Shown one piece after another: positions 1-64,000 of a DNA stretch of 64,000 bases; the first letter of the stretch is position 1; the number at the start of each line of letters is the position of its first letter. The stretch covers positions 356,315 to 420,314 of the forward strand of contig CAJNOJ010000072.1 of the NCBI GenBank assembly GCA_905250025.1, read 5' to 3'. The notes below the pieces were generated by a model. That model did not search any database. It was given only the letters and a program-made list of their open reading frames with translations, and was not told where the DNA came from. A program made the position numbers and the translations under genes. This stretch comes from Adineta ricciae (Eukaryota; Rotifera; Eurotatoria; Adinetida; Adinetidae).

Positions 1-1428
1 GATTTTCTACTCGACGACACCAACAGAGATATAAAATAAGTCGACTAAGACAGTCTGCGTGGAAAGCAATCATATTTTAATTATGCAATTTCATACTACA
101 ACTTGGAGAGTGAATTTTCTGTTTAGTTAATTAGTGAGGTAAGTAGCAAAGGATTGAATCACATGCAAAGAAAACAACCTTGAAAAACTGATGAAAGAAA
201 TTTCGTCGACTAATTGTGAAAATACAGAAAAACATGAAGACAAAGAATAAGTATGATAATAGCATGCTTTATTTAATTGGCAATTAAGAGGTTGGCTGGT
301 AGATAGGATGAATGTACTCAATGGAGATTGCTCTTAAAATAGAACAGTTGTTTGGACATCAATGTCTTAATGTGCGGTGCATCAGCCATTTATTGTTCTT
401 TTTGTTCGTCGAAATGGATGTTTATCTATCTTGCCTGTAGCGCACTTAACAATATTTATGCTTAATTAATGTGTAGTTATTCGTTTATCGAGAAGATCGT
501 TGATCGGATAAAAGAGAACTCGACGTTGATATTTGTAAATACGAGATTAATAATTAGTAAGATTTCTCGAGGAAAAAATCGGGAATGTTAGGCATGACGT
601 AAGATTGGGAAGTGTAAAGATCGATTGTTCCCTAATGATTAACGGTTGAGTCAGTATAATTCATAGCATATGATGATATTCTGTGCTGAGAAAAGCAGTT
701 GATTCTAATTGAGACTCATGCAAGGCTGTGTACATCGATCCAGATGGTTTTCTTCTTGTTATTGTCGTCGGAGTTTTTGATCGGAAGAGAAATTTTCTTT
801 TTGCTTAACAGAATTAACTCACAGGATTTGATTAAACGAAGCGAAGTGAATTCTTCTTTTTCTGCTCAAGTCAAGAATGAGTCTCATTTGCATAAATTGA
901 TTATTTTGTTTCTCTGTTGCGCAACAGACGTGACAGTCTTCTGATTGAGACATTGTTTCGCAACAAACGTTTTCTTTAGAGAAAATCATTGATTAGGATG
1001 TCTGATGTGTTTTTTCTTCTTGCTGGATGTTTGTAAATCTCTAGTGAGTAATCTATTCATCTTTTCATTTGTGCGTGTGAATATGTCAACTTAGTTCAGA
1101 ATTTCATTCATTTTACACATCAATCTCAAAGATATTTCGTGATTCGATATTGAATAGCAAAATCAAGCACAATCATGGACGATGACGTGTTTCGGAAAAT
1201 CGATTATTGAACAAGAAGGTCAATACCTATCTTTCTTTATGTATTACATATCGTGATAGAATCAGATTTTCATACTATGAAAAATGAATACGATGTTATC
1301 AAATCAAGAAAAGTCGTTTGACCTATGATATTCATTTTATTTGTTTGTTAAGACAATATTGACAACGAAATTACCGAGACAAAAGCAAACTAACAGGCAA
1401 TCGATACGTATATTAACGAATCCTATGA
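1..1428. other. Left-edge region without a recognised gene
   Basis: AT-rich sequence with only short open frames that resemble no family and show no coherent splice structure. I see no tRNA, repeat array or mobile element here. It may contain the 3' flank of the MetE-like gene and regulatory DNA. Confidence 0.5.
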
Positions 1429-2707
1429 TTAATTTTGACAAATAATCGTATCCAATTCTGTTCTTTGAATTGATTGTTTCTTATTGAGTTTTTCTTCGGC
1501 TAATTTTGTGCCTTGAATTCGTGCGCGAATTTTCTCAAATGCAATTTGTCTGGATACTGATTGATCATCATCGAATGGCGAGAAGCCACAGTCATCTGTC
1601 GTACCCAACTGTTCTATTGGAATGTATTCTGCTGCTTCTAAAACTTGTTCGCATACTTCTTCGGGTGTTTCGACTTTTGGTTTTAATGGATCGGTAACAC
1701 CAATGAAAACGCGCTGCCACGGTTGGATTGAATCGCGAATGCATGATAAAATTTCATGACGATTCGACGTTTCCGATGAGAATTGAAGAAAGAAATTTCC
1801 CACTTTCAAGTCAAATATTTCCGGAAGAAGTAGTAGATAATTAACATCGATCGAATGATAACAACCTTTGTCACAACCTGCACAAACATGAACACCAAGT
1901 CGATGTCGTAAATTGCTCTCGAATCGATTTAAGAGTCGATTGTTGATTTGAACAAATTCTTGTAATAATCGTCCAGTAGGATCAACTTTCAGAGAAAATC
2001 GAGCTTCGGAAAAATCCAATTGAACTGAATGTGCACCGCTGGTAAAACATTTGCGAACATCGATTTCAGCTTCATTGATAAGATCGTTTAGAAACTGTTC
2101 ACGAGTATAATTCGGAATTGTCTCTTGTGGGTAAACCATAGACAATGCTGAAGGAGCGATAATAGCTTGTCTGAAAGTAGAAGACAACCTTCAATGTAAT
2201 ACAATCAAACAGAAATCCGACGTACTTTATTGGAAGATTCGTATACTTTTTCGCCTCGTCAACATATACATGAGCATAGGTTGTATAACGAAAAGGACTT
2301 TTGATAAGATGTGGTAATGATCTTCGATGACCATTGGAAAAAGTTAAAGCAAAATACTTTGATGAAAATGCATAATATTCATTTTTTAACCCGCAGATAG
2401 GATAGGTAAGAAATGAGGATTTAGTTTGTTCACCATCGGTAATGATTTTTGAGCCCGTACGTTCCAATTCTTCAATTGTTGATCGAATAGCTTTAACTTG
2501 AAGAGCTTTCAACTCATTTCGATTCGTCGTATCACATGGATACATATGTTGAGCAGCGATTAATTCAATAGGTCGAGGTATAGAACCAACTTGCTCACTT
2601 CGAATGGTAATCTAATCGAAAAAGTTCATAGTGAAAAACATGAAATGTAATAATATTTTCCTTGATTTTCAAGGACAAACCTTTTCTGATAGATGCTTAT
2701 ATGCCAT
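1429..2707 (-). CDS. Cobalamin-independent methionine synthase (MetE C-terminal domain)-like protein
   Basis: Three exons (2707-2681, 2611-2226, 2170-1429) join in frame to about 385 residues with GT...AG introns of 69 and 55 bp. The family transfers a methyl group to a thiol such as homocysteine using a zinc site. The start MAYKHLSEK leads into SEQVGSIPRP, the usual N-terminal motif of the short MetE-like family. The second splice restores PIKQAIIAPS. Likely zinc ligands are visible: His and Cys in GVHVCAGCD, Glu in the FSSETSN stretch, and Cys in TTDDCGFSPF. The length matches the stand-alone short family (about 370 residues), not full MetE (about 750), because the N-terminal barrel is absent. 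Animals normally use the B12-dependent enzyme, so a foreign origin is likely but was not tested. The true substrate is unknown. Confidence 0.85.
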
Positions 2708-3366
2708 TAGAATATGTTCAATCAAGAGCAAGTTACCTGACTGACGTATATATATAAGTAGGAGATAATCATGAGGAAATTTGTTCAAATAGTTTTCTTT
2801 TCATTCCGAGATATTCATAATTGCGATGACGTCGAGAAAAGATCTATTTGTAGACGTACATAGATTATATAAGCAGATAATAAAAGAAACTGGATCACAG
2901 GGCACTCTTATTTCTCTTAGAAAATACTTCTTTGAAAATTAAAAATACCTTTCCTTTTGAGTGAATGTAATAAGCGGCATTCAATCGAATTTCCTGTCAT
3001 AGAAATGGAAGCAATGGCATTTTCTTGTCGAAAAGTTTATTTAGAGAAACGCAAGAACGTCTGCTGTCACTTCCGCAGCTAATGGCAAATCGACATTCAA
3101 TATGAATTTCAAATATGTAAACATATTCCTGCAGAGCAAGTGAATATCACTGATGATAAGTTACCATAAAGTAAAATATCACAGTTTGATATTGTTTGAA
3201 TGGGTATTCAAGTTACGCATTTATACCTGAAGAAACATTATCAACCTTTGTACTTTTGCTCATAAGATTTTCTTCATAGACAGACTTTATTTGGAATAAT
3301 AATCTGTTACAATCGTCATACATAGAAAGCATGGTCGTATGTCTTTTCTTTTGTTTATCATTGAGT

Positions 3367-4340
3367 TTAATGTAAAGTCGTAGTAGGTATAATTCGCTGT
3401 CTCTTCCATGAGAAAAAGAGTATTTTGCACTCCTTTCGAAAAGAGCTTGAAGCAAGAAAATATATATAAAATGGTGTTGTATGAAAAATATAAATTAGAA
3501 AATTTCGTATGAAAAAACTAATAAATGATTCGATTTGAATGCGTTGTGTGCTTTTATTTGGAACATTGCTAGTCAATGTTGTATAAGCAATGCTCACTGG
3601 ATTCAAAGCTGTACATGTTAGATAAACTATTACTTCAGCAGCTAAAATAGCTAAGAATTGTCGATCACGTTGATGTAAATGAACCTGTGTCGTATGAATC
3701 TAGATAGAAGAAAATCATTTGATTTCATGTATTCGTTTAGATACCTTCTTACTTGTTTCAAATTACGCATTGTTAATATTCCAAATATCAGCATTAGCAA
3801 AGGTGGAATGAGACCAATGATGAAAATCGAATAGATTGAAAATATGAGACTATATGTGCCGAACATTCCACATGAGCCATGTTGAATATCTTGATAAACA
3901 AGTATATGAATACAAATAATAAACCAGAATAGAATGATGGCAATAGTAGACCAACGAGCAAGTTTTATGTTACTCCATCGACGTATAGACGGACGACTAC
4001 TGGACACCGCAAAACGATCGAAACATGCGAAAACAATCAATATTCGATCGATCATTAGAATAGCGTGCAGAGCATATTGACGCCATTTGCATAATGAAAG
4101 TGAAAGTGGCAAAGGATCAGGATGATCAAGTGCATAAACTAATGGAATTATTCCTAAATTGATGCCAAGAATATTAAATAGAGATCCAACTCCAAGATAT
4201 ACAGAGCACGGATTGCGTCGGTGATTTTTATTTGAGAAAATTAACAACGCAAGGAAATTGCCGATATTACCAAGAGCCAAATAAGTCGTCATACCGTAAC
4301 GTATCATAGCAATTTGAATAGAAGGTAGAATCGACGTCAT
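3367..4340 (-). CDS. Class A (rhodopsin-like) G-protein-coupled receptor, orphan
   Basis: Two exons (4340-3753 and 3699-3367; 53-bp intron, phase 0) give about 306 residues. Seven hydrophobic segments are visible. The first contains GNIGNFLALLIF; the third ends in FACFDRF, a DRF variant of the DRY motif; the last contains TTPFYIYFLAS, in the place of NPxxY. There is no long N- or C-terminal tail. The short length and divergent motifs fit the large orphan peptide-receptor-like sets of rotifers and other lophotrochozoans. The ligand cannot be told from the sequence. The ATG at 4340 is the first in frame and precedes TM1 by about 20 residues. Confidence 0.8.
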
Positions 4341-5744
4341 AGTTGTTCTTTACTCGAAAGTTTGATAACAATAAAAGTTTTAAAAAACAAATGAAATAAG
4401 TGTTCGTTCAGTTGAAATCAGACTTTAAAACTGTCAGAATCTCATTGACGTCGTGCACTGATGGATGTTTTATTATTTTGGAAGGTTTTTACCATTAAAT
4501 ACAACTTATCACTGTCATGAGATAATCTTTTATTTAAAGGATTTAATGCATTGATGGTATGTCAAGAACTTACCTGTGCACGAGATTCGACCGGATAGAC
4601 TGTTAGTCTGACGGTAGGGATGCTCTCTCTCACACATAAGTTGTCGAAGGTGGTAACGATCTATCCTTTAATTCAAAATGCACTTTCAATAATGAAGACT
4701 TTCCAGCTGAACTCTTCATAATGTAAATCTATTGATGATTGCTATTGAACATACTTTTTCAAGAGTTGTCCTTGACAAAACAAAGCATTCGGTCAGGAAA
4801 TGAATCTGATTCAAATTAATAATTCTCTTACACTACTATGAGATATGCTAACAAACAGAAAAGAAATGTGCAGTTGTTTGAACGAATAAACAGGATAATT
4901 CGATTGATGAAGAATTGAACTTTATAGTTGAGAAGTATTATTCGAAGTTCTTGATAAATCTATAGATTAGTTACATCTGTGTATAAAAGGCTTGCTGTCT
5001 GACAACCTTATTCTGGTATAGAATAAAGTTGTTCTCGTTTGTCAGATGAGTTTAAATCGTCTAATCAAATTTAATAGAAATCAATAAAGACGAAAAGATG
5101 ATTTCATCAAAATGTCGCGGGTTCATCTTATTTTAAACAGAATTTTCATTATCTTCAGAAGATGATCTCAGTAGGGATCTTCCTGCAATGACTATTTCCT
5201 ATTGTGAACAACCATGAATTTCTCATTCATAGTTATCACCAACAAAATCTTCCGCTCTTCTTCCTAATAAAATAATGTCAATGTGGTTATCTTCATCCGT
5301 CCTCATTCTCAACGTATTTTTTCTCTGCAAAACTAATGATTGCTGATTTGATTTGTGCAACTAACAGGCGCAATGCAAGATGACAGACTAGAAAAAAAAA
5401 CCTACCTGTCAATCAAAGAGTATTTTCTTAATTGACATAAGTGTTCGATTTATTAGATATTTAAGGTCACGTTCCAACAGCTCGTCTCAGCTATATTTTT
5501 ATCGATTAGTATCAATATGAATTATCATAGGAATAAACAATCTAATCGAAATAAATCAAAATGAAAATAGCTCGATACTTCATGTGCTATTGGCTTTGAA
5601 TGCAATACACAAATATGAACTGTCAGATTAGACACTATATTGATACGGGAAAAAATCATAATACAAAAAAACAAGTAAGTCAAATTAAAACACCTTAACA
5701 AAAGAAAATAAGCTATAAAGTCATATGGTATAGATAAATCTTTT
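4341..5744. other. Intergenic region with a possible promoter/LTR-like segment
   Basis: No coding region recognised. At 4979-5036 a TATA box (TATAAAAGG) is followed about 45 bp later by an AATAAAG polyadenylation-like signal, a spacing seen in LTRs of retrotransposons. I could not find matching terminal inverted dinucleotides with target-site duplications or any internal gag/pol, so this remains tentative. Confidence 0.35.
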
Positions 5745-7353
5745 TCACTGATTGATCGATGTCATTTGTTGCATTAACGGGTCTTCTTTCTGATGACCAC
5801 CTCGTCGACGGCGTTCTTTTCTAGTTGCTCGTTTCGCTAAACACTCCAAAATACCAATGATGAGAATAATTAGAAGTATAGCTGCTACCATAATAACCAC
5901 TTTACCATGACGAATAGCAAGATGAACTAGTCTTAATTTACCAATTGTAGCATCATCTATATTCACTTCTTGGTCAATCCATACTAACGGTATCATTCTT
6001 CGAACTCCACGACGTTTTGTTGGCGTAAGTTCTGATCCGTATTCTGATTGTTTCATCGGATCAATAATTGCATCAATATTCAATTGAATACGATGGTGTG
6101 CTCGAAGAGGTGTACCAGAATAAGGTTCAAAATAAATCAATGCTTCATGTTGATCACGAGTCGGTGTAAAACCTTCGATGTTCAGATTTTCCATTGTTTC
6201 GTTCGAAGCTCCATAGAAATGTGGTTTCGATAGAAAGACAGTATTGTCTGGTAATGTAGCTGATATACATTTGGAAACATCAAGTTTATCAAGCTCTGGA
6301 CATGTATTTATATCACTGATATTTGTACATTGATCAAAATCAATAAATTTAATTACATATTCATGAACATCGATACCACTAAACATTGTAAGAACTCTAT
6401 TGAATTTAACAGTAATTGGACGACAAAAATCTGCTTGAAAAATATGCATAACTGGTTTATCAAAAAGCATCGGTACGAATGTAAGACCATCGTATATCGT
6501 CAGTGGGTATTTGTCGGGTGAAGAAAATGAAAACGGAACATTTTCACTGGCAAATGAAAGTACCTGACCTTTTTCCATCAGACCTAAAAAGAAGAAAGAT
6601 CTACTACAAATTGTGCCATAGATCAACAAGAACAATTTCTGCTTTTCTCGAATGAAAAGAACGTGCTGAATTACCTGATCTGATTGTAAAATTATACGAT
6701 CGGCTACCATTGTATCGGTAGATAAATCCAGACTTAGCAGTGTTGGGTCCAGTCATCTTTTCTCGGACAGTTTCGAACAATGGTGAAGTAAAACCTTCTA
6801 ATTGTTCAATCGCATTTCCGTAATTGAAAGCGTTATTTCCACCCAAGTCAAAGAATGAACTTGCTGGTCTTGATTCGAATTGTGTTCGAAAAATGGCTCG
6901 AAGCAAATCAACAAATACACCTGTATCGTTGACAGCGGATGGTTCAAATTTGGTTGAATGACGATTGAACAAACGATAGATCGAATAACTCAATGCTTTA
7001 TTATCATCCGACCATCGAACATCCTTTTTCGTGGCAAATAAATGATAATCATAGGCGCGTGTTTCTTTCAATTGTATTGTTGTCGACGATGGATCGGTAA
7101 CAATTTCCATTGCATTACTTATATTGAAAAGATGATAACCACGAGTTATTGTCGTTGGCGGACTGAGCCATGTTTCAAAACCTTGACTATTTGGCTTTAA
7201 TTCTACTATTTTTAAAACCTGACCAATGATAATTGGTTTTAAGTTAACACATAAATAGATTGCAGGAGCAAGGATAGCTATAGCAACGATCACTTCTATA
7301 AGGATTCGTTTGGTTAATTTCTTATTTCGTTGCGTATTCGACGCGTTCGTCAT
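5745..7353 (-). CDS. CD36/LIMP-2/SR-B family scavenger receptor, copy 1
   Basis: Two exons (7353-6675 and 6583-5745, 91-bp intron, phase 1) give 505 residues, normal for the CD36 family. These proteins are double-pass membrane glycoproteins that bind lipids, lipoproteins or lysosomal cargo. An N-terminal membrane segment (IEVIVAIAILAPAIYL) is followed by a large ectodomain with the family pattern: FFDLGG, LFETVREKM, SGFIYRYNGS, FHIFQADFCRP-like cysteine region, FEPYSGTPL and VWIDQEV. A C-terminal membrane segment (VVIMVAAILLIILIIG) precedes a basic cytosolic tail. Several N-x-S/T sites are present. I chose the ATG at 7353 by alignment with copy 2; an in-frame upstream ATG (7473) would add a hydrophobic leader not shared by the paralogue. 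It is a tandem paralogue of the gene at 8101-9682. Confidence 0.9.
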
Positions 7354-8100
7354 TTTGTACTTTGTATTATTAAAGTTCTCGTTCTTTTCTTGATAAATAG
7401 ATGATAATGGTGATAGTGGTAGCAGCGAATATGTGCTCTTTGTAGGAAGAACGAAAAAGGAGAAAAAATACAAATTTGTTAAACACTGATAGTGGATGAT
7501 GATTGCGTCTTTTTTGTGGTAGACTACAGCTGGTCATAACTGAAGATACAGTACTGCTTATCATATGAAAAGGAACGAAAAATATTTCATTCGTTCTCCT
7601 TCTTTTCAAACCATAAAATTCAAACTAGAATATGGTTGTTCGTCAATACTTACTTTCGATTAGACAAAAAAGCTTTTGTATATAATAGTTGAGGAAATAA
7701 AGAATCACATTTGCATTCGTTCTGTTCGATTGAAACATATGTTTCAGGCAAGGAACACTCCTCACACTTGTATTTACCAAACACATGAAATCGATTGTCT
7801 AATTATTACTACCCATTGTACATATTTGATCGGATGCATCATTCGAACATGTCAGCGGGCTGTAATGAATAGTCCAAAAAATTCGATGTAGGACATGAAA
7901 CTGGCTAGGAGATGTTTGAAAAGTTTCGGTGAGTATATGAAAAGTAGAATTTGAGTGAGAATGTATTTGTTCGATTTATTTCACACGAAAAAAGATAAAA
8001 TGAATTCGTATGATAGAAAAAAAAAGAATAACGATCAAACTAACAACTAGAAAATGAAGACGTATTTTGGAAAAACACATTTCGGTTCAATTGAGGAGCT
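7354..8100. other. Spacer between tandem CD36-family genes
   Basis: No gene seen. The region should hold the promoter of copy 1 and the 3' flank of copy 2; small frames here have no recognisable features. Confidence 0.5.
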
Positions 8101-9682
8101 TTAATGATAGATTAGAGTATCAGCCTTGACATAACCACTGTGTTTATTTCGATTGTTTCTGTTGCATAATCGCGGAACTAATTCCATAACAAGAATAAAA
8201 CAAATGGATAATACAATCGCTAATCCAATAACAATTCGCTGTCCGTTATTCATAATAATCATGGCTTTCTGAAGATCTTTGACTTTGCTTTCATAGAGTT
8301 TTATATCCTGATCGATCCAAAATACGGGTATTAAACGTACGACACCTTTGCGTTTTTTTATTGCTGTCCACTTAGCTCCATCCTCTTCTTTTCTGGCTGG
8401 ATCAATGCTCGCTGCAACATTCAACTGCATCCGAAATGAAGCTTTCAACGGCGTACCAGAGTAAGGCTCAAAATAAACAACTGAATCATGTGCATCTGCA
8501 GATGGTTGAAAACCTTCGATATTCATTTCTTGAATTGTCTCGTTTTTACTTCCATAAAAATGCGCTTTGGACAGAAAGATCGTGTCCTCTGGCAAAGATG
8601 TTGAAATACATTTTGAAACATCAAGTTTCTGGACTTCTTCGCACGTACTTGTATCATTTGGGTTAGAACAATTGTTAACGTTAATAAATTTGACTCGATA
8701 CTCGAATGCCGGTAGTCCAAAACGTAAATTGACGGTTTTCGAATACTGAAGAAGAACTGGACTGCAAAAATCTGAGTGGAAGATGTTCAGTACGGGCTTA
8801 TCAAAAAGCATTGTTGGATATGTAACGCTATCATAAATTGGAAATGAATAATCGTGTGAAGTAGTTTCAAATGCAACGAGATCGCTTGAAAATGATTTCA
8901 TTTGACCTTTTTTATCCAAATCTAAAGCAAAAATATCGGAGTACTGGAAACAACTAGAATAGAAGCGAGTACATCATACCTGTGTCTATCGACACACTGT
9001 ATAATCGACTACCATTTTGTCGATAGATAAAACCTGACTTGTCCGTGTTTGGTCCTACCATTTTCTCTCGAACAGTGTCAAACAAAGACGAAGTATAGCC
9101 TTCTAGTAATTCTATTGGTTTTCCTTCAGGAAAGGGATTTTCACCACCAAGATCAAAAAATGATTGTGCTGGTTTAGCTTTTTCAAATTGTGTTCGAAAA
9201 ATAGCCCGTACTAAGTCAATAAATGCACCAGTATCATTAAGAGACGATTCTTTAAATCGTTCGGGATCACGCGTAATCAGTCGAGAAACTTCATAATCAA
9301 GTTTAGTATTGTTGTCAGACCATTGAGTAATGTTTTTGATGGTTTTGATTTTGTATGTGTAAGCCGGTGTGTCTCGAACATGTATAGTCGTATCAGATGG
9401 ATGAAGAGTAACATTTTCTGCATTTGTGACATTGAATAGATAGTAACTTCGAGTTGTATCGACTGGTGGATCGAGCCAACTTTGTAAACCTTCTGTATCG
9501 GGTTGGAGTGTTACTTTACCGAAAATTCGTGGTTTAATCATATCTTTCAGAAGACTCCCTACGGGTACAAAAATTGTTGGTAGGATGAGTACAGCGCACA
9601 CAATAACTTCGATAATCAATCTTCTGATTCTTCGTTTCCGCTGTTCATCGGGTGTGTATCGCTGATAACCGTTGGATGGCAT
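8101..9682 (-). CDS. CD36/LIMP-2/SR-B family scavenger receptor, copy 2
   Basis: Two exons (9682-8980 and 8921-8101, 58-bp intron) give 507 residues. The intron sits at the same place as in copy 1 (after SGFIYRxNGSRxY...), which supports local duplication. N-terminal membrane segment LIIEVIVCAVLILPTIFV, ectodomain with LFDTVREKMVGPNT, CSNPNDTSTC-type cysteines, FEPYSGTPL and FWIDQDI, then a second membrane segment (IVIGLAIVLSICFILVM) and a short tail. Copy 1 and copy 2 are clearly diverged, so the duplication is not recent. The start is the first ATG; the frame also extends to a TTG at 9688. Confidence 0.9.
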
Positions 9683-10326
9683 TGTCAAGGTTTAGTTGAA
9701 ACAATCGGTACTAAATGCATCGTTGTTCTTCTCCTTTTATACACGATAATCTATTTTCTTACACGTAAAAGAAAAAAATTTATCATCCGACTGCACAGAT
9801 ACATCGTTTGCTGCCAGCTGGTGTGTGTACATGTTTGAGAATCTATTTTTGTATCACATTCTTTCACTACAAGCAGAATTTTAATTCGAATGAAGAACGA
9901 ATGTGCATGTGCACACAGAACAAGTTTCATGTTATCGAATTCCGAAAGAAATCTTGTTGAATGAAATGCTGTTCTGTAAATCTTTTCTTCACCGTTCGCT
10001 AGTCACGAATGATCAAAATATTTTCTCCAGAGTTTGTTCTTGCCGAATAAATGTTTCGCTCGTTATTTCAAGAATGTCAGAAAAAAACAATTCAAGGAAG
10101 GTATTTCCAGATGTACATCAAAAGAACTAGCCAGAACAGGGAATATTTTCAGTTAAATTGCTTTTCTGTGCCGTGCCCCTCACGATTTTTCTTCTGCGAC
10201 ATATGAGTAGATAATAGCAGCCAGTACTTTGAATTCTGATGGACGTCTTTTTTTAGTTTTTCAATGAGAAAACAAACAAAAAATGTTCTAGTTATTATAA
10301 ACAACGAAATAACTTGTTGTTGGGTC
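9683..10326. other. Intergenic region
   Basis: No gene recognised. It contains the 5' flank of CD36 copy 2 and the 3' flank of the uS9m gene. Confidence 0.5.
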
Positions 10327-13300
10327 TTAACGTTTTCGGCTAAAATACAAAGATTGAAAACAGGACATGGTTTAGAATGAAAAAATAAACATACAATTTG
10401 TATTTGCGTCGTGCGTTTCTCTTTCCTGGTTGTTTACGTTCTTTACGACGCGCATCATCCGTTAATAGGCCAGCTAGAAGAGAAATTTTCTCACAATTAC
10501 TTACACGAGAAGACTCGTCTTACCCAATCGAAGGTATTCGACTTCTTTCGACGAAATAAATGAACAAAGTGCTTTAGAAATGGCTAATCGCGTAGCAATA
10601 GCTTGTGCTGTAAATCCAACTCCATCGTAGTTAACATCAATATCGAATAGATTAACACGATCAACAACTTTAAACGGATAGAGAAGTTGATCTCTAAAAT
10701 AAATAAAAAATCTTGATAAATAGAAATCGAACGATATTCGACAAACCGGTGTATAATTCGCGTAAAATAAAGAATATCATGAACATTTGATTTGACACTT
10801 AATGCTTTGATTGTTACTTTTCCTGTTCCTTCTCGTAGAGTAACTGTTGCTGTACACCATTTGTGTCTCGCTATAATGAAGAACAAAAAAAGAAATTCTC
10901 CTTCAACTTCGAATGATTGTTGAACATAAGATTAACTCGATGATGGTTATGTGTACTCAAACACGATGCAATCATCTATTTAAACAATAACAACAACCGA
11001 TCACATTTTTATTTCTTATCAAATGTCATGTTCATTGTTCATTTCATCTCCTATCAATGTGGGTAACTTTCATCTATCTTTTATATTTTATACCATTTCT
11101 CAGTTCAGCGAAATATAATCGGATATGTTATTTTACTAATTGGGGTGCTCATCGGTCGATGAAAGATGCTCGCCTTTATCCAGAAGACGTTCCACCCGAT
11201 CTCTGCACACATATCTTATATGCATTTGCCAATCTCAATGGAATATCTTTACAGCCACAGTTAGCTAATGACATTAACGTTTATCAAGGAGAGCAGGTTT
11301 CCCTTTTGATTGATGTAATGAAATATTGATAATTGTTCGTTTTCTTTATTTAAGCCGTTATATCCACGTATTATGAAATTGAAGGAGAAGAATCCCGAGT
11401 TGAAAATTTTGATCTCGTGTGGTGGATGGGGAAAAGCGGGCGAATTCGATTCGTTAGTCGGATCAGAATCAGCACGGTAAGATATTCTGATGGAATTGAA
11501 TGATGACCATCGATTGAGAACAATATTTGTAGAGAAGCGTTTAGTAAAAACGTGATTGCATTCTGTCGTCAACATGGCTTTGATGGAATTGATTTAGATT
11601 GGGAATTTCCATCAGCTGATCATCGTGAACGTTTTGGATTATTAACGAAAGTTAGTGAAGAACGGTTTGATTTCCAACCAGTTGAGCATTTCTTTGTAGA
11701 CAATGCGTAAAACATTTGAGAAGGAGTCGAAAAAGTCGAAGAAAGATCGATTGTTGATTAGTCTAGCAGTGGCCGCAGGAAAATACTTAATCACACAAGG
11801 TTATGATGTACCCGTTCTATGCAAGTAAGATGAAAACCGTCATTCGACGTATACCTTTTTGTCGTTATATAGAAACGTTGATATGATAAATGTGATGACG
11901 TATGATCTGTACGGGTCATGGCATAATAAAATCGGTCATCATAGTGCGTTATTCCATCGGCCTGGTGAAACTGGTATGGAACGAGAATTGAATACAGTTG
12001 AGTTGAAGTACTTTGTCTAGTGATGAATGGTGCAAATCGATTTTTTTAGAATAATTCAATGTATAACTGGGTCGAAGCGGGTTGTGCACGTGAACGATTG
12101 AATATCGGTATTCCAGGTTACGGTCGTGCGTTTACCGCTGATGGAAAGGATCCATTAAAAGCATTTGGGCAAAGCGGCGGTGGATCAGGTTCGGTTTCTT
12201 CACCTTATCTAGGTGAAAGTGGTTTGTTGGCATACTTCGAGGTAGAAAAATCTCCTTCATCATCGCCAATGTATAATATAAGAATTTAGATATGTAAAAA
12301 AGAGTTAAAAGAAGGTTTCAAACGCTACTGGCATAAACAGCATCAAATTCCAATTAGTTTCAAAGATGGAACATGGATTGGCTACGATGATCCAGACAGT
12401 GTTCGAAACAAGGTAAGATTTCACTCGTACGAATCACTCAAAGAATCTATATTTAACTATTGTTCATAGTGTAAATACGTTAAACGTGAAGGGTTTGGTG
12501 GCGCGATGGTGTGGACATTAGATATGGACGATTTCAACGGGCAATTTTGTCGGACAAGTAAAAAACAAAGCGTACACAAATTCCCATTGATCAGTGCAAT
12601 CAAAGAAGAATTGGAAATTGATGACAAAACAACGACATTATCGATAGTGACAACAACAGCAACAGCAGTATCAAATGGAACGCATCTCTTCAACGAGTTG
12701 TTCGACAATGAGTGGAATCAAATAACTGACAATATTTCGTTCGCATCGAAACTCCCGCAATTGAATGTAGGTTTTCTTGTTGTTTTACTCACCACTAGCT
12801 ATTTGATAAGGTCGACCATCGACATCGTATCGTAACTAGATGAATTCAATATAGATGAAATTGTTCATATTGTAGTTTTTTCTCTTACCGGTTCAATTTC
12901 TTGTTTACTTATTGAATCGGCTAACTTTGTTCGAAATGAATTGATATATTCCTTCATTGTATACGCTAATGGATGTTTTACTAGACGATTTAAACAAATA
13001 ATTAATGTTTTGTACTAAAATAAAAACAACTATTCATTCATCTGCTTTTCAACAACGAATCTCCACTCACTTGTTCATCATCGAGCTTTTCCAAAAATCG
13101 CTGCTCGAACACTTCTTTCTTTTCCCATTGAGTATAGTTAAATTCACTGAAATTTTATTCGAAAGAATGAACTTTGTTCTTATCAAGGGGAATACCAACT
13201 CGTTGAGACTGTAATCTGGTTCTCGGCCTGATGCGAACATTGCAACTTCCGCTTTCTTCAATTCTTCCATTTTATTAGCGACGGCCTGAAAATAATCATC

Positions 13301-14156
13301 GAAAATCAGACGGGTTTCAAAACATAAGAGTGTGTCTTTACATGTAAAACATCGTAATAATTGTGTTTGGCTGTGTAATATAGAAAATGATATGGTCGAC
13401 CAGCTTTATCGAATTGAACAGCTAAACAAAAGGCAAGGTAGAGGTTAGTCGAGGACATCTGAACAAAACTGACCTTTTTCTTTTGGATACATTTCTTCTG
13501 GTGGCTGCAAAAATGAGAATAAGATGTGGAAATGACAATGAAAGCAATATTTACTCTCATCTTTGGTCTTGCACGTTCATCGAGTAGACCGGATGGAAGA
13601 AGATAATTCACTGCTTCCTAGAAAAAGACTAACTAGAAAAGATTCGCTCGATTTGAGAGAAACCTACATCGATTTTGTCTTGAGTGAAACTTTCTGGATC
13701 TTCACCCATGATCTTAGCAAGATGTCTTCGTCCAATTTCGTATTCATGAATCTTTTCATCCAAAACTTTTTCTAAGAAAAAGAACGAAAACATGATTCAT
13801 GAGCAGAAATCTTCATTCGTACGTTTTTCTCTGGATTTCGTAAGGTAGTTTTTCATTGCTTGACTAATCATTTCTGCACGGTTACTTGTCGCCTGTTCAA
13901 TAGTATCGATAGCTTCTTCATCAGCTATTGCCTGAGCGATGTTGCGATTATGTAGAAAACTTTCGCTTTCATCTGAGGTTTCGGAACCAACTGTCCCAGA
14001 ATTGGACGTCGAACTTTGAAATCGATGCTAGTGAAAAAGAGAGAATCAAACCGTCATTGTAAAGAGAAAAAGCCGAAGAGATTATTCAGTTACCGGAATC
14101 GTCGATCGAACGAATACAGTTTGTAATACCGCTCGAGAAACAATTCTCGAGAGCAT
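10327..14156 (-). CDS. MRPS9: Mitochondrial small-subunit ribosomal protein uS9m
   Basis: Fourteen exons join in phase to 420 residues (human about 396): 14156-14094, 14027-13823, 13771-13668, 13617-13555, 13504-13474, 13421-13342, 13285-13200, 13146-13071, 13014-12889, 12835-12793, 10870-10747, 10693-10524, 10473-10395, 10339-10327. The first exon is a basic, hydroxylated presequence ([12 protein letters not shown]) suited to mitochondrial import. The middle contains [14 protein letters not shown] and [13 protein letters not shown], typical of MRPS9. The C-terminal third is the S9 fold with [44 protein letters not shown] and the basic end RRKYKFRKR that reaches the decoding site. Most introns are 47-77 bp, but the one at 12792-10871 is 1,922 bp and holds a chitinase gene on the other strand. 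The last exon is only 13 nt. Confidence 0.9.
11057..12835 (+). CDS. GH18 chitinase / chitinase-like protein, nested in the MRPS9 intron
   Basis: Eight exons (11057-11296, 11355-11476, 11533-11650, 11700-11824, 11873-11996, 12050-12241, 12290-12412, 12470-12835) give 469 residues with all phases agreeing. The protein starts with a signal peptide ([18 protein letters not shown]), followed by the GH18 barrel. ICYFTNWG is strand 1, SCGGWG strand 3, and [11 protein letters not shown] strand 4 carries the full DxxDxDWE catalytic motif. [18 protein letters not shown] and [11 protein letters not shown] follow. The acid pair and Trp indicate an active chitin hydrolase in the secretory pathway. A Thr-rich stretch and a hydrophobic C-terminus ([14 protein letters not shown]) could be a GPI signal. 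No chitin-binding domain is visible. The final 43 nt lie opposite an MRPS9 exon. An alternative last splice at GTAGGT near 12769 would shorten the tail. Confidence 0.87.
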
Positions 14157-14632
14157 GACTACGTTAAAAAAGGTCTTATTCCTAATAATTGATCTGGAGA
14201 TTCAGTATGCTATAGTTTACCATTCGATACCTTATTTGTTCTTTTGAGCTGTAGACGTAGCGTTGCCTATCAGCGACATCTGTCGATCAGAATTTTATAC
14301 ATGAAATAAAATACGTTATGAAATATGCGATTGTTTGCTTGACAGGGTCGATTTTGTTTGATAGAGAACTCGCTGTTTGAGTTGTACATCAGTGTATACA
14401 GTAAGATTTGTCACCGATATTTATTATTTACTCAGATAAAGAATCGAAACATATATGAACACAAAATCAATATGCATTCCAATAGGTATGAAAAATACGA
14501 ATGATCTCAATTTCTTAATTATAAAGAAGAACTATATAATAAAAAGAAAATATATTCGGAAAGATAGAATATAAGAAAGTTAATAAATCCGAGGTGAAAA
14601 GTTATTCTTATGAGTATGAATTATATCTAAGA
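14157..14632. other. Intergenic region between MRPS9 and the glycosyltransferase-like gene
   Basis: No gene seen. Being upstream of the first MRPS9 exon, its right-hand reading direction should contain that promoter, and it also holds the 3' end of the next gene. Confidence 0.5.
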
Positions 14633-16521
14633 TTAGTAAAAACTTCCAGGACCATTATAATCTGAATCATGATGTCCACCTCCTCCATACGAATAATCAT
14701 TATCATAACCACCATGGTCGCCGTGATCATGAGTCGAATGATGGCCGCCGTCATAGTTATCAGACGGTAAATATGTATCTGGGTGAGAACCATGCCCATG
14801 TTGATCAGATGGCGGACAAATGTCTATATGATGGTCATGGTCATGATGATGGTGGTCGTGATCATTATGATGATGATGATGATGATGATGATCGTCATCA
14901 TGGCCTGTGGATGGTCCACAGTGTTGATCACCGTGGTCATGATGATGATGGTGGTCGTCGTGATCATCACAGTCCGTGGATGGCCAACAATGTTGATCGT
15001 CCATGTGGTGAGGTGCACATGGACAATCATGATTATCAGGATGATGACAGTGGCCAGGACAAGTACATTGATCCAGATAAGGATTATGGTCATCGACATG
15101 TGAGCCAGATGGACCAGAAGACCATATGTAATGACCTGGAGGACGTGTTGAGTATGACGTGTTAAATTTTGTTGGTTTCAAGCCGCCACCACCCGTAGTA
15201 CGTGGAGGAGGTGGCTTCGATGGTTTTGAAGGAGTATTCCTAACCGGTGGAGGAGGTTGCGGAGGGTTGGTAGTTTTTGTTTTCTTATCTTCATTGCGCG
15301 ATTGAAGATATGCAACAATGTCACGTTCGAGCATTTCCATACGTTGAACCTCAATTTGTCCCAAATGTGATTTATCTGCTAAACGAATAAGGCCAGTATC
15401 ATTATTTTTCTCTAAATCATTAATTGGTGAAAACTGGTGTCTTTCAAGAATTGCCCTAAGATAAAAAAAATAATCACATTCATTCTCGATCTTTTCTACA
15501 AACAACTCTATGATATCAAAGGATTTCTTAACGTTTGCTCTTACTCACCATCGATCAATATAGTTTCGATCTTTTCTTTCACCATGCCAATGATGATAGA
15601 TATTGACAGGCACGTAACCAACATTTGCACCATTTCGAGCTTGCTCTGCTACTCGTTGCCCCCATGCAAGTGCTAGTTGTCGGTAATCGTGATGTAAACC
15701 CGGCCGAAGTGTTTCCTCAATTCGACCAATTAACGCAAAAGCAAAATGTAAATCACCGGATCCAATAATACAAAAATCGATTAAACCTCCAATTGCATTC
15801 ATCGCAGAGCGACGCATCGCCCAAGCATAACCAGGATGTGGATACCACTCGTCATATCGTCGTGGATCAATTGGTTTATTCTTTCGAATAGAATATCCCA
15901 ATGAATAATCGCGACGCAAAACATCACTTTTGCCACCGGGCCCAAGAAAATATGACAATTCAAATATTTGTACAATGGAATATCGCTGAAGTTCAGCAAT
16001 AGTTCGGTGTGGCCAATCTAGACTCTAGAAAAAGATCAATTTCTCTACTGTTTCTGTTTTATCATTGTACGCACTTCAAATTCAATATCTGCATCGACCC
16101 ATGCAATGTATTCAAAATGTTGCGGTAAATATTTAAGTGCAATATTGATCAAGTTTTCTTTCATCCAGAGGATAGACGGAGCTGTGACTTGTATATGCCG
16201 CCAATCACCATTTTTAGTTAGTTCAAACTGTTGACTCGACAGGCCGAATCGTTCGGCTGACTCGAATATACACTCCACAGTAAATAATGTCACACCGGAT
16301 TGAGCCATATGCGCTTGAAATTTATTGTAGTGATTATAACGAGATTTATATTTCATCGGATTGAAAATCACAGCAATCACAGCAAAACTCGATAGATCAT
16401 ATTTGCGTACAGAGATGGACGAATCAGATTTCGTCGGTGCCAATCTTGATGGATGCAAGGTGTCTGATTTCGCTGGCGTTGAACCACGCCGATGATGGTG
16501 TTTAGACGAGTGCGGTCCCAT
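14633..16521 (-). CDS. Glycosyltransferase-like protein (phage/giant-virus/bacterial type) with His/Asp-rich tail
   Basis: Three exons (16521-16075, 16024-15549, 15455-14633) give 581 residues with consistent phase. Residues about 45-340 match, from memory, a GT-A-like family found in bacteria, tailed phages and giant viruses. Its landmarks are FNPMKYKSRYNHY, SGVTLFTVE, WMKENLINIAL, YIAWVDADIEFE (DxD metal motif), YPHPGYAWAMRR, GLIDFCIIGSGDLHFA and VNIYHHWHGERKDRNYIDRW. The reaction is unknown; a metal-dependent sugar transfer is inferred from the DxD. No signal peptide is seen. A proline-rich linker (about 375-405) leads to a tail of about 150 residues made of His, Asp, Gly and a few Cys, ending in GPGSFY. 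Viral and bacterial relatives lack such a tail as far as I recall. The tail could bind metal ions or be a low-complexity expansion from GAT/CAT codons. Confidence 0.75.
14860..14960. repeat. GAT/CAT trinucleotide-rich tract inside the glycosyltransferase-like tail
   Basis: A run of GAT units at about 14869-14890 with imperfect GATCATGATG-type units on both sides codes, on the minus strand, for the His/Asp-rich tail. Because GAT and ATC are near-complementary, several other frames stay open here; these are shadows. Confidence 0.7.
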
Positions 16522-17774
16522 TTTTTTAAATCAAATGCGCAAAAACACGCGCGATTATATACTGCCAACAAAAACGAATAAAAGATTTTTTCCTTCGCCG
16601 CTGCGTCAATGCACACATGCGTCTATCATTTTTTCTATATAGTTACGTTGACACATTCTTGTTCGAATCGGCGAAAAGGAGAACGTCTAACAGAACACAT
16701 GCTGTAACCGTCGACTTATTTACTTTTTTTTCTTACCTTCAAATTAACATTGTGTTTGTAGTTAACAAAAAAAAAGTGTTTTATATATATGAAAATAAGA
16801 CTATTAACAGCAGCACTTTATTCGCCAATGACCTTTGTAAAAAAATCGACTGAGTATATATCTGTTTAGCTATCGGGAACTTGATCGTTAGTTTAGAGAA
16901 TGATCACCTGTGTCAGTTTACTATGTAGTACCTGTTTCTACGTTATAATAAATATGTTAAAGACAATGTCAAATAGAACGGAAAAGTAACTGATAAGATA
17001 AAGTTTGGTTTTATAAGTTTCTATATTTCCGAGGGTAGTAATCAAATCGTTATAAACATGGATCTGTTTTCTCTTGTTACTAACTATGGCAAGAAATCAA
17101 GACAAATGATAATAAACTTTGATTTACCTGTTTAAAAATAAATAATTGATACGACCTTAATACACGATGTTTTGCGAGAAAGAGAAAAAAACAAGAATTA
17201 CGGCAGAGAGAAAAACAACGTGAGTTTTGAGTCGACAAGGAGAAACTCGCGATTGGAAGTCAGGTCTCCGAATCAAGATAAACTATGGACAAGGTTTCTC
17301 ATAAGATAGTGCTTGTCTTGCAAATACACTTTTTCATCATTTGTGAATTCGAAAGCAGTGCTCGTAATTTTAACTTTCATTTACAAATCTTAATATCGAA
17401 ATGAAAAACACAATTGCCGTCTACCAACTGAACTCTAATTGAATACGATTAAAAACATTTTGTTTCGATAAATGAATCTCAAGATCATTCAGTTCCTTGA
17501 TTTTCACGTGAAAGTCAACTTGCTCGGAACATACAAGAATCTATCCATACAATGCCCAGTGCCATCTTTCATCGAAGTAGCTTTCTATCGATTGGTTTTG
17601 CTCTTTCTCCAATCAGTTGTGAAAGTAAAAGAAAAACCAAAGCTATTCGTTTCGTTTGTTTTCCATTGCAAATGATAAATGGAAAGTGAGATTCTTACAA
17701 TAAAGATACAGATTTTTGTTTAGATAGTTTATTTTTTCTACATATATATATATTTTCCAATAAGTCACATCTTG
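16522..17774. other. Divergent intergenic region
   Basis: It separates the minus-strand glycosyltransferase-like gene from the plus-strand importin, so both promoters should be here. AT-rich with poly-T/poly-A runs; no coding region or RNA gene recognised. Confidence 0.5.
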
Positions 17775-20700
17775 ATGAATATGACAGAAGTAACACCCGA
17801 GAATTTTGTCCAAGCCGTTCAAATGCTTTATCATGATCAAGATGCCACGCGAAAAAAAATTGCTTCGGAGTGGTTACTCAGTGTACAATCATCGGTAAAA
17901 AGCAATCTTCTACTCGACAAATCTATGAATTTCCTCTCTTCAAGCTCTATGCATGGACACTTGCAGACCAGTTAATACGAAGAAATCAAAATTCAGAAGT
18001 TACATGTCTCTCAGCTCAAATCCTTCGACATAAGGTAAAAACAGACCTCTATTCCAATGAAAATCCTATGTTCTATTCAAGATTCAACATAACTTCGATG
18101 AACTTCCTATTGAACATTGTAAAGTACGTCATATCTTAGTGATGAATTAGAACCAAACTGAAGCGTATTTTAGGGATTATGCGATTCTCTACTTGATCAT
18201 TTATCTCGCGCCGAACTCACTCGTATTACAACAGTGCGTGTTCAAGTGAGAATAATATTCGTCAAGTGTTTCATGCGTTACATATTTCATATCTTAGTTG
18301 GCGGTAGCCACGGCTGATTTAGCTCTTCAATATGTTGGCTGGGAAAACCCAGTTGAAGATGTTGTCGAAAAGTAAATTTAAACCAGTGCTATACGGAAAA
18401 GAAGAGCGTGAAATATTATGATTTAGATTGAAAACCTCACCTGAACATATGTTGACATTACTGGAATTTCTTACCGCACTACCCGAAGAAGTAGGATCTT
18501 TTCATCTTTCGACTTTATAATGATCTCTCTCAACCGAACATAGGTCAATACATCAACGATACGAATCGGTGAGAATCGTCGTCAATATTGTCGAGAGAAA
18601 TATTCGAACTCTGGCCAACAAATTCATGACATATTAGTTCGTTGAAATCAATAGCTGATTATTCATTTCTTTCTCTCTCTCTCTCTACTAATTGTAGATC
18701 TTTCTTCTTCAAGTTAATTCAACACCAACTGAATCATTGTTTACTGGCATTCTCAAATGTTTTGCATCGTGGATAAGTATTCGTGCATTTACTGAAAATC
18801 TGTTGTTAACGTCGCCATTACTTAACAGTGTATTGGATATTCTTGTAAATGAGATACATTTACTTCGGAACGACTCATTTCAGTTTACTTTTCTACTTCT
18901 TCTAGAAATCAACACATTGTTCGAATGAATTACATAAAAGTGCTTGTGATTGTTTATGTAACATACTGGAATTGTGTGAGGTAAGATAAAGATCAAAGAA
19001 TATCGTTTGACTATTTTGAAATTTTTAATAGGAGTATCAAAAATATTGGTCATTAGCAGTCTTTCTCAAACAACAAATTACTCAGTATCTATGTCAATCG
19101 TACTTTCAAGCTGTTAAAGATGAAAATCTCGATAAGTTCGTTGAAATTGAATCATTTCGCTGCTCATATTAATTCATTTCTCTTTCCAGAGCACAAAATT
19201 ACACCCGAATTTATATCAATCTCATTGAATCTATCCTTGATTGTTTGATCGATGGTCGTCAATCGGATCTTAGTGATCTGTCTTGTCTTCATCTATTACT
19301 CTACCCATTAGAACATAGTGATTACGAAGTGAGCCAACATCTTTATTTTGAACATTTAAGGCAACGATTCTTGATTTAGGTTGCCCAATCCACATTCTAC
19401 ACATGGTGTAGTTTCGCGGATTACATCAAAACGCACAACGATGATATGGTTGAGAAGATAAAGCCTTATATGGATAAATTAATCGATATTTTATGTACAC
19501 AATGCAAACTTGATCCCGATCATGTAGAAATTTTGTATAGATGCCGAACGAGTGCATTTGTTTCATGTTTTTGTTCGTTTTAGCTGGGTGTTCCGCCAGA
19601 AAGTGATGAGAAGAGTTCGAAAAGTCATGCAGCATCAAACAGTGACCTCGGCGAATTTCGTTATCGCGTTGAATGTTTAATCAAAGATACAATTCATATA
19701 ACCGGTGCTTTAAATTGTTTTCAACGAGTAATTACACTTACGAAACAAGCGAAGTTCGACATTTTGTTTCTGATTTTGTATAGATGTTTGAAAAATTGCA
19801 ATCATCATCGTCTTCGTCATGGGAAGAAAGTGAAGCTCCATTGTATATAATGAGTTGTGTAGCTTCGTATGTATCACCGGATGAAGATAAAATCGTTCCG
19901 AAAGTTATTCAAGCCATTATATCGACGCCAATCGAACCAGGGCATATCCATACAGCATTAAAATACACAGGTGTTCGATTAATTTCACAATTGGATCAAT
20001 GGATCGGTGAAAATAATCAACAATATTTAAGTAAGTACATTTTCTTTTTTGTCCATCGTTATTAATGTGGAGTTTTTGTGTTTAGAATCAGTTCTTCAGT
20101 ATCTTCTATCGTTACTTGGAGACAAAGATTTGCGTCATGTTTCCGCCAATGCTATTTTAAACATTTGCCAAGAATGCCGAAAGCAGTTGATCAATGATCT
20201 GGATCAAATCATTCAAGCAACTCTCTGGTTAGATCAAATGGAAGCAGGAAGTGAAGCCGCGCAATGTTTACTCAAAGGTTTATACGCTGCTTCGAATAAA
20301 ACTGCATTCTATTTTGCTATTCTAGCTTCATCAAAGTTGATTTCTCGTTTAACATCAACAGACGATATTCATCGATATTTGAAACTACTCTTCGATCAAC
20401 AAATCCAATCATTAACAGAAGTTTGTCAACTTTTGAATGCTCAAATCTATTCTCGAAAATCTTCTTTCTTAGATTCTATCCAACCCGACGAATTCTAATT
20501 ATACATCGATTACCAAACGTCTCGATTGTTTGACAGCAATTTTCCGGTAATATAAATACACACATACCTAACGAAACCAACTTCATGTCCTTCTCAATCT
20601 TCCAGAAGTCTCGATTTCAAAACCGCACATAGCGAACCCCACCCGTGTACAACTATTGTTCAACAAGTAAATCAAATCTAAACAAAATAATCGACTAATC

Positions 20701-21815
20701 TTGATTTGTCTATTCATAATTGCAGTTACTACCATTGCTCGAAGTAATCATTGTTCGATATCGTTCATTGCCGAAACTTAGCGAATGTTGGTCGCGCACA
20801 ATTCGTTTCATTGTTCGATCAATGCGTTCACATGCCAAAATATTCTTTCAGCAGATCGTTACACTCGTTCGTAGCAAAGCCAACTTCTCATTTTAACTTA
20901 TCGAATTCATCTCTTTAGGTTATTTCCAGTTATGAGGAAGTTCCTCATTCATGTTTTCTTTACTTAATTTCAATCATTGTCGATGAATATGGTAGTGATC
21001 ATGATCTAAAAGCTGCGTTGATCGTGATGAGTGAACATCTGACAAATAAAACATTTTCCATTCTAAGTAATCAAGATGGTTTCAAACAGAATCCCGATCT
21101 TGTCGATGATTTCTATCGATTATCATCCAGGTACGAACTATAAAGGACTTATCCTTTTTCCAACCGGTTATTTTATCAGATTGCTTCAACGATGTCCACT
21201 AGAATTCCTTAAATCGAATGTCATTCGGCCAATAATCGAACAAATCATACCTAATTGCAATTTGGAACATCGAGATGCTAGTGCGAGTATGATCGCTTTT
21301 CTTCAATCTTTAGCCAAACTTACTTCGACAAGTAAAAAGGAGAGCAAAGTAGGTGTCTTCAACAAAAAAGTACTCATTGTTTCTCATCGAAGCTTCTCTT
21401 TCACTTAGAATAAGACCGAGCATCAACCGGAAATTCGTTCGTTGGCAATGTCACTATGTGAAACGTATTTTCCCAATGTTCTGACGGGTTTGATTCGCGC
21501 AATTGTTATCGATCGTGTGCCATCATCAATCCGTGGATCGATATCAGATTTTGTTTATGACTTGAAAACTTTCATGTCGGAGAAATTTTCCCACTGGTTA
21601 CAAACAGCTCTTCGAGAAATTCCGCGTACAAGTAAAAATGGATCAGTGGAAATTGTCACCATCAAACAATACGAACAGTTCTATAACGTTCTGTGCGAGT
21701 AAGTGTGCTATCGACTTGAAAAACTGTGTTTTTTTCATCTGTTAAATTTAGAAACGACATTCAACCTTCGGCAATTGAATATGAATTTGAAACATTTGCC
21801 AAACTATATCGATGA
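17775..21815 (+). CDS. TNPO3: Transportin-3 / importin-13-type karyopherin
   Basis: About 22 short exons with 45-70 bp introns encode roughly 965 residues (human TNPO3 is 923). The protein is an importin-beta-family HEAT-repeat carrier that imports SR-rich splicing factors in a Ran-dependent way. The N-terminus matches position by position: AVQMLYHDQDATRKK, then YAWTLADQLI after the first 50-bp intron (17895-17944). Further on come LAVATADLALQ, LEFLTALPEE, RIGENRRQYCRE, LDPDH then LGVPPESDE, GEFRYRV, GHIHTALKYTGVRLI and VSANAILNICQECR. C-terminal blocks are YLISIIVDEYG, LEHRDASASM and the final exon ending EFETFAKLYR, equivalent to the family's terminal DFTRLFR. The exon at 20087-20419 splices at GTTTGTC to ATTCTATCC, avoiding a frame stop at 20496. 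The start is the ATG at 17775; a second ATG lies six bases further on. Confidence 0.88.
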
Positions 21816-22139
21816 TTTTCATCCTTTTTTCTTCTCTTTTGTTTTATATATATATAACATGTGTTTCTATGTGCGTGTGTTGGTCTTGACATATGTGCAC
21901 ACCGACGACTTCTGTTCTTTCTTCGATTCACTGTGCGCGTTTACACAATATACTTGTCAATCTCTAGTTTTTTCTCTGTTATAGAAAAAAAAGGAAAAGT
22001 AACAAATAAACTTATATGAGAGATAAAGATATAAGAAACAAATACGAACTGTATTCAACAATCGTTGTGTTTCACTCTTTCTGAGTTAGTTTATTGATAA
22101 AAGCCAAGACACAAATCTTCGAAGAGAACATTACTCATC
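21816..22139. other. Convergent intergenic region
   Basis: Between the ends of the importin (+) and the small secreted peptide gene (-). An AATAAA signal at about 22004-22009 suits polyadenylation of the importin mRNA. Nothing else recognised. Confidence 0.5.
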
Positions 22140-22406
22140 TCATCTGATCTTTTGAGAATTGAGAAAGTTTTTGGTAATAAGACGATATTGTGATAAAATA
22201 TCTGTACCACCATTGTATCCGGTTGGAAATTGATATTCGGTATTGAATAATTTGGTTATATCATCATCATTTGCACCAATGGAAGCAATTCGTGATAAAA
22301 TCGTATTTAATGTTCGTTTGTGTCGCGTATTATGATAAACATGACTTGCATTCAACCAGCCAATGAACAGGAAAAGAATCAAGTAGATGACTATCGACGT
22401 CTTCAT
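22140..22406 (-). CDS. Small secreted protein, unknown function
   Basis: A single-exon frame of 88 residues from the ATG at 22406 (an upstream in-frame ATG at 22439 would add 11 residues). It begins with a clear signal peptide (MKTSIVIYLILFLFIGWLNA). The mature part has a dibasic site (RHKR) followed by a mostly polar peptide with no cysteines. I recognise no family. The arrangement (signal, short spacer, basic cleavage site, about 60-residue peptide) fits a secreted or peptide-precursor role, but that is inference. It is downstream of, and on the same strand as, the ABCG gene. Confidence 0.5.
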   Translation of the reverse strand: MKTSIVIYLILFLFIGWLNASHVYHNTRHKRTLNTILSRIASIGANDDDITKLFNTEYQFPTGYNGGTDILSQYRLITKNFLNSQKIR

Positions 22407-22617
22407 ATTTCTTTTTTTTTGAAATCCCAGAAAATGCAAATCATTTTTTCGTGAATATCTATTTATATTCCTCGTTTCAAGTCATTAGATATCCAGCTGG
22501 TGATTTTCTTTCAGAAAAATCCTTCTACTGCAAAAAAAAACCTTTCGAGAGGAACGATTTCAATTATTTCTTTAGCGCTTAGAATGTGTGTTTTGTTTTG
22601 AAAATTTATTTCTAACA

Positions 22618-24859
22618 TTATTTGACCTTTTTCATTCGTATTAATTGAATAAATGCCATTGTCAAAAAGATAAAAATCATAATTATCAGAGCGACAAAAT
22701 TCTTCCACATATCCCAGTCATTCCCATAAGGAATGTCACGTTGACCTAAGATTTCTTCACCTTGAATTGGACAAATATGTGAATTGTTGGTTAAACAAAA
22801 TGTTAAATTACGAAATTCATTAATAGTTAACAAGTTTGTTGCGTATCGAAACGCACTGATCCATTGTAACCATCGAAGAAATGGGAAAATGCTCTGAAGA
22901 TCGATCAAAAATCCGCTAAAGATCATCATCAGAACGAATATGAACACTACAACAATCAATGCAACCACTACGAAAAACAAATCAAAGATATTTTTTCTTC
23001 ACTAAATCATGAAATCTTACCAAAGATTGGAATGAGAGATGCAACGAAAAAGCATATCGCTGATCCGAAGACAGTACTGATGAAAATCGTTAGAAGATAA
23101 GTAAAAAATCGACTGAATGATACCTGAAAACCAGTCATAGAATACGTAATGACAGAAAATATCACCGATGGTATCAATCGCATTGGTAATAAATCACAGA
23201 TTAATTTAGCAAAGAAAAATGTAGAAACACGATAGTACCCACTAACATTTTCCTTGAAAAAACGAAATAGATTATGCATTGAAAGTCAATTGAGAAAGAG
23301 TTTACATGAATGAAGAGTGCACGTTCTTGAACTAGTGGTTCTAAAGCTGTTGCCGTGCTGTAGATTTGATTGACAACAATGAAAAATATCGCTCCTAGTC
23401 GATTCTGTACACCTGTCTCGACAGTGGCTTGCATTTGATTGAATACTAAACCGGTCAACAATGCTAATAATGTCGCGACAATGATTTGTGACGCAGCCAT
23501 TGCTGGATCTCGTATTGTATTTCGAAGTGTCCGAATACAAACATAATAAAACTCATCCATTCGTGATCGAGATATAATTTCATTAAACGATTGATCGTCC
23601 AACGTGAAATTTTCCGTATTGGAACACATCACAGACTTTAGATATGCCTGTTGTAATACAGTGGACGACCGACTGTTACAGTGAATAATGACGTCAAGTG
23701 CAAAATCTGCGGGATTATCATGCTCTTCACATTTGAAACCTTGTAAAGCAAAATAGGATAAAATTCCGTTCGCTGGACCGAAATAGACTGTATGACCCGA
23801 TGAAAGAAGTAAGACAGTATCGAATAATTTGTAGATTGAATATCGTGGTTGATGAATAGAAAAGATAATCGTGCCTGAAAAGAAGAGTCTTTTCCGTTGG
23901 ATATCTCCTTACAAATGTGAATACAAACATCCTTCTCTTGATAGCTTATGCAGGCATTTCATGACATTTTCTGCGGTGGATGAATCGAGTCCTAGATGAA
24001 AAGTAACGAAAAAGGATGATTATTATTGATTGTAAGAAGTAGAATTTCTACCACTAGTGGGTTCATCGAGAAAGAGTATACTTGGTGATAGAACTAATTC
24101 CATTCCAATACAAACACGACGTTTTTCACCACCGGACACTCCGCGAAGAAAATGTGTACCAATACGCGTATCAGCACACCGTTCTAAACCTAAATCTCGA
24201 ATAATCTTATCGACTAATTCATTACGTTGTTCTTTTGTTTTTGATCGTTGCAAACGAACATTAGCTGAAAACATCAGATTTTCACGAACAGTTAATGTTC
24301 CACTGATGATATCTTTAAAGAAAGTAAATGCGCATCGAAGATACACCGATAGACTTGTCTTTCATACCGTCTTGAACAACATAACCAATCGAATATTTGT
24401 ATGTTTTCGAACGAGGTCTACCAGAGACTAAAACGCGACCGGATAGACCATTTTGATCTTTTCGATCAGCGAGAATATCCAATAAAGAAGATTTACCACA
24501 TCCCGATGGTCCTAAGCAAAATATATTCATAACAATTAGTTGAAGATCGATTTACCGAGAATAGCGTTCATTCCTGATGAAAATCCACCTGAAATGTTAC
24601 AGAGTATTTGCTGACTTGGTTGTGATTTACCACATGACAATAGTCTCTGGTTTTGCGTTCGACCGACATGATAATTAATGTCATGGAATGAAATTTTGAT
24701 TCCGGTAGAAGTATTGTATCGATGAGATGATGAATTGACCGTTACATCTGTGGGAGCTGATTCAACAAAGGCGATATTGTCATGAACAGATCCAACTTGA
24801 TGTAATAATGATAGGACAATATGTTCATTTTCTTCATCAGTCAGAGGATGTGTTTTCAT
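22618..24859 (-). CDS. ABCG-family half-transporter (ABCG2-like)
   Basis: Seven or eight exons with introns of about 45-70 bp encode about 640 residues. ABC half-transporters dimerise to export lipids or xenobiotics across membranes. The nucleotide-binding domain comes first, as in ABCG: Walker A GPSGCGKSS (rebuilt across the 24556 splice), VVQDD, signature VSGGEKRRV, Walker B ILFLDEPTSG, D-loop GLDSSTA and switch His in IFSIHQPR. Six hydrophobic segments follow, starting near FYYVCIRTLRNTIRDP, with NPADFALDVI before them and an extracellular loop holding cysteines (FCLTNNSHICPIQG). It ends in basic MKKVK. It resembles ABCG2 more than ABCG5/8, but the substrate is unknown. The first exon starts at the ATG at 24859. 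Confidence 0.88.
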
Positions 24860-26717
24860 CTTGTTGATGATAAAAAAAAGAAACTAATGACGACAGAAAT
24901 CTTTTATTAAAAAAAAAGAAGAAGAAAAGATGACGCTACGCTTAGTAACAGTTCTTTTCCTCTTCCTTCTTATGACAAAAAAGCAACGCATATGATATTT
25001 TTGGTTAAATACAGGATTTATGCTATGACGTCGTTTTTTTTCTCATTGAAAATACTTCGATCCAACATCCCGATATTGAATAAGAAAGTTCAAAATCTCA
25101 GAATATTTAACCGTTTTTAATCCATTGAAATAGTGTTGTCAGATTTCTAAATAAAGAAATAAATTACCTTTCATACTTAAGAAGCTACACGATGATATTT
25201 CTCGTCTTCATACATCAACATTAGTTTTCAAGTGACAAGAAGTACTTCGAACAGTTTGCTCCTGCTGATCTTAGAAACAAGAGTATTTTTTTTCGATATT
25301 TTCAATACTCCAAACAATGAAAATGTGTAAATATTGCTTGAAAATCCATGTTTACAAAGGAATGGATTTCTAGAAAGGAACGTTTTTGCTAAAAAATTAG
25401 AGAATATACGAGTTTTTCACCGTCGCTAGACGTATTTTATGCATTGCATTGATATACGCGAAAGTTGTGTATTCTCTGATTTCGGATATTCATATTCTTG
25501 TTGACACATGGAAAGGTTGTTAAAAAGTAATGCAATTAACATTCATTTATTCGATACGAGATGAAAATGAGTCTAATTATTTGCACCTTTCATACGATAA
25601 AAATTTGAATCATTGAGAAAACGAAAATATATCAATGTTCTCTCAATTATTACAGTCTTTTCGATGTTAGCTGATAAAATAAGTAAAGACTAGTATACTG
25701 TATTGAAGTGAGAAATCTCTCAGAAAACTAATCTAACAGATATTTTATTTTTTTTAGTTGATTTTGTTTCGCTCAGATCAATGTATAATGTTCAAGTTCA
25801 TTACTATATATATCTTGATTTTATGCCCTATCCTATCGATCTGTAGCCATGTTTAGAAAGACAGAAAGGATTGTGTTTATCGAGTACAGCGTAGCTAATG
25901 GCATAAAATGAGGTTTTCGACTGGAAAACGCATTGTAAATATAGGAACTTTTCCACAGAATCCTATTTTTAATAATGTCTAATGATATTTAGAAACATCA
26001 TCTTTGTATTCATTCCTTCGAGGATATATTAGAGGATCGGTGCGTTCGTACAGGTATGCTTGAAATTAATTTTAATGTAGAAGCAAACAGGCGCGTAGTT
26101 TTCCTATGTTTGTAATGAGCATGAAAAATCTTTCTTACAATACTCGTTTATATGATGTCTATAAAAGATTAGTATATTCACGAGCTCTGCTTTACTGATC
26201 ATTATGAGCAAAAGAATTCCAACAACAAAACTGAGATCTTTTGCAGAAATTAATATAGTTTTACGGAGAGCGCGAGGTGTTAGTAAGGAAGCAATTATCT
26301 ATCGTCCAAATACTTTAAAGCTATGTTTAATATTTCGAACGAAAAGTTTGCGATTCAAAATGTTACTTACTAGCGAACTGTTCGATCCCTTAAGTATCTG
26401 AGAAGCTGTGTGAAAATCATCTTTATTCATCTCTGTTCATCTATTCAGGAAAATATTTTGTGTAAAAAGCTTCTATGTCTTTCCCGTGGTAACACATTTT
26501 GGAGCTTTCAGAATAGTAATCATGTCTTACTAATAAGTCACCACAGAAACCACTTATACTAGGATTCCCATAACGCTGAGATGAAATTAGGCACAATTCA
26601 ATCATAAACCACTTACAAAGATTGATAAGTAGACTCGATCTATATACCTCTACTCATCAGTAAGCTGAAGTACGAAATGGATTTATTTATTTAGAACACA
26701 AAAAAATACGATACTAA
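24860..26717. other. Large intergenic region
   Basis: About 1.86 kb of AT-rich DNA without a recognisable gene. A 65-codon frame at 26204-26401 has no features and is not called. The left end should hold the ABCG promoter and the right end the 3' flank of the ART-TPR gene. Confidence 0.5.
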
Positions 26718-29700
26718 TTAAAGCTTCTGTTCTATATCAGTTGCGTTCTTCCTATATTCCAACAGATACGGATGTGTCGCAGGTAGTTTCTCCTGAGCTA
26801 TTTGAACAGCTCTTTCGGCATGTTCATATGCTGCATTGTACTCTTTCATTTCCTTGTAAACTTCCGCCAAATGATGTTGCGCGTCTGCTATATACGGGTG
26901 CGTTGCTCGTAGACACTTTTCCCGAATTTCTAGTGCTTTTCCATAAAACTCCAATGCTCTTGTGTATTCTTTCATCGCCAAGTATGTTCCTCCCAAATAC
27001 TCATAAGTCCAAGCAATCGAAACCGGATCACACGTAACATTCTCCTGAATATCTCTTGCTTTCTCAAGAAAACCCAAACCTGACTTTATGTCTCCACTTA
27101 ATCTATGAACGTCACCCACATTAGCGTATGTTATTCCCATAAACGGATGCCGCTCCGAGAATATATTCCGATCCATTTCCAGAGTTTTTTCGAAAAACAT
27201 CAACGCTTTTGAGTAATCCCTCAAATAGCGATAAATTCTGCCCAAGCAACTGTACACTGAACTAAACGCAGGATGAGTTTGTGGGAGAGATTGTACGCAG
27301 ATCTTCTCTGCTTTCTCGCAGTATTCCAGTGCTTTTGAGTACTCTCCGATGTGTGAATACACTCCACCTATGTTGTTGTAACTTGTGGCCAATGAAGGAT
27401 GAGTTGGTGGGAGAGATTGTTCATACATCTTATGTCCTTTCTCGTGGTATTCCAGTGCTTTTGAGTACTCTCCCATGTGTGAATAGACTCGACCGATGTT
27501 GCCGTAACTTGTGGCCAATGAAGGATGAGTTGGTGGGAGAGATTGTGCGTAGATCTTGTGTGCTTTCTCGTAGTATTCCAGTGCTTTTGAGTACTCTCCC
27601 ATGTGTGAATAGACTCCACCGATGTTGCCGTAACTTGTGGCCAAATCAGGATGAGTTGGTGGGAGAGATTGTGCGTAGATCTTGTGTGCTTTCTCGTAGT
27701 GTTCCAGTGCTTTTAAGTACTCACCCATGTGTGAATAAACTCGACCGATGTTGTTGTAACTTGTGGCCAGATCAGGATGAGTTGGTGGGAGAGATTGTGC
27801 GTAGATCTTGTGTGCTTTCTCGTAGTATTCCAGTGCTTTTGAGTACTCACCCATGTGTGAATAAACTCGACCGATGTTGCTGTAGCTTGTGGCCAAATCA
27901 GGATGAGTTGGTGGGAGAGATTGTGCGTAGATCTTGTGTGCTTTCTCGTAGTATTCCAGTGCTTTTGAGTACTCACCCATGTGTGAATAAACTCGACCGA
28001 TGTTGCTGTAGCTTGTGGCCAAATCAGGATGAGTTGGTGGGAGAGATTGTGCGTAGATCTTGTGTGCTTTCTCGTAGTATTCCAGTGCTTTTGAGTACTC
28101 ACCCATGTGTGAATAAACTCGACCGATGTTGCCGTAACTTGTGGCCAGATCAGGATGAGTTGGTGGGAGAGATTGTGCGTAGATCTTGTGTGCTTTCTCG
28201 TAGTATTCCAGTGCTTTTGAGTACTCACCCATGTCTGAATAAACTCCACCGATGTTGCTGTAGCTTGTGGCCAAATCAGAATGAGTTGGTGGGAGAGATT
28301 GTTTGCTGATCTCCAGATCTTTCTCGTAGTATTCCAGTGCTTTTGAGTACTCTCCCATGTCTGAATACACTCGACCGAGCTGATGATTGAGAAAAGCGAT
28401 TTCATTGAAATCGTCTTCTTCTACGTTCATTAAAAGTGTCCGATAGAGAGCTTCCGCTTGGTGGAAGTCACCAGTTTGAAGAAATAGTGCACCTAAAGTA
28501 TGCCAACCAGTCGATCTAGAAATTTTGTCACGGATATGTTTTGTGAGATGTGCTAGTTTCGGATCATTGTTCTGTGTGAGAACCAATTCAACTTCAAACA
28601 ACTGAAGTTCTTTGTGGATCTGGTATGATTGGCCTATACGGAAAATGGAGTTCATGGAAAAGAGAATCTCTTTCTCTCGCTCCCCAAAGTAACCTTGTTT
28701 ATCGATGAGTGCAAATGGCGTAGAGGAGCACTTTGGATCGATTGTGATTTGGAAAAGCACCCCAACGTGATCTGATTTTCGTGTGGCTGCAGCAGCAAAC
28801 CGATAGGAAACGGCACGGTCTTGACTTGTCGATAAAAAACTGTTGAATGAGAAGAGCCCTCCAGATGATGCTTGTAATTGATGAAAAGTGTTCGTTAGTA
28901 AAGCCTGGCCGCGATATAACTGAAATTTTTCTGGGAACAGATGTTTCTGTTGAGAATGAAGTCGTTGAAGATGAAGATGAAGATGTCGAATGAAAACACC
29001 CATGACGAGCATCGTGGTGGCATCAAAGGTACGTAATGCTTGATTAAGTATGTGATATACAAAGCATTCTCGTGTATACCACCGGATAGAAGTTTCAGCC
29101 GTGTATTTGTGCTCGAATTCGTTGATGATGTCTAATTCTTTTTTGTTATCCGTATAAAGTTTACGACATATTTCAGTAAGTTTAGGAATTTCATTTGCAT
29201 CATAGTGTATGTCTAAAACTGCTTCTTTGAATAAGGTTGTATACATGAACGTAGGATCTAGCTGATCAGGGTTCTGAGCATTTGTTATAGCGATTGGTGT
29301 TGAATCTCGGTCACACAAATGAATGTCTTGTTGCAAAACTCCACAGAGAGATCGAATATCTGTGAAAACACCTTTGATCTTTTGCCAATCCTTAGCCCAT
29401 TGATCATGTTTTGATTTATTGCCGCACAATATATAGATGGAATCGATTTGTGCCATGTGATGAATGAAAGGTACGCACTGTGATCCGAGAGTTCCTGATG
29501 TAATCATAAAAATGTTTTCATGTGTTGATGCAGTAATGAATTCGACGCATTCATTGAGATCTGTGTATGTTTTGATTGTGTTTACAAAGTGATTTAATGT
29601 CGTAAGAAAACGTTGGCAATCTTGATTTGATTTATCAATAGATGAGTCAAGCCAAATCAAAAAGAAATTCTGAGCGATGTCCATGCGCATCGGTATCGAT

Positions 29701-29959
29701 GGTATTCGTTGTGAGCGTGCATATCTTGCTGCTAAAAACAATAGAAATGATAGACGTTATCATATCAGTAGATGAATGGATTCAAGAATAATCAGGCTTT
29801 ATTTATACCTTGATTTGATGTCGATAGTGGCAACGATTGTTCTGTAGTTGTAATACATTCATGGAAGTTCGCTGTTGCTTGTCTTAATGAGGATGATTTT
29901 GATGTAGGTTTTACCGTTGTGTTCTTTTCGGATCGACTTGATGTTTTTTTCTTGTCCAT
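26718..29959 (-). CDS. Arginine ADP-ribosyltransferase with TPR (kinesin-light-chain-like) array
   Basis: Two exons (29959-29809 and 29731-26718, phase 1) give 1,054 residues. The first about 50 residues are Ser/Thr-rich. Residues about 60-190 form a conserved-looking alpha/beta domain (FFLIWLDSS, FMITSGTLGS, IDSIYILCGN) of unknown role that often precedes ART domains in rotifer proteins. The ART domain follows with the R-S-E signature: R in FQLYRGQAL, STS in SFLSTSQDRA, ExE in GEREKEILF. These residues suggest transfer of ADP-ribose from NAD to arginine. About 13-14 TPR units of 42 residues make up the C-terminal half, the central ones nearly identical (NIGRVYSHMGEYSKALEYYEK). There is no signal peptide, so a cytosolic place is likely. 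The start is the ATG after a TTG-initiated extension. TATATAAA lies about 70 bp upstream. Confidence 0.88.
27385..28390. repeat. Tandem 126-bp repeats encoding TPR units
   Basis: About eight head-to-tail units of 126 bp (42 codons) with very high nucleotide identity, including at third codon positions, inside the ART-TPR gene. The flanking TPR units are diverged. The pattern suggests recent unit duplication or gene-conversion homogenisation. It keeps other frames open on both strands, which are not genes. Confidence 0.9.
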
Positions 29960-30026
29960 ATGAGTTGTAGTCGTTACGTTGCGAGACGAAAAAATAAATT
30001 CTTGCAAGCGGAATAATGCTACTCGC

Positions 30027-30036
30027 GTTTATATAG
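30027..30036 (-). promoter_or_regulatory. TATA-box-like element of the ART-TPR gene
   Basis: CTATATAAAC on the minus strand, about 70 bp upstream of the ATG at 29959. The spacing is suitable for a core promoter with a short 5' UTR. Inferred from sequence only. Confidence 0.4.
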
Positions 30037-30704
30037 ACGTATTTTTCATTCGCTCATTTTCGTAATACACGACTTGATGGTATTTTATTACTCTTTTCAT
30101 TCTCTTCATGATATCTCAACGAAGATTTTACGGGACTACAAGCAAGGAAGTTATTCGAAGTCGCAGAACAAACAAAAGATTCGTAATGTCTAGTTGGAAA
30201 GTTGGAAAGTGGAGTGAGGGTGTGGGTGAAATCTGTTTCACCCAACTGATAATGAGATGTAAAAACACATTAAACGGGACAATTTCAATGTTCATAATCG
30301 CAGTTGTTTATACAATCAAATCAGTGACCCCAAAACCACGCAGAACTAAACACATTTGAAGAAATCCGACAAAATTCGAAAACGTGAACTCGAACTGTAA
30401 TGATATCTTTAAGAACTCCTTGGAGAACAATCAAAATGCAAAAGTTTATTTAAATTCGGTGCGTGTTCATCAGACCAATACTCTCAGCTTCTCTGATCGA
30501 GAGAGTTACGGATTGTCTATCGTCGGCGAGCTATGAAAATCGAATAGATGATTGTTGCTATACAATTTTCAACTGTTCAAGTACTATATTTCATTAGATA
30601 ATGGCGTTCAATGACAAAGAAAAGAATCGATTTTTTTCTGTCAAGAAATTATTCACATAGGCGGCGAAAAAACAACAAGCATACAAAGAAACAAGGCGAG
30701 ATTA
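30037..30704. other. Intergenic region
   Basis: No gene recognised between the ART-TPR gene and the 3' end of the disordered-protein gene. A motif GGAAAGTTGGAAAGT near 30193-30211 is a short local duplication only. Confidence 0.45.
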
Positions 30705-33700
30705 CTACTGTAGAAGCACATTTTGTTGTTGAATTTGATAATAATAATGTTGTTGGTTAGATAGATGTGTAGATGAAGATAATTTTTTCTTCTCTTTTGC
30801 GTAACGTTCATCGACATATAAAAGTTCAGCAGAATCATCACTCCAACCATCATCACTGTCATAATTGGACGGAACTTCATCTTTATCTGATACAATAGTC
30901 ATTTTCGGTGGCGGTGAGTAATATTTTTTCTTTGGTGACTGTTGGTCGATGATTTTCTGCGTACTGCCATGTTCGGATATCGTGTAAATATCGGATAGAT
31001 TCGATTTCTCTTTTGACGAACCATGATTATCATTAATTTCAGAATCCGGTGTGAATGTGAACGGATATGTATGATCTATAAGTGATGATGGTAATGAAGA
31101 AGGAACAGTCTGTTCTTGATCATTAGTTGCTATTCGATACGTATGAAGGGGTTCATCGTTATTCTTTTCGTTCAGATCATCTTGTGATGATTCATGTTTT
31201 TGATGTTCGGAAATAACTGACCAAGATGTTGGTGATCGCGAACGAAAATCGACAGTGGGATCTTTGTCGACGGTTTGCTGTTTCGTCGGAGTTGATTCGG
31301 CTTTTGAAGTATCGCTCAATCGACTAATTTCTCGTTCGCGTTGTAACTGATAAGTATTCGTAGACACAAATGGTTGAAGACGAACTGTTTTCAAAGTTAC
31401 ACCAATCTGCGGCTTTTGTTTTGTTTGCTGTTCGTTTAAATGAATCGGATTGAGAAGAATCGAATTTCTGTTCGAAGATGTCTCGGATGTTTTCGACGGA
31501 TAAATTTGTGAATCCGCATAAGGATATTTATGTACACCCTGTTGACTATGAAATTCATTTGGTTTACTAAATAAACAGAGAAAAGTAAAACAAATTGATA
31601 TTTGAAAAAATATTTTACTTGATGTTTCTCTCGTTTGTATGGTTTTGCACTTTAACTTCTGTTGATTTGAATCCCTGAGTGCGAAGTGGATCGAGTTGGT
31701 ATCCGAGATGTCGTCGATTGAAAGATTTACTGTCTTGGGATTTTCCTGTTGTACTATTTGATTGACCTGATCCACGTCGATTTCGATTCGCTTCAGTGAT
31801 ATGCAAGTGTCGTTCACGATATTCCTGGTGATGACGTGGAGTGCCTGTAAACATATTTTCAATTGATTGACGGTCGTCAAGATTTTCAATCGATCGATTG
31901 TGGGACATTTTCTTCGTCGGAAATTTTTCCGATGTTCGCTGAGTGGTTTTAATGAAGTACTTCGGTACATTTTGATCAATTGAGGACTTGTCATTGTGAT
32001 CTTAAGAAGAGAAGAAGAAAAATGTTTCGAAAAGGTAATTTATGCCATGTTTGTACCTTTGAATCGTCGGGATAATTTATTGTTATTGTTGTCGAAATCA
32101 TTCTTTTGTTTTAAACGGTGTTTTCTTTTGTCATCGTCAATGTTAGAAAATGTTTCGTCGTCATTGGAGTGTGTTCGTGAAGTTTGTTTAGGTTGTCGAG
32201 ATGGTGACACTGCGATGTGCATACCTTTGAAAAAGAAGAGTACAAATAATATTGAGAAAAGATTTGTTTGAATAGGAATTATGGTAAAAGATAATAAATC
32301 TCTTCGTCCGAACGTGTAAAGTTTTATTAAGAGACGTTAGCCGAAGGGTAAAATGAGAATATATTTAGACAAGCTCGGCTTTTTTAAAATTATTTATATA
32401 TTGGATAGTTGAGTGAATGAAAGATACGTACTTGGATAAAAACTGATTGTCGGGTGTTGATGTTGAACATGATGTCTTAGAAGTTTATTGACTTTTGATG
32501 GTGAAGCATCGAAAGGGACTAATTGCTGAAGAACACCTCGACGGACGGGTGGATGATATTGTCTTTCAACAACGGATCGATTGACATGAGTTTTGATGTG
32601 TTCAGGGTTGGGATAGTAACCGAGAGGTGTCGTTGTCTTCGATTTGACCTGATGTTGTTGAACAGTAGGCTGAATTGAACGAGGCGTTGTTTGATTACTT
32701 GAGCCACTTGTTGCTTCAGCTGGTCCATTTGTTTGTTCATCATAAATAGCTAAACGTGATGATGTTAATGGTACGGCTGGTTCAATAATAATATTTAATT
32801 TTGTTTTTTTTCGTAACGGTTTTAATGTTGATGTGTTTGGCTTTCGAATGACCGTCTGTGTTAATACTAAATTAGTCATATTTGTTGACATATTCGACTC
32901 ATTACGGCTAGCTAAAATACAAGACTATATATACAAAGCAAGAAGCAAAACAACAACAACAACAACGAGAGAAGGAAAGAGAAAATATGTGCGTCGTATT
33001 TGCTTATCTTTGTCGTTTTTTTTTCTTCAACGTTGAAAAGAATCCATTGAAATCGTATCCTTTTTTTAGTTTTTCCTGATAAGATTTCTATATCACATGA
33101 TTGAAATCATTGCGTAGATTTCAAGGATATTCTTTTCACGATTAAAAGAGATCAAATGCAGTCATTGAGAGAGAGAGAGGGAGAAAGACGTCGTATATAT
33201 CAATTTACATCGAAGATTGATTAATTTACCTGGATTCGAATGTTTATCAATTAAATCATTTAACGATCGATGTTGAACCGCTGTTGGATAGAGAAGTTCA
33301 GTTCGGATAGCATTCGATCGTCGAGAGGAGTTTGTCGGGTTATCAAGAAGATCAAGAAGTGCACCTTCACTTGATCGTTTCATTTTATGATCATGTCGTG
33401 ATGGAATTCTCAATTGATGTTCGTCTGTGAAGGAACCCGATCGTTGCTGTTCACGTTTCTGTGTGCCCAACATATCTTCCATCGACCGATTTCGACCGAA
33501 ATTAACTGGCGGAAAGCGAAGACGCGTAGAACTCTGTGAAGATTGTTGTTGTTGTTGATCATCATGATAACCGTCATCAGTACTTGAGTCCTCATTCAAT
33601 GCACTTAATGGTCGATGCCCCATTGGATGTGGTTGTGAATATTGTTGAAGTTGTACAGATGATGTGGTAGACGAAGATAAGTCTAATCCTGAGTCAGATG

Positions 33701-34111
33701 ATTCACGATGACTATTCGAATAAGTGTTCGACTTTTGATATTGAGATGTATCGACCTAAAATTCGAAAGTTCTGAAAGTGTTTTGTTCCACATTGAATCT
33801 TATTCATACTCGATGAACGGGTATAACTAATGATGGAGAATCATTGTATGATCCTCGATGAACGTTCGCTTTATTTCTTCTCGATGTTTCTTCCAGAATC
33901 TTAGTCGGTTTCTTTCGTGATCTTGATCGAGCACCTAAGACAGGCTGAGTAATTAAGGCAACATGATGACTAGGAGTTAAATGGTCGACGGAATTTGTTC
34001 GCGGTGATGTCAACATCGATTGAATTTGCTGTTCGTCGTCGGTAAGTTCAGTAGTAATAAAATAGATCGAGCCAGTGAAATTATCCAAGGCTAGGTTGGT
34101 TGTTCTCGGAT
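30705..34111 (-). CDS. Large intrinsically disordered protein, 5' end unresolved
   Basis: Six exons (34111-33810, 33755-33230, 32911-32432, 32224-32057, 32000-31619, 31566-30705) join without frame breaks to at least 905 residues; the first listed exon begins within a codon, so an upstream exon is missing from my model. The product is rich in Ser, Gln, Asn, Arg and Asp with no membrane segment. Recurring short motifs are RSMEDMLG, RSIENLDD, RSLNDLID and PLSALNEDSSTDD. The end is acidic (SDDGWSDDSAELLYVDERYA) followed by KEKKK and a Gln-rich tail. RSxEDxL-type repeats suggest a scaffold or cytoskeleton-associated adaptor, but I recognise no named family. The upstream 34112-35992 interval probably contains the start exon and 5' UTR. 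Confidence 0.65.
32946..32966. repeat. Short (CAA)n microsatellite
   Basis: Seven or so CAA/ACA units within an intron of the disordered-protein gene. Confidence 0.7.
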
Positions 34112-35992
34112 CTAAATAAAATAAATGAAGAGAACGGATGCATACGTGAAGAAGGAAATGAAAAATGGAAACGAGAGAAGGAGAAGAAAAAAAAACTAGA
34201 TACGATGTCGTTATGAGAAAAATGGCTAAGAAGAAGAGAAAAAAAACGACGTTTTTTTCTGTCTCGCATGGTTCCATAGGATACATAAAACAACAGAATT
34301 GCAAAGTGTTTTATTGTCAAATAACACTTTTCTTTATATCTACACCCCGAGAAGAATTTTCGTTTTTTTTTCAGACGACTGGCGAACATAGAAAGAGGGA
34401 GAAGGAGAAGAGAAAGTTGTGAAATGAATGTTTGTTGTCGACAAATTCACTTTTTATTCATTTCGTCAACTAAATGTACATTGCACCACACACATCAAGT
34501 GCGAGATGTTTTACTACAGGCTGTTTTCAATAAACAAATTCATTCGAATCACTCTAATTCGATTAGAAGTGAAGGAAAAAAATGAGAAAAATATTGAAAA
34601 AGATGTCTCCGAAGACCAAGAGCAAAAAAACACTTCTATTCCATGTACCCACACTCTTTCTCTTCCTTGTGCAACTTGTTAAAACACTGCAGGTGATACA
34701 CAGTCAAATTTTATAGTACGACGATCAAAAAAAAGGATTCTTTCCTATCCTGTTTTGTTCTTTTAATCAGCTCAACTAGTAATAAGTCTCACGCTGCTTC
34801 ATATTCCTCACCATTTTCTTTTTCTCCCCCGTTTCTTATCACATATTCATGAATGAAGTTCATCAAACGATAAGATTTGAACCATATAAACATCAATATA
34901 AGTGTGTATGTGTGTGCTCTAGCAACAACTCTACGTCAGCCTAGTAACTGTGCGTGCCCGTTCGTCTGATAATATTTGAGCATTAACAAAAGAGAAGAGA
35001 ACACTACTTCTGCTGCCAACACATACCTTTATTCTGTTGAATAGGCTTCATCAAGCAAAGCGATAACGGTTTTGTTACGTTACGCTCTCATTCGTGACTT
35101 TCGAAGTGCCTGCTGCTGCAACAGCTCTTGTTGTTGTAGTTTCTACTTTTTTTTCTGTGTTTTTATTATTTCCTGATATGAATGTTCATCAGAACAGCAT
35201 CAACGAGAGAGAAAGAGAGAGAAAGTAAAACATTACCTAGTACGTCATGCAGATAGAAACCAGAAGAGGAAGAAAGGAAGGAAAAAAAGATTGAAATCAG
35301 ATAGGTAAGTAGTGCTGATGAAGTTCATAATTGTTCAAATGAGAATTTTTCTCTGTTCTCTTCAATTAGGACTCATAGTGATAACGCAAATACATTGTTC
35401 AATTATTTAACAACTCTTTTCTTCCTTCGTTTATTTTTTTTTATATCAAGAACAGATTTTACTTTTTCCTTCGTCTTCGCATATTGATATACGATATTTT
35501 ATCGTTCGACTCTTTTTTTTCTCTCTTTATCGATGACAATATAGAGGAAAAAAGCGACGACAGGGAACGAGAATACGGCAAGGTGCGCGCGCACGGTAGG
35601 ATTTTGTCAAGTAGATGATAAGAGGATTGTGACATACAACGACAACGACGGTTGTCAGCAAGAGGTGTTGCTAGCAACCGAAAGCTCAGATTTCACGTTT
35701 CTAATCGATGAACAGCATGTAATATTATTAAATACATGCAACCAATAGTGAAACTAATCAAACTAATTTGTTCGTTTTCTGCTAGTTGAATCAGAAGACA
35801 AATTTTCTTGAAATGTTTCATACATTTTCCCGTGGAGGTGAAGATACAACATTAATCAAAGTGTTTCCCTGTTCTTTTTATTCAGTTTCGATATTTATCA
35901 CCTGGTGCGTATCCATCAGACATATTTATCAAGTGTAACGTTCAAGTATTTCCGAAAAACTCCTGAAGCACAACACGAAATGTCAGTTTGCT
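34112..35992. other. Long non-coding stretch, probably 5' region of the disordered-protein gene
   Basis: Purine/pyrimidine-rich, low-complexity DNA with many short A and T runs. Minus-strand donor-like sites (for example the GTATGT complementary to 35027-35032) are compatible with untranslated first exons of the gene ending at 30705, but no coding exon could be assigned. No other gene seen. Confidence 0.4.
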
Positions 35993-37401
35993 CTAGACGT
36001 TATAGATACGCAATGACCTTCCCAAAGTAAAGCCACATATCACGCATGTGTTCCAGTTGCGGGAACATTCGTAGCAAAGGCCAAGATGAGCACATCGACT
36101 TGAAACACTATACGGAGAAACATTTTCCCGTAAACAAGTTCGACATATGGAAGTTGAAGTTGTGTTTTCAATTGAGGGGAAATCTTCTTGAGATAAATAT
36201 CTTCAAAGAAAAAGCGTATGGTTGAATTTAATGGAATATAAAAATTCATTTAACATACGAATCATTCTCTGTTAATTCAATAGGATTAGTTGCTAGATCC
36301 TTAAGAATAGCAACCAGTGGTCCGTCTGAACTTGTCATCCAATTAATTTCTATGAAAGAAAGAAAAAAGAAGTGCCGACATCAATTGGAAATTTATATAT
36401 AGTAGAACTAACTGCGATGTTGATGATCAACGACGGTTAATTGTTTGAGAATTGTATGCGATGTTTCAGATATTTGTTCACGTGGAAGGTTTATCTTTGC
36501 TGATAAAAGGATTCCTGGTGTTGTTGAGTGTACAGGTTGCAGATAAAAGATAGTCGAATCATTTCCTTCGTTTACCTCATATGTGTAAAGTTTGCTCGAT
36601 GGTGGTATGACGAGCGGCTGTGCTATGGGCTCGTCTAAAATTGAAATTCAGAAAAGAACGACGAGATTTAATCTAACTAACTTCTTAGGTGCCTTGCATA
36701 ATCGCATTGATTTGTATGAGCTGTCATCGGATTATCGTCTTGACGTGTAATCAACAGTTGACCGTGACAACGAAAACATTCGACAACCGTATTTTGACCA
36801 TTGTAGAATAATCCAGACTCGGCAAGTACATCGAATGGTGGATGGACATATTGAGGTGGCCACTGTTGAAAAGAATGGCTCCTTCGATGTTCTATAGCCA
36901 TACGATCGGACGATGGACGAACTCGACGATGGCGACCAACCGAGGCAACAATAGGTGACGATGGTGTTTGTACACTGTGAGCAGATTGGACAAAAACACA
37001 TTTAGGGGACAGAAATCTATGAACTTTTAATGGATCATAACGTCGACTCCAACCTCGACATGCCTTCTTACAATACAAACAAACAGCGATTAACTCATCT
37101 GCACAATGAACAATAAACCATCCGGCGTCTTTCATTTTTATTCGACACGGATACGATCTGGAGACCAGCTGTAAATAAGTTCGTTCTCGGGCTTGCTGGA
37201 ATGGTTTCGTTTCACATAAAACATAGCTTTTACGTTCCTCTTCGAAATCTTAATATAAGAAATACAATCACGAGATATTTTTGTTAAATTTTTATTCCAT
37301 TTTACTGCTATCTGCGACAGATTATATTTGATCATGGATAGATCCTCCGCTGTAAAAGAACAAGCTTACTCACCGTGGGAATAATGATCACCGGTAGCCA
37401 T
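35993..37401 (-). CDS. BIR-BIR-RING protein (inhibitor-of-apoptosis family)
   Basis: Five exons (37401-37374, 37248-36682, 36634-36413, 36349-36259, 36200-35993) give 371 residues with consistent phase. IAP proteins bind caspases or signalling partners through BIR domains and ubiquitinate through the RING. BIR1 has the start ARERTYLQ, MKDAGWF, and zinc ligands in CLYCKKACRGW...HRFLSPKC. BIR2 has RSHSFQQWP, LAESGLFYNG, CFRCHGQLL, DDNPMTAH, then HTNQC, where the His-Cys spacing is 3 instead of the usual 6. A middle region of about 100 residues is unassigned. The C-terminal RING reads CRTCLREN...CAHLGLCYECSRNW...CVIC. The order BIR-BIR-RING is that of insect DIAP1 and of mammalian IAPs with one BIR removed. 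The first exon encodes only nine residues. Confidence 0.82.
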
Positions 37402-37828
37402 TTTCTTCTCGACGTCTTTGAAAGACCAAATGTTGTAGTATGTGTCCTCAAGAAATTAAATTGCGACAACGACTTATATCCCGCTAATGTACTACATGTT
37501 TTCCAACATGTCAGTCATTCTGAGTAATGGGATTCAATCACATGCAGTTGTCAACGGATACGTGCAGTATGATTCATATTAGATTTACTCACCCACATGT
37601 TTTATGTTGGTTTTTACCAATGTTCAATTGGTATTTACCAGGTTTAACTGGAAATTTCCAACCATCCCCAGTTTTCATGTTTCTTCTAGTATGCATATTT
37701 TTCGTCCTGATCAAAATGAGACTAAATGGACACGAGTGATGTTTTCAGTGCACTCTTTATTTCAATCAAATAAAGTTGACAATATTGAAAATGCGCAAAG
37801 TCTTTCAACGAGAGAATTTCAAGTGAAA
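37402..37828. other. Short intergenic region
   Basis: Between the BIR-RING gene start and the short RING gene end; nothing recognised beyond presumed promoter DNA. Repeated TTTACCAATG/TTTACCAGG-like words occur at 37613-37645. Confidence 0.45.
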
Positions 37829-38094
37829 TTACATGAAGTGAACTTTCATCAAAGATTCAACTTCTCGATGACATTTCGGACATTGATTCGATGAGAATGC
37901 ACATGGAACACATACTGCAGCATGTCCACATGGAATTAAAGCCATCGAAATTTGGTTCGAATTGCAACTAATACATTGGGATACGTCATAACTATTTCCT
38001 AAATGCAAAGAAAAACATTGGCGCAAAATCTAAATGTCAACTTTTTCGGACCGGAAAGCGTCATATTGTTCAATTCTGTTGAGTTAATATCCAT
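37829..38094 (-). CDS. Short RING-finger protein, possibly a 5'-truncated relic
   Basis: Two exons (38094-38052 and 37998-37829, 53-bp intron, phase 1) give 70 residues. The second exon holds a complete C3HC4 RING: CISCNSNQ, LIPCGHAAVCVPCA, CPKC. Such a RING is what IAP and MEX3-type proteins carry at their C-terminus. The open frame continues upstream of the ATG to an acceptor-like TTCTTCCTAG near 38181, implying a missing upstream exon. However, the 3' end of the protease gene lies only about 120 bp further, so no room remains for one. Either it starts at the internal ATG, or it is the surviving 3' end of a larger BIR-RING gene cut off by rearrangement. Confidence 0.55.
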
Positions 38095-38305
38095 CTCAAA
38101 TCGAATAGACGTGCTATGTGTGACTTGTTTTCTCCAGTAGTTTGTAAGTTTAGCCAAAGAAATATCGTCACCGAACAACTTTTTCTCTAGCTAGGAAGAA
38201 CAGAATGAATGAATATGTTGGAAAGTTTTTTTTTCCCACAAGCTGTTTAGCAAATAGGAGATATTATGTTAGTAAAATCGTCTGATTTTCTTTTTTATTA
38301 TCAAC

Positions 38306-40341
38306 TTAAATGCAGATAGAAAATGACATATTGAAAAATGTTAAAAAAATCATAAGACAAGCGAACAAACAATACGATATGTTGAAGTTAAACTTTGTAA
38401 CACTATTGTGCGATGATATTGTAGATGTATGTGCACTTTCAATCGTCTGATGAATCCAATCATGATAAAATGAAAGTCGTGTATATACACCAGGATGAAT
38501 TGCCAGAGCGCATCCTTTACCAAAGCTAACAATACCAACTTGCTCCCAATGATCATCTAACCATTGATGAATTGGACCACCGCTATCGCCTATATCAAAT
38601 CGATGAATCAATCGAACGATCTAATCTACGGAAAGAAATGTTTTCGTTTTACCTTGACAAGAATCTTTTCCACCTCCATTCACCATTGCGCAGAATTGCC
38701 GTTGTCTGTCGTGACTAGCGTTACTGCATCGCCAATCGTCATTATCTAGAGTCACCACACGGACTTGGCGTAGTCTCGCTGATTGCGGACCACCAGAGAA
38801 TACTCGTCCCCATCCGACAACTGCCAGAGTAGTGCCTGCCCGTGGATAGTTAAGATCGTTCGATTGTGCTGGCAAACACGGAATACCAGGATTGACATCG
38901 GGCACAGTAAGATCTACTGGCGATGACAAACGAAAAAGAGCGATATCATTGATAAATTTTGGTGATGGTATGTAGTCTGGATGTGCAAACTCTTTCTTGA
39001 TTGTACGAATGATAGGTGAATGTGTGGTGACATCATGTACACCAATATGAACTGTAAGATCATTGATTTCTACCAAGCAATGAGCAGCCGTTAACACCCA
39101 TTCACTATTAATGAGAGATCCACCGCAAATATGAATATTATAAATTCGAATTGAAATAGACCACGGCCAACTATGAGGTTGTGCGGTTTCACCACCGACA
39201 ATACGTGCTTCATATTGGTCGGAGGAGGCAGGCGGTGTTGTCGACATAGGAAATTCATCATGAAAGACAACGGGAACTGATGAGCAACCACATGATAGAC
39301 TTGTATTACATATGAACGGAATAGGTGGGCCTTCAATGAAACATAATTACATAGTTAGATGTTATTTTGACTTATAGTGACATTGGTAACATACCGAGTA
39401 CTTCTGGAGTTGTTGTTGTTGATTCTAGTGGTGCTACTGTAGGAAATGTAATTGGAGGTGGCGTTGGGGGTGGGTTGTCCAATATATCCAAGATCCATTC
39501 GAGAAACGGTTCTATTCGAGTAAATAAACCTTCTGTCGTACATGCATTACGAGCGCTTGCGATACCAACTAGTTCATATTCATGAGTAATATCTGAGAAA
39601 ATCATCAATGGACCACCGGCATCACCTAGCAAAGACTTCAGTCATTATATTTGAAATAACAAAAACGACGACGTACCTTCACAAGTACCTGAAACCAAAA
39701 TCAAAATTCTAGGTAAGTTCACGAAGAAAACGAAAATTTGATTCTTTACCTGGTGCACAAAGTTGTGTACTTGAATTAATTGCCTTACTCTCTGTACATT
39801 GAATATTCTCTCGAATGGTTACTTGTTGCAAAGTATCTGCTGAAATATTTGCACTAAGATGACCCCATCCTATCGTAATTAAATCCATATTTTGTAGCGA
39901 TGTTAAGTTTGATAATGATATCATCGATACAAATGATGAACTAAAATCGAATGGTGGATGAACGTGTACCAATGCCAGATCGTTGGTCTCATCAAGTGGA
40001 CTGTAATCAGGATGTACAAGTATATGAGCAACTGATCGATGTTGTTCAGTTGTTTCGTTTCTGCTAGTGATTTTGTGTAGACCTGCTCTGATCGTAATGT
40101 ATTGTGTAACGACAGTGAGACCTTGAAAACAACTGGCGGCTGTAAGTAAAAAATTGTCGGAAAGTATAGCACCACCACATTCACTTTTAAAAACGTCGAA
40201 GAAATTAAAACTTAAAGAAATCATCCATGGAAAAGCGCCGATGGCAGCTTCCGACCCACCAGAGACACGTTCATTCGTTTGCAAATACGGAAGAGTATGC
40301 GTTCCAGTGAGCAGGAAAAAGATTAAAAGAAACTTCATCAT
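38306..40341 (-). CDS. Double-domain trypsin-like serine protease, copy 1 (first domain inactive)
   Basis: Five exons (40341-39750, 39688-39677, 39625-39395, 39330-38653, 38589-38306) give 598 residues; one exon is only 12 nt. A signal peptide ([13 protein letters not shown]) is followed by two S1 domains. Domain 1: activation-like RVSGG, LTAASCF (His57 to Ser), NDLALVHV (Asp kept), and GDAGGP (Ser195 to Ala), so it should lack activity. A Pro/Thr linker ([10 protein letters not shown]) and a Cys pair CGCSS lead to domain 2: [27 protein letters not shown] with Asp189 in KDSCQ, so an active enzyme with trypsin-like specificity is expected. The C-terminus is hydrophobic ([15 protein letters not shown]), fitting a membrane or GPI anchor. 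It forms a tandem pair with the gene at 40606-42615. Confidence 0.88.
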
Positions 40342-40605
40342 GTCAGTTGTCTCGTGTATGAAGAAAAATAAGATTCTTAATCAAGATAAACATTGTGTCA
40401 GGTGATTCTTTATACTACGTCATTATTTTCTCATTTAGTTGTAGAACGAATGAAAACGTCGCTTCGAAGAGCAACATCAATAATATTTCATAGGTTTAAT
40501 AGAGATCTTACGCATTCGTTATCTTCTAACAGAACAATAGTTAGAAGTTCGTCAAAAAAGGCGTTATTGGCTGTCTTTATTTAGTTAAAATTATAAAGAT
40601 ATCCA

Positions 40606-42615
40606 TCAAATAGCAAAGATAAAAAGCAATGAATAGATAATTGGCAGGAAAAATATATTCGTATGGTTTGCAGCACTGGTATTATCGGGAGTTTTAGTAT
40701 GATCAGTCGAGGTAGTACTAGTAGTTAAAGTAGTACTAGCAGTCGTTGTCACATGAATTTGATTTATGGTCGTCATAATCCAATCGTGGTAGAAAGACAA
40801 ACGCGTGTATATACCTGGATTTTGCGCTTCAGCACATCCATTACCATAGCTGACAATACCAACCTGTTCCCAATGATCACCTAACCATTGATGAATTGGA
40901 CCACCACTATCTCCTATATCAAATCGATAGATCGATCGAATGATTTAATCTACGGAAAGAAATGTTTTCGTTTTACCTTGACAAGCATCTTTTCCACCTC
41001 CATCGACCATTGCACAAAACTGTCGTTCTCGATCATACACGGCTCTATTGCATCGTGGATCAGCATTTTCTAATGTCGCAACACGGACTTGTTGTAACTG
41101 TGTAGCTGGAAAGCCATTCGGTTTTACAACGCCCCATCCGACAACTGCCAGAGTAGTGCCAGCACGTGGATAATCGATATCATTGGATTGTGCTGGAAGA
41201 CAAGTCGTAGCAGCGTTGATATTAGGCGTGGAAAAATCGATAGGTTCAGATAAACGAATAAGAGCAATATCATTTATATGCTTTGGTGGCGGAACAAAGC
41301 CGGGATGATAAATGACTTGGCTAACGTTACGAACTATACCCGAAGATGATGTGGCATCGTGAATACCAATATGAATTTGAGAATATTGAAGCAATGTACA
41401 GTGAGCGGCTGTCAGTATCCACTCACGGTTAATGAGAGTCCCGCCACAACGGTGACCTAAAAACTGGATTGAGACTATCCAAGGCCAACTATGCGGTTTA
41501 GCTGTTTCACCACCAACGATTCGTCCTAGATTGTCATGGAATACTACTGGTACGGACGAACATCCACAGGAATGACTTGGATCGCAAATAAATTCTGTTG
41601 GTTTACCTTTTTTACACAAATATATGACACAATAGTTGCGAAGTCTAAACTGTAATGTATTATTTACCGGTAGTTGTTGTAGTTCGAGTCGTTGTTGTCA
41701 ATATTGGCGGTGGGTTTTTTAAAACCGATGAAATCCAATCATAAGAGGGCGCTACTCGAGTGAATAGGCCCTCCATGGTACATGCATTACGAGCACTGGT
41801 AACAGCAACCAGTTCAAATTGCAAAGTACTATTGTCAAATGTCATTAATGGACCACCACTATCACCTAAAGAACAAAACTCTTTTTCGTAAACACAAGGA
41901 ATATCATTTTGATATGAAAAATAAAGGAACGACTCACGTACGAACACATGTTCCTAAGAATGAAGAAAAAACAAATATGTACTTGTCAATTGACCAACTC
42001 CCCTTTACCTGGTGCACACAATTGCGTTGTTGAATTGATTGCTTTCGTCGTTGTACATGCAACATCTTCTTGAACGACAGTAGCTTGAAGAATTGTTGCT
42101 GCTACTGTTGCATTCGTGAGACTTAAAACTCCCCAGCCAGTTGCTATTAAGCTCATGTTTTCAACTGATGTTAAATTTGACAAAGTAATAACGTTAACAT
42201 TAATTGCTTTCAAATTAAACGGTGGGTTCACATGTACAAGTGCAAGATCATTGACAAGACTCGACGAATTATACAGTGGATGTACAATCACTCGATTAAT
42301 CGCACGAATTTGTTCTGTATCACTGTTTGCATTATCAGTATCGTATACACCAGCTCTGATCGAAAATAGATTAGGAAACATGTGAGCGTTGTAAAAACAA
42401 CTGGCAGCTGTTAGTACAAATACGTCGGAGATAATCGAACCACCACAGAGATTTGTCGTACGATTTGGTTGTTGCGGATCATGAAAACGTAATAGTGCCA
42501 TCCAAGGATAAGCATCTTCAGGCGCGTCAAATCCATCATAAATTCGTCCGGTAATATCGTGTCCGGACAATTCATGTACCAACACTATGAACGTGAAGAG
42601 TAGAAGAAATTTCAT
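40606..42615 (-). CDS. Double-domain trypsin-like serine protease, copy 2 (first domain apparently inactive)
   Basis: Five exons (42615-42009, 41953-41942, 41865-41668, 41606-40977, 40913-40606) at the same intron positions as copy 1 give 584 residues. The signal peptide is MKFLLLFTFIVLVHEL. Domain 1: RIYDG, LTAASCF (His57 to Ser), NDLALVHV, and a motif that reads CVRDSGGP across the 12-nt exon. Ser195 is therefore kept, but Gly193 of the oxyanion hole becomes Arg. Domain 2 is intact: [30 protein letters not shown], Asp189 in KDACQ. A Thr-rich spacer of about 35 residues precedes a hydrophobic end (IFFLPIIYSLLFIFAI), suggesting a stalked, membrane-anchored ectoenzyme. The linker of domain 1 is Pro/Thr-rich (NPPPILTTTTRTTTTTG). 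Confidence 0.88.
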
Positions 42616-43353
42616 TCGAATGATGTCTACTTTCGTTTTACAAATGATTTTATGCTTTCTCGAATAAATCTCTCAATCCTTCGGCAAATCTGCCTGATAA
42701 GATCTATGTATATATATGTACATAAGATAGAACTTCTTTAGAGGCAACGAATATCAAAACAAATTCTTCTTTATTGAAAGTAATCTTTTCGACAAATACC
42801 AAATACTGATAAGAATATGAAGTCTACTCAACAAAATCGGCTTATAAGTATCCCAATTAGTCATCTCAGTATTACTAACCTTTTGAAAATACTAATCTGA
42901 TAAACGTATTACGTATTTATGAAAAATTATCGTAGTATTTACTTAACAGGTATGACTTCTAACAACAATCTGCATTCTATCTGGCACAAATACTTTACAG
43001 ATTAAAATTTGAAAAGGATTTTTCATAAAAGTCAATATAGGAAGGAAACAAAATTCACCTCTATCACATTGTTATTAAAAATGTTCAAAATCTTGATCGT
43101 TAGTTGTGCCTCCAACTGATATAGAGTTATATTCAGTATACACCCACAACGAAAATATATATGATAAGCAAGACGACGTAAAGATAAGCGTAAGTACTAA
43201 AGAAAAATCCAAAAACATCATCTTTTAAGTCCGTACTTTTTGGCTGAAGTTCGACACACCTGCATACGTGATTCATCACGTTGCAAGTACTATAAATACA
43301 GGACTTGCGAGATTTCACCTAAGTATTTACATTTTCGCTTCGCAAAATTCGAG
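42616..43353. other. Divergent intergenic region
   Basis: Between the protease copy 2 start (-) and the fatty-acid hydroxylase start (+). ATATATATGTACAT-type sequence at about 42707-42723 could be a TATA element for the protease. No gene seen. Confidence 0.45.
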
Positions 43354-44388
43354 ATGTCGACCACAGTAACTTCGACTCAATCTGAAATTCGTCCATCGGC
43401 AGCATATAAACTTCGCGCAACAGCTAAATGGGTTGAAAAACCATTCTGGAAACGAAATCCTTTCGAACATTTAGCAGCTATCGATTTAGCTAGTAAAAAA
43501 TGTTACGAAGTTCAACCAAAAAATCCCAACGCACCACCAGCACACAATGTCTGGTGGGAACGTCTTTGGTTATCTCTTGCTATACCACCTCCACTGATCT
43601 TTCACGCTCTTTGGTATTATTTTGTACCAGAAACAAACTATTATCATACTTGGCATCCAGGAGCAGCTTACGCGTTCTATGCAATATCGTTTCTGATTTA
43701 TACAATCGTCATGGTTAAACATATTCATTATTATATGGATTATTATGGAACTTTCGATGAAGACAAACGACCCCGCGATTATGTACCTGATATGTTGGTT
43801 ACACGACTTGTTCTTAGTGTGGTTGTTTATATGCTTGCACGTACAGGTGGTGGTTTATTGCTTGGTGGATATAATCGTAATGAGTCTCCGTCACTCGGTC
43901 ATACAATTTCATGGTTTGTTCTGATAAAAATTGCTGGCTGGTTAATAGCATTAGATTTCTTCTTTTATTGTTATCATCGTGCATGTCATATGGTTCCATT
44001 CTTATGGAAAGTTCATAGTTTACACCATTGTACCAAACATCCAACACCAATTCAATCAATTCTGGCGGGTGACATTCAAGAAGTGATCGAAGTTTTTCTT
44101 GTACCACTAGCTGCTTCACTAGTCGTTCCGTTGACAACACATGAATTTTGGATTGCTCAGTGTATATTGATCTATATTGAAGCAACAGGTCACTCTGGTA
44201 TACGAGCATATTGGCCTCATTGTATTCTTAATGAAGTTCTTCAACCATTTGGTATGGAGCTGTGTATTGAGGATCATGATTTGCATCATCGATTGGGTAA
44301 AAGTGGAATGAATTATGGAAAACAAACAAGAATTTTCGATCGAATCTTTGGCACGATCTCGGAGCGAGTCGAATGTGTACAAAAATGA
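43354..44388 (+). CDS. Fatty-acid hydroxylase / sterol-desaturase superfamily protein, intronless
   Basis: A single exon of 344 residues from the ATG at 43354 (MSTTVTSTQ); the frame is open to an ATG at 43240 that would add 38 residues without clear features. The family uses a di-iron centre held by His clusters to hydroxylate or desaturate lipids in the ER membrane. The clusters are visible: HRACH (HxxxH), HSLHH (HxxHH), GHSG and HDLHH (HxxHH). Several hydrophobic segments flank them (LWLSLAIPPPLIFHALWYY, AFYAISFLIYTIVMV, ISWFVLIKIAGWLIALDFFF). The exact substrate is unknown. The absence of introns stands out against its neighbours and may reflect retroposition or foreign origin. An AATAAA lies about 65 bp after the stop. 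Confidence 0.85.
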   Translation: MSTTVTSTQSEIRPSAAYKLRATAKWVEKPFWKRNPFEHLAAIDLASKKCYEVQPKNPNAPPAHNVWWERLWLSLAIPPPLIFHALWYYFVPETNYYHTWHPGAAYAFYAISFLIYTIVMVKHIHYYMDYYGTFDEDKRPRDYVPDMLVTRLVLSVVVYMLARTGGGLLLGGYNRNESPSLGHTISWFVLIKIAGWLIALDFFFYCYHRACHMVPFLWKVHSLHHCTKHPTPIQSILAGDIQEVIEVFLVPLAASLVVPLTTHEFWIAQCILIYIEATGHSGIRAYWPHCILNEVLQPFGMELCIEDHDLHHRLGKSGMNYGKQTRIFDRIFGTISERVECVQK

Positions 44389-45029
44389 ATACAAGAAATA
44401 TAATTATCTGTTTTTTTTTGAGTACTGTTAAAAGATACACGCAATTTTGAACAAATAAATATTAAAAAATCAACTTAGAAGTTATTTGAAAAAACTCGAT
44501 ATGAATGATTAATTATAGATTCGCTGTATGTCGTCTTAATTTGTAAAAGAAGAAGATTGTAACTGTTATTATTTCCTCTACTTCCAAAGGGTTGATTTTC
44601 TTTTCAATCCAAGTCATTTATTCTTCCTTAAAAATGTTATCAGACTTCATTTACAAAGTGCGCAAATAGAAGCGATCCGGCAACAAACATATCAATTTGT
44701 ATACATTAACTAGTTTCATTCATGTTCAAAAGAAATCATTGAAACATAAAATTCATGTACTTTTATCAAAACGTTATTTCCGACTAACACGCATACTTGC
44801 GTCACTCTTGAAAAATTCTTCGCCTACAAACACCTAGACGGTAGGGTATCTATATATAAGTGAAGCGTGCATACCGAGATGGCAGATGCCATTTCTAACT
44901 CATAATGCGTATTAAGCTTAATATGAGGAGAGTGAGAAATTAATTGCTAGCATCTATTCAGTTTCTCACGTTTTACTTATTAGCAATGTCGTGTGAATGG
45001 AATAGATTTTGGCATCATCAGTGTGCTCG
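44389..45029. other. Intergenic region with TATA-like element
   Basis: No gene. CTATATATAAG at about 44849-44859 lies about 170 bp upstream of the GPCR start and may be its core promoter. Confidence 0.45.
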
Positions 45030-46058
45030 ATGACGGCAGACGATAGAAATCATACTTTTTCATTTTCAAATAACAATACCAATTTTTCTTCTCCAATGAA
45101 TTCAACCAACAATTCAACGGATATAGGAGGTGGTGGTCCACAAGGGAATACTCAGTCATCAAGTGTTTCAGTATCTGATATTATCCAAATTCCTTTACTT
45201 TCTCTGACGATTATCTCTTCGATACTCTATATAATTCTCGTTTTGGTTAAACGAGCAACCCGAGCAAATAAACTCAATTGGTACACAATTAATCTTTGCT
45301 TCGCCAGTATTTTACTTTGCATCGTGATGATAATAATGTGCATTAAACGTATTTTTGACATCTCTACGTCTTCATTACCGTGTCGGTTACAAGCATTTTT
45401 AGTAAATACGTCTACTTGCCAGTTAATGTACGCACACGCTGTTGTTACCATCAGTCGATTTCTTGGCATTGTACATGGAAACAAGCGTTTCTTTCAGTCG
45501 ACATTATTTTTAATCGGTGGTCTTCTTTTGGGCTGGTTCATTGCATTTGCTGTAGCAGTACCATATTTATTAATCGACAGTTTCGCCTGTTCATCACGAA
45601 ACGCCTTCTTATCCTACTATACACTTGTCGCTACATTAATTATTCCAGTTCTAACGGTTTTATTATTCAATATTCGTATATTCGTGTTTGTTTCACAGTC
45701 AACTCGACGTGTTCACGCCGAAGGAGGAAACGCTGGTTCAGCCTCACATACACGTGATATGCACTTGTTAAAAACGATGATTATCACATTCGTCATTTTT
45801 ATTGCGGGATGGGTTCCTCTTTTCATCTCACAAATATTCATCGAAAGTTTCACTCTTCCAAAACTTGTCGATTATATTTTTCAAGTGTTACCAGCGATAA
45901 GCATGCTTTGCGATATCATCGTGTTAATTTATATCAATCCACCCATCCGTCGGTTTCTCGGTCAAATCATTCGTAAACAACAACAGCATCAACAACAACG
46001 TGCTTATATTGATAACACTTTAACCAATCGAGAAAAAATAAACTATCAACGAAAATGA
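45030..46058 (+). CDS. Class A G-protein-coupled receptor, orphan, intronless
   Basis: A single exon of 342 residues from the ATG at 45030 (MTADDRNHTF). The N-terminus carries several N-glycosylation sites (NHT, NFS, NNST). Seven membrane segments are visible: TM1 LLSLTIISSILYIILVLV; TM2 INLCFASILLCIVMIIMC; TM3 starting at CRLQAFLVNTSTC and ending ISRFLGIVHG, where the DRY motif reads SRF; TM4 LFLIGGLLLGWFIAFAVAV; TM5; TM6 TFVIFIAGWVPLFI; TM7 LCDIIVLIYINPPIRRF, with NPPIRRF near the NPxxY position. The cytosolic tail is Gln/His-rich. Ligand unknown. Divergent from the GPCR at 3.4-4.3 kb. Confidence 0.8.
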   Translation: MTADDRNHTFSFSNNNTNFSSPMNSTNNSTDIGGGGPQGNTQSSSVSVSDIIQIPLLSLTIISSILYIILVLVKRATRANKLNWYTINLCFASILLCIVMIIMCIKRIFDISTSSLPCRLQAFLVNTSTCQLMYAHAVVTISRFLGIVHGNKRFFQSTLFLIGGLLLGWFIAFAVAVPYLLIDSFACSSRNAFLSYYTLVATLIIPVLTVLLFNIRIFVFVSQSTRRVHAEGGNAGSASHTRDMHLLKTMIITFVIFIAGWVPLFISQIFIESFTLPKLVDYIFQVLPAISMLCDIIVLIYINPPIRRFLGQIIRKQQQHQQQRAYIDNTLTNREKINYQRK

Positions 46059-46865
46059 TTCTATATGGAATAATTCCAAAGCACGAGGGATGATGTATAG
46101 AAAGAAAACATCGCGTCTTATTGTATGAATATATGTTTTGATCAACCAAGCGAAATAAATAAACAATAACAACATGTCCTCATATGTAGTCTAAACTTTG
46201 TAGCCAAAAAATTTCTCTTCCGGTAGATTAACCAGCTGAAAAATCGTTTGGTATCATCTCGAAAAGATAAATATGTTGATTAGATATCTGATTAAGAAAC
46301 ACCTGGATCTTCCGAGTGGGACATTCTTCTGATGATTACTAAACATGTTTTGATATCTATAACAATAAGATTCTACAACAAAAAAACAAGCCTCGCACTT
46401 GATACGCATGATTTTATTTCTCGTATCGACTAAAACCAGATGTTTCTCTATCTTCTCTGCTTGTATCAGCGATTGACACGATCATATCTCATCGAGCCAA
46501 TCTCATTTCACAATTTCTTCCGGCATTCTATATACATACTAAACATCATCAAGATAACTGACCTTTTTCAAATATATACAAATGCATGTGGAACATTATC
46601 ATTCATATTAATGAGATATTACTTATCTAATAAAAGGTAATGACATAGCTTAGACTAGATCGAATTGTTTTTAGCCGAATTAATATATCCGAGATGTTTT
46701 TTTGCAAAGACAAATCGATGTAATGAACGGCGAACAGAATTTTACGCTGATTGTATGAAGAATCGAATGTTTATCTTGTCAGTGGATTCTATAAACTATT
46801 TCCCAGCAAATTCTTTCTGACATTTCGACTTTTCTTCGTTTAGATCGATATAAGAACAGAACATA
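46059..46865. other. Intergenic region
   Basis: AATAAA-type signals at about 46151-46164 follow the GPCR. No gene seen. A pyrimidine-rich stretch ending in TTTAG at 46839-46843 lies just before the deaminase start (see findings). Confidence 0.45.
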
Positions 46866-48905
46866 ATGAATTCGTGGATAATTATCGGGTTTCTACTATT
46901 TGTCTTATTCTCAAATATAAATCTACTGCCGTTACCATTTAATCAATATGCATATATGCTCGCACGAGAGAAGATCAAACAACATGATCGAGCTGTTCAA
47001 GCGCAAAATAATCTAACTGCCAAGGAAAAAGTCGTGAATTTATATTTAGAAGTTCTTCGTGCCAGAGATTTTATCGATACAAAACATTATTTTTTTCCTG
47101 CACGACCAATTGAATCCGAAATGGAGAACATTACCAATAGTCCATTTTATCAATTTCTAACCCGATTACCCAAAGGTGGCAATCTGCATCTACATGAATT
47201 TCAAGTTCTCGATCGACGAATCTTTCTCGAATCGATTGTTAATTCTCCGGAATATAATTTGTTATATATATGCGATCAAACATCTTGCGTAACGAATAAA
47301 TATTACTTAAAATACTTTACGAAGAACGTTCCTAATGGCTGGACAAAGGTGAAAAATTCGAATTGGACGATATCGGATATTGTTAAGAAAACAACACTAA
47401 CTGGAATGTTAAATGATCTTCAAACACCGTTGTATCCAACAGATACAGAGGCACGTTGGGATTTAGCCAGTCAATATGGTGCTTTTCGTTTCTATGCAGA
47501 TCTAGTAAAACATAATGCTACACGATTTCGACATATGCAGTTGATATTAGATCAAGCATTGGAGGATAACGTGCAGTTCTTAGAACTTCGTCGTGGATTT
47601 TTTGGAAATTTATACTATTTCGATGAACATGGTTTACAACAACCGATAAATGCGACGGAAGAACTGAATTATTTATTAAAATTTAAAAAAGACTATATAT
47701 CAAAACATCCGAAGCTGATTGACTTTCTCTTCATTATTTATAGTTCAAGACGATCATCCAAAGAAGCGTTAAAGACTCAAATCAATAATTTAATCGATCT
47801 CCAACGTTCATTTCCCGATTTCATTCGTGGATATGATATGGTTGGCGAAGAAGATCAAGGTTATACAATTCTATTTCACAGTGATAATCTCCTTCATGCA
47901 TTTAACTATTCGCAACATAGTAATAACACATTCAATTTATTATTTCATGCTGGAGAAACCAATTGGCCAGAGGAACATATTCCATCGAACTATGGGGATG
48001 GAGTTTCAACATTTGAAAATATTTACGATGCACTTGTTCTTCGGACACGTCGTATTGGTCATGGATTGAGTTTAGCGAAACGACCAGATATGTTTGAGTA
48101 CATTCGTGAACGTCAAATAGCCATTGAAGTTTGTCCAACAAGTAATCAAATTCTTGGTAAACGATGTTACATTTACTTTCTGATAGTTCATCTGTATCTA
48201 TTCGATTTAGGTTATGTTGCCGATCTGCGTAATCATCCGGGTATTGTTTATCATCGAAGTGGAATACCAATTGTTTTAGCTGGTGATGATCCAGGCAGTT
48301 TTGGTTATAATCAATTGAGTGTCGATTTTTATTTGGCTACGATGGCTTGGGGTTTAAGTCTGGCTGATTTAAAACAATTCGCATGGAATTCGATTGAGTA
48401 CAGTTCACTTCCCGAGAGAAAAAAACGTAAAGGTTTCCAAAAATGGGAATACCAATGGAATCGTTTTATCGATTCGTCTTACCGAGTAGCGTGCAATCAA
48501 GTATTTCCTGATATTAAGATGAATATATCAGATATGCTACCAGCATACGGCCCGAAGAGTAAATCCATTAACGTGACGCTTTATGGATCTGGATTTGAGT
48601 TGGCGATATGTAAAACTATTATTTGTAGATTTGGAAATCAAACAACACACGGAACTATGGTTGATCTAAATGAAATCATTTGTTCAACACCGATTCAACA
48701 ATATAATCTTTCAGATGTTCCAATTTCATTATTCATTGATAACAAAGTTGTTCCGTCTGGTTTGACATATACATTTGTACCATCGTTATCTGTTATCGAT
48801 GATGGAACTTTAACAACGACAACTTCATCAATCGGCAGGAAGCTTGTGATATTTAGAAAAGAATTCGTTTTATTTGTAGCAATCCTTTTTATCGTTAGAT
48901 TGTAG
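46866..48905 (+). CDS. Secreted/membrane adenosine deaminase of the ADGF (CECR1/ADA2) type with C-terminal IPT-like domain
   Basis: Two exons (46866-48156 and 48211-48905) give 661 residues. The 54-bp intron has no stop and keeps the frame; removing it restores SNQILGYVADLRNHP, the conserved ADGF sequence. A signal peptide (WIIIGFLLFVLFSNINLL) and an ADGF N-terminal helical region precede the deaminase barrel. Zinc and catalytic residues are present: HLHEF (HxH), FHAGET (His, Glu), RIGHGLS and LAGDDPGSFG. The enzyme should convert extracellular adenosine to inosine. After the deaminase, residues about 545-635 (LPAYGPKSK, VTLYGSGFE, CRFGNQTT, ICSTPIQ, SGLTYTFVP) look like an IPT/TIG immunoglobulin-like fold. 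The chain ends in a hydrophobic segment (EFVLFVAILFIV), probably a GPI signal or membrane anchor. ADA2/ADGF proteins that I know end after the barrel. Confidence 0.88.
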   Translation: MNSWIIIGFLLFVLFSNINLLPLPFNQYAYMLAREKIKQHDRAVQAQNNLTAKEKVVNLYLEVLRARDFIDTKHYFFPARPIESEMENITNSPFYQFLTRLPKGGNLHLHEFQVLDRRIFLESIVNSPEYNLLYICDQTSCVTNKYYLKYFTKNVPNGWTKVKNSNWTISDIVKKTTLTGMLNDLQTPLYPTDTEARWDLASQYGAFRFYADLVKHNATRFRHMQLILDQALEDNVQFLELRRGFFGNLYYFDEHGLQQPINATEELNYLLKFKKDYISKHPKLIDFLFIIYSSRRSSKEALKTQINNLIDLQRSFPDFIRGYDMVGEEDQGYTILFHSDNLLHAFNYSQHSNNTFNLLFHAGETNWPEEHIPSNYGDGVSTFENIYDALVLRTRRIGHGLSLAKRPDMFEYIRERQIAIEVCPTSNQILGKRCYIYFLIVHLYLFDLGYVADLRNHPGIVYHRSGIPIVLAGDDPGSFGYNQLSVDFYLATMAWGLSLADLKQFAWNSIEYSSLPERKKRKGFQKWEYQWNRFIDSSYRVACNQVFPDIKMNISDMLPAYGPKSKSINVTLYGSGFELAICKTIICRFGNQTTHGTMVDLNEIICSTPIQQYNLSDVPISLFIDNKVVPSGLTYTFVPSLSVIDDGTLTTTTSSIGRKLVIFRKEFVLFVAILFIVRL

Positions 48906-49305
48906 ACGAAAATCACTCATTGTCTTCATTATTTCTTAATAAAAAATAACAGTCAATCGAAGAAAGTAAAAATCGACAATGTGTCTCAACGATACAAGAA
49001 GAAAAAAACAATTTTACGGTTTTCTATCATTTGTTTTTTGAAAAGAATTGACAACTTTACATACCAAACAACCTCAAACGAGTGCATTTTTTATTTTTGA
49101 TGTGCTATATGTTTCACCTATGTGCATATTTTTCTGCCTTAAAAGTACATTCTATGATTCATGTTACAATAATACTTATTTAAATCAGTCTGTTTAACGA
49201 AAGAGAATGTAGGCTCTTATTGCGTCGTTGATTTAGATTGTTCCGTGCATATAAATATAGGTGATAGTTGTACATATTCGATTATTTTTCAAACTTGTAA
49301 TACAA
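48906..49305. other. Intergenic region with TATA-like element
   Basis: No gene. GCATATAAATATAGG at about 49247-49261 is a TATA-like element 45-60 bp upstream of the next ATG. Confidence 0.5.
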
Positions 49306-49890
49306 ATGGCATCAGAAGCAGAATCAAAGAACGAACATTGTCGCGGTGGCGGTTGCCATAAATGGGAACCGCCTTCTGAAGAAGAACGTCAACGACGTGA
49401 AGGTGAATTCAAACAAGCTTTTTTGGAAGAATATCGCAAACGATATGGTGATTCTCCTATAACAGCAGATCAAACTTGGGAATTATTCACGGCTTTGAAA
49501 GAGCAGTGGCGTGCAAAGAAAATGGAACATCGTGGCGGACATCATTCACCCGGTAATCGAGACAAATCGCCACGCGATCGTTCGCATTCGCCAGGTCGAT
49601 TTGAAGAAAGACGCAAACAGATGATCGAAGAGTTACATACCGATTTCCAAAAAGATTATGCAACTGCTCATGGTAATAATAAGATCAATGCTGAACAAGC
49701 GTGGACATTGATTCAGCAAGTTAAGCAAAAGAAACGTGAGAAGTGGCAAAATGAATGGCAAAAGCATGGACCTGGTGGTGGTGGTGGCCATGGACATGGT
49801 CATCATCATGGTCACGGGCGTGGGCATGGGCACGGGCACGGGCATGGTCATAGACCGGGAGGAAGCCGCTCACCACCTAAAGATGATTGA
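49306..49890 (+). CDS. Hydrophilic His/Gly-rich protein with an internal duplication
   Basis: A single exon of 194 residues from the ATG at 49306; the frame is open upstream without an ATG. It is very hydrophilic and rich in Glu, Lys, Arg, His and Gly. Two related helical blocks are visible: FLEEYRKRYGDSPITADQTW (about residues 38-57) and DFQKDYATAHGNNKINAEQAW (about 107-127), each followed by a Lys/Trp-rich helix. They are separated by a Ser-Pro/Arg stretch (RDKSPRDRSHSP). The C-terminus is a GHGHGH run ending in SRSPPKDD. No signal peptide or membrane segment. I recognise no family. The composition allows metal binding by the His run, or a hydrophilic stress-type protein, but both are speculation. 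AATAAA follows about 90 bp after the stop. Confidence 0.7.
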   Translation: MASEAESKNEHCRGGGCHKWEPPSEEERQRREGEFKQAFLEEYRKRYGDSPITADQTWELFTALKEQWRAKKMEHRGGHHSPGNRDKSPRDRSHSPGRFEERRKQMIEELHTDFQKDYATAHGNNKINAEQAWTLIQQVKQKKREKWQNEWQKHGPGGGGGHGHGHHHGHGRGHGHGHGHGHRPGGSRSPPKDD

Positions 49891-50329
49891 AAAATGCATT
49901 TACACGCCGTTTGCAAAAGACATAGATTGTAGTTCGAATTTAGTACATCATGTTTATATTCTCACTCTCTTTTATTCTGAATAAAGTTATCGATGACTAA
50001 TATTCGTGCGTATACTCACGATTCCTCTTGAGGTAAATCGTAACAGTATTGAATAAATTGATTCTACGATCGAAAAGATGGATGATCTCTATTCTATACA
50101 AACATGTCTCATGTTTCTGAAAGAAAATCGGATTCCATTTCACATCAGTAGAAATTCGATCGAAGTCAGAACATATGTTTTCATGTTCGGGATTATGTTA
50201 CGACATTTTGCCTTTTGCTAGAAATATTATTGAATAAACTTGATGCAGATTTTATAATCTTCGAATGAATCATTTCATCTCATGAAGGTGAAGAATTAAA
50301 TACAGTTTATTTATTACAAATTATTCAAC
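49891..50329. other. Convergent intergenic region
   Basis: Polyadenylation-type AATAAA motifs at about 49980 and 50053; nothing else recognised. Confidence 0.5.
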
Positions 50330-51509
50330 TTATTTATGAACCATAAAACCATTTTTAATGATGTTCTTGTGATAAGTGGGAAGATCATATAATTTATCTT
50401 CAGAAACTTCACGTCGTGGTTTGGGTACTTTTCCGCGTCGGTTGGCTCGATTCTGTGCGACAACTTCCATTAGTGAAAGTGGTTGTTCATGTAGTGGTTG
50501 ATTTGTTCGTGCAGTGCGAGACGAATATGTTTCAACTACTTCAGTGCGTCGACTCGCATTTCTCAAAGTCGGAATGGGTGGCGATTTTGGAAAGACAAGC
50601 GAGCGACGTGAAGATTTAGCCGGATCTGGAGATGGGGATCTCGATACAACCATTGTTCGTCGAGGCGGCAGAGGAGATTCAGGAGGAGGTGTTCGTGCGA
50701 CCAGAACCTTACGACGAGGTGACTGAACAGGTGCAGGTGCAGGCGGAGGTGGAGGTGGAGGAGGTTCTTGAACGATGACCGTGTGTACAGGTGGTGAAGC
50801 GGGCGGAGGAGGCTCTTTGATGATGATAGTTCGTTGTACAGGTGGCGGAGGTGGTGGTGGTGGCTGTTTAATAATAACAGTGCGTGGAGTAGGTTGAGGC
50901 GCTTCGACATACTGAAATTCTCGTTAAGAAAAAGATCGAATATTAATCGAAATATCTTACCACAGGTTGTTCAATGATGTATTCTGTTTCTTCTTCAATG
51001 ATAGGTGGTGGTTGTGTTTCGTATACATATTCAACTGTTTCGGTTGGTATTGGTAATGTCGGCTCATAAACTTGTCTAATGACTTGTGGTTGCCTTTGTC
51101 GTCTTGGTGATACGTTAACCATTGTACGCGGCGTCATCATCATTGGTACTTCTTCGACATATTCAACTCCATTATTCGGATCAAACTCATCATACGGTTG
51201 GTACATTCGTCGTGGAATATATCCTGCAGAATTCCGATATGGTTGATCATTGACAAGTGACATTTCTTCCAATTGTTGTATGCCAAATTCATCTCCATAT
51301 TCTCTTGGAACATAATAATTCACTTGATGATCTCCGTAATCTTTCGAAACGATATTGTATGTTCCATTCTTGGATGTACCTATATATCCATTTGGATCCG
51401 ATGGATACATTTCTACATAGTTATCTAAGGGAACTGATCGAGCCAGGTCTCGTTCGTAAATAACTTCATCGTAGGCATTGTCACCCGGCAGTATATCGTT
51501 CGTTGTCAT
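50330..51509 (-). CDS. Proline-rich, low-complexity protein
   Basis: Two exons (51509-50961 and 50911-50330, 49-bp intron, phase 0) give 376 residues. The first half is acidic and Tyr/Glu/Pro-rich (VEYVEEVPMMMTPR, TETVEYVYETQPPP). The second half holds three imperfect repeats of a beta-like strand plus poly-proline (TVIIKQ-PPPP, TIIIKEPPPP, TVIVQEPPPP), then Arg/Ser/Pro-rich sequence with RSPSPDP and a short polar C-terminus. There is no signal peptide from the chosen ATG at 51509; an ATG at 51662 would add a hydrophobic leader but lies in a T-rich stretch likely to be 5' UTR. No family recognised; the poly-proline suggests SH3/WW or profilin-type binding, which is inference. Confidence 0.65.
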
Positions 51510-51900
51510 CGCAGCGAAAGAGAAAATCGATAGCGGAAGAGAGAAGGAGAAGAGAAAAACGGCCGATAACCGAAGAATTATATTGAGAAAAAGATTGAAG
51601 AAGTAGAAGAAAAATGTCAAATCAAAGCTCGTTGAAGTTTTTCTTTCTTTTTTCTTTTTCAATCAAAGAAAATATGAAGTTAAAGTGAAAAATAACACAT
51701 ACACAACCGTCAATATTATTGTGCAAGAAGGAAAGAACAAATGCAAGTCTATGTTAACAAAACATCAAACTATGGAATCATTTCAACACGCTCAGTTTGC
51801 TAGAAAAGAAAATTTATTCGATCGATTATTCAATAAAAATAACAAAAGTTTTAAAAAAGAAAGGAGAGAAAAATTGGCGAAAGAGAATGTGTAGATTTGC

Positions 51901-54066
51901 TTATACATTTGCTTCATTGACGTTATTTTCTTCAAGTAATCTTTCACGATTCCATTCTGCCCATTCGATCGATGACAAATCATCTGGTTCAGTTTCGGGC
52001 TGTTTAACCAAACGTTGTTTTTGAGCGATATGAAAACAACCAAAAAATACAGCCAACATTAAGTAAGCAACGGTGAATTTCCACCCATCATCGTCCTTTT
52101 TAATTAAAACTCCAACACCAGGAGCGTTGATTAGACCAAAAAAGGCAAACATTGAAGCTAAGATCGACCAAATCGCTGCTCGAATGAATTTTCTGTCGAT
52201 CATGTACATAAATATGGCAGTTAAGAAGATACATTGAAGAAGACTTCCACCGGAAAAGTTCAAAAGGCCACGATAGGAAAATCCATTGATATGTGCGGTA
52301 ATATTTTGATTGAAATCCGTATGATTGACAACAAATTTTGTATATGCATCTGAAACACCACTTATAATTGTACCTTTCGCCCAATCTGCAACAATGGGCA
52401 TCAGGCCAAGAAGAAATGCGGGATAATGTCGTTGAGGTGTTATAGCAAGAGTATCCGCACATATAACAAGACCAATGAAGATCTAGAGAGTGACTTTCTT
52501 CTCTTTTAAAAGACATACAAAAAGAACTATCACTTACAATAATGGGATTTACTGAGACGATAGCAATGATGGAGAGGAGCAAAGCGTTGATGCCAAAAAA
52601 GCATAATGGTAAGAAGGCAAGACCGTTTGCGATTGAATAGGCTTGTTTAGCACCCATTTTTTTAAATGCTGGATGACCAATAAATGCTAAATACGTCTCA
52701 CGTTAAGAAAATTTCGAATGAGAAAAAAAAGTCGATCAGTCTTACTGGTCATTCCAAGAATTGAACCGAAAAAGCTTGCAATTAATGTTCCAATACCATC
52801 GGCAAACATTGCTTCACGTGTTGGATAAAAATCACCGGCACGTTTTGCTGACTCGACACATTGAATCGTTCCAATAGCAATTGAAATAGCTGTAGGGATC
52901 GTTGTTGATAAATAAGGAGTGATTTCCTTTAGATTTGCCATCATAGCATGAATGGGGAATACTAATGGATAAGGTTTGATAACTGACGATGCAATTTTCA
53001 CTTCACTTGCTTGATTCAATGAAGTTGCCCATCCGAGAATAGTTCCAACAACAAGAGCAACAAACGCAACAGGAACTGGGCCAAATTTGACTGAAATTAA
53101 TTGAAATACTCTTGAAGTTGTCCTTTGCTTTTCCTTGTAATCTTACCTCCAGCGAAATAACCAAGCATGACGATCGCAAATGGTAGAAATGATACAATAG
53201 GTGATGCAGCTACAGGCAAATATTCATTTAAAGCTAAATAAGTAAAACCTATGCCAGATATCGACGATAGAAGTGCTACACCCGGTGTATTTCGTCGAAT
53301 AAATTCTCCAAAGATACACAATAATAGAAGAATAATACCCGTTGTAAAATTGCTTGCCAATGCAACGTACCACGCTAATTCTTCACAGCTTCGACGATCA
53401 CGACCACTACTACCATTGATGCATCCAAAATACGTTGGTAGTATAATACTGAATATAAATGCAACTAGAATGACAAATTATTTTTATTCGAAATATCAAA
53501 ACGAAATTTCAAATGACTCTACATGCGCCTGGTGTGTTTATTCCATATGGCATTGTACATACATCACCGCGATTTTCTTTATAGGCTAGTTTTCTTGCCA
53601 TGTAAACATAATATAAGTTTCCCCATAGCATCGATACGGATACACTAGAGAGAAAGAAGATTATTCTCTTATGAATCTTAGTGTTTTAATCTTACCCGGG
53701 CACAATCTTTCCGTAGATAATATCATCTTCGAAGACAAGTTTGAGACCAAGTATAACAGCCAGTAGTGTGGCTAAATTGTTCATAAATAGAGCGACAAAT
53801 CCATCAATATCACCAAGAACAAACAATGGAAATTTTGGGTTCGGCCGAAATGCACTGAGCCATTCTCTCGGACGGAACGTAAACAATGCCTTCACTTCAT
53901 TTCTAAGCGCATTCACATTTGAATCGATTAAATCAGAGAAACTGCCATGTTTAGTTGGTTGTGAAAAAGTTTTCACAGTAACAGCTGGTCCACCATTGAT
54001 TGATGTTAACTGGTCGGTCGGTACGAGAATAATAGGGGTGGACGGCGCTGTACTGGATGTAGCCAT
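51901..54066 (-). CDS. NCS2-superfamily (AzgA-like) nucleobase permease
   Basis: Six exons (54066-53696, 53644-53523, 53464-53147, 53090-52746, 52686-52538, 52482-51901) give 628 residues. NCS2 proteins move purines, pyrimidines or related compounds with H+ or Na+. About 12-14 hydrophobic segments follow a cytosolic N-terminus. Family marks are GDIDGFVALFMNNLATLLA near the first transmembrane segment, MPYGINTPGAFAFIF, and IGHPAFKKMGAKQAYSIANG near the middle. The fifth exon begins at CATTTATTGG after acceptor TATTTAG; other acceptors here break the frame. The AzgA branch is known from fungi, plants, algae and bacteria; animal relatives I know are the SLC23 branch. Substrate not determinable. 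Confidence 0.75.
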
Positions 54067-55145
54067 CTCTATCGTATCTATTTTGATTCAAAGAAAAGAA
54101 AAGAAACAATGTGTGAAGATCTTATCGTTATTTATATACGAAAGCGTTTCTCCATACACTCCTCTTTCACCTTTGGTCGACAACATAATGATGACGAGAA
54201 GCAATCCTGTAATTATCTTGATTCGATAAACTATTTATCACATTTAACGAGAACATTTACAATGACTACATATTCATAAACCTTCAGACTGTTCTATTCG
54301 ATATGTATACACTCATAATTGTATATGCACGCAAAACATTCATGATATATCTGTCTTTCTACTAAAGAATTAAGAAAAATATAATGATCGTATCGTGTAG
54401 ATGAATGAAGAAAATATTATATGTCGAGAACACGATACAAAGATGCTCTTAGTCCCTAGGAGAACTTCGATGAGTACAGATGTTTTTATTATTGTGTTAT
54501 TGAAGCTGATAAGATGAGATGCTGACAATGATATTCTTGATGATGACGAATGAAAAAAAGACAAACTTTGTATGCACTTCGGACACTGATAAAAAAAACA
54601 TGATAATCTTTTAACTAATAATTTTTACAAATCGTTCTTCTTCAAAACAAATTGCTCTTGTATTCTTGTGTATATCTAACTTAATCCTATCAAAACTCAA
54701 CTAATACCATTTTTTCTTTGTTTTTCCCCGGATAAAACGCGTAGTTGAAAAGTTTAGTACAGTATAATAAATACGACAAAACAGGGATCAATGCAAAGTA
54801 CATCTTTATAAATCGAGGATTTGAATACTGCTTAACGTCGCTCTTGCCATATTAATGATGTACTTGCTAAAACCAACAAGTCACGCTGTGAATCGATAAA
54901 ACTTTATCTTTATGTTAATTAAGTCATGGTTTTGAATGCGTAACTAGCGCCCTCTATAACCGATAAATGATTCATTTCCGATTGAAATGAATATGAACAG
55001 ATAAGAATAAAGATTGTTTTTTATTCGATTGTTTTGTAATAATTTATAAATTTAATTTATTATTCTTCTATTTGTCGAATGGCTTCATCTATTCACAAAT
55101 CAATCGATCGATGAATTATTTCTTGTTAAAGCTAGTGCTGAACCG
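54067..55145. other. Divergent intergenic region
   Basis: About 1.1 kb between the permease (-) and exonuclease (+) starts; AT-rich, no gene or RNA recognised. Both promoters should lie here. Confidence 0.5.
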
Positions 55146-57359
55146 ATGAGCATCATCGAAAATCCATCGCCTGAATTTGAACGACAATTTATTCAGGCAA
55201 TCAATGCACGAAGAAAACTCAAAGCCGTAAGTTTCTTCTCATTTTCATGAAAAAAAAGTCGATATTCGAATGTCTATCATCTTAGAATAAACCAAAATTT
55301 GTGATAACTTCTAATCAAGTTGCAGATTCTAATGAAGATGATCATTCTAAACAAGTGATTTTAACTGTGCGAAGTATTCAATCGTTGTTACTCAGTTGTG
55401 CTGATAAAGCTCCGCGTGGTCACGATTCAGGGTAAAGATTTGCTTCTCATTCGATCATTAAATTCATTCATTCTCTCTAGTTGGAGTAAAATTTTACGTA
55501 TTCAAAAGCTTCAACAGATTCTAGTAATTAATGTTAATGGTGTCTCAGATAAAAGCTATGCTAAATTAAAGAATACTGAACAGTTTCAAAAATGGAATCG
55601 ACTATTTACTTCGGTAAGGAAGAACAACGAAATTCGCAAGCAATCATGTTGATTCCTTTCAGGAAAATTTCTGTCGTACATTTCGTTTCCATACTCAGCA
55701 GAACATCTCATTGATTAAACAATTTAGTAAAATTGCTGCAAAACCAAGATCAACAAACCAATCTCAGGGTTCGAATTGCTTTACTTCTTTTTCATTTCGA
55801 TGAATATCCATTCATTTAGATTCATCAATTGTCACCAGTAAAGCAGAACAATTGAGTACTCGAAAACGACAACGAGATGAGGATGAAAAACCTGCACTTC
55901 AACATTTTCAACGACCGTGTGATGATCAATTTTCACGTGTTCATTTAGTTCTTAATCTCAAACAATTACTTAGCGGCAACTATCCGTGTCCAATCTATAA
56001 TCCATATAAACAATTCAAAGGAATCAAATCTTCATACAAACCAATCACATCATCGAGTCGAATATTAGCCTTAGATGTTGAAACAGTATGTTACGATCAT
56101 GTTTAATGACGTTTTCATTTTTCACAATTTATTCTATTGTTTAGTTTGAAGATATGAATCATCGACAAATTCCATATTGGATATCGATTGTCGATGAAGA
56201 GTTGAAGTGTGTTTATCAAGTGTTGATCAAGCCCGACGAGGAGCAACAGTTAGCTGAGTATCAACAGCGGTGAGTTAGATCTTTGCGTAACACAATTATG
56301 CTTGGATAAAATCGATTTTAGTCGTGAACAAGTTCTTAGTACGGTTCCCGATCTCGATGAACGAAGTCTAAAAGAAGTGCGAAAAGATATGAAAAATTTG
56401 TTTGACGATGACACGATCTTAGCTGGCCATAGTATTGAAAATGATATGAAATATTTACAATTTTATTATCCATATATAATTGATACATCGATCATCTTCA
56501 ACGTCAGCGGAACACGATTTCAAAAGTCAAGTTTACAGAAACTCTATGCCATCTTTTTCGGGTATGATAACAGGTTAAACTAATAGATAAATTACCTATG
56601 ATGAACTATTTTAGGCGCTTAATACAAAAGACACGATTGGAGCACGATCCAACAGAAGATGCGCGAGCAACAATGGAATTAATTCAATTGAAACTTTGCA
56701 ATAGTAAGAAAGATTTTGTTTTTATTTGAACATATACAAATTTTCATCATTTCCATGATGATTAGGTCTGAATTTTGGTGATTGGTTTCTCGGTGGTGTT
56801 GATCATTTAAAAGTCTTAGGAAATTACGATTCATTACAATTGAATGAAAGTGTCGACGAATGTCGAACTTTCCTAACCGAAACAAAATTTGGTTTACAGG
56901 AAGATTTTTTCAAAAAAATTCGACAACAAGATAAAGGTAAATCATCCCTACAATTAAATCCTATTTTCCTATTGTTTCTTCTTGTCTCTAGCCTTAATTA
57001 TCGAGCAAACACCAGCGAATGATCGTACATCTTTACGAACAATGGAAGTTTCCTCCAATCGTGAAGCTTATCAAGCTGGTCTTGAACAGCTACCAAAACA
57101 CGAATTTCTCTGGATACAATTTTATCTTGCAACGGATAGTGTTGACGATGACGAATCATTGATGAAGATATGCAAATACACCAAACAATTGTATCGATCA
57201 CTTCGTGAAGATTCGATTATCATCGGAATGTTCACTGAATTCAATGATAGTTTTAGTCGATGCTTTGTGAGATTTAAAGACGAAGAAAAATTTACTCCAT
57301 TGATCATCGGCGGACATGAATATCCACATGATTTAAAATTAATTAAAACTAATGGATAA
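55146..57359 (+). CDS. REX1/REXO-type DEDDh RNA exonuclease
   Basis: About ten short exons encode about 570 residues. The family trims the 3' ends of RNAs (5S rRNA, snoRNAs, tRNAs). The N-terminal 240 residues are polar with a basic/acidic patch (RKRQRDEDEK). The exonuclease core carries the DEDD motifs: ILALDVET (D, E), AGHSIENDMKYL (D with GHS/END context), and EHDPTEDARATMEL (H and D). Between them IDTSIIFN and SSLQKLYAIFFG match the REX1 layout. The region after residue about 440 resembles the C-terminal RNA-binding part of REXO5, weakly. The exon with DVET splices to FEDMNHRQ through GTATGT. In the first motif, Cys-Glu of many relatives (DCEM) is Val-Glu. The start is the first ATG that fits the downstream splice. 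Confidence 0.8.
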
Positions 57360-57523
57360 AATCATGTGTAAATGTTTGTTAAAGATAATAAAACAAAAAG
57401 AAAAGAATTCAATCGGAGAATATTCATGGGCGTCGTTATTGTTTATCGTTCTACTTTTTTGTTTTGCTTCAAAATAGAGATATCAATCTTTGCGTTTCTT
57501 ATCATTCAGGTCATAGGACAAAT

Positions 57524-57530
57524 ATAAAAG
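57524..57530 (+). promoter_or_regulatory. TATA box upstream of the second fatty-acid hydroxylase
   Basis: TATAAAA lies 28-34 bp before the ATG at 57558, so a start site at normal spacing would leave almost no 5' UTR. Confidence 0.4.
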
Positions 57531-57557
57531 TCGTCATTCAGCTTCGTTCGTGAGGGA

Positions 57558-58489
57558 ATGCTGTGCGAAATAAGTGCTTGGTCAGGAAATAATTTCATCC
57601 TGACATGGATGATTTTAACTCTGATTGCACTCGTGGTTTTAATTGTATTTTCCACCTTGATTTTCTATCATTATTATGTCAAAATAACGTTTGACAAATG
57701 GTTACAAAAGTCCAATCCCAAATATCCACCACCAACTGGTGTTCGTACAGAAATCATTTTAATGTTAAAAGGTCTTCTTTCAGCAACATTCTGTCCAGCA
57801 TTGGCGTTACATTTAATGGGAAGAGGAAAATTACAGGGATATTGCGGAGTTGGTGAATACGGATGGGGATATTTGATCATAAGTTTTTTTATTATTTGGT
57901 TATCAACTGATTTCTTCGAATTCTTTTACCATCGAATGGGTCATACCATTGATGCTTGTTGGAATGTACATAAGTCTCATCATCAATTTTTCAATCCAAC
58001 ACCGTACGCTGTTATAGCTGATGAATATTTAGATCAATTTGTACGTGCATTACCTTTAGTTGTTCTTCCGATATTAATGCCCGTCAATATGGATCTATTG
58101 TTCTTTCAAGTAAGAAGATCTTTTCGAGGAAAACAATCATTTCGAAGAGTTTATTTTAGTTTGCAACATTCTTCTATGGTTATGGCATTTATCTACACTG
58201 GGGTCATGAATTTTCGTATCCGGATGCTCATCATCCGATAATAAATACATCATTTCAACATTATCTACATCATGCGATATCGATCAAGAATAAACCGTAT
58301 CATACGGGATTTTATTTCAAAATTTGGGATCAAATCTTTGATAGTATTTATCCTCGTGAAAAATGTTTCTGTGTAAAATGTCAAAAAGGTCAAGGTTTAC
58401 GAACGTTTGAAGAATTTGAAAAGATCGAAAAACCAGACTATAGTGTGCTGCTCAGTTGGAAGTTTTGGCTCAGTGAAAAACAGAATTAA
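57558..58489 (+). CDS. Fatty-acid hydroxylase / sterol-desaturase superfamily protein, second gene
   Basis: Two exons (57558-58109 and 58160-58489, 50-bp intron, phase 0) give 293 residues. Splicing is required: reading through gives a stop after a frame without the last His box. Hydrophobic N-terminal segments (LTWMILTLIALVVLIVF) precede the His clusters HRMGH, HKSHH and HYLHH expected to hold the di-iron site. The C-terminus contains CFCVKC, a short Cys pair. It is only distantly similar to the intronless enzyme at 43.4 kb, so the two are not a recent duplicate. Probably an ER membrane lipid hydroxylase; substrate unknown. Confidence 0.83.
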
Positions 58490-59049
58490 ACAGACTATAA
58501 TTTCTTTTTCCCTAAAATTTGTAATAAAAAAAAAGGAAACAACGTAACATTTCGCAATAGGAAAGTATTAAAACATCTTCGTTCGTGATCAAAGACAAAA
58601 TCTTTGAAATATTGACCTCACTCGACTAAACCGTCGGTTCTTTGTTTTACTCATTCTCTCTTTACATATTTCAACAGTCATGTTTATATCGCAAGAATCT
58701 TACTAGTTGATATCACTATACATAACCATGTTCTCGTTCTCCTCTATGAAAATTTCGATCCTGGAATAAACGTTTTTTGTTACTACATCTAATCATAGTG
58801 ACTCACAAGAGCAGAATATTTAAATAACTAATATAATTACGGCTACTCAATAATCGAGATGAAATTACCTCTCCAGGCAGCGTTATGTTAACTAAAATCG
58901 CTCAGAATTATATTCAAACGATGATTCATGCAAACGAACTCATGATAAATAACGTGCGATTATCTTATCGTGTATGAATAAAACATTTATCTTTCTCTCT
59001 CTTTTTCATTATATCATTGTTTCAAAGATCTCATTTGAGTAAAAACAAC
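58490..59049. other. Intergenic region
   Basis: No gene recognised; 5' flank of the Rab gene with T-rich runs and repeated CTCT near 58992. Confidence 0.5.
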
Positions 59050-60011
59050 ATGGTTAGTGTACTTGACACTACAAAAAAAATGTCGGATTTTTAATGTATT
59101 TTTTGTTTGTTTATATTCATCGTTAGACCTCAAAAGGTGCCGCATCTTCCGAAGATACTAATGGTGGTAAAAGTGAATACTTGTTCAAAGTGTTGGTCAT
59201 CGGCGAATTGGCAACAGGCAAAACAGCTGTTGTAAAACGATACATGCACAATTTCTTTTCCGAACATTATCGTTCTACAGTGAGTTTTGTAAACTCGAAC
59301 TTTCTCTTCAAATCGATTTTCATAGATTGGTGTAGATTTCGCTTTAAAAGTAATACCGTATAACGATGATACCACGATTCGTCTTCAACTTTGGGTAAAA
59401 TTTATTACTTGAATAACATCGATCATGTGATCTTTTCCTCTCAGGATATCGCCGGACAAGAACGTTTTGGCAATATGACCCGCGTCTACTACAAAGACGC
59501 GGTCGGTTGCTTAATTGTCTTTGACATCACGCGCGAATCAACATTTGATGCAGTGATGAGATGGAAATCGGATCTGGATAGTAAAGTTCAGCTACCGAAT
59601 GGAGATCGGATACCTTGTGTGTTACTTGCTAATAAAGTCAGTTGAATATCTCTGGAATTAGAAAGAACTTGACAACTGTGTTCTTTAGTGTGATTTAGTT
59701 CGAGATGATTTAGCTGACAATGCTCAACAAATGAATGATTATTGTCAAGAAAAAGGCTTTATCAAATGGTTTGAAACGTCTGCAAAAGATAATATTAATA
59801 TTGAAAATTCAATTAAATTCCTTATCGATGAAGTACGAAGCTAATGAAATGAAATTTTGTTTTTCTTTAAAATATCAATTCTTTTTTAAAGATAATGAAA
59901 CACATCGAAGTGATTCAATCAGCGAATGCCTCAAAAGAAGACATCGTCAATCCAGAGGATCAAGGTCCACCATCCACTGGTAGTAAAAGCTGCTGCGGTG
60001 GAAAAAGTTGA
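59050..60011 (+). CDS. RAB32: Rab32/Rab38-type small GTPase
   Basis: Six exons (59050-59052, 59127-59279, 59326-59394, 59445-59636, 59689-59832, 59892-60011) give 226 residues. Rab32/38 direct trafficking to lysosome-related organelles and mitochondria-ER contacts. The family is clear from switch II DIAGQERFGNMTRVYY (Ile-Ala in place of the usual Thr-Ala), LDSKVQLPNGD, LLANKCDL and ETSAKDN. The C-terminus SCCGGKS provides cysteines for prenylation, though followed by three residues. The P-loop reads GELATGKT where relatives usually have GELGVGKT. The first exon supplies only the ATG before GTTAGT; this start is inferred from splice phase and lack of another ATG before SKGAASSED. Confidence 0.85.
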
Positions 60012-60141
60012 CAGTGTTTTTCTTCTTTTTCGTTCTTTATCTTTTCCCTTGTATGAAATCATCTATTCGAGAAAGCATTCATTCAAAAGAATTTAACAAA
60101 GAAAAACAAACATTCACTATCTATTCTTTGTCCTATATCAC

Positions 60142-61530
60142 ATGGATAATAAATTGGTAAATGTCGTTACTCTTTAAATAAAAACAACGAATATGAATAT
60201 AAGATTTCATTTGTCTTGTGTATCGTTTTTTTTTCTTTTCGAAAACATTTAGACGAAAATTCGTCGAACATTTGCTGCACAACTGACAGCTAAACATAAA
60301 CTTAAATTAACGATACCAAATCATGATTCATCGGAGGCAACATTCGAATTGTTTCTTCGTGAGATGCAACAACAATTACACAAGAAATTAGCGAAGCAAA
60401 ACGAACAATTATTACACGAATCAAATGGAAATTCACCTCTTTTCATTCAAAAGAAACAACTTCAAAAGGATATCGAAGATTTTCAACTACTAGAACAACG
60501 GCAAGATGCACGTGCCATTCAACAACTTATCGAACGCGTTGAACATATGGCAATGTTCAATCGAAAACGGGATATTGGTGGAATTGCATCATCTATTCAA
60601 TCGAGTCAATTACCAAATGAACCGATCGTCATGTCACCAATCAAATTCAATTCACCATTATGTTCTTATAGAGTTAAGAAATGTCTTTCTACATTTGACT
60701 ATGATGGCTAACAATTCTATCTGTGTTGTTTCTAGGCTCTGTGCAGTGAATTAGTCGAACGTCTAAACTGGCCAGCAGAAGTATTTGCATCCGAATATGA
60801 TCGTTGTTTTTGCAAAACGTGTTATCCATTGCCAATGCCGAATATTTGTCAAGTGAATACCGGAAATAAATATCCAACGATTATTCCGAGAAACTGGATG
60901 AAATTCGGACTTAAAGTAGATGGTGTTCAGGCTAAAGTTCATCAAATCTGGGTAAACCTTGTCTAGTAAGAGTTGAAACCGAAACTATCATACTAAACTT
61001 CTGTATTTAGGACAAATGGGCAGTGTCTTATCATGGAACAGTACCATCGGCCGCGTTGTCGATGATAAAACATCGTCAAATTTGTTTACCTGGTGATACA
61101 CTCTTCGATGGAACTCGATTAGCTATTCGATTAGGACATATTCCTGAGTAAACACACGATTTATTTTTTCGTTGTCTAATGTCTTTTCATTTCTAGTCAA
61201 AAGGCATTTTTCACTTCACCAACTATACGTTATGCAGCGCAAAATCACTACGCAACTTCAATGGAATTCACATCACAAATAGATAAATGTGTTTATACAG
61301 CTAAAATTGTTCTTCGATGTCGGCAAATGCCTGATTCGTTCACCGTCCAAGGTCAAACATTAAATAATTCACTACAGAATGATTCCGACTTTTGTGATCT
61401 CATTCCCGACGATGAAATTGAATGGAAAACCGACAAACGTGGTAGTGTAATCTTCGATGGACTATGCGTTCATTTGAAAAAAGTTCTCACTCATGAGAAT
61501 AACTTTCAACAAACAACTGTTCACTACTGA
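60142..61530 (+). CDS. Protein with C-terminal YHGT domain, possible ADP-ribosyltransferase fold
   Basis: Five exons (60142-60156, 60253-60672, 60736-60951, 61011-61147, 61197-61530) give 373 residues; the first exon codes for MDNKL only. Residues about 5-145 are helical and Gln/Lys-rich (LREMQQQLHKKLAKQNEQ, coiled coil likely). The C-terminal 220 residues have Cys-rich CFCKTCYPLP, then WAVSYHGT, LPGDTLFDG, FTSPTIRYAAQNHY, KIVLRCRQMP and PDDEIEWKTD. This domain recurs in many invertebrate proteins of unknown function. YHGT...SPTIRYA...DEIEW echoes the His-Tyr-Glu triad layout of PARP-like folds, an inference only. Frame and splice phases are fully consistent. Confidence 0.7.
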
Positions 61531-63555
61531 TCAATCACAATATTTCAGCTGTTGTTTGTTCATACTGATTTTTCACATTCTTCTTCTACTATTTTTTTTT
61601 TGTTTTCAATGGAAGTTGACTAAAGAATAGTAAGTCATATGATGACATTGAGCTTTTGTTCGAACGGTACACGTTTGATTGGAAACGGTGAACATGAATG
61701 GAGACAATTATAAAGAAGGCAAAGAAAAGACTTGTCGTGCATGAAAGCACCTAGTCTCAACATGAGATCATTTGCCACTTGAAGAATCATGAGACGAGAC
61801 ATAAGTGAGATCGAATTAACTGTTTCATCCTTCGTTTTTTTTTATTTAAGACTACGCAAAAGAGAAAACGATGAAGAAGAGAATCAAGTCAACAAGATGA
61901 GGATGATGATGATGATGACAGTGATACCGCACTCTTTCTTCTCTTCTCAATGATCAAACGATATTCTCACCATGCGAAACAACAGGAGACATCCTAACGA
62001 ACTCATGCCGATTGGTAAAAAAAGAAAATGGTCAAAAGATGAAATGATACATCATTTTTCAATTAATTCAAACTTTCTATTTATTTGAGATCGTACGCCA
62101 TCTATCTCATCTCTTTTTGATTATTCTCGCGGGGCATCTCATCATTTCTATCTATGTACATATATTGTCAAGTGTGTAAATGTATCAATGATTTACGCGT
62201 TGCTTTCAATTCATCACTTATGTCGACAAGCATATAAAACACTTGAAGATCATCTTGTTTCGAACGCGGGATTTCATTTTTTATTCTTTTTTGTTCACAC
62301 ACTAATTGATGTTTCGCTGAAGAGAGAAAGAACAACAATAATATTTCCTTTAGGATGTCTCAAAGAAAAAGTCAACTGTTTGTATTTAGCCTTCGGGATA
62401 CCGCACTCGTGCCTTCCACCCTCGTCTTCTCTTACTGATGAGTAGATCAACACAAGTCGTTCTTTCCTCAATATGTGTATGTGTGAAATCATTTACGAGT
62501 CATGCATGCGCATACACAACACACACACACACACACCAGATATTCTGTTTCAAGTAGTACAACCAACAGAGAAGAAAAACTTCTTTTTATGTTTGTCGAT
62601 GGGAAATAATTGGCTTCGTTAAACGAACAACACAAACAGTAGCAAAAAAAGAAGAAAATGAGAAATGACTGGACTACAATGTCTTATTTTGAGAACAAGA
62701 AGAGAAAAAAATGAATATTTCATTGATAAGACAAATACAAGGTCAAACTCTAATTAATTATCATCAATCGGTGCGAACAAAAAGAAAACCGAGAGAATAT
62801 GAAACTAATTCTTTCTAATGACATGTTCATCAATGTACCATATGTGTTACGATGTTTCTGGTGATAACGAGAAAAGAAAAAGGCAATGTACACACAGATC
62901 TATTCATTATTAATGCAAAGAATGAACAAATCAAATATTTTATTTGTCCTAATGAGAATTTACAAATTCTCTTTCGAGAAGAATTAGTCGAGCATTTTAA
63001 AATCAATTCAAAGTCTTTTTATTTTTTGGCAAACTATTTAACGATTGACAGATGTGTGTTATTCCTCAATCGAATTTTCTCTTTGACCAGACGCCTTGCG
63101 TATACATTGGTCGATCGTACTAGGCTTATCGGTAGTGAGTACACACACACATCCCTATACGTATGGTCCTAGTAGCCGAACAAACGTGTGTGTGTGCATG
63201 TTTCAATATTGATGTAATCAAATCTCAGCTTGACCTTATTCAACAAGCGTCACCAGATCAAAATCGAGCCGTTTTCTTTCTCTCTCACTCGTTTACTTCG
63301 TTCTTTTCTCCGGTTCGTCGATGAGTATTTTCTTTTCTTTACACACATTCTCTTGTTTCTCGTTGGTCGTCATCGTCCTACATACACAGTAAGAAACAAA
63401 CGATCGTCTCACTTTTTCCTCTCTCTCCCTCTGTCTCTCTTCTTTCTTCTTCGTCGTCTCGCTTTCTCTCTCTTTCTCGTCTTCGCACCACTAGCCACCA
63501 TAGAAAAAACGCTTGATGTGCATCTATCTCCACACGTCGCACTAAACAGAACGTG
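61531..63555. other. Long intergenic region upstream of the LIM gene
   Basis: About 2 kb, low complexity in parts: GATGAT run at 61900-61920, (AC)n at 62519-62536, GTGTGTG at 63186-63194, and a CT-rich stretch at 63410-63485. No gene recognised; likely upstream regulatory DNA and 5' UTR of the LIM-domain gene. Confidence 0.5.
62519..62536. repeat. (AC)n microsatellite
   Basis: Nine uninterrupted AC units in the intergenic region. Confidence 0.85.
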
Positions 63556-63964
63556 ATGATTGAACGTTTACTAGCACCAACTCCTCCAAGACAATTGACT
63601 GAACCTCTCACTGAACATCCAGAAGTAAAAAGAAGAAAAAAAAACTCGACTTTGGAAAGAAGAAAACCATGAATTTTCTCATTTCGTTTTAGTTAACTCC
63701 AACTTCATTAGTTGACTATGACATTGTGGGTAATAATACACTGATTCTTGGTGAAAACAATTGCGTTCAATGTGGTTTAATAATAAAAGATGAAAGTTAT
63801 TTACGTGTACATAAACATGGAATCTTTCACGAAAATTGTTTAATATGTTATCTTTGCCACCGGCCATTGATTACCATTGGCGGAGGATATTTTATTCGAA
63901 ATAATTATGAGCAACAATCACATTTTATTTGTCGACATGATTATCAAACAGCTAATAACAATAA
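63556..63964 (+). CDS. LIM-domain protein, 3' part beyond the window
   Basis: Two exons (63556-63624 and 63693-63964) visible; a GTAAG donor at 63965 shows that the gene continues past the right edge. After a Pro-rich start (MIERLLAPTPPRQL) comes one LIM zinc finger: CVQCGLII, HENCLICYLCHRPL and CRHD, which fits C-x2-C...H-x2-C-x2-C-x2-C...C-x2-D. A short N-terminus leading straight to a LIM finger suits LIM-only or LIM-homeodomain transcription regulators, but the homeodomain cannot be seen here. The ATG at 63556 is the only plausible start. Confidence 0.7.
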
Positions 63965-64000
63965 GTAAGACAAGATACTCAACCTTGTAGAGAAAATATG

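Follow-up and report, generated by a model that had tools for sequence, protein, structure and literature searches.

The gene for the mitochondrial ribosomal protein uS9m (MRPS9) of the bdelloid rotifer Adineta ricciae shares its locus with a gene for a GH18 chitinase, which lies on the opposite strand within the only long intron of MRPS9 and whose last codons appear to extend over an MRPS9 exon. The reading preferred here, to which we assign a probability of roughly 0.7, is that these are two ordinary genes sharing a locus, that the chitinase ends unspliced over exon 10 of MRPS9, and that it was nested before the doubling of the bdelloid genome. According to this reading, MRPS9 encodes uS9m, and its intron 10 holds a complete opposite-strand chitinase gene, presumably transcribed on its own, the product of which would be secreted or held at the cell surface. 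Chitinase coding would have no 3′ spacer and no further splice, but would continue across the bases opposite the MRPS9 5′ splice site and exon 10; its stop codon would lie opposite the first codon of that exon, and the host sequence dictates where the chitinase can end. The chitinase would have been in place before the genome doubled. Of the two blocks that resulted, the one on another contig (C101) would have lost MRPS9 and kept the chitinase, and the one in the 64,000-nucleotide stretch of DNA analysed here (the window) would have kept both.

The host gene, on the minus strand (10327..14156), was rebuilt exon by exon and comprises 14 exons, joined by GT-AG introns into a complete open frame of 420 amino acids with the C terminus RRKYKFRKR. 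In the gene model, exons 1–5 are at 14094-14156, 13823-14027, 13668-13771, 13555-13617 and 13474-13504; exons 6–10 at 13342-13421, 13200-13285, 13071-13146, 12889-13014 and 12793-12835; and exons 11–14 at 10747-10870, 10524-10693, 10395-10473 and 10327-10339. Twelve of the 13 introns are 50–66 bp in length; intron 10 alone is long (10871..12792, minus strand, 1,922 bp, GTGAGT...TTATAG). Residues 80–420 of the predicted protein align with residues 59–396 of mammalian uS9m in the structure 3jd5, which we take to be bovine (E 5.9e-79), and Pfam PF00380 matches the C-terminal part (E 2.4e-15). Homology over the length of the animal mitochondrial protein, together with the S9 domain, identifies the predicted gene as MRPS9. 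The 43 nt of exon 10 supply 14 codons and one further base; the matching stretch of 3jd5 is LQYDEQGMAFSTG, where EPLQYD faces EPLRYD of the exon, and this alignment shows the exon to be real. As 43 is not divisible by three, skipping exon 10 would shift the reading frame. The assembly that was searched (130.5 Mb in 1,033 contigs) yielded one copy of MRPS9: the eight matches among the best-scoring candidates all corresponded to exons of the gene in the window.

The initial annotation had described an eight-exon GH18 chitinase on the plus strand within this 1,922-bp intron, the only long one of the minus-strand MRPS9, and the gene models confirm both coordinates and strands. The chitinase (11057..12835) has exons 1–4 at 11057-11296, 11355-11476, 11533-11650 and 11700-11824 and exons 5–8 at 11873-11996, 12050-12241, 12290-12412 and 12470-12835, encoding 469 amino acids. 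Positions 11057-12792 lie inside MRPS9 intron 10, on the opposite strand, and the last 43 bases lie beyond it. Pfam PF00704 was matched from position 2 to position 317 of its 317 profile positions, i.e., over a complete GH18 domain (E 1.9e-86; the query, a 471-aa reading of the chitinase, carried two residues too many where exons 5 and 6 join). The best matches of the 469-aa protein among solved structures were 5wup (‘Chitinase’) and entries for chitotriosidase-1, and the likeness to solved chitinases stops near residue 397. The translation contains DGIDLDWE, which we take to be an instance of the GH18 chitinase motif DxxDxDxE. With a complete domain and this motif, the nested gene is predicted to encode a GH18 chitinase. 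Its layout consists of a hydrophobic N terminus (judged by eye to be a putative signal peptide), the GH18 domain, a tail rich in Ser and Thr, and a hydrophobic C-terminal end. From the coordinates, 186 bp separate MRPS9 exon 11 from the chitinase ATG (10871..11056, plus strand), and this gap would be the whole of the intronic space for a putative chitinase promoter and 5′ UTR. The GH18 family is sizeable in this genome, as a query of 80 residues taken from exon 1 of the chitinase had 17 matches, the gene in the window included.

It is highly improbable that this arrangement is an artefact of assembly or annotation, with the chitinase not truly inside MRPS9 or with one of the two genes dead. 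The sole MRPS9 found has exons flanking the chitinase on both sides, on a single contig of 420 kb; the segment 12460-13020 maps at full length to a single place in the assembly, with a further 70-base match (80%) on contig C34; both reading frames are intact, and within the GH18 part of the chitinase nonsynonymous change (pN) is much lower than synonymous change (pS).

The predicted antisense coding overlap (12793..12835, both strands) sets MRPS9 exon 10 against the last 14 chitinase codons (stop included) plus one base. The last 43 coding bases of the chitinase had been said to be the complement of the 43-nt MRPS9 exon, in register, and the codon-by-codon listing agrees: over 12793-12835, every chitinase codon, reverse-complemented, gives one MRPS9 codon. 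The pairing proposed for the chitinase stop also holds, with TAA at 12833-12835 facing TTA, the first codon of exon 10. Chitinase codons likewise run through the bases opposite the MRPS9 5′ splice site (GTGAGT, 12787..12792, minus strand).

In this register, the codons able to face a stop codon are two of the six for Leu, one of the six for Ser and none for any other amino acid. This corresponds to antisense frame 0 as outlined in PMC11266595, where stops occur only opposite TTA, CTA and TCA, i.e., opposite Leu and Ser. MRPS9 exon 10 contains one Leu, as its first codon, and one Ser, as its last full codon (AGT). Because only Leu and Ser can face stops, a chitinase frame that enters exon 10 runs to the first codon of the exon, unless the Ser codon is TCA. 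Thus, the exact position of the stop needs no special cause, as the coincidence is explained by the host sequence, and, for the same reason, an open antisense frame of 43 nt is not surprising and is no evidence of selection. What goes beyond chance is the reality of both genes, not the openness of the overlap. The Leu opposite the chitinase stop is not strictly required by the host protein, since a second mammalian uS9m (7pnt) has Val at this position.

Both strands are predicted to be coding over 12793-12835, MRPS9 by homology and the chitinase by continuity of its frame, in which no convincing further splice was found. The initial annotation had regarded both frames as supported; this stands for MRPS9, by homology to 3jd5, and for the chitinase over these 43 bases it comes down to continuity, the likeness to its duplicate on C101 ending at 12751. 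The frame is continuous with that of the last GH18 exon, and likeness to the C101 duplicate supports it as far as the Lys codon at 12749-12751. The C-terminal tail that follows (12752..12832, plus strand, 27 residues) gave no confident alignment to the duplicate: read unspliced, it matched the C101 tail no better than shuffled tails did (p 0.23). Paralogues offered little guidance for the tail, since among nine last-exon matches (window gene included) the one on C101 extended to residue 108 of the 121-residue query and none of the other seven went beyond residue 73.

The chitinase could instead be spliced once more near its end, with removal of 12767-12875, 12767-12854 or 12811-12875, and the overlap with exon 10 would then be absent or shorter. 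Candidate introns were scored with matrices from the 28 introns of three gene models, 27 of which are 46–66 bp. In the best candidate, 12767-12875, GTAGGT at 12767 scores 6.2 as a donor and the site at 12875 scores 5.0 as an acceptor; the sum of 11.2 falls in the middle of the range of leave-one-out sums for the 28 modelled introns (2.6–19.1). However, the candidates of 109 bp (12767-12875) and 88 bp are longer than any of the 27 short introns modelled, and 11.2 was also attained by 12 of 69 control pieces inside long open frames and by 118 of 500 sequences resampled at first order. The third candidate, 12811-12875, is of normal length (65 bp) and scores 8.6, a value which, at lengths of 40–70 bp, was reached in 23 of the 69 control pieces and in 203 of the 500 resamples. 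The controls were half-overlapping pieces of 264 nt from eight long open frames taken as intron-free, the ends of which may enter introns. A score of 8.6 was attained by 19 of 19 pieces that contained a real short intron; these introns had been in the training set. A minority class of longer introns is reported in four bdelloid genomes (PMC5916493).

The tail that would result from removal of the 109 bp ends hydrophobically, is slightly more hydrophobic than the unspliced tail and scores slightly higher against the C101 tail (15.5 vs 12.0), neither score being significant; against shuffled tails, the three spliced readings gave p 0.17 (the 109-bp version), 0.17 and 0.40. A GPI anchor signal consists of small residues, a spacer and a hydrophobic run at the very C-terminal end of the protein. 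Compared by eye, the C101 tail fits such a signal, and the C101 protein ends with its hydrophobic run; the unspliced window tail has eight residues, two of them charged, after its run. Against a further splice, the C101 duplicate reads unspliced up to its stop, and the 109-bp version would not escape the host but would overlap MRPS9 exon 9 instead. An additional intron is therefore considered unlikely; an unspliced chitinase end is the likelier of the two.

Assuming the unspliced end, the chitinase transcript may stop soon after its coding region. The initial annotation had proposed complementarity extending into the chitinase 3′ UTR, with the next AATAAA near 13019. This signal is present, at 13019-13024, but AATATA, read from the sequence on the plus strand at 12849..12854, is nearer and is a possible poly(A) signal of the chitinase. 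In the C101 duplicate, too, an AATATA lies no more than about 25 bases from the stop, and the nearest AATAAA is about 180 bases on; this lends weak support to a near transcript end in the window chitinase. A transcript ending at this AATATA would end inside the 53-bp intron 9 of MRPS9, and the complementarity between the mature mRNAs would therefore be about 43 nt. The two transcription units are convergent and might interfere with each other; for the overlap itself, transcriptional interference and double-stranded RNA are hypothetical consequences.

The nearest relative of the window chitinase lies on contig C101, at 98.9–100.6 kb. Of 457 aligned residues, the two proteins have 302 in common, and all seven introns of the window gene have a counterpart at the same column and in the same phase in the duplicate, which has one more. 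On one side of the chitinase, the window from 30.7 to 59.6 kb (30708-59642) is colinear, in inverted orientation, with C101 from 96.9 to 76.2 kb, the matching pieces having 27–84% protein identity (hits over 45 bits). On the other side, three places on the window's own contig (C72), at 336.4–356.1 kb, correspond to C101 at 112.8–102.7 kb (hits over 40 bits). Both chitinases sit between these colinear anchors in matching orientation. Since anchors, orientation, introns and sequence identity agree, the chitinases are taken to be duplicates of the block doubling, copied as DNA. With a colinear block on another contig and strong divergence, they are best described as a bdelloid ohnolog pair. Over 378 GH18 codons, the pair has pN 0.166 and pS 0.661, corresponding to dN 0.19 and a dS of about 1.6, which is near saturation; over the 61 codons of the tail, pN is 0.43 and pS 0.622. 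These values indicate that both copies have been kept by selection on the enzyme part, with the tail loosely constrained. The C101 chitinase is convergent with plus-strand frames that, by eye, resemble SCP-type secreted proteins, the stops being about 120 bp apart (L009:1278-2887).

The conservation of the nesting, raised as a point by the initial annotation, has thus a divided outcome: a colinear duplicate of the chitinase does exist, but it is not nested, there being no MRPS9 around it, and no second MRPS9 appeared among the best-scoring candidates from the assembly. As the C101 duplicate lies between the same neighbours, in the same orientation and with matching introns, the chitinase was already in this interval before the block doubled. 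The nesting is probably as old as the block doubling, with MRPS9 lost later from the other copy; the simplest history takes the nested state as ancestral and has MRPS9 disappear from the C101 side. In a different history, possible but distinctly less probable, the non-nested state on C101 would be ancestral, and a local rearrangement within the same interval would have brought the chitinase into the MRPS9 intron only after the doubling. This would agree with a C101 chitinase that lacks both MRPS9 and a detectable remnant of it (a tblastn search beside the C101 chitinase gave nothing above noise, best E 1.2), but it requires an intact, intron-bearing gene to have moved into an intron within the same interval. 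Moreover, plain loss is common there: MRPS9 and an importin-like gene (Pfam label) in the same interval matched only themselves in the genome, and a CD36-like gene has only its tandem neighbour (50% identical) and further matches of 32–47% on three other contigs. The glycosyltransferase-like gene adjoining MRPS9 (labelled by eye, no Pfam match) has five relatives (54–57%) on C166, C143 and C140 and none on C101. Because these relatives are on three other contigs and not on C101, the history of the interval must include more than simple loss.

The short introns, the diverged colinear blocks and the base composition fit a bdelloid genome. The rotifer spliced leader, used as a query with G as its first base, was found at 41 places in the assembly, each with one mismatch (reversed control, 0). 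All 41 copies read TGCTTATTACAACTTACCAAGAG, with T as the first base in place of that G; they are on contigs C2, C6, C8, C43, C77, C79, C99 and C146, and many form inverted pairs about 153 bp apart. The GC content of the window, per 4 kb, is 34–38%; that of A. ricciae is given as 35.6% (PMC5916493). Elsewhere in the window, two adjoining CD36-family genes (5748-9691, minus strand) are about 50% identical where compared, and an open frame rich in His, Asp and Gly (14636-15544, minus strand) has long His runs and no Pfam match. A frame of 1,012 codons (26721-29756, minus strand) has about eleven near-identical TPR repeats, where Pfam assigns 11 stretches to TPR_12 and also lists a nephrocystin-3 TPR domain. 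Trypsin-like genes (labelled by eye) form a cluster near 38–43 kb, within the duplicated block.

In the preferred reading, the locus combines a nested gene, the coding end of which is read from the antisense of the host's exon and splice site, with a colinear duplicate that is free of the host, and so offers a natural comparison with and without the host. It can be asked how a host exon constrains the end of a nested protein, and whether that end is released when the host is lost. Furthermore, the locus may be a case in which a nested gene persisted when, following genome doubling, one copy of its host was lost. A more tentative proposal, which we consider doubtful, is that the membrane-anchor signal of the chitinase has been written partly in the antisense of the MRPS9 exon and 5′ splice site since before the bdelloid doubling. 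If so, the C101 copy would show how the protein end changes when there is no host exon, and the cost of the overlap would be measurable.

Nested intronic genes include the Gart and cuticle-protein pair of Drosophila. In one ctenophore, 2,357 nested genes were found in 1,654 hosts by the Hormiphora survey, which compared 1,058 genomes (PMC8527503). Since the survey, as described there, tolerated 15% overlap with host exons at either end, the MRPS9/chitinase case would be counted in it. As in the nested intronic genes of animals treated in that survey, a whole protein-coding gene lies within one host intron, here on the opposite strand; unlike those genes, as they are presented there, the chitinase has a coding end that crosses the host 5′ splice site and the next exon (PMC8527503). 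The human Pou5f1/Tcf19 locus, as summarised in PMC8493703, similarly has exon sequence common to two opposite-strand genes; there, the sharing is between splice variants and covers two exons and an intron, whereas here it covers one host exon, at the coding 3′ end of the nested gene. With antisense open reading frames in frame 0 (PMC11266595), the locus has in common an antisense overlap with codons in register; unlike a de novo gene, the chitinase is an old gene with its last codons in antisense. As in the ohnologous blocks of bdelloids (PMC5916493), the two blocks are colinear and strongly diverged, the dS of about 1.6 for the GH18 part, from a simpler method, comparing with a mean ohnolog KS of 1.27 given for Adineta ricciae; a difference is that, here, nesting is confined to one of the two chitinases. 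Judged by titles and the openings of abstracts in the nested- and overlapping-gene literature searched, no paper on this MRPS9/chitinase locus was found. Thus, the kind of arrangement is already known, as nested intronic genes are widespread in animals, exon sharing between opposite strands has been described in human and the rules that govern antisense frames have been established; this locus is special for a coding end that lies over a host splice site and exon, and for a duplicate of the same gene that is not nested.
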